Positions 1 through 64,000 of a stretch of 64,000 bases of DNA are shown in pieces; position 1 is the first letter of the stretch, and every line of letters begins with the position of its first letter. This stretch comes from Flavobacteriales bacterium (GTDB lineage Bacteria; Bacteroidota; Bacteroidia; Flavobacteriales_F; PHOS-HE28): contig JAGFIV010000064.1 of NCBI GenBank assembly GCA_024103275.1, forward strand, positions 1-64,000. Direction: 5' to 3'. Made by a program: the position numbers and the translations under genes. The notes under the pieces were generated by a model. It made no database searches. It saw only the letters and a program-made list of their open reading frames with translations, and was not told the DNA's origin.

Positions 1-114
1 GATGAATACTGCTTCCGCTTCAACCGCAGTTTCATGCACGAGGGAGCATTCCAAAACCTGCTCGACAGGATGGTCGCCTCACCACCAAGGCCCTACAACA
101 CCATTCTTGCCTAA
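1..114 (+). CDS. IS1595-family (ISXO2-like) transposase, C-terminal fragment
   Basis: The window opens inside a plus-strand reading frame of 37 codons ending in TAA at 112-114. It reads DEYCFRFNRSF, then a Leu/Asp/Arg segment (LLDRMV), and ends PYNTILA. A D-E-(Y/F)-x-F-R-(F/W)-N-R block followed by a helical LLxRM segment is characteristic of the end of ISXO2-like DDE transposases of the IS1595 family. The 5' part lies outside the window, so intactness cannot be judged. I could not identify the terminal inverted repeat in 115-285. The family call is from recognition and no search was run. Confidence 0.7.
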   Translation, partial: DEYCFRFNRSFMHEGAFQNLLDRMVASPPRPYNTILA

Positions 115-285
115 GTGCCTAATTCAATCGTACGAGTTGCGCAGCAAGGACAAATTGGTCCCGGCCAGGGATCAAGCGAAGGAACTGGCTGCCGATACCG
201 CCCGGGCACAGGCTCCGATGGGGACGACCGATACGGCGCGATAAGCTGGGCGCGGCTTGGCGAAGCAGGTCCGGGTGATCGGCGG

Positions 286-1053
286 TTATCCGTAAATGCT
301 GTTGAGCAGACCGGCCAGCCTGATCCCGGCCTTGAGCAGTTGCTGCTCCATCAGCGGCCATTGCTCATAGCGGTATTCGTATGATAGGTTAAGCCCCCGC
401 TCCTTTGGGTAGATCCGTGCCCGGTAACCGACGTTCTCCTGCGCCCAGTCAGCGATGGTCCCTTGGCTCCATGCATGGATCTGCTCTTTGGAGGCATGGT
501 CCAGGCTGTGGGCCAGTTCGGTGTAACTCAGCTTCGTGCCGTCCACCAGGCTCTCGTCCCAAACGTGGTGCAGGTTGGTCCCCTTCTTGAACCACTGGAC
601 CTGGAAGGAATTGCCGCCACGGTCATCACCCTTGCCCACGTGCAGCGGTTGGTGCAGGTCGCCCACCAGGTGGATGAGCACCTTCAGGCAAAAGGCTTGG
701 TGAGCGGGGGTCAGCGTGTCGCTCTTCAAGGCTTCCACCATCCGCTCAATGGCCTCCACCACATCGCCGTTCGGGTTCTTTTCCGCCGTGGCATACGTAC
801 TGCCGTCAGGTATGGTCACCCAATGCCAGTCGCGCATGTGGTCATAGGCGTGGTCGCTCTTGATGTCGTCCATCCATGTGGACACCATGGCCATGGAAGC
901 GGGGCCCAGGATGCGTTGCACGGCCTTGCGGGCTTTCCTGGACAGGTGCTGCGCGGCGATCTCGCCCACCACCCGGTGCCCGGTCTGTCCCCATCCCAAT
1001 ACCGTGGCCGGTTGGAGCAAGAGGGCGACAGCGAGGATCTTCAGCGGTTTCAT
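286..1053 (-). CDS. S1/P1-type zinc-dependent nuclease, secreted
   Basis: A 255-residue single-strand-specific nuclease or 3'-nucleotidase of the S1/P1 family, exported to the periplasm or outside. A signal peptide (residues 1-20, ending ATVLG) is followed by Trp21. In this family the mature N-terminal Trp is itself a zinc ligand. Further trinuclear-zinc ligands are visible: GHRVVGEIA, WMDDIKSD, a His in DWHWVTIPDG, the block HLVGDLHQPLHVG near residues 113-125, and HHVWDESL near 150. Length and motif order match the family. The gene is monocistronic, and a -7-like box (TAACCTTG) ends only 4 nt before the ATG. It probably scavenges nucleotides or phosphate from extracellular nucleic acids. 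Confidence 0.93.
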   Translation of the reverse strand: MKPLKILAVALLLQPATVLGWGQTGHRVVGEIAAQHLSRKARKAVQRILGPASMAMVSTWMDDIKSDHAYDHMRDWHWVTIPDGSTYATAEKNPNGDVVEAIERMVEALKSDTLTPAHQAFCLKVLIHLVGDLHQPLHVGKGDDRGGNSFQVQWFKKGTNLHHVWDESLVDGTKLSYTELAHSLDHASKEQIHAWSQGTIADWAQENVGYRARIYPKERGLNLSYEYRYEQWPLMEQQLLKAGIRLAGLLNSIYG

Positions 1054-1057
1054 GATG

Positions 1058-1065
1058 CAAGGTTA
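1058..1065 (-). promoter_or_regulatory. Putative -7 promoter box of the S1/P1 nuclease
   Basis: The minus strand reads TAACCTTG, one mismatch from TAnnTTTG. It ends 4 nt upstream of the ATG, implying a very short or absent leader. No clear -33 element was seen. Confidence 0.4.
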
Positions 1066-1116
1066 GGGACTTCGCGGCGGGAATGGCATCGTAAGGGGAC
1101 GGACATGGTGGGCCCG

Positions 1117-1157
1117 GATGATCCGTCCTTCCGGATCATCGCGGACGGCCTGTCCGC
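1117..1157. repeat. Two adjacent hairpins in a gene-free stretch
   Basis: GATGATCCG (1117-1125) pairs with CGGATCATC (1132-1140) around a 6-nt loop. GCGGAC (1141-1146) pairs with GTCCGC (1152-1157). There is no U-tract, so neither is a canonical intrinsic terminator. The surrounding region 1054-1366 shows no gene I can support. Confidence 0.5.
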
Positions 1158-1366
1158 CAACTGCCCGACCTGCCCAGGAGGCACGGGTGACGGTTGCCTC
1201 CGGTGCCGGTCCTTATCATCCGTGGACACCCAATGTCGCAGGGATGACGTAACTTAAGCCTGTGGCAGGGGAGGTGGCAATGGCCGGGGCGTGGTATTGG
1301 AGGCCTTGCGGCCATTGCGGCATGTTCTTGGGGGAGGATGGCAAATGAATTGAATGCAACTGCATC

Positions 1367-1657
1367 ATGGCCAACGAGCAGGACAAGTCGATCAGCGCGG
1401 AAAACAGGGGGGGCGATGCGGCCAATGAACCGGGCAGGGGAGGCGGTGCACAGTTGCGGAAATGGCTGTTGCGGGCACAGGCCATCGTGGGGGTGCGCAC
1501 CCCCGGCGTGGGCAGGCGGCACGGCATGAGCGAGGCGGCGGAGCGGAAGGCTCGCCGTGAGATGAATGCGGACGTGCCACCGGTGGAAGCAGCCGATGAG
1601 GGGTCGTCCGAAGGAACGCCCGAGGCCGGGACGGACCCCGGCAAGGCTCAGTCGTAA
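1367..1657 (+). CDS. Hypothetical small hydrophilic protein
   Basis: A 96-residue frame beginning MANEQDKSIS, highly charged and rich in Gly, Ala, Glu and Arg, with one weakly hydrophobic stretch (LRKWLLRAQAIVGV, about residues 31-44). No family recognised. The first codons (GCC AAC GAG CAG GAC AAG) have the GC-rich third positions typical of neighbouring genes, the main argument that it is real. Its end overlaps the tail of the convergent DksA-like gene by 10 nt. No signal peptide or ribosome-binding site is evident. It could be a spurious frame in GC-rich DNA. Confidence 0.4.
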   Translation: MANEQDKSISAENRGGDAANEPGRGGGAQLRKWLLRAQAIVGVRTPGVGRRHGMSEAAERKARREMNADVPPVEAADEGSSEGTPEAGTDPGKAQS

Positions 1658-2100
1658 TCGCCTTCTTCCGGGTTGCGGACGGGAGCCTCGGGCTCGGGGC
1701 GCGGCTCGGGCCGTTGGTTCTTCGCCTCCACGGTCAAGGTGGCATGCGGCACCAGGCGGAGCCGTTCCTTGGGGATCAATTGCCCGGTCATGCGGCACAC
1801 GCCGTATTCGCCGGTACGGATCCGGCCCAAGGCCGCCTTCAACTGGCTGATGAACTTTTCCTGGCGTACCACCGAACGGGTCAGGTCCTCGCGTTCCATG
1901 ATCGTGGTGGCATCCTCGATGTCGTCATGCACGGAGTAGGTGTCGTCCGTGGTGTTGGCCGAAAGGCGTTGCAACGAGTCCCGGTTCAGCCGAAGCGTTT
2001 CCTCCGCCTGCGCCAGTTTCGCATGGATCAACTCCTCAAATTCCTTCAGGTCCTCTGCCGAATAACGCGGCTTGTCGGTGTTCGTGGTGATCGTTCCCAT
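1648..2100 (-). CDS. TraR/DksA family transcriptional regulator (C4 finger degenerate)
   Basis: A 150-residue protein related to DksA/TraR, which act through the RNA polymerase secondary channel. It starts with a long helical segment (EDLKEFEELIHAKLAQ and beyond, about residues 15-100) like the DksA coiled coil, with acidic residues in the middle. It then has the family-typical block RIRTGEYGVCRMTGQ followed by IPKERL. Only one Cys of the usual four is present (CRMTG instead of CxxCG), as in Bacteroidota members that have lost the zinc site. The C-terminal tail is rich in Pro and Glu. The start at 2100 (MGTITTNTDK) is chosen because upstream codons look non-coding and a -7-like box (TTCCTTTG, 2108-2115) lies just ahead. 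Confidence 0.85.
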   Translation of the reverse strand: MGTITTNTDKPRYSAEDLKEFEELIHAKLAQAEETLRLNRDSLQRLSANTTDDTYSVHDDIEDATTIMEREDLTRSVVRQEKFISQLKAALGRIRTGEYGVCRMTGQLIPKERLRLVPHATLTVEAKNQRPEPRPEPEAPVRNPEEGDYD

Positions 2101-2360
2101 TACGGTGCAAAGGAACGAAGCATTTCGGCGATGCGGTGCCCCTGGACCGGAGGGAAGGAAGGCGGAAGGAATCGGCCGCCCGTTGCCTTCGTATGGTCCG
2201 GCCATGTGCATTTCGTGTCCGCCCGTCGGGTTGGATCGTAGCACAAATTCCACGGTGGTGATGACCGCCCGGCAGACAAGGAAGGCCCGTCGGCAAGGCG
2301 GCACCTGGCCTTTCGCGCCCCCGGCGCGATTATGGATGGCGGGCCGTCAAACTCCGGAAA

Positions 2361-2819
2361 ATGCGTCGCAATGATCCCATCAAGGCGGTCCGGGAGATCC
2401 GGAACCTCCTGGCGGATGGCCGGCGGAACTACCTCGCCATGGCACATCGCGTGAATGATGAAAAAGCGAGGACCTTGCTGAAGGAGATCGGCAACGGGCA
2501 CGACCTGCTCGAACACGAGCTCGAACGCAGCACGGGCGGTTTGGGCGGCACGAACAAGGCAACCAAGGCAACCGTGTACGGCACGATGGAGCGGATCTGG
2601 TTGACCGTGAGGGATGTGGTGAACAACACCGATGAACTGACGGTCCTGGCCGATTGCGAATACCAGGAACGGAACCTGATGAACCGCTACGTGGAGTTGC
2701 TGGGATCCATGTCGTTGGACGAACGGATCCGTGCGATCTTGATGCGGCAGTACGGCGAGTTGGAGGAGAACGTGCTTCGCGTGCGGTCCATTCGCGCCGG
2801 CATGGAGAACCTGGCCTAG
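2361..2819 (+). CDS. PA2169/DUF2383-like four-helix-bundle protein
   Basis: A 152-residue, almost entirely helical soluble protein. The pattern of an N-terminal LxxLLxDGRxNY region, then ARTLLKEIGNGHDLLEHEL, an E-R-Y-x-E-L-type third helix and a final GELEENVLRVRSIR helix resembles the DUF2383 / PA2169 ferritin-like four-helix bundle. Members are often general-stress proteins of unknown biochemical function. I see no signal peptide and no obvious metal-binding EXXH pair. It stands alone, divergent from the DksA-like gene and convergent with osmC. Confidence 0.6.
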   Translation: MRRNDPIKAVREIRNLLADGRRNYLAMAHRVNDEKARTLLKEIGNGHDLLEHELERSTGGLGGTNKATKATVYGTMERIWLTVRDVVNNTDELTVLADCEYQERNLMNRYVELLGSMSLDERIRAILMRQYGELEENVLRVRSIRAGMENLA

Positions 2820-2903
2820 GCCTCCACCTCGGTGAAGAGCAGGCACGCAAACGTTAAGCGGCATACGTAGGCCTTCCGGTGATGAACGCGTCGGACCGGC
2901 TGG

Positions 2904-3302
2904 TCAATCCAACAGGTCCGTGTGCACATCGATGGCCCCGGTCAAGGTGCGGTGGATGGGGCAACGGTTGGCGATGTAAAGGAGGCGTTCACGCTGCTCC
3001 GCCGTTAGGTTGCCCGTGAAGCGCACCGTACGCTTGATATGGGTTACATCGAACGAATCACCGTGCTCGATGCTCACGTGGGTGTCGATGGCTTCCAGCG
3101 GCCAGCCTTTGCGGTCCGCATACATGCGCACCGTGGCGTTGGTGCATCCGCCAAGGGCCGCCGCCAGCAATTCATGCGGGCTGAAGCCCATGCCCTCGCC
3201 ACCGTTGTCGGTAGGCTCATCGGCGATGATCAGGTTGGTCGCTGTGCGGATCTCGGTGCGGTAATGTTCGCGCCCGATGTGCGCGTTGATCGAAACGTTC
3301 AT
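2904..3302 (-). CDS. OsmC-family peroxiredoxin-like protein
   Basis: A 132-residue OsmC/Ohr-fold protein, probably reducing organic hydroperoxides with a Cys pair. It contains the hallmark segment SPHELLAAALGGCTNATV with the peroxidatic Cys53. The second Cys114 lies in ANRCPIHRTL. These match the two redox cysteines of the family in spacing and context. The start at 3302 (MNVSINAHIG) gives normal family length; longer in-frame extensions upstream lack coding character. Transcribed alone. Physiological substrate not predictable from sequence. Confidence 0.9.
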   Translation of the reverse strand: MNVSINAHIGREHYRTEIRTATNLIIADEPTDNGGEGMGFSPHELLAAALGGCTNATVRMYADRKGWPLEAIDTHVSIEHGDSFDVTHIKRTVRFTGNLTAEQRERLLYIANRCPIHRTLTGAIDVHTDLLD

Positions 3303-3617
3303 GATCGATGATGGATGGGATGTTCCACGAGCAGTAAGGACCCGAATGGCCCGTACGTCCGAATTACAAGGTAGCGCATGGTGATGATACCTCCGTCGGC
3401 CGGTGTCCAATTGCTCCATGGCTGCCGGGTTCGACTAGACAATGCGCGCGCCGGGAAAAGGTTCGCGGTCATGGGGATGGAAGGGCTGTTGCCCATGTTA
3501 TCGAAGCTGGTCCCGTAGGCATCGTTGGGTCGGCGGATCCCCGCGCATGCCTGCATTGTGCTGCATCAGGGGTTGTGTGCACGGTCATTGGACCGCGGCC
3601 GTGCGCACGGAGGGGGA
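3303..3617. other. Intergenic stretch without a supported gene
   Basis: Lies between the osmC start and the stop of the helix-hairpin-helix gene. Frames here are short and in poor codon context. I see no RNA fold, repeat or terminator that I could defend. Confidence 0.5.
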
Positions 3618-5792
3618 TCAGAATTTCACCCTCAGCTCCAGCTTCAGGTCGCTCTTGTTGGCCCCGTAGATCTCATCCAGGCCCGAACCGATGGAATTGC
3701 GATCGGTGTATGCGGTGCTGCCGTAGCGGGCCCACAGGTCCAGGTTGCGCCGCACGCGCCAGCGCACCATGGCATACCATTTCATGCCCCGGCCGTAAAT
3801 GGGCGGAAGGCTGAACACGCCCGGGATATCGGATTCGAAGGCATAGATGCGCGCATCGTAGCTGTCCGTGGCGAAGAGCATGATGCGCCCGGTGAACTGG
3901 AGTGGCCCGCGCATGGGCCGGTGGATCAGGTCCTGGTAGAGTAGGAAGCCATGCTGGACCTTTTGGTCGCCGCGCCGGTAGTCCACATGTTCCACCCGCG
4001 TGCGCAAGGTGACGCCGCGCGACACCTTGTAGCTGGCGTTGAAGCGGTAGTTGTCCTGGCGGGTGTCGACCAGGGGCAACACGCCGGGCAGCGATTCACC
4101 GGTGTTCCTCGGCTTCACCTGCCTGCGGTACTTCACATAAAGCTGCGTTCCGCGCGAAGGGGTCCAGGTGAGCTGTCCGAGGGTTTCAAGGCCATGGCTG
4201 GGCGCGTTGGTCTGGAATCGCAGCCAAGGGAAGGAGAATTGGTCGAAATAGGCGTTGAACACCCATTGCCTGTTGGGCTTCACCTCGATGCCCGTATACA
4301 GCCCCTGCTCATTCCAGGGGTTGGTTCCCTCGGAGAAGGCGCTGCTGTACAGGCCATGGAAGTCGCGCTGCAGGTTGCGGTACAGCAGGGCCAGCGAGAG
4401 GCGCTTGTCCAGCGCCACCAGCACGCCGCTGAGTCCGGCCAGGCCACCGTTCGCGCTGCGTGCGGCCTCGCCGAACCAGATGACATTGCGGAAGGGCACG
4501 TTCCAGTCGAGGCCGTAGGTGGTGTTGCCCTTGCCTTGGAAGTCGAATTGGTTGTACGGATATATCCTGGTCTTCAGCAGTTCATGCCCGAAGCTGACCT
4601 GCGCCGCGGTGGCCCCCACCGTCCATCCTTGGCCCCGGTAGGTGAGGTGGCCGCCGTAGATGAATTCGTCCAGGATGTTCTTCTTGTCCAATTCGCGGAA
4701 GGTGCGGTGGTATCCGTCCTCCTGGAAGGAGCTGAAGGTGACCAGGTCCGCATCGCCGCCGAAAGCGGTATCGGTGCCGGCCACCACGTTGGCATCGTAT
4801 TTCTTCTTGCTGATGAAGGCCGTTCCCTCCAGGCGCTTGCCGAGGTCCATGGTGACGCCCGCCCCGCGCAGGAACTGGTTTTCGTTCACGCTGGTGTATG
4901 GCGCCAGGCCCTGCGCATTCTTGGTGATGTTCATGGTGTACGCCGACTTGCGGGCGAAGCTCAACCCGCTGGAGAAGGTGAGGCCTTGGCCGAACTGGGC
5001 CTGGAAATCGCCGAGTGCCACGGCCTTGAACGGCCCAATGTCGCGCAGGAAGAGATGGGCGGAATAGAAGTCGAACCCCTGCTTCTGGGTGCCCTTGAAG
5101 AACTCCTCGCCCTCATCCTTCTCCGCCGTGATGCCGAAGCTGAGGTTACGCCGATATTGGAAGCGGTATCGCGTATACACCTTCCACGGGCTGCCGAGGT
5201 ACACTTTATTGTTCTTCCGCAAGGAATCCATCACGGCGGGGTCGCCCACATCCGGTAGCGGGTTGCCATTGGGATAGTGGTAAGGGCTGTTGAACGGGTC
5301 GCGGCCGAGGAAGCCTCGCTGCTGCTGGATCTTGATCTGTGTGCGGGCAAACCATTCGCTCTTCCCCTGTTTCAGCATGATGCCCAGCTTGATGGGCGAG
5401 CGGCCCTCGCCGCTGATGGTGACGAAGGGCCGGATGAGCTCCAAGGTGGCCAGGTCCAGCCCGTTCACGGTCTGCAGTTCGTAGATGCTGATGAATTTCC
5501 CGTACTTCTTGATGTGCTGGAGGATGGCATTGATCTCGATGTCGGAGAGCAGGTGCAGTGAGCCGAGCTCGGTGGCATTGGTCCGGTTCAGGTCGATCGG
5601 GTCATCCAGCCGGTCCATGAGCTGGTCCGCCAATTCGGCGAGGTCCACATCGCTGTCGTCGCCCAGTTGTTCGGCAACGGTGGCGATGCGCTGCTCGATC
5701 ATGTCGCGCAGCTCGGGCGAAATCTCCTGTGCCCGCAGGCGTAAGACCCCTGCGATGCACAGCAGGAACGCGAGCAGGAGGAAACGCCTCAT
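3618..5792 (-). CDS. Outer-membrane protein with N-terminal helix-hairpin-helix (ComEA-like) domain
   Basis: A 724-residue exported protein with a signal peptide (about residues 1-21, ending LRLRAQ). Residues about 65-125 carry two HhH motifs: DLNRTNATELGSLHLLSDIE and then YELQTVNGLDLATLELIRP, as in ComEA-type DNA-binding repeats. The remaining ~580 residues are rich in alternating aromatic/polar strands ending LELRVKF, typical of a beta-barrel inserted by BAM. The start overlaps the stop of the PorV-like gene by 4 nt (ATGA), so the pair is translationally coupled. The HhH suggests contact with DNA or a protein partner at the envelope, but the function is not established. Confidence 0.82.
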   Translation of the reverse strand: MRRFLLLAFLLCIAGVLRLRAQEISPELRDMIEQRIATVAEQLGDDSDVDLAELADQLMDRLDDPIDLNRTNATELGSLHLLSDIEINAILQHIKKYGKFISIYELQTVNGLDLATLELIRPFVTISGEGRSPIKLGIMLKQGKSEWFARTQIKIQQQRGFLGRDPFNSPYHYPNGNPLPDVGDPAVMDSLRKNNKVYLGSPWKVYTRYRFQYRRNLSFGITAEKDEGEEFFKGTQKQGFDFYSAHLFLRDIGPFKAVALGDFQAQFGQGLTFSSGLSFARKSAYTMNITKNAQGLAPYTSVNENQFLRGAGVTMDLGKRLEGTAFISKKKYDANVVAGTDTAFGGDADLVTFSSFQEDGYHRTFRELDKKNILDEFIYGGHLTYRGQGWTVGATAAQVSFGHELLKTRIYPYNQFDFQGKGNTTYGLDWNVPFRNVIWFGEAARSANGGLAGLSGVLVALDKRLSLALLYRNLQRDFHGLYSSAFSEGTNPWNEQGLYTGIEVKPNRQWVFNAYFDQFSFPWLRFQTNAPSHGLETLGQLTWTPSRGTQLYVKYRRQVKPRNTGESLPGVLPLVDTRQDNYRFNASYKVSRGVTLRTRVEHVDYRRGDQKVQHGFLLYQDLIHRPMRGPLQFTGRIMLFATDSYDARIYAFESDIPGVFSLPPIYGRGMKWYAMVRWRVRRNLDLWARYGSTAYTDRNSIGSGLDEIYGANKSDLKLELRVKF

Positions 5793-6604
5793 TTGAAGCG
5801 GTAGTTCAGGTTCACCATCGGCGTCAGGCCCAGTTGGCTGCGCATCACCGCAGCCAGGTCCAGGTCCAGTTGGCCCATCACGAGGCCCACGCCGAAATGC
5901 GCCTTGGCGGGTCCGCTGCTCACGCCGGTGCGCAGGAACAGCGCCTTGGCCGGCCGGTATTCCACGCCTGCATGGTATTGCTCGGGCCGGTCGATGTCCT
6001 TGGTCACCTCCCCGGTCAGCACCACGTGCTCATTGAAGGTGTATCCCAGGCCGCCGCCGAGCACGGTGGGCATGCGCTCCTCGTAGGGCCCGCCCAGCTT
6101 GGCGCGGTTGGGGTTGTACAGATGTGCCCCGATCCATAGCTTCTCGGTCAGCCGCGCCTGCACGCCCAGCTCGGCGCTGATGGCGCCGGTACTGCCGTAA
6201 TCCTCCCCCAGGCGGATGTTGAAGTAGTCGAGCTGGATGCCTGCGCGCAGCCCTTCGCCGAGCTCCATGGCGTATGCCAGCCCGAAGGTGCGCTGCGCAT
6301 ACAGGCTGCCGCCGAAGGAGCTTGCGCTGACCGCGAATACGCCCTTGCCCATGGGCAGCGCCGCCGCCAACCCCTGCATGGCCAGGTCGGGTGCCAGCCA
6401 ATGCTGTTGGTAGAAGGCGCCGACCACCGGGTGCTCCAGCCCGGCCAGCCCGGCCTGGTTGCCGTTCACGCACCAGAGGTCCACCAGGGTGGTGCCGGCC
6501 TGGCCCATGCCCGCAAAACGGGCACCACCGGCCACGGGTCCGTCGCCGGCCCATGCCATTGCTGGAAGAAGGACCGCGGCGAGGAGGATGATCGGTTTGC
6601 GCAT
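5789..6604 (-). CDS. PorV/PorQ-like outer-membrane barrel protein
   Basis: A 271-residue exported protein with signal peptide MRKPIILLAAVLLPAMAWA. It then shows the GGARFAGMGQAGTTLVDLWCVNGNQAGLA pattern over residues about 27-55, the 'gGaRaagMGgA...d..a...NPAgla' opening of PorV/PorQ/UPF0164 and FadL-like barrels. It ends in strand NLNYRFK. First gene of a two-gene operon with the HhH outer-membrane protein. A -7 box lies 5 nt before the ATG. It could be a T9SS-associated shuttle (PorV/PorQ) or a structural partner of the downstream protein. The length is short for PorV, so I keep the call generic. Confidence 0.75.
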   Translation of the reverse strand: MRKPIILLAAVLLPAMAWAGDGPVAGGARFAGMGQAGTTLVDLWCVNGNQAGLAGLEHPVVGAFYQQHWLAPDLAMQGLAAALPMGKGVFAVSASSFGGSLYAQRTFGLAYAMELGEGLRAGIQLDYFNIRLGEDYGSTGAISAELGVQARLTEKLWIGAHLYNPNRAKLGGPYEERMPTVLGGGLGYTFNEHVVLTGEVTKDIDRPEQYHAGVEYRPAKALFLRTGVSSGPAKAHFGVGLVMGQLDLDLAAVMRSQLGLTPMVNLNYRFK

Positions 6605-6609
6605 CGGCC

Positions 6610-6617
6610 CGAAAGTA
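6610..6617 (-). promoter_or_regulatory. Putative -7 promoter box of the PorV-like/HhH operon
   Basis: The minus strand reads TACTTTCG and ends 5 nt before the ATG. The same TAnnTTCG variant occurs upstream of several other genes in the window. Confidence 0.45.
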
Positions 6618-6702
6618 GCGTAGTGCGGGGAATGTTAGCCTTGCGGCCAAACAGTCCCGGATCGGGAGAACGGCGCGTGCGCTCTACCTTCGACCCCTCA
6701 CC

Positions 6703-7242
6703 ATGGCCATGGTCACATTGCACGACAAACGGTTTGAGCCGTTCATAACGGCGCAGGAGCTGGATAAAGCCATTGATGCGGTCGCGGCCAAGGTGACCGC
6801 GCGGTATGCCGGCAAGGTGCCCCTGTTCCTGGGGGTGCTCAACGGCAGTTACTTTTTCGCCTCGGAACTGATGAGGCGCCTGGACTTCAACTGCGAGATC
6901 TCCTTCGTGAAGGTGGCCAGCTACCATGGTACGGTGAGCAGCGGCACGGTGCGCGAGCTGATCGGCCTGCAGGAACGCATCACCGGGAGGGAGGTGGTGC
7001 TGGTGGAGGATATCGTGGATACCGGCAACACCATCGCGCATGCGATGGATGCATTGCAGGAGAAAAGCCCCGGCAGCCTCGCCGTTGCCAGCATGCTGAT
7101 GAAGCCCGACGTCTATAAGAAGGACATCCCGGTGGATTACGTGGCCATGAAGATCCCCAACGTGTTCGTGGTGGGCTCCGGCCTCGACCATGACGGGTTG
7201 GGCCGTAACCTGCCGGGCATATATCGGATCGTGGAAAACTGA
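6703..7242 (+). CDS. hpt: Hypoxanthine phosphoribosyltransferase
   Basis: Converts hypoxanthine (and usually guanine) plus PRPP to IMP (GMP) in purine salvage, in the cytoplasm. The 179-residue protein has the PRPP-binding signature VEDIVDTGNT at residues 101-110, an LFLGVLNGSYFFASEL segment (about 41-56) that forms the PPi loop, and the aromatic region VVGSGLDHDG near the end that stacks on the base. First gene of a plus-strand run with adk 30 nt downstream. A TAnnTTCG-type -7 box (TACCTTCG, 6685-6692) is just upstream. Met1 or Met3 could be the start. Confidence 0.95.
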   Translation: MAMVTLHDKRFEPFITAQELDKAIDAVAAKVTARYAGKVPLFLGVLNGSYFFASELMRRLDFNCEISFVKVASYHGTVSSGTVRELIGLQERITGREVVLVEDIVDTGNTIAHAMDALQEKSPGSLAVASMLMKPDVYKKDIPVDYVAMKIPNVFVVGSGLDHDGLGRNLPGIYRIVEN

Positions 7243-7272
7243 ACCAATAACGGCGCCCGAGGGCGCATCGTC

Positions 7273-7848
7273 ATGAGCAAAAGGAACATCGTATTGTTCG
7301 GCCCCCCGGGTGCCGGCAAGGGTACGCAGAGCGCATTCCTGGTGAAGCGGTACGGACTGGTGCATCTCAGCACCGGCGACCTGCTGCGTGCGGAGATCCA
7401 GGCGGAGACCCCCCTTGGATTGCAGGCGCAGGAGGTGATGAGCTCCGGCGAGCTGGTGCCCGACGAGGTGGTGGTGGGCATGATCAAGAACCGCATCGAT
7501 GCCTCGCCGGAGGCCCAGGGCTTCATCTTCGACGGGTTCCCCCGCACCCTGGCCCAGGCGGAAGCCTTGGACAACATGCTGCAGAAGATCGGCAAGCCCA
7601 TCTCGGTGATGCTCTCCCTGGAGGTGGAGGAGCAGGAACTGGTCAAGCGCCTGTTGAACCGTGGGGCCACCAGCGGCCGAACGGACGACCGCAGCGAGGA
7701 GGTGGTACGAAAACGCATCGCGGAATACCGGGCCAAGACCGAGCCGTTGAAGTCCTATTATGAAGGCCAGGGCAAGCTCAGGAAGATCGACGGGGTCGGT
7801 ACCATTGAGGACATCACCCGGCGGCTGACCAAGGCCATCGACGGCTGA
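7273..7848 (+). CDS. adk: Adenylate kinase
   Basis: Catalyses ATP + AMP to 2 ADP. Residues 10-17 (GPPGAGKG) are the P-loop. The AMP-binding segment LSTGDLLRAEI, the EGFxR-equivalent FDGFPRT and the conserved RLLNRGATSGRTDDR are visible. At 191 residues it is the short form with a reduced LID and no zinc-binding cysteines, as is common in Bacteroidota. It sits between hpt and obgE, an arrangement that groups nucleotide salvage with a GTP/ppGpp-responsive GTPase. Confidence 0.97.
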   Translation: MSKRNIVLFGPPGAGKGTQSAFLVKRYGLVHLSTGDLLRAEIQAETPLGLQAQEVMSSGELVPDEVVVGMIKNRIDASPEAQGFIFDGFPRTLAQAEALDNMLQKIGKPISVMLSLEVEEQELVKRLLNRGATSGRTDDRSEEVVRKRIAEYRAKTEPLKSYYEGQGKLRKIDGVGTIEDITRRLTKAIDG

Positions 7849-7875
7849 CCGGCCGCAACCACGGATCGCCCTTCG

Positions 7876-8900
<1,025 letters not shown>

Positions 8901-8901
<1 letters not shown>

Positions 8902-9482
8902 TGGCATGGACGGAGGCCCTATTGGCCGCTGACCGTGCGGCTTTCCTGGCGGTGAACGGCGCCCACAATGCCACCGCGGACCAATGGATGGGCATGCTGA
9001 GCGAACCCTTGGCATGGGCCCCGCTCTATGCCATCTTCCTGGGCCTGGTCAAATGGCGCTGGGGCTGGCGTGGCCTATGGCTGTCGCTCCCGGTGATAGC
9101 CCTGATGATCCTCTGCAGCGACACGGGGTCCGTGGTCCTGTTCAAGAACACCGTGCAGCGGCTCAGGCCATGCCATGCGCCCGACCTTCAAGGCTTGGTA
9201 CACTTGGTGGACGGGCATTGCGGCGGACGGTACGGGTTCATCTCCTCCCATGCATCCAACCATTTCGCCGTGGCCGTTTTCATGATCGGTGCCTTGCGCC
9301 GAAGGCCGTGGTGGGTGGTGCCTGTCCTTTTGGCCTGGGCCGGGGTGGTGGCCTATAGCCGCATCTACCTCGGGGTACATTACCCCGGCGATGTGATCGT
9401 GGGCGCGATCTATGGTTCACTGGTCGGAAGCTTGGCCTATGTGTTGTTCCGGGTGGTCCATCAACGGTTCATGGAGCGATGA
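8901..9482 (+). CDS. PAP2-family membrane phosphatase
   Basis: A 193-residue polytopic membrane protein of the type 2 phosphatidic acid phosphatase family. The three catalytic motifs are present: KNTVQRLRP (K-x6-RP), SSHASNH (variant of PSGH) and SRIYLGVHYPGD (SR-x5-H-x3-D). About five hydrophobic segments surround them. Likely substrates are phosphatidate, PgpB-type lipid phosphates or undecaprenyl pyrophosphate; sequence alone does not decide. Overlaps obgE by 1 nt and crcB by 4 nt (ATGA), so it is firmly in the operon. Confidence 0.92.
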
Positions 9483-9847
9483 ACATCTGGGGTGCGGTAT
9501 TCCTGGGCGGGGGCATCGGCAGCCTGTTGCGCTACGGTCTTACCCGGCTGCTGTTGGCGCTGGACCTGCGGGGCGCCTTTCCGTGGGCCACCTTCGCCGC
9601 CAACCTGTTGGCCTCGGTGATATTGGCCATCGTGTTGCTGCGCATGCCCGCGCATTTCCATCAGCGGCCCGCGCTTGCGGCCTTCATCACCGTGGGCGTT
9701 TGTGGCGGATTCAGCACCTTCAGTACATTCAGCTACGAGAATTTCCTGCTCTTCCGCGAGGGCCTGCCCGGCCTGGCGGTGGCCAATATCCTCCTCAACA
9801 TCCTCGCATGCTTGGCTGGTTTCTTCCTGATCGCGCGCTACGCTTGA
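9479..9847 (+). CDS. crcB: Fluoride channel CrcB/Fluc
   Basis: A 122-residue inner-membrane protein that dimerises to export fluoride. Four hydrophobic helices are evident. Family landmarks are the early GGGIGSLLRYGL with Arg in the first helix break, an Asn in WATFAANLLAS (pore Asn), and GVCGGFSTFSTFSYE carrying the Phe-box and the central Na+ site. Starts within the PAP2 stop (ATGA). Its own stop overlaps the TTG start proposed for pafA. I looked for a fluoride riboswitch upstream and saw none, consistent with expression from the operon promoter. Confidence 0.95.
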   Translation: MNIWGAVFLGGGIGSLLRYGLTRLLLALDLRGAFPWATFAANLLASVILAIVLLRMPAHFHQRPALAAFITVGVCGGFSTFSTFSYENFLLFREGLPGLAVANILLNILACLAGFFLIARYA

Positions 9848-11454
9848 AGGCGTTGCCGGTGTGGTTCGCATCGCTGCTTCCCGCTTTCCTCAGCGCGCAG
9901 CCCGTGTGGCAGCATCCGCCGAAGTTGGTGGTGGGCATCGTCGTGGACCAGATGCGGGTGGATTACCTCTACCGCTATTGGGACAACTTCGGGCCGGGCG
10001 GCTTTCGGCGCATGATCAACGAGGGATCCTTCCAACGGGATGCCCACTACGATTATGTGCCCACCTACACGGCCCCGGGCCATGCCAGCATCTACACCGG
10101 CACCACGCCGGCACGGCACGGCATCGTCACCAATTACCCGTACAGGCGCGAACTCAAGGGCACCTATTACATCGCGAAGGACACCACCGTGGCCCCCGTG
10201 GGGACCGACGATCCGGCGGCACGGCGCTCCCCGTACCAATTGTTGGCCTCCACCTTGGCCGATGAGCTGGAGTTGCGCACGGACCATCGTTCCATCACCA
10301 TCGGGCTGGCGCTTAAGGACCGGTCGGCCATCATGCCCGTGGGGCGCACCGGCGATGCTGCCTATTGGTATGTGGGCGGCGATGAAGGCCGTTTCGTCAC
10401 CAGCAGCTGGTATCGCGGACAGCTGCCCGGGTGGTTGACCAGCTTCAACGACCGGCATTTGCCGGCCCAATACCTGGACCAAACCTGGGACTTGCTGCTG
10501 CCGCGCGAACGGTACCATACCCCATTGCCCGACGACAATCCGTACGAACTGCCCATCGCCAAAGGGATCGCCCCCACCTTGCCCATCGATCTTTCCACCC
10601 TGCGCAAGGCGGGGAATGACCTGGGCCTGTTGGCCTGCACACCGTGGGGAAACACCTTGACCACGGACCTGGCCATGGCTGCGGTGGAAGGGGAGGGCAT
10701 GGGCCGGGATGATGTGACGGACCTGCTCGCAGTGAGCTATAGCAGCACCGATGAGCTCGGGCACCTGACGGGGCCCCGGGCATTGGAAGTGGAGGACATG
10801 TACATCCGGCTGGACCGCGAGGTGGAACGCCTGCTCGGCTTCCTGGACAAGGTGGTGGGTATAGGAGAATACACCGTCTTCCTCACGGCGGACCATGGCG
10901 GCGCGGATGTGCCGGCCTATCTGAGGGACCTGAAGGGCGGCGCGGGATACACATCGCTTGAAAGCCTGCGACGATGGATGGAGGCACGGGGTTTTGCGGA
11001 GGTGATCGACAAGGTGCGGTCCGGGCAGGTCTTCCTGAAGCCCGATGCGCCGCAAGGGACCGATGCGGCCGTGGCCGATGCTTTATCGCAGCATCCGGAG
11101 GTCGCTTGCGCGGTGGCGGGTAGCCGGCTGCGCTCCATGGATGAAGACCGGGGGCTGGCCCGTTTCCTGGCGCGGGGCTACATGCCGCAGCGATGTGGGG
11201 ACGTGCTCTTCCTGCTGAGGCCCGGCTTCCTTGTGGAGGAAGACGGCGGCGGGGGCAAGGGCACCAGCCACGGTACCGCATGGAACTACGATACCCAGGT
11301 GCCGGTACTTTTCTTCGGAAAAGGGATCGCCAAGGGTGAGGTGCTGCAAAGGACTTCAATCACGGACATGGCCCCCACGGTGAGCGCGCTGCTGGGCATG
11401 GCGATGCCCAACGCAGCGGACGGACGGGTCGTGCCGGAGGTGTTGTCCAAGTGA
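9844..11454 (+). CDS. pafA: PafA-type alkaline phosphatase, exported
   Basis: A 536-residue periplasmic phosphate monoesterase. I place the start at TTG 9844, overlapping the crcB stop (TTGA). It yields a proper signal peptide, MKALPVWFASLLPAFLSAQ. Any upstream start would run through crcB in another frame. Active-site features follow PafA: Asp35 in VVDQMR, nucleophile Thr76 in TYTAPGH, the Lys158/Arg160 pair in LKDR, metal ligands in STDELGH and TADHGG, and a late His in GTSHGTAWNYD. The K/R pair distinguishes PafA-like monoesterases from diesterases of the same superfamily. The position at the end of hpt-adk-obgE suggests constitutive expression. Confidence 0.92.
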   Translation: MKALPVWFASLLPAFLSAQPVWQHPPKLVVGIVVDQMRVDYLYRYWDNFGPGGFRRMINEGSFQRDAHYDYVPTYTAPGHASIYTGTTPARHGIVTNYPYRRELKGTYYIAKDTTVAPVGTDDPAARRSPYQLLASTLADELELRTDHRSITIGLALKDRSAIMPVGRTGDAAYWYVGGDEGRFVTSSWYRGQLPGWLTSFNDRHLPAQYLDQTWDLLLPRERYHTPLPDDNPYELPIAKGIAPTLPIDLSTLRKAGNDLGLLACTPWGNTLTTDLAMAAVEGEGMGRDDVTDLLAVSYSSTDELGHLTGPRALEVEDMYIRLDREVERLLGFLDKVVGIGEYTVFLTADHGGADVPAYLRDLKGGAGYTSLESLRRWMEARGFAEVIDKVRSGQVFLKPDAPQGTDAAVADALSQHPEVACAVAGSRLRSMDEDRGLARFLARGYMPQRCGDVLFLLRPGFLVEEDGGGGKGTSHGTAWNYDTQVPVLFFGKGIAKGEVLQRTSITDMAPTVSALLGMAMPNAADGRVVPEVLSK

Positions 11455-11531
11455 GCGGCCGCCCTGCAGGTGGCGGACAAAGGCCCGCGAGGTGGCGCGG
11501 CGTTCCATGGTTCTCTAAGTTCGCGGCAGCA

Positions 11532-12890
11532 ATGCCCGTCCACGTGCCCTTCCGGTGGCTTTCCCTTCTCCCAGGGCTCGGATTCCTTCACCTGCTGCAG
11601 GCCCAGCCTGCCTTGTCCATGCTCGGCGAGGGCCTGCCGGATTCGGTGCAGGTGGTGGGCTATGCCGGCGCACCGGAAGAAGGCCCGGTGGTCTTTCGGG
11701 CCTTGTGGACCGGCATGGATGGGCGCACCGCGGATTTTGCCATGCATTGGATGCGCCGGCCGGAAGCCGGCCAAGAGGTGGAATTGGTGGATCTGATCAT
11801 GGCCGGGGTGGACCAATACCTGGACGAGCGCATCCATTTCAACCGCAACGGGGTGACCACCTCGATGCCTGTGCCCCACATGGCCGAAGGAATCGACCGC
11901 ATGATCGCGTCCACGGCCTCCGTGATCGGCGCGGCCCCCGTGGCGCTCTCGGAACCCACGCGGAGGCAATTGGCGCGGGTGTGCGGCATCGATTGGAGCC
12001 AGGCCCGCTTCGGCGTGGACGGGGGCGAGGACCAGGAGAAGTACATGGCCATCTACTATTACGTCCGCGCCCAACGGCTGGAGTTGGAACGGAACCTGCA
12101 CAATGACCTCGCCCCGCTGTTGGGGCTGCGGCTCATGCCGGCCGGCGAGGTGGCAGGGGTCGATCCTTCCCGGGATGTGCCGGTGCCCACCATTTGCACC
12201 AGCGTGGTCGATGACGACAACTACCTCTGTGCATTGGACCTGCAGGTGGACAGCACCAGCCAATTGGCCGATGTGCGCCTGACCGACTCCATGCTGCAGG
12301 AAATTGCGGACAAGGCCAATGCCGCTGACCCCGCGGAAGCCGCCCCCCGGCTGCGCAAGCGCGACCGGTGGCTGAAGGCCGAGCTGGATGCGATCAACCA
12401 GCGGCTGGACCGGACGGACCAACGCAAGGAGCTGTGGGCCTTGCGCGACCGGATGGATGACATCGAGGGCCGCTTGGACGACCTGGGCCTGCAGGTGGAT
12501 GAATTGGCGCGCGAAAGGGAGCGGGAAAAAACACCGGCGATGGAGAATGCCATGGCGGCGCTGAGCAAGCTCGCCGGCCGGAACGTGCAGGTCCATTTCT
12601 CCCTGGGCTCCGCGGAGATCCAGCGGGACGGGCGCGCGCTGCTGGACGAGGTGGTGCGGACCATGGCCCTTTCCCCCGGCGACCGGCTGTTGATCACCGG
12701 CCACGCCGACCGCAGCGGGGACCCCGTGGCGAACCTGGCGTTGAGCGAGAGGCGGGCGAAGGCGGTGCGCAGCTATTTGCTGGCCCGTGGCATCGGGGCG
12801 GAACGCCTGCTGTTGAATTACTTCGGGTCCGAGCAGGGTACGGGCACGGGCCCGGCGGGGCGATTGGTGGACCTCGAGTGGGTGCGCTGA
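11532..12890 (+). CDS. OmpA-family peptidoglycan-binding envelope protein
   Basis: 452 residues from ATG 11532, which gives a signal peptide (MPVHVPFRWLSLLPGLG, cleaved after LLQAQ). The middle is of unknown fold. A highly charged, heptad-like segment (about residues 285-345, with LDRTDQRKELWALRDRMDD) should be coiled coil. The C-terminal ~105 residues are an OmpA-like domain (LLITGHADRSGDPVANLALS, then SERRAKAVRSYLL), which anchors to diaminopimelate peptidoglycan. TAAGTTCG at 11516-11523 is a -7-like box 8 nt ahead of this ATG, so the gene may be transcribed separately as well as from the upstream operon. Confidence 0.85.
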   Translation: MPVHVPFRWLSLLPGLGFLHLLQAQPALSMLGEGLPDSVQVVGYAGAPEEGPVVFRALWTGMDGRTADFAMHWMRRPEAGQEVELVDLIMAGVDQYLDERIHFNRNGVTTSMPVPHMAEGIDRMIASTASVIGAAPVALSEPTRRQLARVCGIDWSQARFGVDGGEDQEKYMAIYYYVRAQRLELERNLHNDLAPLLGLRLMPAGEVAGVDPSRDVPVPTICTSVVDDDNYLCALDLQVDSTSQLADVRLTDSMLQEIADKANAADPAEAAPRLRKRDRWLKAELDAINQRLDRTDQRKELWALRDRMDDIEGRLDDLGLQVDELAREREREKTPAMENAMAALSKLAGRNVQVHFSLGSAEIQRDGRALLDEVVRTMALSPGDRLLITGHADRSGDPVANLALSERRAKAVRSYLLARGIGAERLLLNYFGSEQGTGTGPAGRLVDLEWVR

Positions 12891-12897
12891 GCCGGGC

Positions 12898-14577
12898 CTA
12901 CAGCCGCTGGCCCGCCCTGAAGGTCATCTCCACCTGGGTCCCTCCGTTGATGGAGACGGTAGAGCCGCCTTCCAGCTGGCCGGCCAAGGCTTCCACCACT
13001 TGCAGTCCCAGATGGTGGGCCTTGATGGCGTTGGGGTCGAAGCCTTGGCCGTTGTCCTTCACGGTGAGCTTGAACAGGTCCGTCTCCAGGCGTTCCACCT
13101 TGATCATGATGTGCCCGCCGATGGGCGACGGGAAGGCGTGCTGGTAACAATTGGCCAACAACTCGCACACGACCATGCCCAGTTGGATGCTGGTATCGGC
13201 ATCGCAGCGGATACCGTTGGCCACTATCGTGTGTGCCACAGGGCGGCTGTCGGGCTCGAACATGGCGGCCATGGCCTTCGCGATATCGTCCAGGAACAGG
13301 CCAAGGTCGATGGCGGATAGGTCGTGCTGGCGGTATAGCTTGTGGTGGACCAGGGCCATGGAATCGATGCGGCGCTTGCCGCGCAGGAATTCGTTGCGTG
13401 CCTCCTCCCCGGGTATGCTTCGTGCCTGCAAGCTTAACAGGCTGCTGACCACTTGCAGGTTGTTCTTCACCCGGTGATGCACCTCGCGGTCCAGCACCTC
13501 GCGCTGCTCGATGGCCTGGGCCAGGTGGCGCGCCTGCTGGCTGGAGCGGTGCGCCTGCCGCCGGGCCTTGCGGTCGGCGCTGCGGCTTTGGATGAACACC
13601 AAGGCCAGAAGCACGCTGAGCAGCAGCAACAACAACAGGATGGACCACAGGCCAATGTGGCGCGAACCTTTCCAGGGGATGAAAACCCCCATGCCGACGG
13701 CCACGCCGGAATACAAGGTGGTGCCGTTGAAGAACAGCGGCTTGAACTGGTAATACCACGTGTCATTGCCGGACCTGAATTCAACGGGCGGCCTTGCGGG
13801 GTTCGGCGGTCGGGAAGCGATGGTCGCCATCCAGGCCCGGCCCATGTGCGCCGTATCCGTGATGGCCATCGGCTCCCAATTGGAGTTCAAGACCATGCCC
13901 GGCACCCCTGGGTTCCATTCGGTCTCGTTGGCCAACATCGTTTCCGGGTCCAGCTGGAAGCCGAGGACCCTCAGCGCCGTGTTGCCCGCCCCGCCCCGGA
14001 TCACCTGCGACAGATAGAGCCTCTGACCACCATTGTTTGCTTCCGTCCATACGGGCATGCTGCCTTGGCTTTCCAGTGCGCGGCTGAACCAAATGTGGGT
14101 CCTCGGGTCGGCTTGGCCTTGGAGCGTATCGGCAGATCGGAGGCGACCCGCTTCCACGTCTTGGATCAGGGCCACGAACCCGGATCCCAGTTTCGAGGTG
14201 ATCGTGTAGGTCCAATGGTTCCCCAGGTGATCCAGCATCCATGCTTGCCCTTGGTCGTCCACGATACTGATGGAGCGTATGGCCGGACGGAATTGCATGA
14301 TGGGCTCCCACCGGGCCATGAGCGTGGAGTCGGACACCCGTCCGCCATTCCCGAACCGGGTGGCCTCTTCCTGCAGTTTCCAGGCATAGGTGTTGGTGAT
14401 CACGCGGATGCGCTGGTTCTGGATGGCCAGGGCCCGGTCCAGCAAGTTTCCGGCAAGCTCATCCTCGTGCTTGTCGTTCACACTGATCACCTTGGCTAAA
14501 AGGGCCAGGGTGGCCAGCATCAACAAGGCGATGCCGATGATCAACCACCGCTGGACGGCCATGTCATTCCTCTTCAT
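12898..14577 (-). CDS. Sensor histidine kinase, HisKA_2/HWE-like, orphan
   Basis: A 559-residue membrane kinase. TM1 (about residues 6-30) and TM2 (after VFIPWKGSRHIGLW, about 300-322) flank a ~265-residue extracytoplasmic sensor domain without recognised fold. The cytoplasmic part has the HisKA_2 H-box REVHHRVKNNLQVVSSLLSLQ-like segment (about 355-375), N-box ELLANCYQHAFP, G1 VKDNGQGFD and a G2-like GLQVVEALAGQLEGG. No response regulator is adjacent. The start is ATG 14577; a TTG further upstream is less likely. It converges with the OmpA gene with only 7 nt between stops. Confidence 0.9.
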   Translation of the reverse strand: MKRNDMAVQRWLIIGIALLMLATLALLAKVISVNDKHEDELAGNLLDRALAIQNQRIRVITNTYAWKLQEEATRFGNGGRVSDSTLMARWEPIMQFRPAIRSISIVDDQGQAWMLDHLGNHWTYTITSKLGSGFVALIQDVEAGRLRSADTLQGQADPRTHIWFSRALESQGSMPVWTEANNGGQRLYLSQVIRGGAGNTALRVLGFQLDPETMLANETEWNPGVPGMVLNSNWEPMAITDTAHMGRAWMATIASRPPNPARPPVEFRSGNDTWYYQFKPLFFNGTTLYSGVAVGMGVFIPWKGSRHIGLWSILLLLLLLSVLLALVFIQSRSADRKARRQAHRSSQQARHLAQAIEQREVLDREVHHRVKNNLQVVSSLLSLQARSIPGEEARNEFLRGKRRIDSMALVHHKLYRQHDLSAIDLGLFLDDIAKAMAAMFEPDSRPVAHTIVANGIRCDADTSIQLGMVVCELLANCYQHAFPSPIGGHIMIKVERLETDLFKLTVKDNGQGFDPNAIKAHHLGLQVVEALAGQLEGGSTVSINGGTQVEMTFRAGQRL

Positions 14578-14595
14578 CGGTGGATGGAACAATGG

Positions 14596-14985
14596 TCATG
14601 GGCATCCGTCCATGCGCTCCGTGTCGAACACGGAGAGCTGCACCTGTGTATCCGGGCTTGCGGCCTGTTCAGGCGTGAGGTTCCGGGGAATGAAGTAAAT
14701 GCCGTTGAGCTTTCCATTGAACACCCGGCCTGCCGGGATGCAGGTATCGGCCGAGAGCTCCTCCACCGTGAAGGTTTGGAAGGAGACATCCAGGCCCAGT
14801 TTCACATGCTGCGCGTATCCGCTGGCGTTCGCGATCTTCAGCAGCAGTTCGCTGGGATATCCGGGCCTGTGGCTCCACCGGTAGCTCACGGTCACTCCGT
14901 CCTTGGTGCCTTCCTGGATGAAGGCGGGCACCTTGCAGCCGGGAATGGCCAGGAGCATCAACAGGGGGATCCATGCGTTCTTCAT
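14596..14985 (-). CDS. Putative lipoprotein of unknown function
   Basis: 129 residues with a lipoprotein signal: [17 protein letters not shown], lipobox LAIPGC with Cys17. The mature part looks like a single beta-sandwich with a final [11 protein letters not shown] second Cys pair could form a disulfide. No family recognised. Starts within the stop of the threonine aldolase gene (ATGA), so it is the second gene of that operon. The coupling gives no clear functional hint. Confidence 0.7.
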
Positions 14986-16004
14986 CCAGGCAGGGATTGC
15001 AGGCAGGCGCCCACCTTGGCCACATCCTCATCCCGGATGTCCAGATGGGTGACGAAGCGGACGGACCATGGCCCCACCGGAGAGGCGAGGATCCGGCGGC
15101 TTTTGAGATGTGCGAGGAATTCTTCCGGGCGGTAGGCGGGCCGCAGGCGGAAGATCACGATGTTGGTTTCCACCGGCAGGATTTGTTCCACCCATGCACA
15201 GGCAGCCAAGGATGCTCCCAGTTCCATGGCCCTCCGATGGTCGTCGCCCAGGCGCTGCACATGGTGGTCCAAGGCGTAAAGGCCCGCGGCCGCGAGGAAT
15301 CCCGCTTGCCGCATGCCGCCGCCGATGCGCTTGCGCACGCGCCGGGCCTGGGCGATGAAGGCGGTGCTTCCCACCAGCACGGAGCCCACGGGTGCACCGA
15401 GCCCTTTGCTCAGGCACACCGAGATCGAGGTGAACAGGCGCCCGCGCTCTTCCGGCCGCTCCCCGGTGACGGCCAAGGCATTGAAGAGCCGGGCCCCGTC
15501 CAGGTGCATGGCCAAACCGTGCCCCATGCACAATTCGCGGATCCCGGCAATGGCCTCGCGCCGCCAAATGGCACCTCCTCCCCGGTTGCATGTATCCTCC
15601 ACGCAGACCAGCCGTGTCCGCGGAAAATGGGGATTGCCCGGGTCATTCAAGGCTTCTTCCACTTGTGCGGCGGTGAATCGGCCCCGATCCCCCTGGAGCA
15701 GCTTCGCACTGCAACCGCTGGTGGCCATAAGGCCCCCGCCCTCGTACCGGTAGATGTGTGCGCCTTCATCGCAGATCACCTCGTCGCCGGGTTGCGTGTG
15801 CACCTTGATCGCGACCTGGTTGGCCATGGTTCCGCTCGCGCAGAACAGCGCTGCCTCATGGCCGAACATCCCGGCCATGCGCTCTTCCAGCGCATTCACC
15901 GCCGGGTCCTCGCCATAAACATCATCGCCCACCCGGGCATCGAACATGGCCTCACGCATGGCCGTTGTGGGCAAGGTGACGGTATCGGAGCGCAGATCGA
16001 TCAT
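14982..16004 (-). CDS. ltaE: Low-specificity L-threonine aldolase
   Basis: A PLP enzyme cleaving L-threonine/L-allo-threonine to glycine and acetaldehyde. 340 residues from ATG 16004 ([13 protein letters not shown], the canonical family N-terminus). A 5-codon longer TTG start at 16019 is less likely. Visible features: DDVYGEDP (about 27-34), the CASGTMANQ phosphate-binding loop, the LDGAR block with the PLP-contacting Asp169, and Schiff-base Lys200 in [12 protein letters not shown]. The lipoprotein gene follows with a 4-nt overlap. Confidence 0.95.
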
Positions 16005-16166
16005 GGATGGTGCCGCCAAGATAGGATTTGGCGTACGGTAGGTCGGCTACATGCAGGACATGCACGGCAATGCACATCACGTGGCAAGGGCCGCTTTTCA
16101 TGCAGTGGCCAACCTTGGGGCCGTCATTCGCGTAGGAAGGCCATCGGATCAAAACCGGACTTGAAC

Positions 16167-17408
16167 ATGATACGTGAATATGCATTGGCGATCTCGGCCA
16201 TGTTGGCCACGGCCTCCATGGCGCAATGGCAGCATGTCGGACTTGCGGGCAGGACCTGTACCACCGGCGGTGTGCAGGCCATTGGGAGCGACCTTTATTT
16301 CCATGTGAAGAATGACGGAGGGGCGGTCTTCCATTCCCCGGATGGTGGCATCAATTGGGACCTTGTGCAGTACGGGCCTTCCGGTGATTCATGGAACTAC
16401 GCGCGCCGCGGGGATTTTGAATACGTCAACTTCGGCCAGGGCTCGGGAAAGCCTGAATGGTTTACGCACCGGCAGCCAGGCGGCGCGGAATGGGTGGTGC
16501 AGGAGGGAGCCGTGGCCGATTTCATCCTGTTGGACGGCGGCACCATCGTCAGCATGGTGATGTCAGGCGGCCAAAGCGTGATCCGCACGTCGGCACTGGA
16601 CGGGAGCGGGGCTGCCACGTCGTTCCAGCCGGCTGATGGCCTGCGGGTCCGTTTGGTGGGCCTCGATGGCCAAGGACGCCTGCTTGCCCAGGTATATGGT
16701 GCGGCGGGCATGGAGGATCCCGCGATCGGCCTATACCGCACGGCGGACCATGGGCAAAGCTGGGAGCAGATCAGCAACATCGCATACGACCTCACCTGGG
16801 CCACGGCCGCATCGGACCATTCCCTCTTTGCCTCCAACGGGCTCCGCGTGCTGAGCAGCATGGATGACGGCGCCACCTGGGAGGTGCTTTCCGTTAGTTT
16901 CCCCTATGCCACCCTCAGCGGGTCGCGCATGTTCAACCTGGGAGGCGGCCATGTTTACTTCATGTGCTTCGAGCCTGGCAACACCAACAAGCACAACCTT
17001 TACGAAAGCTTCGACCACGGCAAGTCTTGGCATTCCGTGCCGGACCCCGTGTCGGACCAGCTCGTGTTCAACATGGCCCGCGATGCCTCGGGCAACCTGT
17101 ATGCTGCCACGGACAACGGCGTCTACCGACTGGATGCCGCTGCGGTCACCTCGGTACAAGAAGGAGGCGCGGCCCTGCGGGTCCATGCCTTCCCTATCCC
17201 AGCCTGCGACCAAGTGGTCGTGAATGCGGGCGGGGAGATCATCAAGGCCCTTCAAGTTTTCGATGCCGCCGGCAGGCAAGTGGAGGACCGGCCCAATGTG
17301 GGCATGCCCGCCGATCGCCTCAACGTGGAACAATGGCCGGGTGGTGCCTACCTGTTGAAGGTTTGGACCAGCAAGGGAATGGCCACTACGCGCATTGTGG
17401 TGCAGTAA
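16167..17408 (+). CDS. Secreted BNR/Asp-box repeat protein with T9SS sorting domain
   Basis: 413 residues from ATG 16167, with signal peptide MIREYALAISAMLATASMA. At least four Asp-box motifs (S-x-D-x-G-x-x-W type) are readable: SPDGGINW, TADHGQSW, SMDDGATW and SFDHGKSW, pointing to a beta-propeller. The last ~75 residues (from RVHAFPIPACDQVVVN to TTRIVVQ) look like a type A T9SS C-terminal sorting domain with the GGAYLLKV motif. Destined for the cell surface or medium. Asp-boxes are structural, so no enzymatic activity is implied. Confidence 0.88.
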   Translation: MIREYALAISAMLATASMAQWQHVGLAGRTCTTGGVQAIGSDLYFHVKNDGGAVFHSPDGGINWDLVQYGPSGDSWNYARRGDFEYVNFGQGSGKPEWFTHRQPGGAEWVVQEGAVADFILLDGGTIVSMVMSGGQSVIRTSALDGSGAATSFQPADGLRVRLVGLDGQGRLLAQVYGAAGMEDPAIGLYRTADHGQSWEQISNIAYDLTWATAASDHSLFASNGLRVLSSMDDGATWEVLSVSFPYATLSGSRMFNLGGGHVYFMCFEPGNTNKHNLYESFDHGKSWHSVPDPVSDQLVFNMARDASGNLYAATDNGVYRLDAAAVTSVQEGGAALRVHAFPIPACDQVVVNAGGEIIKALQVFDAAGRQVEDRPNVGMPADRLNVEQWPGGAYLLKVWTSKGMATTRIVVQ

Positions 17409-17420
17409 GCCCCGGCCTGG

Positions 17421-17906
17421 TCAGATGGACGGGCGGTCTCCGGCAAGGGACCGCCCGCCGTCGTTTCCGGCCGTAGCGCCCGGATGGGGCCGGAACACGT
17501 GGCCGCATTGAAGGCAGCGCATGGAACGGTCGATGGCCAACGGATACACCATGAACAGCGTGGCTATCGCCAGGTGGAGGATCCCTCCCACCGTGCGGGG
17601 TTGCTGGAAATCATTGGATAGCTGGGCCGACCCGCAATTCGGACAGGCCATCGGCCGACCTTGGTCGTCCATGTACGGCCGTTGTTCCGTGAGGTCCAGG
17701 ATACGCAAAGCTTCCATTTTGTCCACCTGCTTCACCTTCAGCTTGACACCGCCCACGGCATAGCTGAGCATCCGGTTCAGGCCAACGATGTTCTCGTCGT
17801 GGACGAAGGCTGCGATGCCCTCATTCTCCAGGAGGCACCGCGCCAGATGCGCTTCCAACGGGTCGTCGTAGAAGCGGATGGGCACCAGGTCGTGGTCGAA
17901 CGGCAT
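17421..17906 (-). CDS. DUF2007 domain protein with zinc ribbon
   Basis: 161 residues. The N-terminal ~75 (LVPIRFYDDPLEAHLARCLL, then ENEGIAAFVHDENIV) match the DUF2007 'putative signal transducing protein' pattern of a short alpha/beta domain. Then come CPNCGS and CLQCGH, two CxxC knuckles about 40 residues apart, separated by a hydrophobic segment (GGILHLAIATLFMVYPLAI) that could be a TM helix between the knuckles. Last gene of a four-gene operon, 2 nt after the O-methyltransferase. Function unknown. A hairpin (17431-17438 with 17449-17456) lies inside its 3' end. Confidence 0.8.
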   Translation of the reverse strand: MPFDHDLVPIRFYDDPLEAHLARCLLENEGIAAFVHDENIVGLNRMLSYAVGGVKLKVKQVDKMEALRILDLTEQRPYMDDQGRPMACPNCGSAQLSNDFQQPRTVGGILHLAIATLFMVYPLAIDRSMRCLQCGHVFRPHPGATAGNDGGRSLAGDRPSI

Positions 17907-17908
17907 GG

Positions 17909-18550
17909 CTACTTTTTCCGGGCCACCAGAAGGCCGTCACGCAGGGGGACCAGCACCGGCTGCACGCGGGGGTCGGCATGCAGGCGTTGCGCATACTCGA
18001 CCAATGCGGCGGTATCGGCATCGAAGGTGCCCTTGTTGCCCAGCACCTTGCCGCTCCACAACAGGTTGTCCGCGATGATCAGCCCTCCCGGGCGCACCTT
18101 GTCCACCACCCGGTCGAAATAGTTCGGGTAGTTCTTCTTGTCCGCGTCGATGAACACCAGGTCATAGGGCGCGGGCATCGACTTCAGCAGGAAGAGCGCC
18201 GGTCCGCTGTGCAGCACGATGCGGTCCTGCATGCCGGCCTTGCGGATGTAGCGTTCCCGCATGGCGTTCAGGTCCTTGTTCACGTCGATGGTGTGCAGCT
18301 TGCCGCCCGGTGCCAGGCCTTCCGCCAAGCACAGCGTGCTGTATGCCGTGTACGTGCCGATCTCGATGATGATCCCGGGCTTCACCAAGTGGCTCAGCAA
18401 GGAAAGGAAACGCCCCTGTAGATGGCCGCTGAGCATCTGGGGGTCCGCCACTTTCTCCCTGGTCTCTGCCGCCAGTTCCTTCAGGTAGGCGGGCTCAAAG
18501 CCGCTGTGCGCCTCACAGTAGGCATCCAATGCGGGATCGAGGATTTGCAT
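17909..18550 (-). CDS. Class I SAM-dependent O-methyltransferase (COMT-like)
   Basis: 213 residues, the size of cation-dependent catechol/caffeoyl-CoA-type O-methyltransferases. The SAM-binding motif I is IIEIGTYTAYSTLCLAEGL (about 61-79). Acidic motif II is HTIDVNKD. FIDADKKNYPNYFD carries the metal-binding Asp and catalytic Lys, and IIADNLLWSGKV is motif III with the second metal ligand. Substrate unknown. The start A of ATG is also the last A of the kelch gene stop (TGATG). Confidence 0.93.
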   Translation of the reverse strand: MQILDPALDAYCEAHSGFEPAYLKELAAETREKVADPQMLSGHLQGRFLSLLSHLVKPGIIIEIGTYTAYSTLCLAEGLAPGGKLHTIDVNKDLNAMRERYIRKAGMQDRIVLHSGPALFLLKSMPAPYDLVFIDADKKNYPNYFDRVVDKVRPGGLIIADNLLWSGKVLGNKGTFDADTAALVEYAQRLHADPRVQPVLVPLRDGLLVARKK

Positions 18551-19746
18551 CAGTGGAGTATGGTCAGGATGCCGTGCCGCCGCGTTGACCCGTGTTCAAC
18601 CACCACAAGGTAACGGCCTGCGAACAAATGCCCAACGCTGACAGGCATGCCCTTGTTCACCTGCTCCCGGCGGATGGTCCGGCCCATGGCATCCGATACT
18701 TCGACCCATGCCGTCGGCCAGGGATCCGGCCAGGCCACCGTCACGGTGCTGCTTGCGGGATTGGGGAAAAGGCCGATCCGTGATCCGTGCCCTTCCTCGA
18801 TCCCCACAGGAAAGTCCAGACGCCACCAATCCTTGTGGCGCGTCAGGCCCTGGTCCAGGCCAAGCCCGAAGAAGAAGGTGTTGCTCCAGAAGTTGGGCGC
18901 ATCGATCCCCGCGCCCACACCGCCGCGCCGTGGACCTCCCGGGAATGGCGGAAGCGCGGTCCAGGAACCGGTCGAGCCATTCCACGCATCATCGTGGAAA
19001 GTGGTGTCGCTGTCCGCGCCGCCCACCAGCACCATCACGTAGTTTGTACCGCCCTTCATTTCGTAGCGCGGCGCGGGCAAGGGCGTCCGGGGATAGTACT
19101 GGCCGGTCTCGAACCAGACGGGATAGCTCCAGGCATCGCTGAGTGCGGTGCCGGTGGAATCAGCCCCGCCAACGATCAGCATGCCGCCGCCATCCTGAAT
19201 GGCAGCGGCGCGATGCCGGGACGGGCCAGGCACGGGATTGATCTGCTCCCAAGTGTCGGTGGCCGGATGGTACTTCCAGGCTTCCTTGGTGGGTACGCCG
19301 CTGGCCAGCATCCCGGTGGCCACGATGCCGTAGTCCCAGCCTTCCACAGCGACTGCAGCATAGCGGGCTTCGGCGGGCATGGAACTCTTCTGCACCCATT
19401 GGTCGGTCAGGGGGTAATAGGCCCACAATTCCGCCAGGGCCCCGTTCGCATCGATGCCCCCGAAGACATAGCCCGTGTCGTTCACGGTGAACGCTGCACA
19501 GTACTGGCGGGGCGTGGCGGGCATGCTCGCGATGGCCTGCCAGCTGCCGGCCTGCGTGTCGAAACACCACCAATCGTTGGTGAGGCCCCAGCCCACCTCC
19601 ATGCCGGTGCCCACGTAGATCTTGTTGTCGATGCTGAACGCCGCGGCATCATCGCGGGCCGTGCCGGGGAAATCGGGAAGCTGCTGCCAGCTTTGGGCGT
19701 GAAGGGTGGTGCCAAATGCCACCAGGAAGGGAAGGAGAGGGCGCAT
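18550..19746 (-). CDS. Kelch-repeat secreted protein with T9SS sorting domain
   Basis: 398 residues with signal peptide MRPLLPFLVAFGTTLHAQ. Repeats of the kelch type (IYVGTGMEVG, GYVFGGIDANG, MLIVGGADSTG, MVLVGGADSDT, each followed by an aromatic/Trp strand such as LAELWAYYPLTDQW) predict a beta-propeller over residues about 25-310. A C-terminal region beginning IGLFPNPASSTVTVAWP and ending RHGILTILH is a T9SS type A sorting domain. Six nt downstream of the LRR-like protein gene. Probably a surface or secreted protein; ligand unknown. Confidence 0.9.
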   Translation of the reverse strand: MRPLLPFLVAFGTTLHAQSWQQLPDFPGTARDDAAAFSIDNKIYVGTGMEVGWGLTNDWWCFDTQAGSWQAIASMPATPRQYCAAFTVNDTGYVFGGIDANGALAELWAYYPLTDQWVQKSSMPAEARYAAVAVEGWDYGIVATGMLASGVPTKEAWKYHPATDTWEQINPVPGPSRHRAAAIQDGGGMLIVGGADSTGTALSDAWSYPVWFETGQYYPRTPLPAPRYEMKGGTNYVMVLVGGADSDTTFHDDAWNGSTGSWTALPPFPGGPRRGGVGAGIDAPNFWSNTFFFGLGLDQGLTRHKDWWRLDFPVGIEEGHGSRIGLFPNPASSTVTVAWPDPWPTAWVEVSDAMGRTIRREQVNKGMPVSVGHLFAGRYLVVVEHGSTRRHGILTILH

Positions 19747-19752
19747 CCGCGT

Positions 19753-22056
19753 TCACTTCAGTTTCATGAACCGGCAGGTCCTGAATCCTTCCTGGTCAAG
19801 CACGGTCAGGACATACGGACCGGCCTGGAGCGGACGCACGTCAACCGTGTGGTCGCCGTTCAAATGCCCATTGAGCACGCGGCGCCCGGACAGGTCTTGC
19901 ACGGTATACGAAGCATCTCCGCTCCACCCCGGAAGCGTCACCCGGATCCATTCCTGTGCAGGATTCGGGTGGACCCGGATGGCCGTTGTTGTCGTTTCCT
20001 CCACAGCGGACACATCATCCACGTGGAAGAGCGCGGGCGGAGTGGTAATGGGGGTATTGAAATCGAAAACGATGTTGGCCACGTTGACGATGTCCGTCCC
20101 GGGTGCCAGGTCGGTCTCGGGCAGGATGCGGAAGCGGAAGAAACCGTGGCTGTTGGCCTCGTCGCTGGTGCTGTCCGGCAGGTTGATGTCCTGGAAGATC
20201 ACGTAGAGCACGCCATGGTCCACATACCAATGATGGGCATGGCTGCTGGCGAGCTCCTGGATACTGGCTATTTGCAGGCCGTCGGGAAGCGAGTCCACGA
20301 TCACCACGCGATCGGCCAAGTACGTGCCGGTGTTCTGGAAGCGTATGGTGTAGGTGATGGGCTGTTCTCCCGACTGCGCTTCATCCGGGGTCAGGGAAGG
20401 CGGTTCCACCAGCTTGTCGTTCGGGTCGAAGCTGCCGACCACACTGTCGTTTACCAGGACCACGTTGTTGCCGGGCGTTTCGTCGCTCGAATCCGGCAAG
20501 GCGGAAAGTTGGAGGGACAACGGGGTGCCCAAGGGGGTGCTCGCATCCGTGAAGAGGTCCACGGTCAGTTGCACGGTTTGCCCCAATGCCAAGGTGTCCA
20601 GGTTCCAGGTGGCCGTATTCCCGACGTGTGAATCGGGAGGGATGGAACTCCCCACCCAGCTTTGGTCGGCGTCATAGTTCAGCACGAGTTGGGCCTCCAT
20701 CGGCTCGGTGCCGTAGTTGCGGCAGGCGAGGAAAAGGTGGTTGTTGAAGCCCGGACGGGCAGGCTGGGCGACAAGGTGGGCCTGTAGGTCATGGATCCCC
20801 GGGATCAACGTTGCAGCAAAATCGTTCAGGGTGTCCACATCGCCCATCTGCGGAAGATCTGCAGAATGTGAGGGGGGATTGATGGCTTGATAGTAGGGGT
20901 AGCTGCTGCTGCCGGGGGTGATCGTATAATTGCCGGGAAGCACGCCCACTTCCCATGTGCCGTCAGGCTCGCAACCCACCACATATCCGTTGGGCTGTAT
21001 CAATACGGTGGCCTGTGGGAGTGGAGGTTCCCCGGGGGAGTACTGTCCGTCCGCGTCGGCATCCATGAACACCCGTCCCGAGATGCCGGGATTGGAGCCG
21101 GGGCAATTGCTGTTGAGCACCGAGCAATAGATGACGTCACTGGGCTGGATCTGCTGGGTGTTCATTGTGAAGTTCACCAAAGAGGCAGGCCAATTGGGCA
21201 TGCACAACTCGCTTATCCATTGATCCATGGATAAGGACAAGTCGGTCAGGCCCTCCGGAAACCATGGGAAGCAAGGAATATGAGCCCACATGGTCCCGTC
21301 AATAAAAAGGGTGGTCATGCCCATGGGCCATGCCTGGAAGTGGGCTGCGGTCGAGTAGACCCCGCCAAGGATGGATAGATGGTGGATCTCGGCATGGGAA
21401 AGGTCCAGGCTCCCCAAGTAGTTGTCATAAAGTAGTCCCATGGTATCCACCACCGCGGTCGGGAAGGTCAACCCGTGCGGTCCGCCCCAGTTCAGGTCGA
21501 GACGCTGGATATGAGGCGAGCCTTCCCAGGTGAAGTCTCCTCCCGAAAAGGTCATGTGTACAAGGCTATCGGGCATGAAGCCGACCTGTATGAGCCCCGG
21601 ATCGTTCACATCCCTGGTCAGGGAAAGGAACTTCAGGCCTGGAGGCAGGTCGTTCAGGTACCACGGGGAACTCATCTCCTGACCGGAAGAGATGGACAGG
21701 GTGTGCAGTCCTGCGGGAAAGCCGTGATATTGAATGGCCGGGATCGACCACCCGTTCGCAAACTGGAGGGAGAGCAACTGCAGGGAGTCGAGGTGTTTGA
21801 AGCCCCGAAGCTCAAGCGTATCCCCCATTTCTGAGGGGTGGATGGTGAAGCCGACCACAGCGGAATCCAGCCCGGCTATGGCCTGGCTCGTCGTGTCCAT
21901 GATGCCAGCCTGATCCACGATCCCCGGTATCAAGATGTTCAAGGCCTGCCTTTCGCTGAGGCTAGGAATGAAGACTTGGCCGCGCGATGATCCCGGCATG
22001 GCTGCAAATGCGGCGGGCAGGAGACATTGAACCAGGCGGAGGGCTATGCGTTTCAT
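19753..22056 (-). CDS. Large T9SS-exported protein: LRR-like region, SdrD_B-like and DUF11/DUF7619-like domains
   Basis: 767 residues, first gene of a four-gene operon. Signal peptide at about 1-26. Residues about 60-310 contain irregular leucine-rich units (LDSLQLLSLQFANGW, LHTLSISSGQ, LKFLSLTRDV, VHMTFSGGDF), a short LRR-like solenoid. An SdrD B-like segment follows (ISGRVFMDADADGQYSPGEP, about 316 on). Then comes a conserved-repeat region typical of Bacteroidota surface proteins (SFDPNDKLVEPPSLTP, about 533, then QPITYTIRFQNTGTYLADRV). The last ~80 residues (RVHPNPAQEWIRVTLPG to FRTCRFMKLK) are a type A sorting domain. Probably an adhesin-like surface protein; target unknown. Confidence 0.88.
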   Translation of the reverse strand: MKRIALRLVQCLLPAAFAAMPGSSRGQVFIPSLSERQALNILIPGIVDQAGIMDTTSQAIAGLDSAVVGFTIHPSEMGDTLELRGFKHLDSLQLLSLQFANGWSIPAIQYHGFPAGLHTLSISSGQEMSSPWYLNDLPPGLKFLSLTRDVNDPGLIQVGFMPDSLVHMTFSGGDFTWEGSPHIQRLDLNWGGPHGLTFPTAVVDTMGLLYDNYLGSLDLSHAEIHHLSILGGVYSTAAHFQAWPMGMTTLFIDGTMWAHIPCFPWFPEGLTDLSLSMDQWISELCMPNWPASLVNFTMNTQQIQPSDVIYCSVLNSNCPGSNPGISGRVFMDADADGQYSPGEPPLPQATVLIQPNGYVVGCEPDGTWEVGVLPGNYTITPGSSSYPYYQAINPPSHSADLPQMGDVDTLNDFAATLIPGIHDLQAHLVAQPARPGFNNHLFLACRNYGTEPMEAQLVLNYDADQSWVGSSIPPDSHVGNTATWNLDTLALGQTVQLTVDLFTDASTPLGTPLSLQLSALPDSSDETPGNNVVLVNDSVVGSFDPNDKLVEPPSLTPDEAQSGEQPITYTIRFQNTGTYLADRVVIVDSLPDGLQIASIQELASSHAHHWYVDHGVLYVIFQDINLPDSTSDEANSHGFFRFRILPETDLAPGTDIVNVANIVFDFNTPITTPPALFHVDDVSAVEETTTTAIRVHPNPAQEWIRVTLPGWSGDASYTVQDLSGRRVLNGHLNGDHTVDVRPLQAGPYVLTVLDQEGFRTCRFMKLK

Positions 22057-22336
22057 GGCGGCTTGTTTTGGAAGGATGCAGGGTGTTTCACATGGCTATT
22101 GAATGGTGGACACGTGTATTGTGCGGAAAGCTGCCTGTGTGGGAAAAAAGAAGTGTTCCTACTCGAAGGTATCACGAAAATGAGGCGACCGGATAAGGGA
22201 TCGGCAAGGGAAGGTGTGGCCAAGGGGGCAGGTGGATGCCAAGCCGAGGGTCTACCTCGATGTTATAAGTTGAACGAATGAGTGGGGCCTGTCCCTGAAG
22301 CGGCCGGGAAGCCTGTGAGGAGCGGTCGATCCCCGC

Positions 22337-23476
22337 TTACCGGTACTTGAACCACGCCGCCATGAACGGGTTGTACGGAGCATGGACCGGCTTCCCCGTG
22401 GCTTCATCGTAAGCGGTGATGTACACGAGTTCGCGGTCCATCAGGGCCTTCAGGGCATGCACCACGGTGGCCGACGAAGGCAGGTCGTGCCTTTTGAGGA
22501 AGCTGCCGGCGGTGGGTTCGGTCACCTCGCCCTCGCGGGAGATGGCCGCGAAGAGGTCCCATTGGTTACGGGTGAGCGCGCTGCGCAATGTGGCCATGAT
22601 GGCGTCCTGTTCCCGTACGATGGCCAGGAGCACGTCCACCACCGTGGCGCGCTCCAGCGGGCGCGGGTCGCTGAAGAGGCGGTTGAACAGGGCTTGCACG
22701 TAGTAGGTGTGGCCGCGGCAAATGTCGTAGCAGAACAGGGCGTCCTCCAGCCTCAGCTTGCGCCGGTGTTTCTTCATCAGGCCCACGGCGAAAGCGGCGT
22801 AGGTCTTCCTGTCGATGCGCTCCAACTCCAATTGATCGGCACTGCCGTGGAAGGGATTCCTGGCGTTGTTGAACAGGTCCAGCAGCAGGTGGCGGCGGCT
22901 GCCGGAGAAGATGCAATGCACCTTGGAGCTGCCCTGGAGCTCGGTGCGCAGCACGGCATCCATGCGGACGTCCTTGAACTCGGCCACCTGCTGGAACTCG
23001 TCGATGGCCAGGAAGATCGTCCGGCCCCGGGTGTTCAGCACCTTGAAGATCTCGCGCGTGGTGGCGGCCTCGCGTTTGGGGTCGCCGCGTTCCAGGCCGA
23101 TGCTCGGCCGCCCGGTCAGGTCGTCCACGGTCACCACGGGCCGCAGCGCGGAGAACCAGTCCATCACGTTCTTGAGGAACTGCCGCGGCGTGGGGTTCAG
23201 CGCCTGGTGCACGGCGTTGAGCAGTATCGTGTTGAACTCGTGGGCATCCTGTGCGGCGTAGATGTCGGCGAACACGGTATGGGCGCCGCGCACCTTGGCC
23301 AATTGCCGGAACACATGGCGGATCAGGCCGGTCTTGCCGTAGCGGCGCGGGCTGTGGAGCACCAGGTTGCGGCCGTTGCGCAGGGCGGAGACGATCGCGG
23401 CGGCCTCCCGCTCCCGATCACAGAAGAGGTCAGGCCCGTGGTAGCCGATCACCGGGAAGGGGTTGTCCGGTTCCAT
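22337..23476 (-). CDS. STAND-type P-loop ATPase (archaeal-ATPase/MNS-like clade)
   Basis: 379 residues, soluble. Walker A SPRRYGKTG (42-50) has the RYGKT variant typical of the archaeal-ATPase/MNS clade. Walker B is TIFLAIDEFQQ (about 153-163). The sensor segment CIFSGSRRHLLLDLF fits the clade. The C-terminal ~120 residues form a winged-helix-like module (QWDLFAAISREGEVTEPTA through LVYITAYDEATGK). Such proteins are widespread in Bacteroidota, often solitary, with suspected roles in conflict or regulation but no settled function. The upstream region is exceptionally AT-rich with repeated TTAGTT/AACTAA half-sites. Confidence 0.85.
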   Translation of the reverse strand: MEPDNPFPVIGYHGPDLFCDREREAAAIVSALRNGRNLVLHSPRRYGKTGLIRHVFRQLAKVRGAHTVFADIYAAQDAHEFNTILLNAVHQALNPTPRQFLKNVMDWFSALRPVVTVDDLTGRPSIGLERGDPKREAATTREIFKVLNTRGRTIFLAIDEFQQVAEFKDVRMDAVLRTELQGSSKVHCIFSGSRRHLLLDLFNNARNPFHGSADQLELERIDRKTYAAFAVGLMKKHRRKLRLEDALFCYDICRGHTYYVQALFNRLFSDPRPLERATVVDVLLAIVREQDAIMATLRSALTRNQWDLFAAISREGEVTEPTAGSFLKRHDLPSSATVVHALKALMDRELVYITAYDEATGKPVHAPYNPFMAAWFKYR

Positions 23477-23495
23477 GCCACGAAGTTAACCAGCA

Positions 23496-23530
23496 TTAGT
23501 TAATTATATCAACTAAATAAATTTTAGTTG
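23496..23530 (-). promoter_or_regulatory. AT-rich operator/promoter of the STAND ATPase gene
   Basis: Three alternating half-sites on the plus strand: TTAGTT (23496-23501), CAACTAAA (23510-23517) and TTTAGTTG (23523-23530). The last two are perfect 8-bp inverted arms around 5 nt. The first two form a 21-bp near-palindrome. On the minus strand a TATAAT box (23503-23508) lies between half-sites, 27-32 nt upstream of the ATG at 23476. A repressor bound here would block the promoter. Autoregulation by the winged-helix ATPase is an inference. Confidence 0.6.
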
Positions 23531-23602
23531 AGTGGATTGAAGATGTATGAGAACCCGGCGGGATACCAAGGTCGGACGACCGGCCACTCACAACTGCTGT
23601 CC

Positions 23603-25411
23603 TCAATAGCAATACCTGCCCTCCGCGATCATCTTCTTCGCGATTGCCTTGTGCAGTTCCGCCGTGTTCAGGTTCGTGTTCTTGCTGAACCGCTTCGCGC
23701 CCATCAGCATCGCTTGGCGCTCATCGCCCTCGGCGAAGTTGCTCACGGCCTCCTTGGCGTACTTGTGGATGCGGTCCGCCGCCTCGTGGACATACAGTTG
23801 GCACATGGCGATCTGCTCCGCGACGTTGCCGGCACCTTTCAGGCCTGCCAGCTTCAATGTCCGCAGCAGCACGCTTTCCGCCAGGTAGGTATTGATCACC
23901 ATGTCGGCGATATGCATCAGCGTCTCCTGGTGCTTGGCCAGCTCCATGCCCAGCTTCTGCGCGGCACCGCCGGCCGTCATCAGCACGGCCTTCTTGAAGT
24001 TGGCCACCATGCGCTTCTCGTCGGCCAGCAGGCTGTCGTCCGGTTCCGGCATGTCGGGAATGCCGAGCAACTCGTCCGCCACGGCCTTGGCGGGACCCAG
24101 CAGGTCCAACTGGCCTTTCATGGCGCGCTTCAGCAGCATGTCCACGATCAGCATGCGGTTGATCTCGTTCGTGCCCTCGAAGATCCGGTTGATCCGGCTG
24201 TCGCGGTAGGCCCGCTCCACGGGGCTTTCCTGGCTGTAGCCCATGCCGCCGTAAATCTGCACGCCCTCATCCACCACGTAGTCCAGGCATTCGCTGCCCG
24301 CCACCTTCAGGATCGCTGCTTCCGCCGCGAATTGTTCCATGCCCTTCAACTGGGCCGTGGCATGGTCCGCACCATCGGCCGAGAGCTGGGCGATCGCCCG
24401 TTCAATATCATGGCTGCAGCGGTACACCGCGCTCTCCACCACGTAACAATACGTGGCCTGGTCGGCGAGCTTTTGGCGAATGGCACCGAAACTGCTGATG
24501 GGCCGCCCGAATTGGTTCCGCTCGTTGGCATAGCGGACGCTGTACCCCACGGTCTCCTTCGCGCCGCCCAATGCCGCTCCCGCCAGCTTGATCCGGCCGA
24601 TGTTCAGGATGTTCACCGCGATCTTGAACCCATTGCCCCGTTCGCTGAGCATGTTGCCCACGGGCACCGGGCAATCGTTGAAGAACACCTGCCGCGTGCT
24701 GCTCCCCTTGATGCCCATCTTGTGTTCCTCGGGGTTCAGCGTGATGCCGCCGAAATCCTTCTCCACCAGGAAGGCGCTCAGGTTCTTGTCCGCCTCGCCC
24801 GTCTTGGGGTCCACCACCTTGGCGAATACCGTGAACAGGTCCGCGAAGCCCGCGTTGGTGATCCACATCTTTTGGCCGTTCAGCATGTAGTGCTTGCCAT
24901 CGGGTGCCAACACCGCCTTGGTCTTGCCGCTGTTCGCGTCGCTGCCGCTGCCCGGCTCGGTCAGGCAATAGCTGGCCTTCCACTCGCCGGTCGCCAGCTT
25001 GGGCAGGTAATGCTTCTTCTGTTCATCGGTGCCATAGTACAGCGTGGGCAGCGTACCGATGCCCGTATGTGCCGCCATGGCCACGCTGAAGCTGTGCCCG
25101 GCCCCGGTCTTCTCCGTCACCAGCATGCCCGTCACGAAATCCTTGCCGAACCCGCCATATTCCTCGGGTATCGATATGCCGAGCAGCCCCAGCTCCCCGG
25201 CCTTTTCAACGATCGCCGGCATCAGGCCCTCCTGCATGGCATCGATCTCGTTCAGCTTCGGCCACACTTCCGCTGCAAGGAAGTCCGTCGCCGACTTCGC
25301 GATCATTTGTTGCTCCTCGTTCAACTCCTCTGGGATGAAGATATCCGCGGGTTCGCTTTCGCGGATCAGGAATTCGCCGCCCTGCAGGGCCTTCTTGGTT
25401 TCTGTGCTCAT
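23603..25411 (-). CDS. fadE: Acyl-CoA dehydrogenase (FadE-like, ~600-residue form)
   Basis: 602 residues, FAD-dependent, first oxidation of fatty-acid beta-oxidation. Features: substrate/FAD region CLTEPGSGSDANS (about 150), KMWITNAGFADLF, the FAD adenine segment EQFAAEAAILK, and the catalytic-Glu block RIFEGTNEINR (about 410-420). The extra C-terminal ~170 residues after the core are the same size class as B. subtilis FadE (YusJ). It lies downstream of fadN and fadA on the same strand but has its own promoter and a palindrome matching that of marR. Confidence 0.95.
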   Translation of the reverse strand: MSTETKKALQGGEFLIRESEPADIFIPEELNEEQQMIAKSATDFLAAEVWPKLNEIDAMQEGLMPAIVEKAGELGLLGISIPEEYGGFGKDFVTGMLVTEKTGAGHSFSVAMAAHTGIGTLPTLYYGTDEQKKHYLPKLATGEWKASYCLTEPGSGSDANSGKTKAVLAPDGKHYMLNGQKMWITNAGFADLFTVFAKVVDPKTGEADKNLSAFLVEKDFGGITLNPEEHKMGIKGSSTRQVFFNDCPVPVGNMLSERGNGFKIAVNILNIGRIKLAGAALGGAKETVGYSVRYANERNQFGRPISSFGAIRQKLADQATYCYVVESAVYRCSHDIERAIAQLSADGADHATAQLKGMEQFAAEAAILKVAGSECLDYVVDEGVQIYGGMGYSQESPVERAYRDSRINRIFEGTNEINRMLIVDMLLKRAMKGQLDLLGPAKAVADELLGIPDMPEPDDSLLADEKRMVANFKKAVLMTAGGAAQKLGMELAKHQETLMHIADMVINTYLAESVLLRTLKLAGLKGAGNVAEQIAMCQLYVHEAADRIHKYAKEAVSNFAEGDERQAMLMGAKRFSKNTNLNTAELHKAIAKKMIAEGRYCY

Positions 25412-25480
25412 GGTTTCCGGTACTGTGGTATCAACGATGGAGCGCCGTCGCTTGTTCAGTCAAAAGTACGCCAAAAAAGG

Positions 25481-25492
25481 TATGCGCGCATA
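25481..25492 (-). promoter_or_regulatory. Palindromic operator upstream of fadE, matching the marR operator
   Basis: TATGCGCGCATA is a perfect 12-bp palindrome. On the minus strand it runs directly into CC then TTTTTTGGCGT. The marR site shows the same layout (TATGCATGCATA, CC, then ATTTGGCGT). The shared consensus TATGCnnGCATACC...TTTGGCGT suggests one regulator, probably the MarR protein encoded upstream of fadN. Confidence 0.6.
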
Positions 25493-25520
25493 ACAAATAA
25501 GCAGAAATCCGATTGGATGT

Positions 25521-25692
25521 GGGCGTGTCCCTCGCCGCCCACGGGCCGCCCACGGGCCGGGCCATCCGCTGTGGCTGCCTCGTTGCGCCGGGTGCGGCAG
25601 CCGCTCCGGGGTCTGCTCCTTCGTCGCGGCCTCCTCGCTCGCGCCGCATCCACGGCGCACCATCGGCAGGCCGCCGCTGCTGTCCCTCACGC
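25521..25692. repeat. 172-bp structured repeat element, GGGCGTGTCCC...TGTCCCTCACGC
   Basis: Begins GGGCGTGTCCC, continues with two tandem GCCGCCCACGG units, GGGCCATCCGCT and a GGCTGCC...GGCAGCC stem, contains GCGCCG-CATCCA-CGGCGC, and ends CCGCTGCTGTCCCTCACGC. From memory, sequences with these ends (GGGCGTxxCCC ... xTCCCTxACGC, with GGGCxATCCGCT inside) are dispersed intergenic repeats in many Bacteroidota genomes. I know no settled name. No protein is encoded. It probably moves in trans. Only one copy is in this window. Confidence 0.55.
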
Positions 25693-25736
25693 GGCATTTT
25701 CGGATACGCTGCGGATATTTCCGGATATTCACGAAA

Positions 25737-26312
25737 ATGCGAACCGGCCCGACCTTGACCCGCTTCCTTCTCACCATCCTGCCCACGGCCACGCTGGCGG
25801 CGGTGGTGGTGGACATGCGCGAAAGGCTCCACGCCCGCATCGGCTCCTTCAGCGGCCGCAACCTGCAGCCGCACATCACGCTCTGCTTCCTCGACCTGCC
25901 CGAAACGCACGAGGCCGACATCATACGGGCCATTGAAAGTGGTGTGGCCGGTCAACGGCCGTTCACGCTGCACTATCGTGGCATCACGCACTTCCCCGAT
26001 CGGCGCACCATTTACATCGATCCGGTGGAGAAGGAAGCCATCGCGACGGTTCGCACACCCATCGTTGCTGCACTACGCCAGCAGCAGGCGCTAAGTCCTG
26101 CCCTTCGTGAGACGGGCCATCCACACCTCACCATCGCGGCCGGACTGATGCCCGCACAGTTCGAAAAGGCGTGGGGGATGTTGGGCCTCTGTGGCGTGGA
26201 AACGGCGGGCCAGGTAGGGGAGGTAGTGCTGCTCAAACGCCTGCTGAGGCAAGGGGAGCGGTATGCCCTAGTGCAAGCTTTCCCGCTTCACGGAACGGAG
26301 GCTGCGCATTGA
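25737..26312 (+). CDS. thpR: 2'-5' RNA ligase/2',3'-cyclic phosphodiesterase-like 2H protein
   Basis: 191 residues of the 2H phosphoesterase superfamily. The two catalytic H-x-T motifs are HITL (46-49) and HLTI (130-133), spaced as in ThpR/LigT. The N-terminus shows a family-like LHARIGSFSGRNLQPHITL. Such enzymes open 2',3'-cyclic phosphate RNA ends; the in vivo substrate is unknown. The gene is in opposite orientation to the fad genes around it, and its start codon lies in the right arm of an inverted repeat next to the repeat element. It therefore looks like an insertion in the fad locus. Confidence 0.85.
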   Translation: MRTGPTLTRFLLTILPTATLAAVVVDMRERLHARIGSFSGRNLQPHITLCFLDLPETHEADIIRAIESGVAGQRPFTLHYRGITHFPDRRTIYIDPVEKEAIATVRTPIVAALRQQQALSPALRETGHPHLTIAAGLMPAQFEKAWGMLGLCGVETAGQVGEVVLLKRLLRQGERYALVQAFPLHGTEAAH

Positions 26313-26345
26313 GACGCGCAGCGACGGTTAGGTGATCTTCCGATC

Positions 26346-27521
26346 CTAGTTCAGCCGCTCGAAAATGCTCGCCGCTCCCTGCCCGCTCCCCACGCACATG
26401 GTGACGATCCCGTACTTCTGTTTCCGGCGCCGCATCTCGTTCAGCAGCTGCACGGTGAGTTTCGTGCCGGTGCAGCCCAGCGGGTGGCCGAGCGCAATGG
26501 CACCGCCGTTCACGTTCACGATGTCGGGGTCAACGCCCAATTTGCGGATCACCGCCACGCTCTGGCTGGCGAAGGCCTCGTTCAGCTCCATCAGCTCGAT
26601 GTCCTTCAGCTTCATGCCGGCACGCGCCAGCACCTTGGGTACGGCCTCGGAAGGCCCCATGCCCATGATCCGCGGCGGCACACCCACCACCTGGTAGCTC
26701 ACCAGCCGCGCGATGGGCTCCACGTTCAGCTGCTTCAGCATGCGCTCACTCACCACCAGCACGAAGGCGGCACCGTCGCTGGTCTGGCTGCTGTTGCCCG
26801 CGGTCACCGTGCCCTTGGCATCAAACACGGGCTTGAGCCTGGCCAAACCTTCCATGGTGCTGGGACGGGGCCCCTCGTCGGTATCCACCACATACGACTC
26901 CTCCATGCGTTTGCCATTCCCGTCCACGTAAACGCGGTTAACGGTGTAGGGCACGATCTCACCCTTGAACCGGCCCGCCTTGATGGCTGCGGCGGCGTTG
27001 TTCTGGCTGCGCAGGGCGAAGGCATCCTGGTCCTCGCGGCTCACCTTGAACTCGCGCGCCACGGCCTCGGCGGTGAGGCCCATGCCCCAGTAATGCGTGG
27101 GGTCGCTCTTGGCCACCTTGGCGTTGGGCACGATGCGCCAGCCGCCGAAGGGGATGGGGCTCATGCACTCCACGCCGCCACACAGGATCACATCGGCCAG
27201 GCCCGCATGGATCTTCGCCGAGGCGATGGCGATCACTTCGCTACCGCTGCTGCAATAGCGGTTCACCGTCATGCCCGGCACCTTCTCGGTGTCCAGTGCC
27301 AGCAAGCTGATCATGCGGCCGATGTTCAGGCCCTGCTCGGCCTCGGGCGTGGCATTGCCCACGATCACGTCCTCGATCTGCTCGCGGTCCAGGTTGGGCA
27401 CTTGTGCCAAGACTTCCCTGGCCACTGCGGCGGCCAGGTCGTCGGGGCGGGTGAAACGGAATTTGCCGCGCGGGGCCTTGCCCACTGCGCTGCGGAAACC
27501 GGAGATGATGTATGCGTTCAT
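26346..27521 (-). CDS. fadA: Acetyl-CoA C-acyltransferase (3-ketoacyl-CoA thiolase)
   Basis: 391 residues; thiolytic last step of beta-oxidation. Nucleophilic Cys90 in NRYCSSG. The C-terminal catalytic elements NEAFASQS, GGAIALGHPLGCTG (His) and CVGSGQGAA (second Cys) are all present. Length is exactly that of degradative thiolases. It follows fadN on the same strand but is separated by ~750 bp that hold the four-helix-bundle gene and its repeats, so read-through from the fadN promoter is uncertain. Works with FadN and FadE. Confidence 0.96.
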   Translation of the reverse strand: MNAYIISGFRSAVGKAPRGKFRFTRPDDLAAAVAREVLAQVPNLDREQIEDVIVGNATPEAEQGLNIGRMISLLALDTEKVPGMTVNRYCSSGSEVIAIASAKIHAGLADVILCGGVECMSPIPFGGWRIVPNAKVAKSDPTHYWGMGLTAEAVAREFKVSREDQDAFALRSQNNAAAAIKAGRFKGEIVPYTVNRVYVDGNGKRMEESYVVDTDEGPRPSTMEGLARLKPVFDAKGTVTAGNSSQTSDGAAFVLVVSERMLKQLNVEPIARLVSYQVVGVPPRIMGMGPSEAVPKVLARAGMKLKDIELMELNEAFASQSVAVIRKLGVDPDIVNVNGGAIALGHPLGCTGTKLTVQLLNEMRRRKQKYGIVTMCVGSGQGAASIFERLN

Positions 27522-27528
27522 GAGGGAA

Positions 27529-27632
27529 TGTCTTATGTCCTATGCAGGACTGTTTGTTGCTTGATGGAAGCGCTTGTTGTTCGTCCGTTGCGCTGCACTC
27601 GCATGGTACAGTCTTGCATAGGACATAGAACA
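27529..27632. repeat. Inverted pair of CATNGGACAT repeats between fadA and the four-helix gene
   Basis: 27534-27553 and 27608-27627 are a 20-bp inverted repeat with one mismatch (TATGTCCTATGCA, G or A, GACTGT). Extended, each contains CATAGGACATAAGACA (minus, 27529-27544) or CATAGGACATAGAACA (plus, 27617-27632). The motif recurs three more times at 28135-28263. One arm is 8 nt from the fadA start, the other 4 nt from the four-helix gene stop. Confidence 0.75.
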
Positions 27633-27636
27633 AGCG

Positions 27637-28017
27637 TTAGCTCCGTACGGGACGTTTCTTGTGTTTGGTCTCCAATTGCTCCTGAAGCCTGAAGATCCGG
27701 TTCATGATATGGTCGAGTTCGCTGGTGATCTTGTCCGATTGGGCACGCGTGATGTATTCGAGCTCCCGGGCAATGATCGTTTGGGTGTATAGCTCAGCTG
27801 CCGACCCACAGGCAATGCCCAGGAAATGGTAGAATTCACCGTCATGATTGCGAGCGGCACCCTCAGCAATGTTGCTCGGTACGGAGACGCCTGCACGTTG
27901 CATCTGACTTGCAAGGCCGTAGACCTCCTTCTTCGGAAATTTCTCCGTCACGCGATAAACTTCCACGGAGAGGTCCAAGGCTTGCTTCCATACAACGAGA
28001 TTCTTGAAGCGGTTCAT
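27637..28017 (-). CDS. Four-helix-bundle protein (23S rRNA intervening-sequence protein/S23 family)
   Basis: 126 residues. Signature elements of the family are at the start (NLVVWKQALDLSVEVYRVTEKFP) and in the centre (SQMQRAGVSVPSNIAEGAARN), followed by FYHFLGIACGSAAELYTQ. The family was first seen as the protein encoded in 23S rRNA intervening sequences and is structurally related to Avd of diversity-generating retroelements. Chromosomal copies have no established function. Here it sits between fadN and fadA, and five CATNGGACAT-type repeats surround it. No reverse transcriptase is nearby. Confidence 0.93.
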   Translation of the reverse strand: MNRFKNLVVWKQALDLSVEVYRVTEKFPKKEVYGLASQMQRAGVSVPSNIAEGAARNHDGEFYHFLGIACGSAAELYTQTIIARELEYITRAQSDKITSELDHIMNRIFRLQEQLETKHKKRPVRS

Positions 28018-28116
28018 GGGATTTCAGGGTTTGTAAGGGATTGTTCACATGGGGCGAAATGCATAGCCCAGCGGCCGCCTAATGACATGGGGTTAAAGGC
28101 CTAAGCTCATTGCATC

Positions 28117-28263
28117 CAGCAATCTTGCAACCGTCGTTGGACATTGGACAACAGGCCTCCCCTCATGGCTCTCAGCAATCCTGCAACCTTCATTGGACAT
28201 CGGACAGAGGATTCTTCACTGGTGGTTCTCAGCAATCCTGCAATCGTCATAGGACATCGGACA
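28117..28263 (+). repeat. Three imperfect ~56-bp tandem repeats with CATNGGACATNGGACA cores
   Basis: Unit starts CAGCAATCYTGCAA at 28117, 28173 and 28230 (periods 56 and 57). Each holds a core: 28135-28150, 28191-28206 and 28248-28263. The middle ~25 nt vary. The array ends 5 nt before the fadN stop codon (28269) and is upstream of the four-helix gene. Same motif as the inverted pair at 27529-27632. Confidence 0.8.
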
Positions 28264-28268
28264 GTTCC

Positions 28269-30674
28269 TCAGTTCCTCAACACTTTCCCACTGGTAATGA
28301 TCGACTGCAACCGCTCCAGCGTCTTCCGCTGCATGCACAGCTCCACGAAGGCCTTGCGTTCCAGGTCCAGCAGGTATTGCTCGCTCACCTCGGTGTGCTC
28401 GCTCAGGTCGCCGCCGCACATCACGTGGCCGAGCTTCTGGCTGATCAGCTCGTCGTGCTCGCTGATGTAGTGGCCGCTCTTCATGCTGTCCGCGCCGGAG
28501 TAGACCAGGCCGAGGGCCTCCAGCCCGAGCACGGTGATGTCCTTGCGCATGGGCGGCTGCGTGTAGCCCTTGTTCCAGAGGTTGAGCGCGCATTGCTTGG
28601 CGTAGGCCAGCTGGTGTTGGCGGCTCACGATCACCTCGTCCTGGCCGGGGCGCAGGTAGCCCAGTTCGAAGGCTTCGTGGCCGCTGGTGCTCACCTTGGC
28701 CTGGCCGATGGTGAGGAACCGGTGGCGGAAGGTGTTGGTGCGGATGTCGCCGTCGCGCAGCTCGTCGCTAAGGCGCAGGGTGAACTCCTTGGTGCCGCCG
28801 CCGCCGGGGATCACGCCCACTCCGAATTCCACCAGGCCCATGTATGTCTCCGTGTGCGCCACCACCTTGTCGGCATGCATGCAGAGCTCGGTGCCGCCGC
28901 CGAGACAGAGCTGGTGCGGCGCGGCCACCACGGGAATGCTGCTGAAACGCATCCGCGTGGTGAGGTTCTGGAACGTTTTCACGGCCATGTTCAGGTCGTC
29001 GTACTCCTGCTCCACGGCCATCATGAAGATCATGCCCACGTCGGCGCCGGCGCTGAAGAGCGGGCCGTCGTTGTAGATCACCAGGCCCTTGTATCCCTGC
29101 TCGGCGATGTCGATGGCCTTGTTGAGGCCCTGGATCACGCCGCTGCCGAAGGTGTTCATCTTGGTGCTCCAGCTGGCGCAGAGGATGCCATCGCCGAGGT
29201 CGCGCACGGTGACGTCCTTGTTTTTCCACACGATGCTCGTTTCCGGCAGGTCGGCCAGGACGATCAGGCCATCGGCGCGCGGAACGGGCTTGTAGCCCTT
29301 GCTGGCGGGATCGTAGTACAGCCGCCTGCCGCCTTCGGTCTTGTAGAAGCTGGTGTGGCCCGCGGCCACCATTTCGCGCACCCATTCGGCAACGTTGATG
29401 TCCTTCGCCGCCAGCACCTCCTTCACGCCGATCGCATCCCAGCTCTCGAAGGGCCCCAGCTCCCAGCCGAAGCCCGCGCGCATGCCGTCGTCGATGCGGT
29501 ACAGCTCGTCGCTGATCTCCGGCACGCGGTGGCTCACGTAGGCGAACAGGCTGTTGAAGCTGCGGCGGTAAAATTCGCCGGCCTTGTCGCTGCCGTTGTA
29601 CACCAGCTTCAGCCGCTCGCGCAGAGCCTGTCCCGCGCCCAACGCGGGATCTGTCACCTTCTTGGCGGCGGCCAACGTGTCGAACTTGGGCTTCACCTGC
29701 GGCACGTATTCCAGCGTCTTCAGGTCCAGCTGCAGGATCTCGTCTTTACTCGCCGAAGCCTTTGGCGAAGGCGAGCCTTTGCTGCGGTCCTTGAAGTAGA
29801 AGCCCTTGCCGGTCTTGCTGCCCAGCATGTTCCCCTCCACCATCTTCTGCAGGTATGGCGGGATGGCGAAGAGCGCGTTGCGTTCGTCCTTGGGGCAGTT
29901 GTCCTTCACGCCTTCGGCCACTTTCACCAGCGTGTCCAGGCCCACCACGTCGGCGGTGCGGAAGGTGGCGCTCTTGGGGTGTCCGATCACCGGTCCGGTG
30001 AGGCGGTCCACTTCCTCCACGGTGAGGCCCATGTCGGTGACCAGGTGGAAGACGTCCATGATGCCGAACACGCCGATCCGGTTGGCCACGAAGGCGGGCG
30101 TGTCCTTGGCCTGCACGGTGACCTTGCCGAGGATGCGCTGGCCGTATTCCTCCAGGAAGGCGATCACCGCCGGGTCGGTGTCCGGTCCGGGGATGATCTC
30201 CAGCAGCGGCAGGTAGCGCGGCGGGTTGAAGAAGTGCGTGCCGCAGAAGTGCTTGCGGAAGTCGTCGCTGCGGCCCGCGGCGATGGCGCGGATGGGGATG
30301 CCGCTGGTGTTGGTGGTGATCAGCGTGCCGGGGGTGCGGTGTTTCTCCACGTTGGCCAGCACCTGCTGCTTGATGTCCAGCCGCTCCACCACCACCTCGA
30401 TCACCCAGTCGCAGTCCTTGATCTTCGGCAGGTCATCGTCGAAGTTGCCGGTGGTGATGCGCTTGGCGAAGCGCTTGTCGTAAATGGGGGAGGGGTTGCT
30501 CTTGAGCGCGGCCTTCAGGTGCTCGTTGGCCACGGCGTTGCGGTCGGTGCCCTCCTTGGGCGGGATGTCCAGCAGCAGCACCTCGGCGCCGATGTTGGCG
30601 AAGTGGCAGGCGATGCGGCTGCCCATGATGCCGGAGCCGAGCACGGCTACTTTTCGGATGTTACGCTTGGTCAT
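28269..30674 (-). CDS. fadN: 3-hydroxyacyl-CoA dehydrogenase/enoyl-CoA hydratase fusion (FadN type)
   Basis: 801 residues from ATG 30674 (MTKRNIRKVAVLGSGIMG). The N-terminal NAD-binding domain has GSGIMGSRIA (about 12-21). The HAD C-terminal domain contains HFFNPPRYLPLLEIIPG and FVANRIGVFG. The crotonase domain is at the C-terminal end (HQLCLGGGTELCMHADKVV, then GVIPGGGGTKEF). This HAD-then-ECH order is that of B. subtilis FadN rather than E. coli FadB. Together with fadA and fadE it reproduces a fadNAE set. It follows marR by 84 nt. Confidence 0.95.
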   Translation of the reverse strand: MTKRNIRKVAVLGSGIMGSRIACHFANIGAEVLLLDIPPKEGTDRNAVANEHLKAALKSNPSPIYDKRFAKRITTGNFDDDLPKIKDCDWVIEVVVERLDIKQQVLANVEKHRTPGTLITTNTSGIPIRAIAAGRSDDFRKHFCGTHFFNPPRYLPLLEIIPGPDTDPAVIAFLEEYGQRILGKVTVQAKDTPAFVANRIGVFGIMDVFHLVTDMGLTVEEVDRLTGPVIGHPKSATFRTADVVGLDTLVKVAEGVKDNCPKDERNALFAIPPYLQKMVEGNMLGSKTGKGFYFKDRSKGSPSPKASASKDEILQLDLKTLEYVPQVKPKFDTLAAAKKVTDPALGAGQALRERLKLVYNGSDKAGEFYRRSFNSLFAYVSHRVPEISDELYRIDDGMRAGFGWELGPFESWDAIGVKEVLAAKDINVAEWVREMVAAGHTSFYKTEGGRRLYYDPASKGYKPVPRADGLIVLADLPETSIVWKNKDVTVRDLGDGILCASWSTKMNTFGSGVIQGLNKAIDIAEQGYKGLVIYNDGPLFSAGADVGMIFMMAVEQEYDDLNMAVKTFQNLTTRMRFSSIPVVAAPHQLCLGGGTELCMHADKVVAHTETYMGLVEFGVGVIPGGGGTKEFTLRLSDELRDGDIRTNTFRHRFLTIGQAKVSTSGHEAFELGYLRPGQDEVIVSRQHQLAYAKQCALNLWNKGYTQPPMRKDITVLGLEALGLVYSGADSMKSGHYISEHDELISQKLGHVMCGGDLSEHTEVSEQYLLDLERKAFVELCMQRKTLERLQSIITSGKVLRN

Positions 30675-30758
30675 TTCTCCGTTCGATTGTTTCGGGCAAC
30701 GCGGACCACGGCGATCCCGGGGCAATGCCCGTGGCCGATGGCGCGTTGCAACAGGGGT

Positions 30759-31193
30759 TCATGTGAAGAGGTCATGGTCGTCCAGCAGGAGGTTGATCTT
30801 GGCCATCACCTTGTGGAAGGCTTCGAGTTCCTTGGCGGGGATGCGTGCCTGCACGGCCTTGTTGAAGCGCACCACCGTATCGCGGCTCACATCGCGCATC
30901 TCCTTGCCCCGTGCGGTGAGGCGCACCCTTGCCATGCGTCCGTCCGTGCCGTCCGGCACGCGTTCGATCAGGCCCTGGTCCTCCATTTTCCGCAGCGTAC
31001 GCGTCAGGCTGCGTGCCTCCATGCCCATCTTGGGACCCAACTTGGTGCTGGGCGTCCCCTCCGGGTCGATGTTCAGCAAGACGTAGCCGATGCTCATGGA
31101 ACCACCATGGGCCGTAGCTTGTTCATTGTAGAGCCGCATAATGCGGTGCCACGCCCAGCGGATGGGGTGGTCGATGGTCTCTTCAGGTCGCAT
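30759..31193 (-). CDS. MarR-family transcriptional regulator of the fad locus
   Basis: 144 residues. The winged-helix DNA-binding region is readable: GTPSTKLGPKMGMEARSLTR (recognition helix) then KMEDQGLIERVPDGTDGRMARVRLT (wing with conserved D-x-R). Flanking helices form the dimer interface. First gene of the marR-fadN run. A perfect 14-bp palindrome overlaps its promoter and a near-identical one is at fadE, so I infer autorepression plus control of beta-oxidation, probably relieved by an acyl-CoA. The ligand is inferred, not seen. Confidence 0.93.
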   Translation of the reverse strand: MRPEETIDHPIRWAWHRIMRLYNEQATAHGGSMSIGYVLLNIDPEGTPSTKLGPKMGMEARSLTRTLRKMEDQGLIERVPDGTDGRMARVRLTARGKEMRDVSRDTVVRFNKAVQARIPAKELEAFHKVMAKINLLLDDHDLFT

Positions 31194-31221
31194 GGTCGAG
31201 GCCCGAAGTTAACGCCAAATG

Positions 31222-31235
31222 GTATGCATGCATAC
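31222..31235 (-). promoter_or_regulatory. Perfect palindromic MarR operator at the marR promoter
   Basis: GTATGCATGCATAC, 14 bp perfect, centred about 36 nt upstream of the marR ATG. On the minus strand it continues CATTTGGCGT, so the right half overlaps a -7-like TACCATTTG. A matching site lies at 25481-25492. Confidence 0.7.
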
Positions 31236-31283
31236 TTATGGCCGGGGTCGCCAATGCCGGCTGGTTGTGCACCGGGGCGTTCT

Positions 31284-31322
31284 CGGTTTCAGACCGATAT
31301 TTGGGAGCATCGATTGAAACCG
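31284..31322 (+). repeat. Inverted repeat in the leader of the lipoprotein gene
   Basis: CGGTTTCA (31284-31291) pairs with TGAAACCG (31315-31322) around a 23-nt loop. It ends 7 nt before the ATG at 31330. Could be an operator or an RNA hairpin masking initiation. No match to a known leader. Confidence 0.4.
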
Positions 31323-31329
31323 GAGCACC

Positions 31330-32229
31330 ATGCGAAATCCCATTTTTCCCCTGTTGGGCCTGTTAGCGGTGGTGGCGTGCCAAAAGGACCGCCCGGCCCC
31401 CATTCCCGATCCCCCCGCGAGCGACGGTCCGAAGCTGGTGCTGAAGTTCAAATTTGACAGCACACAGGCACGGTTGAACGCGGTCGGCCTTCCCGCCCCG
31501 TTGGTCGCCGGTCACGGTGCGCAAAGCCCGCGCTTCAACACCATGAGTGCGCACTATGTGGAGTTCGCCCCCACGGCGTTCACCCCGTTGGGCAGCGGGG
31601 CTGTGGTGTATTACGCACCGGAGACCACGGCGGGCGGTGCCAATGCGATTGATTTCGCCCAGAGCGTGAACGTGGGCGATGGCGGCACGTTCCTGGAGAT
31701 CCCGCTGAGCGATCTCGATCCGGGGTCCTATGAGTGGCTCCGGGTTTCGCTGGCCTATCAGAACTACGACGTGGATTTCCACGTGGACACCTTGGGCCTC
31801 AACCTGGACCTTTCCGGCACCATCGCCTCATTCATTGGCTTCAACACATACATCGCCGATTCCTTCCGCGTGCATGACCAGTGGCTGGCCGTGAACGGAA
31901 ACCGCTTGCAGGGCTTTTGGGCGTTCGAGGTGGACAACCCGCCCTTCCCGCTGCCGGTCACTTCCGGCCAGGCCCCTGGCACCACGGTGCCGAACCCGAT
32001 CAACGACACATCGCCCATCCCTGCGGGGTCCTGCGTGGTCACCGGGCCGTTCGCCACGCCGTTGGTGATCACCGGCCACGAGACCCAGGATGTGGTGATC
32101 ACCGTTTCCCTTAGCACCAACAAGAGCTTCGAGTGGACCGAGACGGACGGCGACAACGTGTGGGAACCACTGAACGGCGAGACCGTGACGGACATGGGCA
32201 TCCGCGGCATGGTGCCGATCGTGCAGTGA
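31330..32229 (+). CDS. Putative surface/periplasmic lipoprotein of unknown function
   Basis: 299 residues with lipoprotein signal MRNPIFPLLGLLAVVAC (Cys17) followed by a Pro-rich linker (PAPIPDPPASDGP). The mature protein is beta-rich and resembles a secreted carbohydrate- or ligand-binding scaffold (LKFKFDSTQARLNAVG at the start; TFLEIPLSDLDPGSYEWLRV in the middle; NKSFEWTETDGDNVWEPLNG near the end). No family recognised with confidence. Transcribed divergently from marR with an inverted repeat in its leader. Its stop nearly abuts the convergent lipoprotein gene. Confidence 0.75.
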   Translation: MRNPIFPLLGLLAVVACQKDRPAPIPDPPASDGPKLVLKFKFDSTQARLNAVGLPAPLVAGHGAQSPRFNTMSAHYVEFAPTAFTPLGSGAVVYYAPETTAGGANAIDFAQSVNVGDGGTFLEIPLSDLDPGSYEWLRVSLAYQNYDVDFHVDTLGLNLDLSGTIASFIGFNTYIADSFRVHDQWLAVNGNRLQGFWAFEVDNPPFPLPVTSGQAPGTTVPNPINDTSPIPAGSCVVTGPFATPLVITGHETQDVVITVSLSTNKSFEWTETDGDNVWEPLNGETVTDMGIRGMVPIVQ

Positions 32230-32958
32230 TCAGAGCGGCATCGGCTTGCGCGGTGCCCCGTCGATCACCAGCAGCATTTCCGTGCCGTCGTAGCGGTAGC
32301 GGATACGGTCCACCGGGAGCATCACTTCCTGGTGCCCTTGCTGGTCGTCGTAAAGCTGCACGCTGTCACCGGTGAAGGTGAAGTCGAACTTCCCGTCGGC
32401 ACCGCGGACCTCGGTGCGGGGGGCGATACTGGTGCGCCACTGCTGCATGCTGTCCGCGTCCGCCTTCCAGCCGCGTTCGCCCACGTCGATCCAGCCCAGG
32501 TCCTTGAGGCGGCCGTCCTTCAGCCAAAAGACGTTCTGCCCCCAGCTTTCCCGCTCGCCGTAGTTGGCCAGGATGATGATGCCGTCCGCGGTATCGCCGG
32601 TGGTGAAATACGTGGGCAGCATCACGGCGCTGTCGTATGCAGGCTTTGAAACGGCCAGCACGTGCGCGCTGCTGTCCGGCAGCGGCCGGTATTGGATCAA
32701 GCGCAGGCCCTCGCGGTTGTCCTCCACGTTCTTGGCCGCCATCAGGAAAGTGCCGTCGGGCAACTGGTGCGTGGTGTAGATGAGCAAGGTGTCGTTGCGC
32801 ACGTTGTCGTCCAGGTTGGGCAGGTCGAGCCGGGTGAACTCCTTGGCACCGGGGATGGCGGGCAGGCTGGCGGCCCTTTCCCCGTCCCCGGGCTTGCCGT
32901 CCGGCGGGGTGGAACAGGCCACCAGGGCGATGCAGGCGGCCCAAGCCACGATTTTCAT
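32230..32958 (-). CDS. Putative lipoprotein of unknown function
   Basis: 242 residues with lipobox CIALVAC at residues 9-15 (Cys15). Mature part begins STPPDGKPGDGERAAS. The body alternates strands with Trp-rich turns (YGERESWGQNVFWLKDGR). No known domain recognised. The start overlaps the head-GIN gene stop by 4 nt (ATGA), so the two are co-translated and may work together at the cell envelope. Confidence 0.7.
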   Translation of the reverse strand: MKIVAWAACIALVACSTPPDGKPGDGERAASLPAIPGAKEFTRLDLPNLDDNVRNDTLLIYTTHQLPDGTFLMAAKNVEDNREGLRLIQYRPLPDSSAHVLAVSKPAYDSAVMLPTYFTTGDTADGIIILANYGERESWGQNVFWLKDGRLKDLGWIDVGERGWKADADSMQQWRTSIAPRTEVRGADGKFDFTFTGDSVQLYDDQQGHQEVMLPVDRIRYRYDGTEMLLVIDGAPRKPMPL

Positions 32959-33671
32959 TGGTCAAGCGGGATCACGGCACCGCTCCCGGACACCTTGGAC
33001 TCCACATTGGGCTTGCCCACATAGCGCACGGTCCCGCTCCCCGATACCTTGGCGCTCAATGAACTGATGGCGGTGATGACGGCATCGCCGCTCCCTGAGA
33101 TCGAGATGGTTGCCTCGTTGGCCGCCAGGTCGTGCCCGTGCAGGTCGCCGCTCCCTGAAATGGACGCGTCCAACACGCTGCATGTGCCCCGTATGGTGGC
33201 TGTGCCGCTGCCCGAAATGGAGACATCGAGTTTCTTTTCATTGATCCCGTCGATGTTGATCTTCCCGCTGCCATGCACGGCCAGCTTGGTACGCCCTGAG
33301 CCGAACACATCGGCGGAGGTGACATCCCCGCTGCCCCCGATCTCGATGCCCGTGAATTGCGCAGGGGTGGTGATGTGGACTTGAAAAGGTTCATGGGAAC
33401 GCCAGCACTGGGGTGAGCGGATCTTCCAAACGCCGCCTTTGACTTCGGTTCCCAGCAGGTCGATCAGGTTGCCTTGGCCGGTGACCGTGATGGTCTGGGC
33501 AGGCCCTTTTTCAATGCTCACGGAAATGGCGCCGCCCACTTCGATGGCCGTGAAGGGGGCGATCTCCAATTCCCGGTTTTCAACGGGACCGGTCCCATCG
33601 ATGCAGTTGATCGTACAGCCCGTGAAAGCCAGGGTCGCGATCAGGGTCATGGCCAGGTTGGTCCGTCTCAT
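32955..33671 (-). CDS. Head-GIN domain (DUF2807) lipoprotein
   Basis: 238 residues from ATG 33671, with signal MRRTNLAMTLIATLAFTGC (lipobox Cys19). The body is a DUF2807 right-handed beta-helix-like domain. Repeated G-S-G turns are obvious: EIGGSGDVTS, VFGSGRTKLAVHGSGKINID, SISGSGTATI, SISGSGDLHG, SISGSGDAVI, KVSGSGTVRY and KVSGSGAVIP. This pattern defines Bacteroidota head-GIN proteins, whose role is unknown. First gene of a two-gene operon with the lipoprotein at 32230. Confidence 0.93.
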   Translation of the reverse strand: MRRTNLAMTLIATLAFTGCTINCIDGTGPVENRELEIAPFTAIEVGGAISVSIEKGPAQTITVTGQGNLIDLLGTEVKGGVWKIRSPQCWRSHEPFQVHITTPAQFTGIEIGGSGDVTSADVFGSGRTKLAVHGSGKINIDGINEKKLDVSISGSGTATIRGTCSVLDASISGSGDLHGHDLAANEATISISGSGDAVITAISSLSAKVSGSGTVRYVGKPNVESKVSGSGAVIPLDQ

Positions 33672-33824
33672 TTCGGAAGGGGGTTGGGGATTCGCCTGCG
33701 TAAAGGAATGAAGGATCGTGCAAATCGGCCCGGACCCCGGGGCTGACCGCAGCCCAGGGCAACCTACGGGGGCCAAGACCGTACAATGGGGCGGCTCTCC
33801 AGATGGGGCCATTCGCAGTCCGGA

Positions 33825-34418
33825 ATGGATTCCTTGCTCCCTCTCTTTGAGATTGGACACCGCAGCATAGGCCGGGTGAAATCGCGGCTTTTGACCGGTC
33901 CGTCGCCGGTGGTCGTTTTCGAGCACCTGGGGGTGCTGTCCGGCGACGAGCTGCCCCGGTTGCTGGCCACCGCCGAGGATCACATGAAGGCGGCCGATGA
34001 ACCGACGGGCATGCGGAAACGCTTGGTGAATGTGCTGGTGGAAGCCATGGACAATTTGGGCCGCCACGGTCTGGAACTGATGGGCGATGCCACGTTCGCC
34101 TTGTTGGTCCGCGACCAGGACGGCTACCACCTGGCCACCGGCAATGTGGTTCCTTGTGCCACCGGACTGGTGCTTTCGGAGCGGGTGGCGATCCTGAACA
34201 TGATGGGGCGCGAGGACCTGAAGGCGCACTACCTGAAAATGCTGGCCGGCACGGGCCGTTCGGGGAAGGGGGGCGCGGGCCTGGGCCTGCTCACCTTGGC
34301 GCGCAAAAGCGCGTCGCCCATCGTGATGTCATGCGAAAAGCTGGGTCCATTCACCTCCTACTTCACCTTGGAAGTACGGGTGGGGATGCATGATGACATA
34401 TCCCAAGGGGCGGCCTGA
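33825..34418 (+). CDS. SiaB-like GHKL protein kinase (DUF6272), orphan
   Basis: 197 residues from ATG 33825 (MDSLLPLFEIGHRSIG). It has a GHKL-type N-box in VNVLVEAMDNLGRHG and a glycine-rich ATP lid [19 protein letters not shown] near the end, the pattern of SiaB-type kinases. In Pseudomonas SiaB phosphorylates SiaC and is countered by the phosphatase SiaA. No siaA or siaC homologue is visible within this window. Flanked by a head-GIN lipoprotein and a dehydrogenase without functional link. The kinase assignment is from motifs; the partner is unknown. Confidence 0.75.
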   Translation: MDSLLPLFEIGHRSIGRVKSRLLTGPSPVVVFEHLGVLSGDELPRLLATAEDHMKAADEPTGMRKRLVNVLVEAMDNLGRHGLELMGDATFALLVRDQDGYHLATGNVVPCATGLVLSERVAILNMMGREDLKAHYLKMLAGTGRSGKGGAGLGLLTLARKSASPIVMSCEKLGPFTSYFTLEVRVGMHDDISQGAA

Positions 34419-34441
34419 AGGGGTGGGACTGTCCTGATTGC

Positions 34442-35662
34442 CTACAGGACATGTGTGGCGCTGTGGGCGTAGTCCTCCAGGTAGGCGTACCGCGTGGTCA
34501 GTTTGCCGTCCTTGGCGATGGTGGCCCGTTCGATCATACCCTCCGCATCGTCGCCGCTCAGGTGGGGCATGACATGGGCCAGGAGGTCGCGCCCGAAGGA
34601 CTTGGACGAGTCCCGCGGCAGTTCGCACGGCAGGTTGTCCACGCTCATCACGGTCAGGCTGCCCTGCGTCCCGAACGGCACCTCATGCCCGGTTGCGCGT
34701 TCGTATCCGAAGAATGGGTCATCAATGGTGGTGGCCCGCAGCGTGCTGTCAATGGGTCCTCCGATGTCGCAGCTGATGTCGGCCACCACCTGCAGGGCGA
34801 TCGCCGGGTCGCGGAGGTCTTCCGCGGTCAGGATCTTCGGGCCACGGGCATCCCAGAAGTGGCAGGCGATGTAGATGTGTGCCCGCTTGGCGAAGGGCAG
34901 GAAATTGGCACGGTGTCCGCGCGGGTCGGCGTGGAAGGCGCCCCGGTCAAACGGCTTGCCGTCCTCGCGTACGTACAGGTCCTGGCTGCCCAGGATGGTA
35001 TACACGGGCCCTTCATGGTCCTGGTGCAGGAAATCCACGGGGCTTACCCGGGTGATGCCGGCCTGGGCCAATGTTTCCATGGCACCGTTGCCCACGCGGC
35101 CGGTACCGGTAAGCACGATCCGCAGGTCCTTGGGTACGGGGAACTGCGACAGGTGGAGGTCCATTTCCACACGGTCGTGGCACTCATGGGCGGGCTTCAG
35201 CGTTGGCTTGCCGCCATTGCGTACTTCCCAGGCACGGAAGGCATTGTACGCGCCCACCACGCCCGCCCATCGGCCGAAGGCCAGCACGCGGTTGCCCTTG
35301 GGGTCGGTGAGCAGTTCATGGTCGATCAGGGTGATCCGCCGCTGGAGCACGGTATGGAGCAGTTGCGCATTGTGCGGCTGCTTCTTGATGGTGTGTGAAA
35401 AGAAGAGATAGGCCTTTCCCGCCATCAGCATGTCCAGCGGCACTTCCTTCACCCCGATGATCAGGTCGCGGTCGCTCAGGTCGTGCGTCACGCGGACATC
35501 CAGGGCGGTGTATTCCTCATCCGTGTAGGCCCTCACATTGCTCCGCTGCACGGCGATGTCGATGCCATCGAGCATCGCGTCGTGGCATTGTTGCGGGGTG
35601 AGGGGGACGCGGCGGTCGGGCGGGACCTTGCCTTCCTTGATGATGCCGATCTTCTTGAACAT
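34442..35662 (-). CDS. Saccharopine dehydrogenase-like oxidoreductase (LYS1/AlaDH-PNT superfamily)
   Basis: 406 residues from ATG 35662 (MFKKIGIIKEGKVPPDRRVP). The N-terminal half has the AlaDH/PNT-N style block with RVPLTP near residue 18, an AYLFFSHTIKKQPHNAQLL segment and DHELLTDPKGNRVLAFGRWAG, all typical of LYS1-type saccharopine dehydrogenases. A nucleotide-binding IVLTGTGRVGNGAMETL follows (about 185-201). Probably NAD(P)-dependent amino-acid or saccharopine metabolism; substrate not certain. A strong -7 box lies upstream, and the gene is divergent from ssrA. Confidence 0.75.
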   Translation of the reverse strand: MFKKIGIIKEGKVPPDRRVPLTPQQCHDAMLDGIDIAVQRSNVRAYTDEEYTALDVRVTHDLSDRDLIIGVKEVPLDMLMAGKAYLFFSHTIKKQPHNAQLLHTVLQRRITLIDHELLTDPKGNRVLAFGRWAGVVGAYNAFRAWEVRNGGKPTLKPAHECHDRVEMDLHLSQFPVPKDLRIVLTGTGRVGNGAMETLAQAGITRVSPVDFLHQDHEGPVYTILGSQDLYVREDGKPFDRGAFHADPRGHRANFLPFAKRAHIYIACHFWDARGPKILTAEDLRDPAIALQVVADISCDIGGPIDSTLRATTIDDPFFGYERATGHEVPFGTQGSLTVMSVDNLPCELPRDSSKSFGRDLLAHVMPHLSGDDAEGMIERATIAKDGKLTTRYAYLEDYAHSATHVL

Positions 35663-35679
35663 GACGTGTTTTGGGGCGG

Positions 35680-35687
35680 CAAAAGTA
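35680..35687 (-). promoter_or_regulatory. -7 promoter box of the saccharopine-dehydrogenase-like gene
   Basis: The minus strand reads TACTTTTG, an exact TAnnTTTG, 17 nt before the ATG. The extended 17-mer CTACTTTTGCCGCCCCA (35672-35688) is repeated exactly at the purB promoter (54813-54829). Confidence 0.6.
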
Positions 35688-35741
35688 GAATGCGGGCGGC
35701 GAAGCCTTTCAGCGTTGAACAGGGAAGGGCGTACCGGTTCG

Positions 35742-35749
35742 TATCTTTG
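35742..35749 (+). promoter_or_regulatory. ssrA: -7 promoter box of ssrA
   Basis: TATCTTTG is an exact match to TAnnTTTG, 29 nt before the mature tmRNA 5' end, leaving a short 5' leader for RNase P removal. A TTG at 35715-35717 could be part of the -33 element, with 24 nt spacing, slightly long. Confidence 0.6.
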
Positions 35750-35778
35750 CATCGTTCTTTGAAAGCACTTCAATTACC

Positions 35779-36173
35779 GGGGCCGACTTGGTTTCGACAG
35801 CGGCTTCGTAGTGCGTGTAAGCATGCAGAGCGTTGGGGACACAGCTCTTTAATCCTGATCTCCGGCCTTAACCGGCAACACTGATTACGCACTTGCTGCC
35901 TAATAGCCCAAGGCTATGAAGCTGATCCCGTGAAGCACAGTAGCGGGGGCAAGTACTCCTCGGGGAGGCCCGCAGCCCTCCTTCCCGATCCAGGGGTATC
36001 GACCATGGGAAGCTGGCCAGCGCGGTGGTCCGAAGCGTTGGCGAGATAACAGGACCTAAGCTGCAGGTAGGGCGCCCTCCCCCGGCCTGCTTCCGAAAAC
36101 CAACGGAGGAAGAAGCATGTGGAAAGCACGTGGTACGGTCGTTTGGACGAGGGTTCGAATCCCTCCGGCTCCA
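35779..36173 (+). ncRNA. ssrA: Transfer-messenger RNA (tmRNA)
   Basis: Rescues stalled ribosomes and tags the nascent chain for proteolysis. The 5' end GGGGCCGA pairs with 3' CGGCTCC to form the acceptor stem. The 3' T-arm shows GGTTCGAATCC. The tag frame starts at the resume codon GGC (35874-35876) and reads G-N-T-D-Y-A-L-A-A then TAA (35901-35903), the Bacteroidota-type YALAA tag. The 3' CCA does not appear to be encoded (ACA follows the stem), so it would be added. Mature length is about 395 nt. Confidence 0.97.
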
Positions 36174-36214
36174 CAAAAGCAAAGCCCGCCATCCGGCGGG
36201 CTTTGCTTTTGTGG
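36171..36214. terminator. Bidirectional intrinsic terminator of ssrA and the 36218-38286 operon
   Basis: A perfect 20-bp inverted repeat (36171-36190 with 36195-36214, loop ATCC) containing AAAAGCAAAGCCCGCC and its complement. Runs of A and T flank the GC core, so it can terminate on both strands. It overlaps the last nucleotides of tmRNA. Confidence 0.9.
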
Positions 36215-36217
36215 GGG

Positions 36218-36799
36218 TCAAAACCCGATCCCCACGCCTCCGCTCAGTATCGGCCCTTGGCCGATGTAGAAGCTGTTGGGGTCCTGCAGCACTTCAAAGA
36301 GTACTTGCAGATAAAACGAGCTGCCGCTGCCCAACGGTTGCACATAGCCCCCGCCCACCAGCAGGTGGGGCACCCAGATGCGTCCCCGGTTCTCCTTGTA
36401 ATAGTAGTACGGCTCCATGTTCAGGTGCAGGAACTCGGCATGCAGGAAAGCCTGCTCGATGAAGCGGTAACGGCTGAACACACGGTATCCGTAGGCGCTC
36501 ATCTCGTAAGGAGGCGCATAGCGGTTGTCGCGGAAGTAGTTGTAGCTGATGCCCAGGCCGGAGGAAAGCCTGCTTGCCTTGTCCAGATGCACGCCCACCA
36601 GCGGGTCCAGCTGGATGGCTGTAACGGTGCCGAAGCTGAGCCCGATGCCGCCGCCGAACCAAAGACGGTCCTTGAAGGGGGTCCTGTCCGGCTTGGCTTC
36701 GCGCGGCTGTACGTAGGCGGTGCTGTCCTGCCCCAAAGCCCCGGCGCAGGCAAGGCAGGTGAAGGCGAGGAGGAAGAGGAAGCGGAAGCGCTGCATCAT
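36218..36799 (-). CDS. Outer-membrane beta-barrel protein of unknown function
   Basis: 193 residues from ATG 36799, chosen because it overlaps the upstream stop by 4 nt (ATGA) and gives a good signal peptide (MMQRFRFLFLLAFTCLACAG, cleaved near GALGQ). The mature protein is mostly amphipathic strands (LWFGGGIGLSFG, SSGLGISYNYF, HAEFLHLNMEPYYYY, FYLQVLFEV) ending LSGGVGIGF with a terminal Phe, as expected for an eight-stranded barrel. Second gene of an operon with the mannosyltransferase-like gene. No specific function evident. Confidence 0.8.
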   Translation of the reverse strand: MMQRFRFLFLLAFTCLACAGALGQDSTAYVQPREAKPDRTPFKDRLWFGGGIGLSFGTVTAIQLDPLVGVHLDKASRLSSGLGISYNYFRDNRYAPPYEMSAYGYRVFSRYRFIEQAFLHAEFLHLNMEPYYYYKENRGRIWVPHLLVGGGYVQPLGSGSSFYLQVLFEVLQDPNSFYIGQGPILSGGVGIGF

Positions 36800-38286
36800 G
36801 GCGAAGGTAGTTCCGAAGGCCCCGGCTCCTGCACGTACAGGCCCCAGCAAGGCTGGGCATCCTCCCAATCGTAGGCGCGCAAGGCATATTGCTTCCACAC
36901 GGGGATCGCGGGCAATGCCAGCTTCCAGGTTGCGCCGGGCGTGTCGGCGCAGCGGGGCCACGGCTCCCGGGCGATCAACAGCGGGCGGCAGGCCAACGCC
37001 GGGTCCGAGGATATGCACGGGTCGTTGACCACGTTGTCGGTGATGCCATCAGGAAGGTACCAGGCCGGGATCTTGATGCGCCACACTTCGGATTGCGGGG
37101 CGAGGTAGCGGAGTTCCATGCCGCCGCTGGGCCAATGCGAGCGCACGTAGGCGGCCAGGCGTGTGTTGCCGCTTCCGGCGGGGGCGAACACCACACAGGC
37201 CAAGGCCGCCAGGTTGATCGCCGCGATCACGGGCGCCAGGCGCGTGAACCATCCCTTGCCCTGGATCCTCGCGGTGAATGCGGGCCACTGCCGCATCACG
37301 ATGTCCAGGCCCAGCACCAGCAGCAGGGGCATCAGGTCGGCCAGCGGGTACAGGAAGCGCAGTTCCTTGTGCGGCAGGACCATGTGGAAAAGCACGAATG
37401 GCAGGATCATCCACACCAGCACGTGCCGTGGCCGGAAACGGAGCAGCAGCCAGGTGGCCAGCAGGATCGGCACACCGACCACGGGCAGGGCGTACTTGAT
37501 CACCCAGGGGAAGTAATACCACCACGGATACTCCATGAAATCATGGTCGGGGCTACCTTCAAGTCCGCGGCGGAGGTAGTTCCATGCCGTGAACACCGGC
37601 TCGCCGTAGAACCAGCTGTCCACGGCAAAGCCCAAGACCAGCAAGGCCACGAAGCCGGCGATGAGGCCGGCCAGCTTCGCGGCCGGATCCTTGCGGACGA
37701 TCGCCAACCAGCATAGCAGTCCGCCGACCGCCAGTACCACCGGGGGCCTGCACAGAAAGGCCAGGCCCAGGAGGCCGCCCGCGCGCAGATGGTCCATGCG
37801 CGCCGGTTGCGCCTTGAACAGCTCAGCGAGTGCCAACAGGAGGAACAGCCCGGACCAGGTTTCGCCCGTGAAGCGCACATGCAGGAAGGGCAGGAACCAC
37901 AGGAACCAGGAGAGCAGCAGGAAAGTGTGTTGCAAGGCCGGCGGCACATGCGCGCGCATGGTGCGGGTGAAGCGCAGCACCGCGATGAAGGCGACCCCCG
38001 CGGTGAGCAGCCGCAGCAGCAGCGTCCACGTACTGAAATCGTGGATGCCGATCGCGCGCGCGGCGGCGAACACGCCTGCCGCCACGGCGGGGAGGAAGGC
38101 GGAACGGATCCGCTTGGCGTACTCCCACGGCAGAGGCTCGGCCGGTTCACGCTGCACCTTGTCCCCGGCGAAGGCGATTACCTGGTGGAATTCGTCCGCG
38201 CTGTGGTAGCCCGTGCTGAACCAGGCCGCCAGCAGCAGCACGACGAATGCGGGGAGCAGAATCCAGCGTTCGCGTGGCATGCCCAT
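36796..38286 (-). CDS. Integral-membrane glycosyltransferase, GT22/Alg9-GPI mannosyltransferase-like
   Basis: 496 residues with about 10-12 hydrophobic helices. Two motifs of the GT22 family are readable: HSADEFHQ in the first luminal/periplasmic loop (about 27-34; eukaryotic members have HPDExFQ) and PHKELRFLYPLA in the later loop (eukaryotic HKExRF). Such enzymes transfer mannose from a dolichyl- or polyprenyl-phosphate donor. In bacteria the acceptor is unknown. It is coupled to the downstream outer-membrane protein. ATG at 38280 (residue 3) is an equally plausible start. Confidence 0.75.
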   Translation of the reverse strand: MGMPRERWILLPAFVVLLLAAWFSTGYHSADEFHQVIAFAGDKVQREPAEPLPWEYAKRIRSAFLPAVAAGVFAAARAIGIHDFSTWTLLLRLLTAGVAFIAVLRFTRTMRAHVPPALQHTFLLLSWFLWFLPFLHVRFTGETWSGLFLLLALAELFKAQPARMDHLRAGGLLGLAFLCRPPVVLAVGGLLCWLAIVRKDPAAKLAGLIAGFVALLVLGFAVDSWFYGEPVFTAWNYLRRGLEGSPDHDFMEYPWWYYFPWVIKYALPVVGVPILLATWLLLRFRPRHVLVWMILPFVLFHMVLPHKELRFLYPLADLMPLLLVLGLDIVMRQWPAFTARIQGKGWFTRLAPVIAAINLAALACVVFAPAGSGNTRLAAYVRSHWPSGGMELRYLAPQSEVWRIKIPAWYLPDGITDNVVNDPCISSDPALACRPLLIAREPWPRCADTPGATWKLALPAIPVWKQYALRAYDWEDAQPCWGLYVQEPGPSELPSP

Positions 38287-38325
38287 GCCCGCGAAGATGC
38301 GGCGATCCTTGTTCCCGGATGCCGA

Positions 38326-39549
38326 TCAGTGCATGCCTTGCTCCAGCCCTTCGCGCAGCGCCGCCATGAACTGCTCGCTGGTGAGGTACTGGTCCGGAGT
38401 CACCTTGCTGCCATGGATGCACACGGCGAGGTCCTTGGTCATCTTGCCTGCTTCCACGGTCTTGATGCACACGGTCTCCAGCTTGTGGGCGAAGTCCACC
38501 AGGGCCTGGTTGCCGTCCAGCCTGCCGCGGAAGGCCAGGCCGCGCGTCCAGGCGAAGATGCTGGCGATGGGGTTGGTGCTGGTGGGCTTGCCCTGCTGGT
38601 GCAGGCGGTAGTGGCGTGTCACGGTGCCGTGGGCCGCCTCGGCCTCCATGGTCTTGCCGTCGGGCGTCAGCAGCACGCTGGTCATCAGGCCCAGCGAGCC
38701 GAAGCCCTGCGCCACGATGTCGCTCTGCACGTCGCCGTCGTAGTTCTTGCAGGCCCAAACGAACCCTCCGCTCCACTTCAGCGCGCTGGCCACCATGTCG
38801 TCGATCAGGCGGTGCTCGTAGGTGATGCCCGCCTTCTCAAACTCGGCCTTGAAGTGCGTGTTGTACACCTCCTCGAAGATGTCCTTGAAGCGCCCGTCGT
38901 ACTTCTTCAGGATGGTGTTCTTGGTGCTCATGTACAGGGGCCACTTCTTCTCCAGGGCGAGGTTGAAGCAACTGTGTGCGAAGCCGGTGATGCTTTCGTC
39001 CGTGTTGTACATGCTCATGGCCACGCCGTCGCCCTTGAAGTCGTACACGTTCCAGGTGGTGGGCTCGCCGCTTTCCGGCGTGAAGGTCATGGTGAGCTTG
39101 CCCTTGCCCTTGATCACCGCGTCGGTGGCCTTGTACTGGTCGCCGAAGGCATGGCGGCCGATGACGATGGGCTGGGTCCAGCCCGGCACCAGGCGCGGGA
39201 TGTTGTTGATCACGATGGGCTCGCGGAACACGGTGCCGCCGAGGATGTTGCGGATGGTGCCGTTGGGGCTTTTCCACATTTCCTTCAGCCCGAACTCCTT
39301 CACCCGGGCCTCATCGGGGGTGATCGTGGCACACTTGATGCCCACGTGGTGCTTCTGGATGGCGTGCGCCGCGTCCACCGTCACTTGGTCGTTGGTGCCG
39401 TCGCGGTGTTCGATCCCCAGGTCGTAATAATCCAACGGCACGTCCACGTATGGCAGGATCAGTTGCTCCTTGATCCATTTCCAAATGATGCGGGTCATCT
39501 CGTCCCCATCGATCTCCACCACGGGATTGGCCACCTTGATCTTCTGCAT
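38326..39549 (-). CDS. icd: Isocitrate dehydrogenase, NADP-dependent (eukaryote-like dimeric type)
   Basis: Oxidative decarboxylation of isocitrate to 2-oxoglutarate in the TCA cycle. 407 residues from ATG 39549 ([20 protein letters not shown]), the classic N-terminus of the homodimeric eukaryote-like NADP-IDH. Substrate-binding [18 protein letters not shown], the metal site IDDMVA and the cofactor loop [11 protein letters not shown] are all present. A TACCTTCG -7 box lies upstream, so it can be transcribed apart from dnaX. Aconitase is encoded nearby on the other strand. Confidence 0.97.
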
Positions 39550-39580
39550 GCTCGTGTCGTATGGTCTGGTTTTCGGGCCG

Positions 39581-39588
39581 CGAAGGTA
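39581..39588 (-). promoter_or_regulatory. Putative -7 promoter box of isocitrate dehydrogenase
   Basis: The minus strand reads TACCTTCG, 31 nt before the ATG, within the 78-nt gap after dnaX. Same variant as upstream of hpt. Confidence 0.45.
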
Positions 39589-39627
39589 TCGTCCCGCCGC
39601 CAACCCGTGCGATCGCCGTGGCCGTGG

Positions 39628-41340
39628 CTATTGGCCCAGGTCCAGGTCCAGGTCCTCGCGCAGCTTGAACAGGGCCGGGTTCTTTTCCGCCATCAGCAGG
39701 AACTTGTCCTTGGCGGTGTAGCGGGGCTTGGCCACGGTTTCCCGCAGCACCACCTCCAACTCCAGGTCGGCGATTCCGGTCTCACGCTTGAGGTGGCCGA
39801 GCAGGGTCGCCTTCTCCTCGCGCAGGTAGTTCTCCTGCACCGCGTTCACGATCTCGAAGGAGATGGAGGCGGGGCCGGTGATCCGGGGCTCGTTGGCCAT
39901 CAAGGTGGCATGGAGGCTGCTTCTTCCCTGTTGCTTCACGGCTTGTGCATAGCCCTTCCAGGCCCGCCGCAACAGGGCTTCGTTCAGGGCAACCGGTTCA
40001 TGGGCGATGTTTCCCGGTTGCGGGCCGGGCTGGTCCACCATGCCGGCTGCTGCGGCCGGTCGGGCGGTTTCCAGTTGTTGGCGGATGGAGACCGAGCCCG
40101 CCACGCGCCCGGCGGGTCGTGCGGCGGGCGGCCGCTTCCTGGTCGCCGGGGGGGTGTCGGGACCGGTGCCTGGTGCGGCCACCGTCACGTCAGGGCTTTT
40201 TTTTTCAGCCTCGGCCGGGGGCACGTCCCCGGTGGGCTGTCGGGCCCCTGTGGCGAGCTGGGCCAGTTGGATCAGCGCCAGCTCCACCAGCAGGCGCGGT
40301 TCCTTGCTGTTCTTGTACTGGGCATCCACGTTGCCCAAGCGCGTGAGGCCCTCCACCAGGAAGTTCCGGGCCACGGCCTTGGCCTGTGCGGCATACCGTT
40401 CGCCCAGTTCGTCGCCCACCTCCAGCAAGGGGATGGTGCGCGGGTCCTGGCTTACCAGCAGGTCGCGGAAATGATGGGCCAGCCCCGCCACGAACAGGTG
40501 CCCCTCGAAGCCTTGGAACAGGATATCGTTGAAGATCACCAAGGCACCCGCGGCATCGCCCTTGGACAGGTGGTCGGTGATGTTGAAATAATTCTCATGA
40601 TCCAGCACGTTCAGGTTTTTCAGCACGTCGGTGTAGGCCAGCGTGTCCCCGCTGTAGCTCACGAGCTGGTCGAAGATGCTGAGGGCGTCGCGCAGGCCGC
40701 CGTCGGCCTTTTGGGCGATGGTATGCAGGGCTTGCGGCTCGGCCTTGATCCCCTCCTTTTGTGCGATCTCGGCCAGGTGCCGGGCGATGTCGCCCGTGGT
40801 GATGCGGCGGAAGTCGAACACCTGGCAGCGGCTGAGGATGGTGGGCAGGATCTTGTGCTTCTCGGTGGTGGCCAGGATGAAGATGGCATAGCTGGGCGGC
40901 TCCTCCAACGTCTTCAGGAAGGCATTGAAGGCGGCCGAGCTCAGCATGTGCACCTCGTCGATGATGTACACCTTCTTGGTGCCCACCTGTGGGGCGATCT
41001 GCACCTGCTGGATCAGGTTGCGGATGTCTTCGACGCTGTTGTTGCTGGCGGCATCCAGCTCGAAGATGTTCAGCGAGTGGCCTTCCTCGAAGGTTTTGCA
41101 CGAGGGGCAGACGCCGCAGGTGGAGAGGTCCTCGCCCAGGTTCTCGCAGTTGATGGTGCGCGCCAGGATGCGGGCACAGGTGGTCTTGCCCACGCCGCGC
41201 GGCCCGGTGAAAAGGAACGCCTGCGCCACGTGGCCCGTGCGGATGGCGTTCATCAGCGTGGCGGTCACATGTTCCTGTCCGACGACCGACCCGAAGGTGT
41301 CCGGCCTGTACTTGCGTGCGCTGACTACATATCGTTCCAT
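39628..41340 (-). CDS. dnaX: DNA polymerase III subunits tau/gamma
   Basis: 570-residue clamp-loader ATPase. From ATG 41340 it begins MERYVVSARKYRPDTFGSVV. Walker A GPRGVGKTT (about 45-53), the zinc module CENLGEDLSTCGVCPSC, Walker B YIIDEVHML and SRC motif LSRCQVFDF are seen. Domain III ends around residue 360. The linker is Pro/Ala/Lys-rich, and the C-terminal region (from about 430) matches the tau-specific part. At codons 379-382 the coding strand is GAA AAA AAA AGC: a run of nine A where slippage would give a gamma-type product. Divergent from rpsF. Confidence 0.97.
   Translation of the reverse strand: MERYVVSARKYRPDTFGSVVGQEHVTATLMNAIRTGHVAQAFLFTGPRGVGKTTCARILARTINCENLGEDLSTCGVCPSCKTFEEGHSLNIFELDAASNNSVEDIRNLIQQVQIAPQVGTKKVYIIDEVHMLSSAAFNAFLKTLEEPPSYAIFILATTEKHKILPTILSRCQVFDFRRITTGDIARHLAEIAQKEGIKAEPQALHTIAQKADGGLRDALSIFDQLVSYSGDTLAYTDVLKNLNVLDHENYFNITDHLSKGDAAGALVIFNDILFQGFEGHLFVAGLAHHFRDLLVSQDPRTIPLLEVGDELGERYAAQAKAVARNFLVEGLTRLGNVDAQYKNSKEPRLLVELALIQLAQLATGARQPTGDVPPAEAEKKSPDVTVAAPGTGPDTPPATRKRPPAARPAGRVAGSVSIRQQLETARPAAAAGMVDQPGPQPGNIAHEPVALNEALLRRAWKGYAQAVKQQGRSSLHATLMANEPRITGPASISFEIVNAVQENYLREEKATLLGHLKRETGIADLELEVVLRETVAKPRYTAKDKFLLMAEKNPALFKLREDLDLDLGQ
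40197..40206 (-). promoter_or_regulatory. dnaX: Nine-adenine slippery run in dnaX, probable gamma/tau switch
   Basis: The coding strand has G then A9 then GCCCTGACGTGA. One extra A (or -1 frameshift) reads Lys-Lys-Lys-Pro-stop. One A fewer (or +1) reads Lys-Lys-Ala-Leu-Thr-stop. Both end the protein at 383-384 residues, just after the clamp-loader domains. T. thermophilus dnaX uses an A9 run for transcriptional slippage; E. coli uses A AAA AAG for ribosomal frameshifting. Confidence 0.7.
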
Positions 41341-41437
41341 GGGCGGGGCTAAAGTAAGGCGGGTGGATGTGCCGCCCGTGCGGACAACCTTCACCGAAGG
41401 GAAATTGCGGGCATGTGCGACGTTTGGCCGAAATACC

Positions 41438-41445
41438 TACATTTG
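41438..41445 (+). promoter_or_regulatory. -7 promoter box of the rpsF-rpsR-rplI operon
   Basis: TACATTTG, an exact match to TAnnTTTG, 24 nt before the rpsF ATG. No -33 TTG at the usual distance. Confidence 0.6.
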
Positions 41446-41469
41446 CACCCCAATTTTACCAAGAGGCCA

Positions 41470-41850
41470 ATGACCAAAAGGTACGAGACCGTCTTCATTC
41501 TAACTCCCGTTTTGTCTGAGGATCAGGCAAAGGAGACGGTCGGCAAGTTCAAAGCCCTTCTGAAGGAAGGCCGTGGGAAGATCCACCACGAAGAGAACTG
41601 GGGGATGCGCAAGCTGGCGTATCCCATCCAGAAGAAGTCCTCGGGCTTCTACCACCTGATCGAGTTTGAAAGCGATCCCGCGTTGATCGCCAAGCTCGAG
41701 ACCGAATACCGCCGGGATGAACGGGTGATCCGCTTCCTGACGGTGGCCATGGACAAGCACCACATCGCATTCGCCGAAAGCCGCCCCGGCCGGGGAGGCA
41801 AGGAGGCCGAGGCGGGGAGCGGGCAACGCAGCAAAAAGATCAACGCCTGA
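41470..41850 (+). CDS. rpsF: 30S ribosomal protein bS6
   Basis: 126 residues from ATG 41470 ([19 protein letters not shown]). The ferredoxin-like S6 fold is recognisable through [21 protein letters not shown]-type strand and the C-terminal [14 protein letters not shown] short Gly/Lys/Glu-rich tail follows. First gene of the classic rpsF-rpsR-rplI cluster. S6 binds S18 in the 30S platform. Divergent from dnaX with about 130 nt between starts. Confidence 0.97.
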
Positions 41851-41861
41851 ACAGCACGGAG

Positions 41862-42188
41862 ATGAGCGAAGAAACAACCGCCACCACTTCGGAATCCACG
41901 TCAACGGCCCCGGCCAAGGGTGCGGGTTCCAACAATGAGATCCGCTACCTCACGCCGATCGCCATTGAGACGAAGAAGGCCAAGTATTGCCGGTTCAAGA
42001 AACTGGGCATCACCTACATTGATTACAAGGACGCGGACTTCCTGCTGCGCCTGGTGAACGAACAGGGCAAGATCCTGCCCCGCCGCCTGACGGGCACCAG
42101 CGAGAAGTACCAGAAGCGCGTGGCCCAGGCCGTGAAACGGGCCCGCCACCTCGCCCTGATGCCGTACGTGGCCGACATGCTCAAGTAA
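41862..42188 (+). CDS. rpsR: 30S ribosomal protein bS18
   Basis: 108 residues. The conserved core starts at [20 protein letters not shown] and ends [11 protein letters not shown], with [20 protein letters not shown] and [20 protein letters not shown] between, all canonical S18. The N-terminal ~26 residues (Ser/Thr/Ala-rich, [14 protein letters not shown]...) are an extension beyond the usual length. Eleven nt after rpsF, 8 nt before rplI. Confidence 0.97.
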
Positions 42189-42196
42189 GAAGCACC

Positions 42197-42643
42197 ATGG
42201 AAGTGATCCTCAAACAAGACGTGGAGCACCTCGGCTTCGCCAATGACGTGGTGAAGGTGAGGGACGGCTATGCCCGCAATTTCCTGCTCCCCCGCAAACT
42301 GGCCGTGCCTGCCACGCCCAGCGAACGCAAGCAACTGGCCGAAACCCTGAAGCAGCGCGCGCACAAGGAGGCCCAGATCCGCGAGGAGGCCGAACGGAAC
42401 GCCGCCAAGCTGGCCGGCCAGGTGATCAAGATCACCGCCAAGGTGGGCGAGAAGGGGCGCATTTTCGGCAGCGTCAACACCATCATGCTCAGCGATGCCC
42501 TGCAGGCCCTGGGCGTGGAGGTGGACCGCAAGCACATCAAGATCAAGGGCGAGGCCATCAAGACCATCGGCAAGTACGAGGCCGAGGTCACCTTCCACCG
42601 CGAGGTGGTGAAGGTCATTCCCTTCGAGGTGGTGGAAGAGTGA
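42197..42643 (+). CDS. rplI: 50S ribosomal protein bL9
   Basis: 148 residues, the standard length. N-terminal rRNA-binding domain MEVILKQDVEHLGFANDVVKV, then VRDGYARNFLLPRKLA. A long connecting helix (about 42-78) follows, then the C-terminal domain (GRIFGSVNTIMLSDAL). Last gene of the ribosomal cluster, followed by a clear intrinsic terminator. Confidence 0.98.
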   Translation: MEVILKQDVEHLGFANDVVKVRDGYARNFLLPRKLAVPATPSERKQLAETLKQRAHKEAQIREEAERNAAKLAGQVIKITAKVGEKGRIFGSVNTIMLSDALQALGVEVDRKHIKIKGEAIKTIGKYEAEVTFHREVVKVIPFEVVEE

Positions 42644-42667
42644 GCCACTGCCTGACCCCATTGGAAG

Positions 42668-42690
42668 AAAGGGCCTGCGGGCCCTTTTTT
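42668..42690 (+). terminator. Intrinsic terminator after rplI
   Basis: AAAGGGCC (42668-42675), loop TGCG, GGCCCTTT (42680-42687), followed by T residues to 42690. It lies 25 nt past the rplI stop. Confidence 0.9.
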
Positions 42691-42767
42691 CATGCCCGGT
42701 GGCCGGCACCAAGACGGGACCGGGCGGTGAAGGGCTGCCCGGGCCGGGTCCATTCGCCGGATACCTG

Positions 42768-42775
42768 TAGCTTTC
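42768..42775 (+). promoter_or_regulatory. Putative -7 box of the threonine/serine exporter gene
   Basis: TAGCTTTC (then G) ends 5 nt before the ATG at 42781. One mismatch to TAnnTTTG. It implies a near-leaderless transcript. Confidence 0.4.
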
Positions 42776-42780
42776 GCCGG

Positions 42781-44067
42781 ATGGACCACCGCACCTCCGA
42801 CCAGCGTACGCTGCTCCGCTTCCTGGCCAGGCTGGGCCAGGCCGAACTGGCCGCCGGCAATGCCGTGGCCCTGGTGGAGCGCGACCTGGGGCTGATCGCC
42901 AAGCGCCATGGGCAGGCGAACATCCTGGTCTTCGCGCTTCCCACCGTGCTCATGGTGCAATCCGAGGAAGGGCAGGAACACCGGGTGCAGATCACGCCGG
43001 GGCCCTACCGGGTGGGCGAATTGCGCTTCGACCAGATGGAAGGGGTGCTGGAGATCGCCCGCGAGGCGCGCGGCGGCCGCCTGTCGCCCAAGGACGGCCT
43101 GCGCAAGCTCGACGCCGTTTGGCGCATGAAGCACCGGTACGGCGATGCGGGGTTCGTGCTGGGCTACCTGCTCACCACCATCGGCATCGCGCTGATCCTG
43201 CGGCCCACCTGGTATGGCCTGGGCTGGGTGGCGCTGCTGGGGTTCATCTGTGCCCTGTTGCTGGTGGCGGTGCGCCGCCAACCGGCATGGAACGCGGTGA
43301 TGCCCGTGGTGGCCTCCTTCCTCCTGGCCTCCGCCGTGGCCGTGATGTACCGCTACGGCGTGCAGGAGCCGCCCATGCAACTGCTGATCCCGCCGCTCAT
43401 CGTGTTCCTGCCCGGCATCACCCTCACGGTGGCCGTGGTGGAACTGGCGTTCGCCAATACCGTCTCCGGCGGAAGCAGGCTGGTGGCGGGCTTCGCCCAG
43501 CTGATCCTGCTCGCGTTCGGCCTGCTGGGCGGGTTCCGCCTCTTCGGGCAGGGCCTGCCCTCCTTTAGCCCCACCGAAAGGCTGGCCCCGTGGCTGGCCT
43601 GGGCGGGCGTCGTGGTCTTCACCTTGGGCCTGCACCTGTTCAAGAGCAGCCGCAGGCGCTCCCTTCCATGGATGCTCCTCACCATGCTGATGGCCTACCT
43701 CGGCCAATACGTCTCGGGCCTGTTCATGGACGGGGCCTCCACCGCCTTCTTCGGCGCGGCGGTGATGAGCATCACCGCCCTGGTGATCGAATACCGCCTG
43801 AAGGGGCCGCCCGCGCTGGTGACCATCATACCCGCGTTCTGGCTGCTGGCCCCCGGTTCCTTCGGCCTGGTGAGCGTCACCACCATGGCCACCGACGGCA
43901 TGGACACCGCGGGGAGCATCCTGCAACTGCTCTTCATCCTGGTGGCCATCGCCACCGGCGCCCTGCTGGGGGCCTTCCTGTACAGCGGGCTGCTCCATGC
44001 GCGGCGTACGCGCTGGTGGCGGCGCGGGGCACCCCTGCCCGATGGCCACGACGGCGGCACGCTATGA
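42781..44067 (+). CDS. Threonine/serine exporter family protein, fused ThrE-type
   Basis: 428 residues from ATG 42781. The N-terminal soluble domain is DUF1212-like ([20 protein letters not shown], about 13-32; [17 protein letters not shown]). About ten hydrophobic helices follow, including the DUF3815/ThrE_2 part. This is the single-chain ThrE architecture, which many bacteria instead split into two proteins. Predicted to export threonine or serine across the inner membrane; substrate inferred from family. Between rplI and aconitase on the same strand, separated from each by its own promoter signals. Confidence 0.9.
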
Positions 44068-44110
44068 GCCATGTGGCCGGGCCCGGCGAACAAGCCCTAG
44101 GGGCAGTGTG

Positions 44111-44118
44111 TACCTTTG
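44111..44118 (+). promoter_or_regulatory. -7 promoter box of aconitase
   Basis: TACCTTTG, an exact match to TAnnTTTG, 28 nt before the ATG at 44147. Confidence 0.6.
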
Positions 44119-44146
44119 CAGACTTAAATCACTATCGCAGAAAAAC

Positions 44147-46420
44147 ATGGCGCACGTTTTCGATATCGACATGATCAAGGCGGTGTACGATCGCTATCCG
44201 TCACGGATCGCAGCGGCACGCAAGGCCCTTGGAAGACCGCTGACCTTGGCGGAGAAGATCCTTTACGCACACCTTACCCAAGGGGAGGCCACCCAGGAAC
44301 ATAAGCGGGGCGCCGATTATGTCGACTTCGCCCCGGACCGTGTCACCATGCAGGACGCCACCGCGCAGATGGCGCTGTTGCAGTTCATGACCACCGGGAA
44401 ATCGAAGGTGGCGGTGCCCACCACGGTACACTGCGACCACCTGATCCAGGCGCGGGTGGGAGCCAAGAAGGACCTGCAGGAGGCGCTGAACAAAGGCAAC
44501 GAGGTGTACCGGTTCCTGGAAAGCATCAGCAACAAGTACGGCATCGGCTTTTGGCGGCCGGGTGCGGGCATCATCCACCAGGTGATGCTGGAGAACTACG
44601 CGTTCCCCGGCGGCATGATGATCGGCACCGACAGCCACACGCCCAACGGGGGCGGCCTGGGCATGCTGGCCATCGGGGTGGGCGGCGCCGACGCCTGCGA
44701 CGTGATGAGCGGCCTGCCATGGGAGCTCAAGCAACCCAAGCTCATCGGCATCCACCTCACCGGCAAGCTCAGCGGCTGGGCATCACCCAAGGACATCATC
44801 TCGGTGGTGTGCGGCATCCTCACGGTGAAGGGCGGCACCGGGGCCATTATCGAATACTTCGGTGAAGGCGCGAAGACCATCAGCGCCACGGGCAAGGGCA
44901 CCATCTGCAACATGGGCGCGGAGATCGGCGCCACCACCAGCACCTTCGGGTACGACGACCCCATGCGGCGCTACCTCAAGGCCACCGGCCGTGAGGAAGT
45001 GGTGAAGCTGGCCGACCAGATCGCCGAGCACCTCACCGGCGACCCCGAGGTGTACGCGGACCCCAAGAAGTACTTCGACCAAGTGATCGAGATCGACCTC
45101 AACACGCTGGAGCCGCACGTGAACGGGCCCTACACGCCCGACCTGGCATGGCCGATCAGCAAGCTGGGCGAGGCCGTGAAGGAACATGGCTGGCCGGAGG
45201 AGATCCAAGTGGCATTGATCGGGAGCTGCACCAACAGCAGCTATGAGGACCTTACGCGCAGCGCCTCCATTGCGCGCCAGGCCATCGCCAAGGGCTTGAA
45301 GGCCAAGAGCGGCTTCACCATCACCCCGGGGAGCGAGCAGATCCGCTTCACGGCTGAGCGCGACGGGCTGCTGCAGGTGTTCGAGGAGATGGGCGGCGTG
45401 GTGCTGGCCAACGCCTGCGGGCCATGCATCGGCCAGTGGGCCCGGGCCAATGAGCATCCGGAGCGGAAGAACTCGATCCTCACCAGCTACAACCGCAACT
45501 TCGCCAAGCGCAATGACGGCAACCCGAACACGCACGCCTTCATGGGCAGCCCGGAGCTGGTAACGGCCATGGCGCTCAGCGGCCACCTTTCCTTCAATCC
45601 GCTCACCGATACCCTGAAGAACGGGAAGGGCGAGGAGGTGAAGCTGGACGAGCCGGTAGGCTTCGAGCTGCCGCCGAAGGGCTTCGCCGTGGACGATCCG
45701 GGCTTCAAGGCACCGGCCGCCGACGGGAGCGGGATCGAGGTGGTGGTGAACCCCAAGAGCGACCGCATCCAGCTGCTCACCCCGTTCCCGGCATGGGACG
45801 GCAAGAACATCACCGACGCCGTGCTGTTGATCAAGGCCAAGGGCAAGTGCACCACGGACCACATCAGCATGGCCGGCCCATGGCTGCGCTACCGGGGCCA
45901 CCTGGACAACATCAGCAACAACACGCTCACCGGGGCCATCAACGCCTTCAACGGCGAGCCCAACAAGGTGAAGAACCAGTTGACGGGCGAATTCGGGGAG
46001 GTGCCGGCGGTGCAACGGGCCTACAAGGCGGCCCATGTGCCCAGCGTGGTGGTGGCAGACCAGAACTATGGCGAGGGCAGCAGCCGGGAACACGCGGCCA
46101 TGCAGCCGCGCCACCTGGGGGTGAGGGCCGTGCTGGTGAAGAGCTTCGCCCGTATCCACGAGACCAACCTGAAGAAGCAGGGCATGCTGGCGATCACCTT
46201 CGACAAGGAAGGGGACTTCGACAAGGTGCAGGAGGACGACCGGTTTGATTTCATCGACCTGGACCAGTTTGCACCAGGCAAGCAATTGACCGTGGTATTG
46301 AAGCACAAGGATGGCAGCAAGGACACCATCAAGTGCAACCACACCTACAATGCACACCAGATCGAGTGGTTCCGGGCCGGAAGTGCCTTGAACATGATCA
46401 GGGCGCAGCAGCAAAACTGA
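44147..46420 (+). CDS. acnA: Aconitate hydratase (mitochondrial-type)
   Basis: 757 residues from ATG 44147 ([20 protein letters not shown]). Isomerises citrate to isocitrate with a 4Fe-4S cluster held by Cys361 (IGSCTNSS), Cys424 and Cys427 ([10 protein letters not shown]). [19 protein letters not shown] and the swivel-domain [16 protein letters not shown] are present. Length and sequence style match mitochondrial aconitase, not bacterial AcnA or AcnB. The gene symbol is therefore loose. A strong terminator follows. Works with the nearby isocitrate dehydrogenase. Confidence 0.97.
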
Positions 46421-46436
46421 ACAGAACATCCTAGGT

Positions 46437-46469
46437 CAAAACGCCCCGCCGGAACAGCGGGGCGTTTTG
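46437..46469 (+). terminator. Intrinsic terminator after aconitase
   Basis: CAAAACGCCCCGC (46437-46449) pairs perfectly with GCGGGGCGTTTTG (46457-46469) around a 7-nt loop, 16 nt past the stop. Confidence 0.9.
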
Positions 46470-46514
46470 CATGTTGAACCCACCGTCCCATGGGGCATCC
46501 CCATTTTTGGGGAG

Positions 46515-46545
46515 TTGATGGAGCCAGGGCCGCGAACTACGTTTG
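46515..46545 (+). promoter_or_regulatory. Bacteroidota-type promoter of the PorT-like gene
   Basis: TTG (46515-46517), 20-nt spacer, TACGTTTG (46538-46545). Close to the TTTG-N19/20-TAnnTTTG consensus and the best two-box promoter in the window. The ATG at 46565 lies 19 nt downstream. Confidence 0.7.
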
Positions 46546-46564
46546 GCCCCAAACCAACATCAAG

Positions 46565-47332
46565 ATGAAGGTACTGTACCGCATGGGCATCCTGGCTGCA
46601 TTGCTCCTGATCGTCGCTGATCTGCAGGCCCAAATATCCTTTGGGGCGAAAGTCGGTGCCAACTATTTCATTGGTTCACAGAAGGTGCAGCCGGAGCCCA
46701 AGAATGCGCCCACGAATCCCAAGGGGCTTGGACTGATGTTCGGTGGCAGCATCGACATCCCCTTCTCCGACCTAGTAGGCATCCGGCCGGAGCTGGGCTT
46801 CTCCTTCCGCCGCGGCAAGTCGGAGACGGTGATCAGTGAGACGCTGACGAACAATACCCAAGTGACCGGGAACCAAGGGGCGTACACCGGAAGCCATGAT
46901 GTCAGGGCCGAGGATGACCAACGGCTTTCATACTTCCAGATCAATTTGCCCCTCACCCTGCGGCCATCGGAGGGCCTGCGGGTCATGGTTGGCCCTTCGC
47001 TCAATTTCCTGATGGGCGGAAAATTGAACTCGGACGTGACCACCACCTGGAAGGGCACCATCAGTGCCCAAGGGCAACAGGACCAGACAATCGACCAACA
47101 GTCGTTGGAGGCCACCAAAAAGAAGGGAAGTGCGGCCATCAAGGACTTCAAGAAGGCCGACATCATGGTGATGGCGGGGGTGGGCTATACCCTGCCCGTG
47201 GGTTTCGACATGGACCTGCGTTTCTATCGCGGCCTTTCGCCCACCTATGATCATTCGGAAAGCTCGTCCCGCCAGCGCATTTGGACCAACCTGATCGAAT
47301 TGGCCGTAGGTTGGCAGTTCGGCGGGAACTGA
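46565..47332 (+). CDS. PorT-family outer-membrane beta-barrel protein
   Basis: 255 residues from ATG 46565, signal peptide MKVLYRMGILAALLLIVADL (cleaved near LQAQ). Mature sequence starts ISFGAKVGANYF, the usual first strand of PorT-like/OMP_b-brl_2 proteins, and has the paired features VGIRPELGFSFRRG and LSYFQINLPLTLRP, SEGLRVMVGPSLNFLMGGK. It ends in an aromatic strand region ELAVGWQFGGN. Role unknown; PorT itself belongs to T9SS, but most family members are general barrels. Own promoter, no operon partner. Confidence 0.85.
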   Translation: MKVLYRMGILAALLLIVADLQAQISFGAKVGANYFIGSQKVQPEPKNAPTNPKGLGLMFGGSIDIPFSDLVGIRPELGFSFRRGKSETVISETLTNNTQVTGNQGAYTGSHDVRAEDDQRLSYFQINLPLTLRPSEGLRVMVGPSLNFLMGGKLNSDVTTTWKGTISAQGQQDQTIDQQSLEATKKKGSAAIKDFKKADIMVMAGVGYTLPVGFDMDLRFYRGLSPTYDHSESSSRQRIWTNLIELAVGWQFGGN

Positions 47333-47721
47333 TGCCGATCCACCAGCGGGCCCCAAGACCGGGGCGACCGCAAGGGATTTCCCTGCCGCATGCACCTTCC
47401 GGTGGAGGAGGGTGGATGTGGGAAGGGCTGTATGGGTGGCCCATGCCCCTTTTCACGCGCTTTTCCGTCCCCAATTCCCCGCCTGATATCCGGATCTTTT
47501 GGTGACGGCATGGAAGACTTAGTGGCGGGACAGGATCTTTTTGCGGTTCCAGCTACGCGGGAGATGACGTTTCCCGTACTGTGCTGAACGGTCATCAGGT
47601 GCAGGGCAAACGGCACGGCCCAAAGATGTTCAACCATGGAAAATGGATATGGATAGGGCGTATTTTTTGATGTTTGGTCAAACCGGTTACTTTGGTCGCC
47701 AATAACCAACACCAAAACAGA
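47333..47721. other. 389-bp intergenic region without a supported gene
   Basis: No coding frame with plausible composition and no terminator with a T-tract. The last 60 nt are AT-rich (TATTTTTTG, TTTGG, TACTTTG near 47662-47695) and probably hold the promoter of the next barrel gene; I cannot pick a unique box. Confidence 0.5.
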
Positions 47722-48288
47722 ATGATCAAGAGAGTACTTTTCTTGGCTGCCGTGACCGGAATGGCCGCAGGGAGCGTGAATGCGCAGGTCTTTGAGCAGG
47801 GTGCGAAATTCCTGCATGTGGGCATCGGGGTTGGAAGCCCGTACATCTATTCCGGCTCCAAGATGGGGGTGCCGCCGGTGCATGCGTCTTTTGAGGCGGC
47901 CGTTTCCGACAAGATCGGGGTCGGCGGCTTGGTGGGGTATACCAGCGCCAAGTGGGACCAGACGGGATTCGGATGGAGCACCAAGTACAACTACAGTTGG
48001 AATTTCACCTACCTGATCGTGGGTGCACGCGGGGCCTACCACTTCGTGGAGAATGACAAGTGGGACGCCTATGCGGGACTGATGCTGGGCTACAACGTGG
48101 CGAGCGCCAAGTTCAAGACCAATGACCCGGACTACGATCAATCCTTCTTGGTGGAGCCTTCCGTGGGCGGCGTGGCCTTTGGGGCCTACGGTGGTGCGCG
48201 TTATGCCTTTAGCGGGAGTTCCGCGATATTCGCCGAGCTGGGATACAACATCGGCTGGATCAGCGTGGGCTACTGCGCCAAGTTCTGA
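47722..48288 (+). CDS. Small outer-membrane beta-barrel protein
   Basis: 188 residues from ATG 47722. Signal peptide MIKRVLFLAAVTGMAAGSVN (cleaved after NAQ). Then an eight-strand-like barrel: FLHVGIGVGSPYIYSG, VGGLVGYTSAKW, YLIVGARGAYHF, AYAGLMLGYNVASAKF, FGAYGGARYAFSG, IFAELGYNIGWIS, ending YCAKF with terminal Phe. No specific family recognised. Monocistronic, with its own strong terminator. Confidence 0.8.
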   Translation: MIKRVLFLAAVTGMAAGSVNAQVFEQGAKFLHVGIGVGSPYIYSGSKMGVPPVHASFEAAVSDKIGVGGLVGYTSAKWDQTGFGWSTKYNYSWNFTYLIVGARGAYHFVENDKWDAYAGLMLGYNVASAKFKTNDPDYDQSFLVEPSVGGVAFGAYGGARYAFSGSSAIFAELGYNIGWISVGYCAKF

Positions 48289-48310
48289 TCATACCATCCA
48301 ACGACTTGGG

Positions 48311-48342
48311 AAATGGGGCTGCCCGCAGGCAGCCCCATTTTT
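48311..48342 (+). terminator. Intrinsic terminator after the small barrel gene
   Basis: AAATGGGGCTGCC (48311-48323), loop CGCA, GGCAGCCCCATTT (48328-48340) and T residues to 48342. A perfect 13-bp stem. Confidence 0.92.
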
Positions 48343-48434
48343 CGTCCAATTGGCTTCCGTTTCGGCGTTGGCATGATGATTGACGCTTCCGCGCGCCTGG
48401 CTTGAGCTAAATTCGCCACGCCCGCAAACAACGA

Positions 48435-49622
48435 ATGCGATCCCTACGGATGAAACCATCACTCTCCCTGCCCATTCTCTTGACGTGCTTCCTTGGTCCT
48501 GCCCTGGTGCGGGCGCAGCAGGTGCCCGACAGCCTCAACCTCGTGCCCAATGGCAGCTTCGAGGAGGTGCAGGGCAAGTTGCGCCGGCTGGGCGGCATCG
48601 ATGCGGCCAAGGCCTGGGGCAGCCCCACCGGTGCGAAGGCCGACCTGTTCAGCGAAAGCATCGACAGCAATTCGCCGGCCTACGCGCCCAAGAATGCCAT
48701 GGGCTTCCAAAGCGCATTGAGCGGCATCAACTATGCGGGGGTCACCTGGTACAGCTTCATGGACAAGCAGCCGCGCAGCTACCTGCAGGTGAAGCTGAAG
48801 GAGATGTTGAAGAAGGGCCAGAAATACTGCGTGAGCTACTACGTCAGCCTGGGCGACCTCAGCAAGTATTCGAGCGATAACCTGGGGGCCTACCTCAGCC
48901 GCATGCAAATAAACAAGAAGGATGAGGCCAGCCTGACCTACAAGCCGCAGGTGCCCGCCCTGCAAACGCGCTTGTACGAGGACCTGAACAGCTGGCAGGG
49001 CGTATGCGGCGTGTACGAGGCCACCGGCGACGAACAGTACCTGATCATCGGGAACTTTCAGGCCACGGACAAGGTGACCACCGGGAAGGTGCGGCGCCAG
49101 CGTGGTGAGGTGAGGCCCCAACAGCCCGTGGCCTACTACTACATCGATGATGTGAGCGTAAAGCCGGTGAAGTACCTGAGCGAATGTTCCTGCGAGCAGA
49201 TCGACAAGGAGCAAAGCGAGTACATCTACGGGCGCAAGATGACCTTCAACCCGGGGCTGAAGCCCTCGGAGCGCGTGGACCGGAGCGTGATCTACTTCAA
49301 GCGGTTCAACAAGGACATCGATCTTTCCATGAAGGGGCAGCTGGATAGCCTGGCATCGGTGCTGAAGGCCAATCCGTCCATCAACGTGAAGCTGACCGGC
49401 CACACGGACCTGAAGGAAGTGGACAAAGTGCGGATGCGCCCGGACCTGACGGACCTGGACAAGGACCGTGCCCAAGCGGTGAAGGATTACCTGGTGGCCG
49501 CCGGGGTGGGCGAGGAACGCATCACCACGGCGGGCCAGAAGGGCAACCAGCCCGCCTCGGAGGAGACCGATGAGATCTCCATGGCACAGAACCGCCGGGT
49601 GGAGGTGGATGTGGTGAAATAG
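48435..49622 (+). CDS. OmpA-family protein with N-terminal beta-sandwich-like domain
   Basis: 395 residues (390 if ATG 48450 is used). Signal peptide MKPSLSLPILLTCFLGPALVR (cleaved near AQQ). The N-terminal domain starts LNLVPNGSFEEVQ, a common opening in Bacteroidota OmpA proteins, and covers about residues 30-245. The C-terminal OmpA domain (about 290-395) contains INVKLTGHTD, AQAVKDYLVAAGVGEERI and NRRVEVDVVK. Probably an outer-membrane-associated peptidoglycan tether. A TAAATTCG -7-like box lies near 48411. Confidence 0.87.
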   Translation: MRSLRMKPSLSLPILLTCFLGPALVRAQQVPDSLNLVPNGSFEEVQGKLRRLGGIDAAKAWGSPTGAKADLFSESIDSNSPAYAPKNAMGFQSALSGINYAGVTWYSFMDKQPRSYLQVKLKEMLKKGQKYCVSYYVSLGDLSKYSSDNLGAYLSRMQINKKDEASLTYKPQVPALQTRLYEDLNSWQGVCGVYEATGDEQYLIIGNFQATDKVTTGKVRRQRGEVRPQQPVAYYYIDDVSVKPVKYLSECSCEQIDKEQSEYIYGRKMTFNPGLKPSERVDRSVIYFKRFNKDIDLSMKGQLDSLASVLKANPSINVKLTGHTDLKEVDKVRMRPDLTDLDKDRAQAVKDYLVAAGVGEERITTAGQKGNQPASEETDEISMAQNRRVEVDVVK

Positions 49623-49701
49623 CCGGGGCGGTCAACAGGCCGGTGGAAAAATCCCGTCCCGCACGCTTCCGGGGCTGGGGTGTGCAGCTACCTTGCCGCG
49701 G

Positions 49702-51024
49702 ATGAAGAAGGGGGATCCCCGGGTGATCCGTGCATGGGCGATGTACGACTGGGCCAACTCGGCCTACTCGCTCACCATCACCTCGGCGATCTTCCCGATC
49801 TACTACGCCGCGGTCACCATCGCCGACGGACATGACCTGGTGCAGCAAGCCTACGGATTGCCGGCCGTCTCGCTTCAATCGTACACGCTCTCCGCAGGCT
49901 TTCTTCTGGTGGCTGCCGTGGTCCCTTTGCTATCGGGGATCGCCGACCACCGGGGCAACAAGAAGAACTTCCTGAAGTTTTTCTGCTACCTGGGGGCGGC
50001 CAGTTGTGCCGGTCTCTTCTTCTTCACATGGGCCAACCTGTGGGCCGGCCTGTTGCTGTTCATGTTGGCCTGCGTGGGTTTCAGCGGCAGCTTGATCTTC
50101 TATGACGCCTATTTGCCGGAGATCGCGGAGCCCCGCGACCACGACCGGGTAAGCGCCAAAGGCTACGCCCTGGGCTACATCGGAAGCGTGATCCTGCTGG
50201 TGATCAACCTGCTGATGATCATGCGGCCCCATTGGTTGGGCATCCCGGACCGGGAAGGGCTGCCGGCACGGCTTTCCTTCCTTTCCGTGGGCATCTGGTG
50301 GGCCGGGTGGGCCCAGGTCACCTTCCGGCGCTTGCCGAACACCCACGTGCCCAAGGAGGCCAAGGCCAACACGTTGACGGCGGGCTACCGCGAACTGCGG
50401 CGCGTATGGCGCGAGATGCTCAGCCTTCCCCGGCTTCGGCGCTTCCTCACGGCCTTTTTCCTCTACAACATGGGCATCCAGACGGTGATGTACCTGGCCG
50501 TGACCTACGCCAAGCAGGAGATCAAGGAGCCCGATGGATCCCCCATCACGGACGGCGGCCTGATCACCAGCATCTTGCTGATCCAGCTTGTGGCCGCGGT
50601 GGGCGCCATGTTGTTCGTCAGGCTGAGCCGCAGGTTCGGCAACATTGCCGCCCTGATCATCGGACTGGCCGTATGGACGGCCATTTGCGTGGCGGCCTGG
50701 GGGATCCAGGGAACACGCGCATTTTATATCCTCGCCGCCTGCGTGGGCCTGGTGATGGGCGGCACCCAGGCCCTCTCGCGTAGCACCTACGCCAAGCTGC
50801 TCCCGCAAACGGCCGACCATGCTTCCTTCTTCTCGTTTTACGATGTGGGCTTTTACCTGGCCACGGTGATGGGCACCTTGGCCTTCGGCCTGGTGAACCA
50901 GTTGACCGGCGACCTGCGGAACACGATCATCGCCATCGGGTCCTTCTTCGTGCTGGGGGCCTTGCTATTGCTGCGCGTGCCCCGGGAGAAGAACATCGGC
51001 CCGGCGATGCAGGAGGTGCGATAA
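49702..51024 (+). CDS. MFS transporter, UMF1/Atg22-like
   Basis: 440 residues from ATG 49702 (MKKGDPRVIRAWAMYDWANSAYS). The YDWANSAY motif at the very start identifies the UMF1 (unknown MFS 1)/vacuole-effluxer-like branch. About 12 hydrophobic helices. LSGIADHRGNKK is the loop 2-3 motif. GGTQALSRSTYAKLLP and FFSFYDVGFYLATVMGT are conserved near the end. Eukaryotic Atg22 exports amino acids; the bacterial substrate is unknown. Thirteen nt before lhgO, so they probably form an operon. Confidence 0.9.
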   Translation: MKKGDPRVIRAWAMYDWANSAYSLTITSAIFPIYYAAVTIADGHDLVQQAYGLPAVSLQSYTLSAGFLLVAAVVPLLSGIADHRGNKKNFLKFFCYLGAASCAGLFFFTWANLWAGLLLFMLACVGFSGSLIFYDAYLPEIAEPRDHDRVSAKGYALGYIGSVILLVINLLMIMRPHWLGIPDREGLPARLSFLSVGIWWAGWAQVTFRRLPNTHVPKEAKANTLTAGYRELRRVWREMLSLPRLRRFLTAFFLYNMGIQTVMYLAVTYAKQEIKEPDGSPITDGGLITSILLIQLVAAVGAMLFVRLSRRFGNIAALIIGLAVWTAICVAAWGIQGTRAFYILAACVGLVMGGTQALSRSTYAKLLPQTADHASFFSFYDVGFYLATVMGTLAFGLVNQLTGDLRNTIIAIGSFFVLGALLLLRVPREKNIGPAMQEVR

Positions 51025-51037
51025 TTTCGCCGCAGCG

Positions 51038-52264
51038 ATGGATAAAGAAGAGCAGCCCTGGGATGTGGTGATCGTTGGCGGAGGCATTGTCGGCGTGGCC
51101 ACATTGTACAAGTTGCAAACGCGGTTCCCCGCCAAGCGGATCCTGTTGCTGGAAAAGGAGGCGGTGCTCAGCGACCACCAGACCGGGCACAACAGCGGGG
51201 TGATCCACAGCGGTATCTATTACGTTCCCGGCAGCAGGAAGGCGGTCACCTGCGCGAAGGGACGGCGCGAGCTGGTGGCCTTCGCCAAGGAACACGGCAT
51301 CCGGCACGACGTGTGCGGGAAGATCATCGTGGCCACCGATGGAGAGGAGCTGCCCCGCCTGGAGAAGATCCACCAACGGGGCATCGCCAACGGCATCGAG
51401 GACCTGCGGCGGATCGATGCGCGGGAGATCCAGGAGATCGAGCCCTATTGCCGTGGCGTGGCGGGACTGTGGGTGGGCTGCACCGGCATCATCGATTTCC
51501 GGGGCGCCACCAACAAGATGGCCGAACTGGCCATGGGGATCAACCGGGCCAGCGAGGTACACACCGGGGAAGAAGTACTGGCCACCGACAGCCATACGGG
51601 GACCGTGCGGACCGCCAAGGCCACCTACCGGGCCAAGTGCGTCATCTTCTGCGGCGGGTTGCAGAGCGACCGCCTGGCACGCGCGGACGGGGTGCGGGTG
51701 AAGGAGCAGATCGTCGGCTTCCGGGGCGACTATTATGAGCTGACCGAAAAGGGGAGGCACAAGGTGAAGAACCTGATCTACCCGGTGCCCGACCCGCGTT
51801 TCCCCTTCCTGGGCGTACACTTCACGCGGATGACCGACGGCAGCACCGAATGCGGCCCCAACGCCGTGTTCACCTTCAAGAGGGAGGGATACGGCAAGAC
51901 GGATTTCAGCTTTCGCGACAGCTGGCAGGCGTTGACGTACGGAGGCACCTGGAAGTTGTTCTTCACGAACATGTCCTACGGCATCAATGAATACCGGAGG
52001 GCCTTCAGCAAGAAGCTTTTCCTGCGGACGCTCCAGCGGCTGATCCCTTCCCTGGCGATGGACGACATCCAACCGGGCCGCGCGGGCGTCCGTGCCATGC
52101 TGCTGGGCACCGACGGCGAGATGGTGGACGACTTCCGGATTGAACGCAAGGGCAACCATATCCATGTCCTCAACGCGCCGTCACCGGCGGCCACGGCCTG
52201 CCTGGCCATCGGTGGGCACATCGTGGACATGGCCGTGGAGGAAGGCGTGATGGGGGAAGGCTGA
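51038..52264 (+). CDS. lhgO: L-2-hydroxyglutarate oxidase
   Basis: 408 residues, FAD-dependent, DAO superfamily. Dinucleotide motif DVVIVGGGIVGVATLY (about 9-24). Conserved HNSGVIHSGIYYVPGS (about 51-66) and GRAGVRAMLLG near the end are the signature of LhgO/YgaF. It oxidises the metabolic by-product L-2-hydroxyglutarate to 2-oxoglutarate and passes electrons to quinone. Co-located with the UMF1 transporter. TCA genes icd and acnA are also in the window. Confidence 0.92.
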   Translation: MDKEEQPWDVVIVGGGIVGVATLYKLQTRFPAKRILLLEKEAVLSDHQTGHNSGVIHSGIYYVPGSRKAVTCAKGRRELVAFAKEHGIRHDVCGKIIVATDGEELPRLEKIHQRGIANGIEDLRRIDAREIQEIEPYCRGVAGLWVGCTGIIDFRGATNKMAELAMGINRASEVHTGEEVLATDSHTGTVRTAKATYRAKCVIFCGGLQSDRLARADGVRVKEQIVGFRGDYYELTEKGRHKVKNLIYPVPDPRFPFLGVHFTRMTDGSTECGPNAVFTFKREGYGKTDFSFRDSWQALTYGGTWKLFFTNMSYGINEYRRAFSKKLFLRTLQRLIPSLAMDDIQPGRAGVRAMLLGTDGEMVDDFRIERKGNHIHVLNAPSPAATACLAIGGHIVDMAVEEGVMGEG

Positions 52265-52311
52265 AGGTTGCCTCCCGTTCCCGGCCTACGGCTGTCCGGA
52301 CCAGGTCGGCA

Positions 52312-52857
52312 TCAAGCGGTCACCTTCCGCTCGTCCAGCAGTTCGGCCCAGTCCCAAAGGCAGAATTGCATCAACTTGTTGATGCGGCCCAGGATGATGG
52401 GGTTGGGCGCCTTCATGTCACGGAAGTAGGCATCCTGGTTGCGGAACAGGTCGTACTTGTGGAACAGGGCCTTGCTCATGGCGTACACCGTGTTCTTGCT
52501 CGGATGGTTGATCCGCGCCATGAACCGTTGCAGGGCGATGGTCTCCGTCTCCATGTCCGCGGCGGACATGTCCATCAAGGGTGCGAACTTCGAGTAGGCA
52601 TGCTGCACCAGGCGTTGGTCCAGTCCGGCGGTCAGGTGTTTCGGGGCCTCCATCAGGTTGCCCGCAAAGAGGATCTGGGCGAAGAGCTCGTCATCGCCGG
52701 GGCCGAAGACCGGCTTGGACACGAATTCGGGTGCTTCCTCCAGTTCGGCCACGATGTTGGGGAATCCCTGCTCGGTCAACACCAGGATGGCGTTCACGAA
52801 CACATTGGCCAATTTTTCCTCGCTGATCCGTTTCTTGCCGAAAATGCTTCCGATCAT
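52312..52857 (-). CDS. Conserved hypothetical protein, soluble, helical
   Basis: 181 residues if started at ATG 52857 (MIGSIFGKKRISEEKLANVF); ATG 52920 would add 21 residues (MGNGPGPLDKASTFASVNG). I prefer the shorter, since FGKKRISEEKLA resembles a protein N-terminus. Helix-rich, with EFVSKPVFGPGDDELFAQILFAG in the middle and KLMQFCLWDWAELLDERK at the end. No signal peptide, no known domain. Divergent from DinB. Confidence 0.7.
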   Translation of the reverse strand: MIGSIFGKKRISEEKLANVFVNAILVLTEQGFPNIVAELEEAPEFVSKPVFGPGDDELFAQILFAGNLMEAPKHLTAGLDQRLVQHAYSKFAPLMDMSAADMETETIALQRFMARINHPSKNTVYAMSKALFHKYDLFRNQDAYFRDMKAPNPIILGRINKLMQFCLWDWAELLDERKVTA

Positions 52858-52956
52858 GGCCGTTCCATTCACGGAGGCGAACGTACTGGCTTTGTCCAAG
52901 GGACCGGGACCATTGCCCATGCTTATTTTCAACACCGTTATCCACCCATCGGACGA

Positions 52957-53436
52957 ATGAAGGAATTGATCCACCAATACGCGGCCTACGACCTGTGGGC
53001 CAATACGCGCCTCGTGGAGCGGCTCGAACGCGAGGATGAGCGCCTCCTGGACCGGCATGTGAAGAGCAGCTTTCCCTCGCTGCGCCAAACCATGCTGCAC
53101 ATCAGGGATGCCGGGAACACGTGGTACCAGCGGATCTTCGGGGAGCCCGCCCTGGCGTTCGGCGCGGAGATCGGATCGGTGTTGAAGATGAGCACCGTGA
53201 TGCAGGACAGGGTACGCGGGCTTGACGAAGCGGGCCTGAATGCCCCGGTGCACTACGCGCGCGCCAACGGCATGTCCTATGCGCAGCCGCGGTGGCAATT
53301 GCTCATGCACTGTTTCAACCATGCCAGCTACCACCGCGGGCAGGTCATCACCATCATGCGGCAGCTCGACCTGGGCGATGTGCCGGGCACCGATCTGGTG
53401 GCCTACCAGCGGTTGCTGCGGCCGGGAAAACAATGA
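52957..53436 (+). CDS. DinB-family protein
   Basis: 159 residues from ATG 52957 (MKELIHQYAAYDLWANTRL). A four-helix DinB/YfiT fold. The metal-binding His triad is recognisable: one in TMLHIRDAGNTW and two in HCFNHASYHRGQ, the common H-x3-H pattern followed by RGQV. Some relatives are thiol transferases (bacillithiol or mycothiol-dependent), most are uncharacterised. Divergent from the hypothetical protein at 52312. Confidence 0.92.
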   Translation: MKELIHQYAAYDLWANTRLVERLEREDERLLDRHVKSSFPSLRQTMLHIRDAGNTWYQRIFGEPALAFGAEIGSVLKMSTVMQDRVRGLDEAGLNAPVHYARANGMSYAQPRWQLLMHCFNHASYHRGQVITIMRQLDLGDVPGTDLVAYQRLLRPGKQ

Positions 53437-53448
53437 GGCGGCGGGCCG

Positions 53449-54813
53449 TCAAGCCTTGCGTGTGAGCAGGTCGACGCCGAGGTAGGTGCCGGGCGACAGC
53501 GCCAGCAGTTGCTTTTTCACCGCGTCGTCCACATCCAGGCCCTGGATGAACGCCGTGATCTCCTGTTGGCCGATGTGCCCCTTCCCGCGGGTCAGTTCCT
53601 TCAGGCGTTCGTACGGCTGCGGATAGCCATGGCGCCGCAGGATGGTCTGGATGCCTTCCGCCACCACCGCCCATTGGCCGTCCAGGTCGCGGGCGATGGC
53701 CTTTTCGTTCAGTTGCAGCTTGGCGATGCCCTGCAGCAGGGACTGGAAGGCGATCTCGGTATGCGCCATGGGCACGCCGATGTTCCGCACCACGGTGCTG
53801 TCGGTCAGGTCGCGCTGCAGGCGGCTGATGGGCAGCTTTTCACCCAGGTGCATGAACAGGGCGTTGGCCATGCCCAGGTTGCCCTCGGCGTTCTCGAAAT
53901 CGATGGGGTTCACCTTGTGGGGCATGGCGGATGACCCCACCTCGCCCTCCTTCACGGCCTGGCGGAACCAGTCCATGCTGATATAGGTCCAGATGTCGCG
54001 GCACAGGTCGATCAAGATCGTGTTGATGCGCCGCATGGCATCAAACAGGGCCGCCAAGTGGTCGTAGTGTTCGATCTGGGTGGTGAACCGCTGGCGCTTG
54101 AGCCCCAACTGTTCCATGGTGAACCGGTCGGCCAGTGCCGGCCAGTCCAATTCCGGGTAGGCCGCGTGGTGCGCGTTGAAGTTGCCCGTGGCACCGCCGA
54201 ACTTGCAGGTGAACGGGATGCCGTGCAGCAGCTCCAATTGGTCGTCCAGCCTTTCGGTGAACACCTCCAGCTCCTTGCCCAGCCGGGTGGGCGAGGCAGG
54301 CTGGCCATGCGTGCGCGCCAACATGGGCACCCCGGCCCATTGAAGGGCCAGCCCATGGATGCGGTCGCGCAACGCCTGGATGGCGGGCAGGTAATGGCGC
54401 GTCACAAAGTCCTTCAGCAGCAACGGCAGGGCCGTGTTGTTGATGTCCTGGGAAGTGAGGCCGAAGTGGATGAATTCCTTCGAGGCGCCGAAGCCCAAGG
54501 CTTCCACTTGTTCCTTCAGCCAGTATTCCACGGCCTTCACGTCGTGGTTGGTGCGTTGCTCGATCTGTTTGATGGCAAGGGCATCCTGCTCGCCCAGTGC
54601 CCCGATCCGTTGTTCAAGGCCGTCCAAGGCATCGATCCGTGTTCCCTGCAATTCGGGCAGGGGCACCCCGCACAGGAACCGGAACCACCGGACCTCCACC
54701 ACGAGCCGGTAGCGGATCAGGGCCTGTTCGGAAAACCAGGCGGCCAAAGGCGCGGTACGCTTCCAATAGCGTCCGTCCACGGGTGAGATGGCAGTGAGCG
54801 GTCCAAGTTCCAT
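53449..54813 (-). CDS. purB: Adenylosuccinate lyase
   Basis: 454 residues from ATG 54813 (MELGPLTAISPVDGRYWKRT, canonical for the 'SPVDGRY' type). Cleaves SAICAR and adenylosuccinate in purine synthesis. Family elements: FGLTSQDINNTALPLLLKD, ARTHGQPASPTRLGKELEVF and the fumarase/ASL signature GSSAMPHKVNPIDFENAEGN. An exact -7 box lies 7 nt before the ATG. Convergent with dinB. Confidence 0.97.
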   Translation of the reverse strand: MELGPLTAISPVDGRYWKRTAPLAAWFSEQALIRYRLVVEVRWFRFLCGVPLPELQGTRIDALDGLEQRIGALGEQDALAIKQIEQRTNHDVKAVEYWLKEQVEALGFGASKEFIHFGLTSQDINNTALPLLLKDFVTRHYLPAIQALRDRIHGLALQWAGVPMLARTHGQPASPTRLGKELEVFTERLDDQLELLHGIPFTCKFGGATGNFNAHHAAYPELDWPALADRFTMEQLGLKRQRFTTQIEHYDHLAALFDAMRRINTILIDLCRDIWTYISMDWFRQAVKEGEVGSSAMPHKVNPIDFENAEGNLGMANALFMHLGEKLPISRLQRDLTDSTVVRNIGVPMAHTEIAFQSLLQGIAKLQLNEKAIARDLDGQWAVVAEGIQTILRRHGYPQPYERLKELTRGKGHIGQQEITAFIQGLDVDDAVKKQLLALSPGTYLGVDLLTRKA

Positions 54814-54820
54814 GGGGCGG

Positions 54821-54828
54821 CAAAAGTA
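54821..54828 (-). promoter_or_regulatory. -7 promoter box of purB
   Basis: The minus strand reads TACTTTTG, an exact TAnnTTTG, ending 7 nt before the purB ATG. The 17-mer at 54813-54829 is identical to that at 35672-35688. Confidence 0.6.
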
Positions 54829-54888
54829 GGCCCGCGCACACCGACGGCCCATGCCCGATCGGCACGGTATTGGAAGCGGCCTCGCGGT

Positions 54889-54896
54889 TACATTCG
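54889..54896 (+). promoter_or_regulatory. Putative -7 promoter box of the DUF6438 lipoprotein gene
   Basis: TACATTCG ends only 4 nt before the ATG at 54901. TTG at 54870-54872 is 16 nt upstream. Fits a leaderless transcript. Confidence 0.45.
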
Positions 54897-54900
54897 CACC

Positions 54901-55449
54901 ATGCAAGCTTCCAGTCTTTTCGCCGCCGGCCTGCTGGTGGCCCTGTCATTCGGGTGCAAGGGCAAAAAGGACCTGTCCGGCCAGGCCGGTCCTGCGGATC
55001 CCGTGGCCCAAGGCGTGCCGGGGGCCGCGGCAACGGACCAGGTGGAGGCGCCGAAGACGGACGGCGACTCGGTTTACTTCATGATCCAGCGGACGGCCTG
55101 CTACGGCACCTGCCCCACGTACCGCCTGACCATTTACGATGATGGGCTGGCGGTGTATGAGGGGGTTCGTTTCGTGGCACGCCAGGGGCGCTACACCGGG
55201 CATGTGGCCCCGGCCACCATGGAGGCCCTGTTGAAGCTGGCCGAAGCGAAAGGCTTTTTCACCATGGATGACGTGTACGACAAGCCGGTGACGGACCTGC
55301 CCAGCGTGATCATCCGCGTGCATGCGGACCAGCGGGACAAGCAGGTGGTGGGCCGCGTGGGTGCGCCCCAGTCCTTCAGGGACCTGGCCCAGGAAGTGGA
55401 AAACATGCTGGATGCGATCGAATGGACGCGGACCGGCGACCTGCGGTAG
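54901..55449 (+). CDS. DUF6438-type lipoprotein
   Basis: 182 residues with lipoprotein signal: MQASSLFAAGLLVALSFGC (Cys19). A low-complexity linker runs to about residue 55. The globular part begins with FMIQRTACYGTCPTYRLTIY, whose C-x-G-T-C-P-x-Y pattern is the DUF6438 signature. It continues with VYEGVRFVARQGRYTG and TDLPSVIIRV. Function of the domain is unknown. Divergent from purB. The likely transcript start coincides with the ATG. Confidence 0.8.
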   Translation: MQASSLFAAGLLVALSFGCKGKKDLSGQAGPADPVAQGVPGAAATDQVEAPKTDGDSVYFMIQRTACYGTCPTYRLTIYDDGLAVYEGVRFVARQGRYTGHVAPATMEALLKLAEAKGFFTMDDVYDKPVTDLPSVIIRVHADQRDKQVVGRVGAPQSFRDLAQEVENMLDAIEWTRTGDLR

Positions 55450-55527
55450 CCTGCCAGGAAAGGCCAACCGTTCAACCTCATCATGCACGGTTCCACCCCG
55501 GGATCCAACTTTAGGCGGATGAAAGAC

Positions 55528-55535
55528 TAAATTCG
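55528..55535 (+). promoter_or_regulatory. Putative -7 promoter box of the S46 peptidase gene
   Basis: TAAATTCG (TAnnTTCG variant), 57 nt before the ATG at 55593. No clear -33 box. Confidence 0.4.
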
Positions 55536-55592
55536 CGGCCCAGGCGCGGAGCGGGTATTTCAGCCCCCAGATCGACCTTGAACCCAATTGAT

Positions 55593-57830
55593 ATGAGAAG
55601 ACTTTTTTCCATCCTGCTTGCGGTCGTGATCGCAACGGGCAGCGCCTTTGCCGGAGAAGGCATGTGGTTGCTGAACAAGCTGAAACAGGTGAACGAGGCC
55701 CAAATGCGCGAGCTGGGCTTCAAGCTGACGGCGGAGGACATCTACAGCCTGAACAAGGCCAGCATGAAGGATGCGGTGGCCCGGCTGGGCCCGGGGTTCT
55801 GCAGCGGGGAGGTGGTGAGCGCGGAGGGCCTGATGCTGACCAACCACCATTGCGGCTACTCGGCCATCCAAAGCCTGAGCACCGTGGAGGACGACATCCT
55901 CGCCAACGGGTTCTGGGCCATGCAGCGCGACCAGGAGCGCCCGGCGGGCTTCTCGGTGAGCTTCCTGCAGTACATCACCGATGTGACCGACACGGTGCTT
56001 TCCGTGGTGAAGGAGGGCATGAGCGAGGAAGAGCGGGAGGCGGCCATTGATGAAGTGGGCCGGGCCTTGGCGGCCAAGGCCAAGGACGGCCAGGCCTTCC
56101 TGGATGCCAACTTCAAGTCCATGTTCGCGGGGAACCAGTTCTACCTGTTCGTATACAAGACCTATCCCGATGTGCGCCTGGTGGGCACGCCGCCGAATGC
56201 CATCGGCAAGTTCGGCGGGGATACCGACAACTGGCAGTGGCCGCGCCACACGGGGGACTTCAGCATGTTCCGCATCTACACGGGGCCGGACGGCGAACCG
56301 GCCGAATATGCCGAAGGGAACATCCCGTTCAAGCCGCACTGGCACTTCCCCGTGAGCCTGGATGGCGTCAAGAAAGGCGACTTTGCCATGATCATGGGCT
56401 TTCCCGGGAGCACGGACCGTTTCCTGAACAGCGACGGCGTGAAGCTGGCCCTGGACGTGGAACAGCCCAGCCGGGTGAAGATCCGCGGGGAGAAACTGGC
56501 GATCATGAAGAAGCACATGAACGCCAGCAAGGAGGTGCACCTGCAATACGCCGCCAAGTATGCCCAGGTGGCCAACTACTGGAAGTACTTCATCGGCCAG
56601 CAAAAAGGGTTGAAGGCGCAACATGTATTTGACCGGAAGAAGGCGCAGGAGAACGACCTCCAGGCCTGGATCAAGGCGGACCCGGCCAGGGAGCTGAAAT
56701 ACGGCCAAGTGCTCAGCGACCTGGCGGCGGGCTATGCGGAACGCGCCAAATATGAAAAGGCCAGCGTGTACCTGACCGAGGCCGGTTTCGGCAGCGAGGT
56801 CGTCATCGGCGGGCTTCGCCAGCTGATGGGCCTGAAGATGCTGATGGGGCAGGACCCGAAGAACACGGTGAAGATCCAGGCCGCGGCCGACAGGGCGAAG
56901 GCCACGGCGCGCAAGTTCTGGAAGGACTATGACCCGGCGACCGACCAGGAGGTGACGGCCGCCATGTTCCGCATGATGCACGCCGACCTGGACCCGGCCC
57001 AGCAGCCCTCGGTGATTGGCACGGTGATGAAGAAGTACAAGGGCGATTTCGGCAAGTGGTCGGCCGCCCTGTTCAAGACGAGCATCCTCACCGACAGCAC
57101 ACGGCTGATGGCCTTCCTGGCCAAGCCCAGCATGAAGGTGCTGCAGAAGGACATGGGGGTGCAGGCCATGGAAAGCGTGCTCAATTCCTACCGGAACGAG
57201 ATCGGGCCGGCGGTGGGGGCCGCGGAGGAAAAGATCGGGCGCGGTTACCGCCTGCTGGAGGCGGCCATGATGGAGAAGGACCCGGACCGGATGTGGTACC
57301 CGGATGCCAACAGCACAGAGCGCCTCACCTACGGCATCGTGAACGATTACAGCCCCGCCGATGCGGTGCACTACGACCTGCAGACCACCGAGCTGGGGAT
57401 CTTGCAGAAGGAAGACCCCACGAACGACGAGTTCATCGTGCCGGCACGCCAGAAGGAACTGCTGCTGGCCAAGGATTTCGGCCGGTATGCCGATGCCAAT
57501 GGCAACTTGCCCATCAACTTCATCAGCGAGAATGACATCACCGGCGGCAACAGCGGCAGCCCGGTGATCAATGGCAACGGTGAGCTGATCGGAATCGCCT
57601 TCGACGGCAACTGGGAGGCCATGAGCGGCGATATCTCGTACGAGCCGCTGCTGCAGCGCACCATCAGCGTGGACATCCGCTATGTGCTGTGGATCATCGA
57701 CAAGTTTGCCGGGGCGAAACACCTGGTGGACGAAATGACGGTGGTGAAACGGCCGACGGAAACGCCCAGCCCCATCACCTTGCCTGAGGGTACGCCCACG
57801 GAGAGCCGCGCGACGGGTACGCGCAATTGA
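55593..57830 (+). CDS. S46-family dipeptidyl-peptidase (DPP7/DPP11-like)
   Basis: 745 residues from ATG 55593, signal peptide MRRLFSILLAVVIATGSAFA. Periplasmic serine exopeptidase releasing dipeptides, used for peptide nutrition. Catalytic triad: His85/86 in TNHHCGYS, Asp in GGDTDNWQWPRHTGDFS, Ser654 in GGNSGSPVI. The residue 18 after the Ser, which is Arg in DPP11 (Asp/Glu P1) and Gly in DPP7 (hydrophobic P1), reads as Gly672 in AFDGNWEAMSG, so a DPP7-like preference is inferred. The N-terminal FKLTAEDIYSLNKASMKDAV is typical. A strong terminator follows. Confidence 0.95.
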   Translation: MRRLFSILLAVVIATGSAFAGEGMWLLNKLKQVNEAQMRELGFKLTAEDIYSLNKASMKDAVARLGPGFCSGEVVSAEGLMLTNHHCGYSAIQSLSTVEDDILANGFWAMQRDQERPAGFSVSFLQYITDVTDTVLSVVKEGMSEEEREAAIDEVGRALAAKAKDGQAFLDANFKSMFAGNQFYLFVYKTYPDVRLVGTPPNAIGKFGGDTDNWQWPRHTGDFSMFRIYTGPDGEPAEYAEGNIPFKPHWHFPVSLDGVKKGDFAMIMGFPGSTDRFLNSDGVKLALDVEQPSRVKIRGEKLAIMKKHMNASKEVHLQYAAKYAQVANYWKYFIGQQKGLKAQHVFDRKKAQENDLQAWIKADPARELKYGQVLSDLAAGYAERAKYEKASVYLTEAGFGSEVVIGGLRQLMGLKMLMGQDPKNTVKIQAAADRAKATARKFWKDYDPATDQEVTAAMFRMMHADLDPAQQPSVIGTVMKKYKGDFGKWSAALFKTSILTDSTRLMAFLAKPSMKVLQKDMGVQAMESVLNSYRNEIGPAVGAAEEKIGRGYRLLEAAMMEKDPDRMWYPDANSTERLTYGIVNDYSPADAVHYDLQTTELGILQKEDPTNDEFIVPARQKELLLAKDFGRYADANGNLPINFISENDITGGNSGSPVINGNGELIGIAFDGNWEAMSGDISYEPLLQRTISVDIRYVLWIIDKFAGAKHLVDEMTVVKRPTETPSPITLPEGTPTESRATGTRN

Positions 57831-57846
57831 CCGATAAGCCATGCCA

Positions 57847-57886
57847 ACAGGCCCGGATGCACAATGCCATCCGGGCCTGTTTTTTT
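57847..57886 (+). terminator. Intrinsic terminator after the S46 peptidase gene
   Basis: ACAGGCCCGGATG (57847-57859) pairs with CATCCGGGCCTGT (57868-57880) around an 8-nt loop, followed by six T. Confidence 0.93.
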
Positions 57887-58152
57887 GCCCCCATGGCCCG
57901 ATGGCCGCAGGTGCTTGTTGTTGTGCGGCAGTGGATCGGGAAGCGGGAGCTTCCGTTCCTGCCTGCCGTTCGGGGAAGAAGCATCTGGCCGCAACGTGCC
58001 ATCCATGATCTGCCGGGCCAGGGATAACGGGATGAACCGTGGGGAAGGGGTGAAGGTGGCAAGGCAAGTGATGAAGACGGTTTGCGTGGCCGCATCCCAC
58101 CTTCTTCGCGGGATAGCATGGGCGCGCCATCAACCCGTTCCTTGCCGGCGCC
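57887..58152. other. Intergenic region without a supported gene
   Basis: Between the S46 terminator and the stop of the small secreted protein. Frames are short or antisense artefacts. No repeat or RNA structure noted. Confidence 0.45.
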
Positions 58153-58524
58153 TCAGTATTTCTTGGGCATCAACGCCAGGTCCTGCCGGAAACTGGTCGT
58201 GCCTGGCGGAATGGGCGGTACCGTTCGCCGCCGGTCCAGGTAGCCGTTCTCCAGTTCCACCCGCAGCTCAAACGGCTGTCCGGCGGCCACAAACAGGGCG
58301 TACAGGCCATCAGCGTTCACCGGGGTGACGGCCCGTCGCTTGCCGTCGGTAGTGTAGTATCCAACAAGGCAATCGTATACCGGCTTGCCCGTCAGGCTGT
58401 CGGTCACGGTGCCGACCACCTGCACCAAGGGGGCCTTGGCCGCTGCGGGAGGTTCTTGGCAGATGCCGTTCACGGGCAGCCAAGGCAGCAGGCCCAGCAG
58501 AAGGATGGCACCCCGGTGTTGCAT
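58153..58524 (-). CDS. Small secreted carboxypeptidase-regulatory-like domain protein
   Basis: 123 residues from ATG 58524. Signal peptide MQHRGAILLLGLLPWLPVNG (cleaved near ICQ). The mature ~95 residues are one beta-sandwich of the CarboxypepD_reg-like/CnaB type: VVGTVTDSLTGKPVYDCLVG, then YALFVAAGQPFELRVELENG. Such domains usually sit at the start of TonB-dependent receptors. Here it stands alone. Function unknown. Confidence 0.7.
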   Translation of the reverse strand: MQHRGAILLLGLLPWLPVNGICQEPPAAAKAPLVQVVGTVTDSLTGKPVYDCLVGYYTTDGKRRAVTPVNADGLYALFVAAGQPFELRVELENGYLDRRRTVPPIPPGTTSFRQDLALMPKKY

Positions 58525-58641
58525 GCCCCGTTTTACGGGGCATGCCGGGGATCGGTTCGGGACGTGCGGCCCGGCGTGGCGGGTAGGCAACAAGTGCCGG
58601 GTATCCGTGCGGCCCATGGCAGGCGCTTCCCTTGCCGCAGG

Positions 58642-60531
58642 TCAGCGCCGTTTGCGGGCCTGCTGTTGCTGCTTTTGGATCTCCTCCATCCGCAGTTGCC
58701 ACTTGCTCTTCTTGCGCGGCTTCTTCATGTTGGCCAGCAGTTCCGCGCGCAGCTTGTCCTCGTTCATCAGCCAGCGGGTGATCACCGTGGTCTGCAGGAT
58801 GCTGATCACGTTGGCCAGGAGGTAATAGTAGCTCAGTCCGGAGGGCAGCGAGTTCATGAAGAACAGCATCATCACCGGGAAGAGGTACATCATCACCTTC
58901 ATGTTCGGCATGCCCTGCTGCTGGGGCATCTGCTTCTGGTTCACCAGGGTATACAGGATGGTGCTGGCGGCCATCAGCAGGGTGAAGAGGCTCACGTGGC
59001 TTCCGTAGGCGGGAATGGTGAAGGGCAGGTTGAGGATGCTGTCGTAGCTGCTGAGGTCATCGGCCCACAGGAAGGACTGTTGGCGCAGCTCGATGCTGCT
59101 GGGGAAGAACCGGAACATGGCATAGAGCACGGGCAGTTGCAGCAGCATGGGTACGCAGCCGGCCATGGGGCTCACGCCTGCCTTGCGGTACAGGTCCATG
59201 GTGGCTTGCTGCCTCTTCAACATGTCCTCCTTGCCGAACTTGGCGCTGATGGCGTCGATCTCGGGCTTCAGGGCGCGCATCTTGGCGCTGCTCTTGTAGT
59301 TGCGGAAGGCGATGGGCAGCAGCAGCACCTTGATGGCGATGGTGAGCACCAGGATGATGATGCCGTAGCTGAGGTTGAACCGGTGCAGGAAGTTGAAGAT
59401 GGGGATCACCAGGAAGCGGTTCATCCAGCCGAAGATGCCCCACCCCAGGTCGATGATGCGGCTGAACTGCGGTATGCCGGTGCGCCGCAGGGTGTTGAAC
59501 TGGTTCGGGCCGAGGTACATGCGCATGTCCAGCACGGCATGGTCGCTGGGTTCCTCGGCGAAGAAGAGCTTCGCCCCATAGCGCTTGGAGAACAGGGTGT
59601 CGTTGGGCAGGGTAGTGATCGAGATCTCCGAGCCGTTGCTGTTGAACCCGTCGTCCTTCACCATGGCCACGGTGAAGAAATCCTGCTTGAAGGCCACCCA
59701 GTTGGTCCGTCCCTCCAGTTTTTTGGAATCGTCCTTGGTTTCACTGAGGAAATCCCTGTCGCTGTTGAGGTACTTGTAGAACACCGTGCAGCTGCGCTCC
59801 TCGGTGGGCCGGTGCTTTTCGTTGTGGAAGCCGGTGAGGTCCCAGTGGAACATCACGTTGCGGGGATCCACCTCGGGCAGGCCCACCAGCTCCGCCGTGG
59901 CCTTCATGAACCAGGAGGCGCTGTCCAGCTGGTAGGTGATCTGGATGTACTTGCCCGGGTCGGTGGTGGCCGCCTTGAGGCGCACGCCCATGTCCCCCAG
60001 CTTTTCGGCGCTGAAGTTCATGTCCTTGGTGCTCAGCTTCAGGTTGCCCAGGAAGAAGTTGTACTCATACAGGCCGCTGTCCGGCACCATGAGCATCAAC
60101 GGCTTGTGGCCGTAATAGGTCTTGTAGTCCTTCAGGCGGATCACATTGGGCCTGGCCCCGTAGGTGTTGATGGCCACCTGCAGGTGTTCGTTCCCGATCA
60201 CGATCACCTCATTGGTGCCCTGTGCGGCCGGGGCGAAGATGCCGTAGCGGTCCCGCAGGCCGGCGGCCCTCAGGCTGTCTGCACGGGCGGTGTCCGCAGC
60301 CAAGGAATCCGTGCCTGTTGGCATGGGGTTTTCCGGGGCGGCTGCTGCCTTTTGGTTACTGGCCAAGGCCGAGTCGGCCTGCCGGGCCTGTTCCTGTATG
60401 GCCAGGGCGGCGAGGCTGTCCTGTTCCTGCTGCATGCGGGCCCGTTCCTCGGCACTCGGCATGGTGAGGTATTGGTAGCCCACCAGGATCAGGACGATGA
60501 GGATGATGCCGATGATCGAATTGCGGTCCAT
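58642..60531 (-). CDS. yidC: Membrane protein insertase YidC
   Basis: 629 residues. N-terminal TM (MDRNSIIGIILIVLILVGYQY) followed by a ~330-residue periplasmic domain (with TYGARPNVIRLKDYKTY and a Trp-rich region). Then the conserved YidC/Oxa1 core: YGIIILVLTIAIKVLLLPIA, AGCVPMLLQLPVLYAMFRF and YYYLLANVISILQTTVI. Length is at the long end, as in Bacteroidota. The C-terminus is strongly basic (Lys/Arg/Gln-rich), probably binding the ribosome. A TATCTTCG -7 box lies about 45 nt upstream. Downstream of pyrG. Confidence 0.97.
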   Translation of the reverse strand: MDRNSIIGIILIVLILVGYQYLTMPSAEERARMQQEQDSLAALAIQEQARQADSALASNQKAAAAPENPMPTGTDSLAADTARADSLRAAGLRDRYGIFAPAAQGTNEVIVIGNEHLQVAINTYGARPNVIRLKDYKTYYGHKPLMLMVPDSGLYEYNFFLGNLKLSTKDMNFSAEKLGDMGVRLKAATTDPGKYIQITYQLDSASWFMKATAELVGLPEVDPRNVMFHWDLTGFHNEKHRPTEERSCTVFYKYLNSDRDFLSETKDDSKKLEGRTNWVAFKQDFFTVAMVKDDGFNSNGSEISITTLPNDTLFSKRYGAKLFFAEEPSDHAVLDMRMYLGPNQFNTLRRTGIPQFSRIIDLGWGIFGWMNRFLVIPIFNFLHRFNLSYGIIILVLTIAIKVLLLPIAFRNYKSSAKMRALKPEIDAISAKFGKEDMLKRQQATMDLYRKAGVSPMAGCVPMLLQLPVLYAMFRFFPSSIELRQQSFLWADDLSSYDSILNLPFTIPAYGSHVSLFTLLMAASTILYTLVNQKQMPQQQGMPNMKVMMYLFPVMMLFFMNSLPSGLSYYYLLANVISILQTTVITRWLMNEDKLRAELLANMKKPRKKSKWQLRMEEIQKQQQQARKRR

Positions 60532-60650
60532 GCTTCAGCGCGGAAAGAGGAAGGGGGCTTTGGTGAAGGGCGCGAAGATAGCCCGGAAGCCATTGGGGCC
60601 CCGTACTATTTACGGGCCTTGGGCGGAGGTGCGGGCGGGTGGCCGCAGCC

Positions 60651-62450
<1,800 letters not shown>

Positions 62451-62499
62451 TTACTTCCGGTTCGCAGCCGCCCATTGCCCGGGCTCCCGGCCCGACCGG

Positions 62500-64000
62500 T
62501 TAGAAACTGTATGTGAACCCGATGCTGGGCAGGAGCGGGAGCTGGTACACCTCCTTGGCGCTCACCCGGTCGCGGTAGAAGATGTTCTTGCGGTCGTACA
62601 CGTTGGTCACGCTCAGGTCCAACTGCACCACCTGGCGCTCATCCAGCTTCCAGGTCTTGGTGGCGCCCAGGTCCAGGCGGTGGTAGTCGGTGAGGCGCCC
62701 GGCGTTCAGCGGCCCGTAGATGATGGCCAGTTCGCCGTTGTTGGTGTAGATGTCCGTGTAGATGCCGTCGCCGAAACGTTGGCGCTCATAGAACCCTTGG
62801 TTCTGCGTGAAGGGAAAGCCGGAGCCGTAGTTCCAGCGCGCGTTCACGCTCCAGCTGTCGTGCTTCCCGAAGGTGTAGCTGGCCACCAGGTTCACGTTGT
62901 GCCTGCGGTCCCAGATGGGGCTGTATTCCTGCTTGCCGTCAAAGCGGTTCACGAAGTTGAGCGAATACACGGCCCACAGGTAGAGGCCCTTGTTCTCGTA
63001 CTTCACCAGCAGGTCGGCGCCGTACGCATCACCGCTCTCGACGATGAAATCCTTCTTCAGCTCATCGGGCTTGTCCACGAATTCCGGCGTGTCGTTGTAC
63101 AGCTTGTCCCGGTTGATGTTGGTCACCTGGCCGAATTTCTTGTAGTAGCCTTCGATGTTGATGTTGGTCTTGGGCGTAAGGTCGTATTCAAACCCGCCGA
63201 CCACATGCGATGCGCGCTGGAGGGGGTCGTCGATGTCGCGCACGTCCCCGTTGGGCATGGTCATGGTCTTGGGGATGTCCTCCGGGGCGGTGATGAATCC
63301 GTAGAACAGGTTCACCACATCGCGGTCGTTGTTGGTGGCGATCAGGTTTTGGCTGTATAGGCCTGCGGCGCCCTTCACGCGGAAGCGGTCGGTGACGTTC
63401 AGCTTGAAGCCCAGGCGCGGCTCGGGGTTGAGCACGGCCAGGGTGGCATAATACTGGAGGCGGATCCCGGGGTCCAGTACCCATTTGCCCAGCCGGGCCT
63501 TGTAGTTGATGAAGCCGGCCATTTCGGTGCTCACCTTGTCCACCTGCAGGTTGTATCCCAGCGAATTGAAGTAGCTCAGGCCGGTGTTCACGCCGGTGAC
63601 CTCGATGCCGTAGTTGATCTCGTCCTTGCCGGTGAAGTACTTGAAGTTGAGGCCCCCGTTGAAGTTGTTGATGCTGCTGGAGCGCGGCGGCAGGTCGCCT
63701 TCCAGGAGCTCGATGCTGTAGTTGCTCAACGCGAAGGTGCCCTCGATGAGAACGGCGCTTCCGGAAGGCACCAGCACGAAATTGGTGCCGGCCCCCCAAT
63801 TGTCCCAGCCCACGTTGCTGACGCCCCTGAAGCGGGCCTCGTCGCTGAAGTTGAAGCCGAAGAAGTTGACCTTGCTGCCGTTGGCGGCATTGATGGAGAT
63901 CTTGCCGTACAGGTCGGTGAAGCTGAAGGGCAGGCCGGCGGTATCGGCGTACTGGTACATGCTCTTGCTGGTCTGGTCCAGGTAGCTGTGCTTGAAGTTG
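62500..64000 (-). CDS. TonB-dependent receptor, C-terminal part (5' end outside window)
   Basis: The frame stays open to the right edge of the window (500 codons inside), so the plug domain and start are missing. The visible part is the 22-strand barrel: repeated aromatic/alternating strands such as LNFKYFTGKDEINYGIEVTG, GADLLVKYENKGLYLWAVYS and VNLVASYTFG. NARWNYGSGFPFTQNQGFY is typical of Bacteroidota TBDRs, and the last strand ends SIGFTYSF with terminal Phe for BAM recognition. Substrate not predictable. No SusD partner lies downstream. Confidence 0.9.
   Translation of the reverse strand, partial: NFKHSYLDQTSKSMYQYADTAGLPFSFTDLYGKISINAANGSKVNFFGFNFSDEARFRGVSNVGWDNWGAGTNFVLVPSGSAVLIEGTFALSNYSIELLEGDLPPRSSSINNFNGGLNFKYFTGKDEINYGIEVTGVNTGLSYFNSLGYNLQVDKVSTEMAGFINYKARLGKWVLDPGIRLQYYATLAVLNPEPRLGFKLNVTDRFRVKGAAGLYSQNLIATNNDRDVVNLFYGFITAPEDIPKTMTMPNGDVRDIDDPLQRASHVVGGFEYDLTPKTNINIEGYYKKFGQVTNINRDKLYNDTPEFVDKPDELKKDFIVESGDAYGADLLVKYENKGLYLWAVYSLNFVNRFDGKQEYSPIWDRRHNVNLVASYTFGKHDSWSVNARWNYGSGFPFTQNQGFYERQRFGDGIYTDIYTNNGELAIIYGPLNAGRLTDYHRLDLGATKTWKLDERQVVQLDLSVTNVYDRKNIFYRDRVSAKEVYQLPLLPSIGFTYSF

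Follow-up and report, generated by a model that had tools for sequence, protein, structure and literature searches.

A dispersed repeat family of Bacteroidota with a conserved three-way-junction fold and a possible boundary role in accessory-gene exchange

The element of the window and its neighbours

A non-coding element of 172 bp is located between an acyl-CoA dehydrogenase gene and a 2'-5' RNA ligase-like gene in the window, that is, the whole stretch of 64,000 nucleotides of Flavobacteriales DNA that was analysed. Both neighbours were named from sequence without a family search, and in several congeners a different gene is found in the place of the ligase-like gene. The features are as follows; the alignment sets A1 and A3 are described below.

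23603..25411, minus strand: left neighbour, acyl-CoA dehydrogenase gene
25521..25692, plus strand: whole element, 172 bp, set by the conserved GGGCGTG and CTCACGC ends in 15 aligned genus copies and by pattern search
25523..25527, plus strand: P0 helix, 5' strand GCGTG, with 98.7% (A1) and 100% (A3) of cells paired and compensatory changes
25528..25557, plus strand: P1 region, a hypervariable side arm holding tandem GCCGCCCACGG, with strong arm differences at the same site of congeners and at other orthologous sites
25559..25569, plus strand: P2 base, 5' strand GGGCCATCCGC, with pairs GGG, CA and GC and symmetric mismatches in between
25570..25675, plus strand: P2 distal arm in the long GC-rich form of the window's genus, from the genus alignment
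25676..25686, plus strand: P2 base, 3' strand GCTGCTGTCCC, from the genus alignment and covariation
25688..25692, plus strand: P0 helix, 3' strand CACGC, with the same pairing evidence as the 5' strand
25737..26312, plus strand: right neighbour, 2'-5' RNA ligase-like gene
27567..28264, no strand: segment between thiolase-like and hydroxyacyl-CoA-dehydrogenase-like genes, from comparison of the window with locus L572

The initial annotation had described a bounded element at this position, and its motifs were located exactly: GGGCGTGTCCC at 25521, GGGCCATCCGCT at 25559-25570, TGTCCCTCACGC at 25681-25692, and the tandem GCCGCCCACGG. The full pattern with variable gaps matched once in the window and never in 100 shuffles, whereas the two short motifs alone, with two mismatches allowed, occurred about as often as by chance (10 against a mean of 8.3, and 23 against 16.0). 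Open reading frames that cross the element were taken for frame accidents, and its description as non-coding was upheld. The stems and fixed-looking ends that had been noted are supported by comparison of copies; folded alone, the window copy has no stability beyond that of shuffled sequence (z -0.18), so that its structure rests solely on that comparison. In the own genome (137 contigs, 3.58 Mb) a total of 10 DNA matches were found including the window copy, two of them being halves of one other copy. With these and the homologues found elsewhere, the outcome that would have refuted the annotation, a single copy without homologues, does not hold.

Breadth and fold of the repeat family

The element of the window is one copy of a large non-coding repeat family of Bacteroidota in which the fold is kept and most letters change. 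Alignment of 15 full copies of the genus revealed the conserved blocks GGGCGTG, GGGCYRTCCGCT and GCYGCTNCYRTCC(C/G)TCACGC. The core consensus comprises P0 (GCGTK/MACGC), the P2 base (GGGCYRTCCGC/GCYNCYRTCCC) with a hypervariable arm, and P1 as a hypervariable side arm. A match to sister copies was found in 18 of 39 genomes, the own genome included, and 17 of these 18 are among the 23 genus members. Analysis of 296 genomes of the phylum revealed a 17-base end pattern in 27; all 27 belong to the window's class, to which 73 of the genomes were assigned, and the other 223 had no match. The reversed control gave one match. This supports the view of the initial annotation that the element is a structured repeat dispersed between genes of Bacteroidota. 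A scan of a genome collection gave at least 120 stretches, and 78 of the 80 titles among the matches listed are Bacteroidota; carriers include Flavobacterium, Pedobacter, Mucilaginibacter, Aquimarina, Chitinophagaceae, Saprospiraceae and others. The spirochaete matches (L181, L200) lack an upstream core and appear to be due to chance.

One subtype of this family is Flavo-1 of Rfam (RF01705), which recognises the type with arms like ATCTTTT...AAAAGGAT, on the opposite strand; the criterion of a core sequence and helices shared with Flavo-1 was met. RF01705 matched 44 of 78 genomes scanned, 32 of them above the curated score, with at least 52 matches in each of seven genomes of a Flavobacterium-like genus (g22) and no match in 14 control genomes. 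The window copy gave no match to RF01705 up to E=10, and its orthologues given to Rfam were left unmatched by RF01705, as were most of the other subtypes given. Among six genus members scanned at E<=0.001, matches were found in G004, G006, G010 and G022 and none in G000 (the own genome) and G002; among 20 phage and plasmid loci the gathering score was reached only by one plasmid (L556). RF01705 covers one subtype of a far wider family. A second model, R1, was built from 27 copies of other genera, none from the window's genus, and matched 28 of 39 genomes and 21 of the 23 genus members. In the own genome R1 found short copies (best E=2.9e-11) and missed the window copy, its top match in the window being 31050-31093 (E=0.79). 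At the orthologous site of G010 it does find a copy (L320, E=0.00076), and through this shared position the window copy is linked to the family. The long P2 distal arm is probably the reason why both RF01705 and R1 miss the window copy. An autonomous long form with an internal gene was not found, since 51 end motifs without a catalogued full copy had no convincing distant start; a start-and-core match 2.9 kb away in L310 (core with two mismatches) was judged chance.

The layout is a three-way junction formed by P0 (GCGTK/MACGC), the side hairpin P1, and P2, which consists of GGG, a mismatch, two pairs, a 3x3 loop and GC. Two sets of copies were used for its assessment. Set A1 holds 15 genus copies with recognisable ends, so that decayed copies are absent. 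Set A3 holds 24 copies of one Flavobacterium site, located by flanking DNA with ends cut by a loose motif, and likewise omits decayed copies; it was drawn from the best 30 loci among 146 matching genomes, of which six (L398, L399, L403, L404, L405, L407) were excluded as truncated, decayed, split, absent, remnant or elsewhere. For the 12 core pairs, 98.9% of cells are paired in A1 and 99.3% in A3, four pairs in each set show double changes, and cells changed on both sides number 15 and 19, respectively. The covariation score was reached by none of 500 shuffles in either set, and the fold is supported by this covariation.

A total of 139 copies of 59 to 213 bp, a few of them mis-cut, were taken from the genome-collection scan, the viral scan and the phylum loci for the counts of flanks, orientation and strand. 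These copies were picked by an exact or near-exact end motif, and conservation of the motif letters is therefore uninformative. The last P0 pair is G-C in 89 copies and T-A in 50, with no mismatches. In phages and plasmids P0 occurs as GGCTT/AAGCC, GCGAT/ATCGC, GCATT/AATGC, GCATC/GATGC and GTGTT/AACAC, and is fully paired in 17 of 18 copies, a count that leans towards success because the ends were set by eye. On the Flavo-1 strand the core contains 14 G.U against 1 A.C, at five positions against one (cells count sequences, not events), and this asymmetry suggests that folding is required of the Flavo-1 strand. The wobble of the arms is mixed (plus strand): 26 A.C against 12 G.T in P1, and 15 against 50 in P2. 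Folding energy is lower on the Flavo-1 strand in 113 of the 139 copies.

Sites, enclosed genes and phage copies

The copies are mostly intergenic, and 26 of 122 overlap a crude pick of open reading frames. The left flank is T-rich (82, 72 and 62% T at -3 to -1 in the 139 copies), and the right flank is purine, A/G-rich and not T-rich. Of 124 copies, 56 have the stop codon of a long frame no more than 90 nt from the left end, compared with 27 for the right end. The four orientations relative to flanking genes are represented by 37, 33, 29 and 20 of 119 copies, and with no clear bias among these 119 copies cis-regulation of a neighbour gene was rejected. Replication-strand bias, sought as a sign of single-strand transposition, was not found (75 against 59 of 135). 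Evidence of insertion by an IS200/IS605-type or MITE-type route is limited to the flank bias, and the sites that were read are either old or gained with neighbour genes.

At the window site, 14 of the 16 loci fetched by the dehydrogenase gene contain the element, one has a decayed copy and one has none; among four further loci anchored by the ligase gene alone, L319 and L323 contain it and L329 and L333 do not. The P1 arm differs strongly between congeners at this site. At the Flavobacterium site, where 24 of 30 loci have an alignable copy, the arms fall into two main types that differ considerably and are dispersed over species 77-92% alike in the matched DNA. These loci include an inverted copy and a copy interrupted by a different repeat, and some of them but not others have an additional gene at the left end, which looks serine-hydrolase-like by eye. 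Arm differences also occur at further orthologous sites, judged from 14 pairs in which both flanks correspond; some of these pairs have similar arms. Since the arms differ and the orthologous sites and core persist, site and core are inherited, and the arms, and often the gene on one side, are exchanged. The initial annotation had proposed to look for empty sites in sister strains. Old occupied sites with swapped arms and variable neighbour genes were recovered, and no clean empty site with a duplication was found among the sites compared.

Several further arrangements were observed. A second palindrome close to TCCCGATAGCTATCGGGA replaces P1 or the start of the core in the elements of L381, L383, L387, L395 and L402 and in L194 and L270, as if one repeat invades another, and the element of L403 is interrupted by another inverted repeat with the ends AATGTCATTAAGTTAAG. 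In L377 (51-160 and 504-613) a Flavo-1 copy and a 5S rRNA gene are separated by some hundreds of bases. Similar long copies in G105, G255 and G179 are near contig ends, possibly next to an rRNA operon or another long repeat. In L216 and L264 the element lies five bases after the stop of a gene whose end, as we take it, resembles RteC of conjugative transposons.

Among the R1 matches listed, most copies have no close partner. The 22 close pairs (<=5.5 kb) among them, read by hand, comprise 12 that face each other, three that face away and seven in the same direction; against an expectation of 0.25, 12 of 22 facing pairs among these matches gives P=0.003. All 12 facing pairs are in the window's genus, and the 10 that were read enclose one to about five open reading frames. 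Two of the three facing-away pairs were read, and both enclose core-type genes. A Pfam scan of ten proteins enclosed by facing pairs found a match in five, four of them above the curated cut-off: a XamI restriction enzyme fused to a methylase, a DUF87/HerA-type ATPase, AlbA_2 with HATPase_c_4, and DUF4238. One ExoX-like end fell below the cut-off and five proteins had no match. PADLOC models matched three of the ten, L574 only partially. The enclosed accessory genes include XamI restriction-modification, HerA and a Schlafen-like protein.

Comparison of genomes revealed several loci at which the element is at the edge of a variable segment. G003 and G001 share flanks (84% and 97%) and have different genes between their facing copies; 84 and 40 bp beside one copy are not alike. 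Segment 27567..28264 of the window lies between genes that we take, from their sequence, to be thiolase-like and hydroxyacyl-CoA-dehydrogenase-like. In G010 the equivalent interval contains about five open reading frames between two facing elements, and homology with the window stops 6 bp and resumes 30 bp outside these two elements. No element was found in this segment of the window by DNA match, pattern or R1, and a different small open reading frame is present there (27637-28017, minus strand). Inside one element 283 bp are common to G010 and G009, which are divergent beyond this stretch, so not all of the inner DNA is swapped. In G022 and G004 a 5.3-kb insert with genes that look kinase-, response-regulator- and secreted-protein-like by eye lies between two direct copies, which in G022 are 95.8% identical over 167 bp; one copy is present in G002, G006, G344, G345 and the window. 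No element was found within about 1.5 kb of the kinase gene of this insert in 13 other loci. In G486 a gene together with a copy forms a segment that is missing from G207, G395 and G409.

Copies are present in chromosomes, plasmids and single-stranded DNA phages. Full elements were found in 13 of the 32 viral contigs with end-motif matches, namely L284, L287, L293, L294, L300, L303, L304, L305, L311 and L313, with L301, L309 and L314 as repeats of L294 or L284; the 19 other contigs look like chance. The 9.2-kb contig L300 holds three copies (443-9138) at the ends of gene blocks and a gene that is MuA-like transposase by eye. In L284/L309, L294/L301, L304, L305, L313 and L467 the start of the copy is offset by -1 to +1 bases relative to a long gene's stop codon, and the proteins of these genes are all homologous (20-66% identical). 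The L467 protein matches the terminase large subunit of PHROGs, the L309 protein matches records annotated as terminase large subunit, and the proteins other than that of L467 have no PHROGs or Pfam match. Relatives were fetched with the element-bearing terminases as query, and among 78 terminase ends with enough DNA behind them the element is present in eight by strict motif and in at least two more on reading (L471, L484). The distance between stop and element is at most 2 bases in nine distinct, divergent viral terminase genes and at most 20 in two others (L533, L551). R1 found the element at all eight terminase loci given and not at L552, where the terminase is 84% identical to that of L294 and a terminator-like hairpin with a T run takes the place of the element. 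Five other terminase ends of named or deposited phages (L557-L560, L566) have no element there. Full copies are also carried by microviruses (L554, L561, L562, L563), plasmids (L555, L556) and, away from the terminase, a tailed phage (L565); in an inovirus (L564) the element ends are visible and there is no R1 match. Two of the microviruses carry the element in opposite orientations relative to their genes. Few matches were obtained when named phages were searched with the elements by Blast.

Possible roles of the element

A shared trans-acting gene, which the initial annotation had proposed to look for, was not found, as any one protein cluster occurs in at most 6 of the 95 neighbourhoods. 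Suspicion fell first on RAYT genes, since class 2.6 RAYT genes of Bacteroidetes are reported to adjoin atypical repeated structures (PMC6006769, of which only a part was available). PF01797 matches (E<=0.001) are absent from four of the 22 genomes with at least 20 copies. A Flavo-1 match was found at only one of 40 PF01797 loci scanned with Rfam, about 1 kb off (L117), and a copy within 200 bp at one of 50 loci scanned by motif (L140). By these two scans RAYT genes are not the partner. The GT[AG]G foot tetranucleotide of REP sequences is not met, the consensus ends being GGGCGTK and MACGC. An origin as a REP sequence moved by a TnpA_REP/RAYT protein is not supported, and we regard it as very improbable. 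The own genome does contain a RAYT-type gene (L148, contig C77, 798-1673) with tandem GGGCGTGGCG... repeats within its reading frame; these are a separate REP-like family and resemble reported REP-in-gene insertions of subclass 2.4.

Compared with known systems, the family shares its core, ends and three-helix layout with Flavo-1, which matches family copies on the opposite strand; Flavo-1 differs in that it fits one arm type and is described as RNA. As far as the accessible parts of the sources go, Flavo-1 was listed in 2010 without a function (PMC2864571), appears in a review table (PMC9029176), and could not be assigned a function in a transcriptome of F. psychrophilum (PMC9723704); the literature searched, mostly without subscription papers and in part available only as excerpts, contained no mention of cargo, phage, terminase or arm swapping for Flavo-1. 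Like REP/REPIN sequences with TnpA_REP (RAYT), the copies are structured and intergenic, number dozens in a genome and often follow genes, but the family has no nearby RAYT gene and no GTAG-type foot, forms a three-way junction and occurs in pairs around accessory genes. Integron attC sites have variable arms on a conserved fold, are often close after stop codons, carry gene-sized cargo and are bounded by the core boxes R'' and R' (RYYYAAC...GTTRRRY). The family resembles them in the first three features; it differs in being dispersed and not arrayed and in its ends, which with GCGTT...AACGC have the opposite order, so the attC core boxes are not met. BOX, Correia-type and other bacterial MITEs are short, non-coding, dispersed, structured repeats, as are the copies described here, but this family is conserved class-wide with compensatory change, and target duplication was not shown for it.

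Overall, we propose that the element is a shape-read boundary element for accessory-gene exchange in the mobile gene pool of Bacteroidota, with an unidentified acting protein. This reading is tentative, and we give it a probability of roughly 0.4. One strand would fold as a three-way junction of which the core and the ends may be the recognised parts, and recognition of these parts would leave the arms free to vary or be replaced. By inference, recognition would take place on folded DNA, either transiently single-stranded or as a cruciform, a recombinase or nuclease (none was identified) would work on the element in trans, and its action would favour the attachment of new segments where old copies are present. 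On this view the window copy would mark the junction between the dehydrogenase and ligase-like genes. The family, its fold and breadth, the persistence of sites with arm swapping, the presence in phages and plasmids and the examples at edges of variable segments are observed; a working boundary mark read by a protein is inferred from them. A stronger form of the proposal appears doubtful, namely an unrecognised cassette system of Bacteroidota in which paired folded ends allow single accessory or defence genes to be exchanged at fixed chromosomal sites and ride tailed phages, single-stranded DNA phages and plasmids by way of a shape-reading protein, Flavo-1 being an end subtype and not an RNA gene.

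Passive recombination, an RNA role and a gene-end role remain possible. Homologous recombination between repeats could yield the same pattern without dedicated machinery, which weakens the boundary reading. The copies would then be a passive or selfish repeat of REP/MITE type that seeds such recombination, with cargo exchange as a side effect. The high copy number in the seven Flavobacterium-like genomes, the recurring arm types, the T-rich left flank and the short conserved termini are in keeping with a repeat of this type. Compensatory changes that build up at orthologous sites nevertheless argue for upkeep of the fold after insertion, an autonomous partner was not seen, and the same position is occupied in terminase genes that are just 20-66% identical, although repeated insertion there is not excluded; we consider this explanation unlikely. 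The Rfam view, that transcription of the Flavo-1 strand yields a folded RNA which works as a small RNA or within the 5' or 3' end of a message, draws on the lower folding energy of that strand and on the wobble asymmetry of its core. In L062, L063, L219 and L244 the copy moreover seems by eye, without computation, to lie between a start codon and what we take to be a promoter-like motif. It is difficult to reconcile with the lack of a clear orientation preference, with the two oppositely oriented microvirus copies, and with F. psychrophilum, in which Flavo-1 matches are sense or antisense to transcripts and many are untranscribed (PMC9723704, available in part). An RNA role is accordingly considered quite unlikely.

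The position at terminase stop codons suggests a local role that the boundary reading does not explain. A signal at gene ends, such as a message stabiliser or a transcription terminator that is factor-dependent or bidirectional, would account for this exact position, for the excess of stop codons near the left end and for the hairpin with a T run that replaces the element in L552; A5+ and T5+ tracts in 12 of 139 P1 arms are also like those of two-way terminators. Against such a signal, 20 of 119 copies are located between divergent genes, an ordinary-looking terminator precedes the copies at one well-read site, and the right flank is A/G-rich and not T-rich. We hold a gene-end role to be improbable.

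This study defines the conserved core and connects the family with gene turnover, anti-phage genes and phage genomes. Loci L569-L577 contain varied defence-type genes between facing elements of the window's genus and are a possible source of new defence genes. If the boundary reading is true, the family would represent a new gene-moving route for Bacteroidota, and the acting protein could be sought directly.
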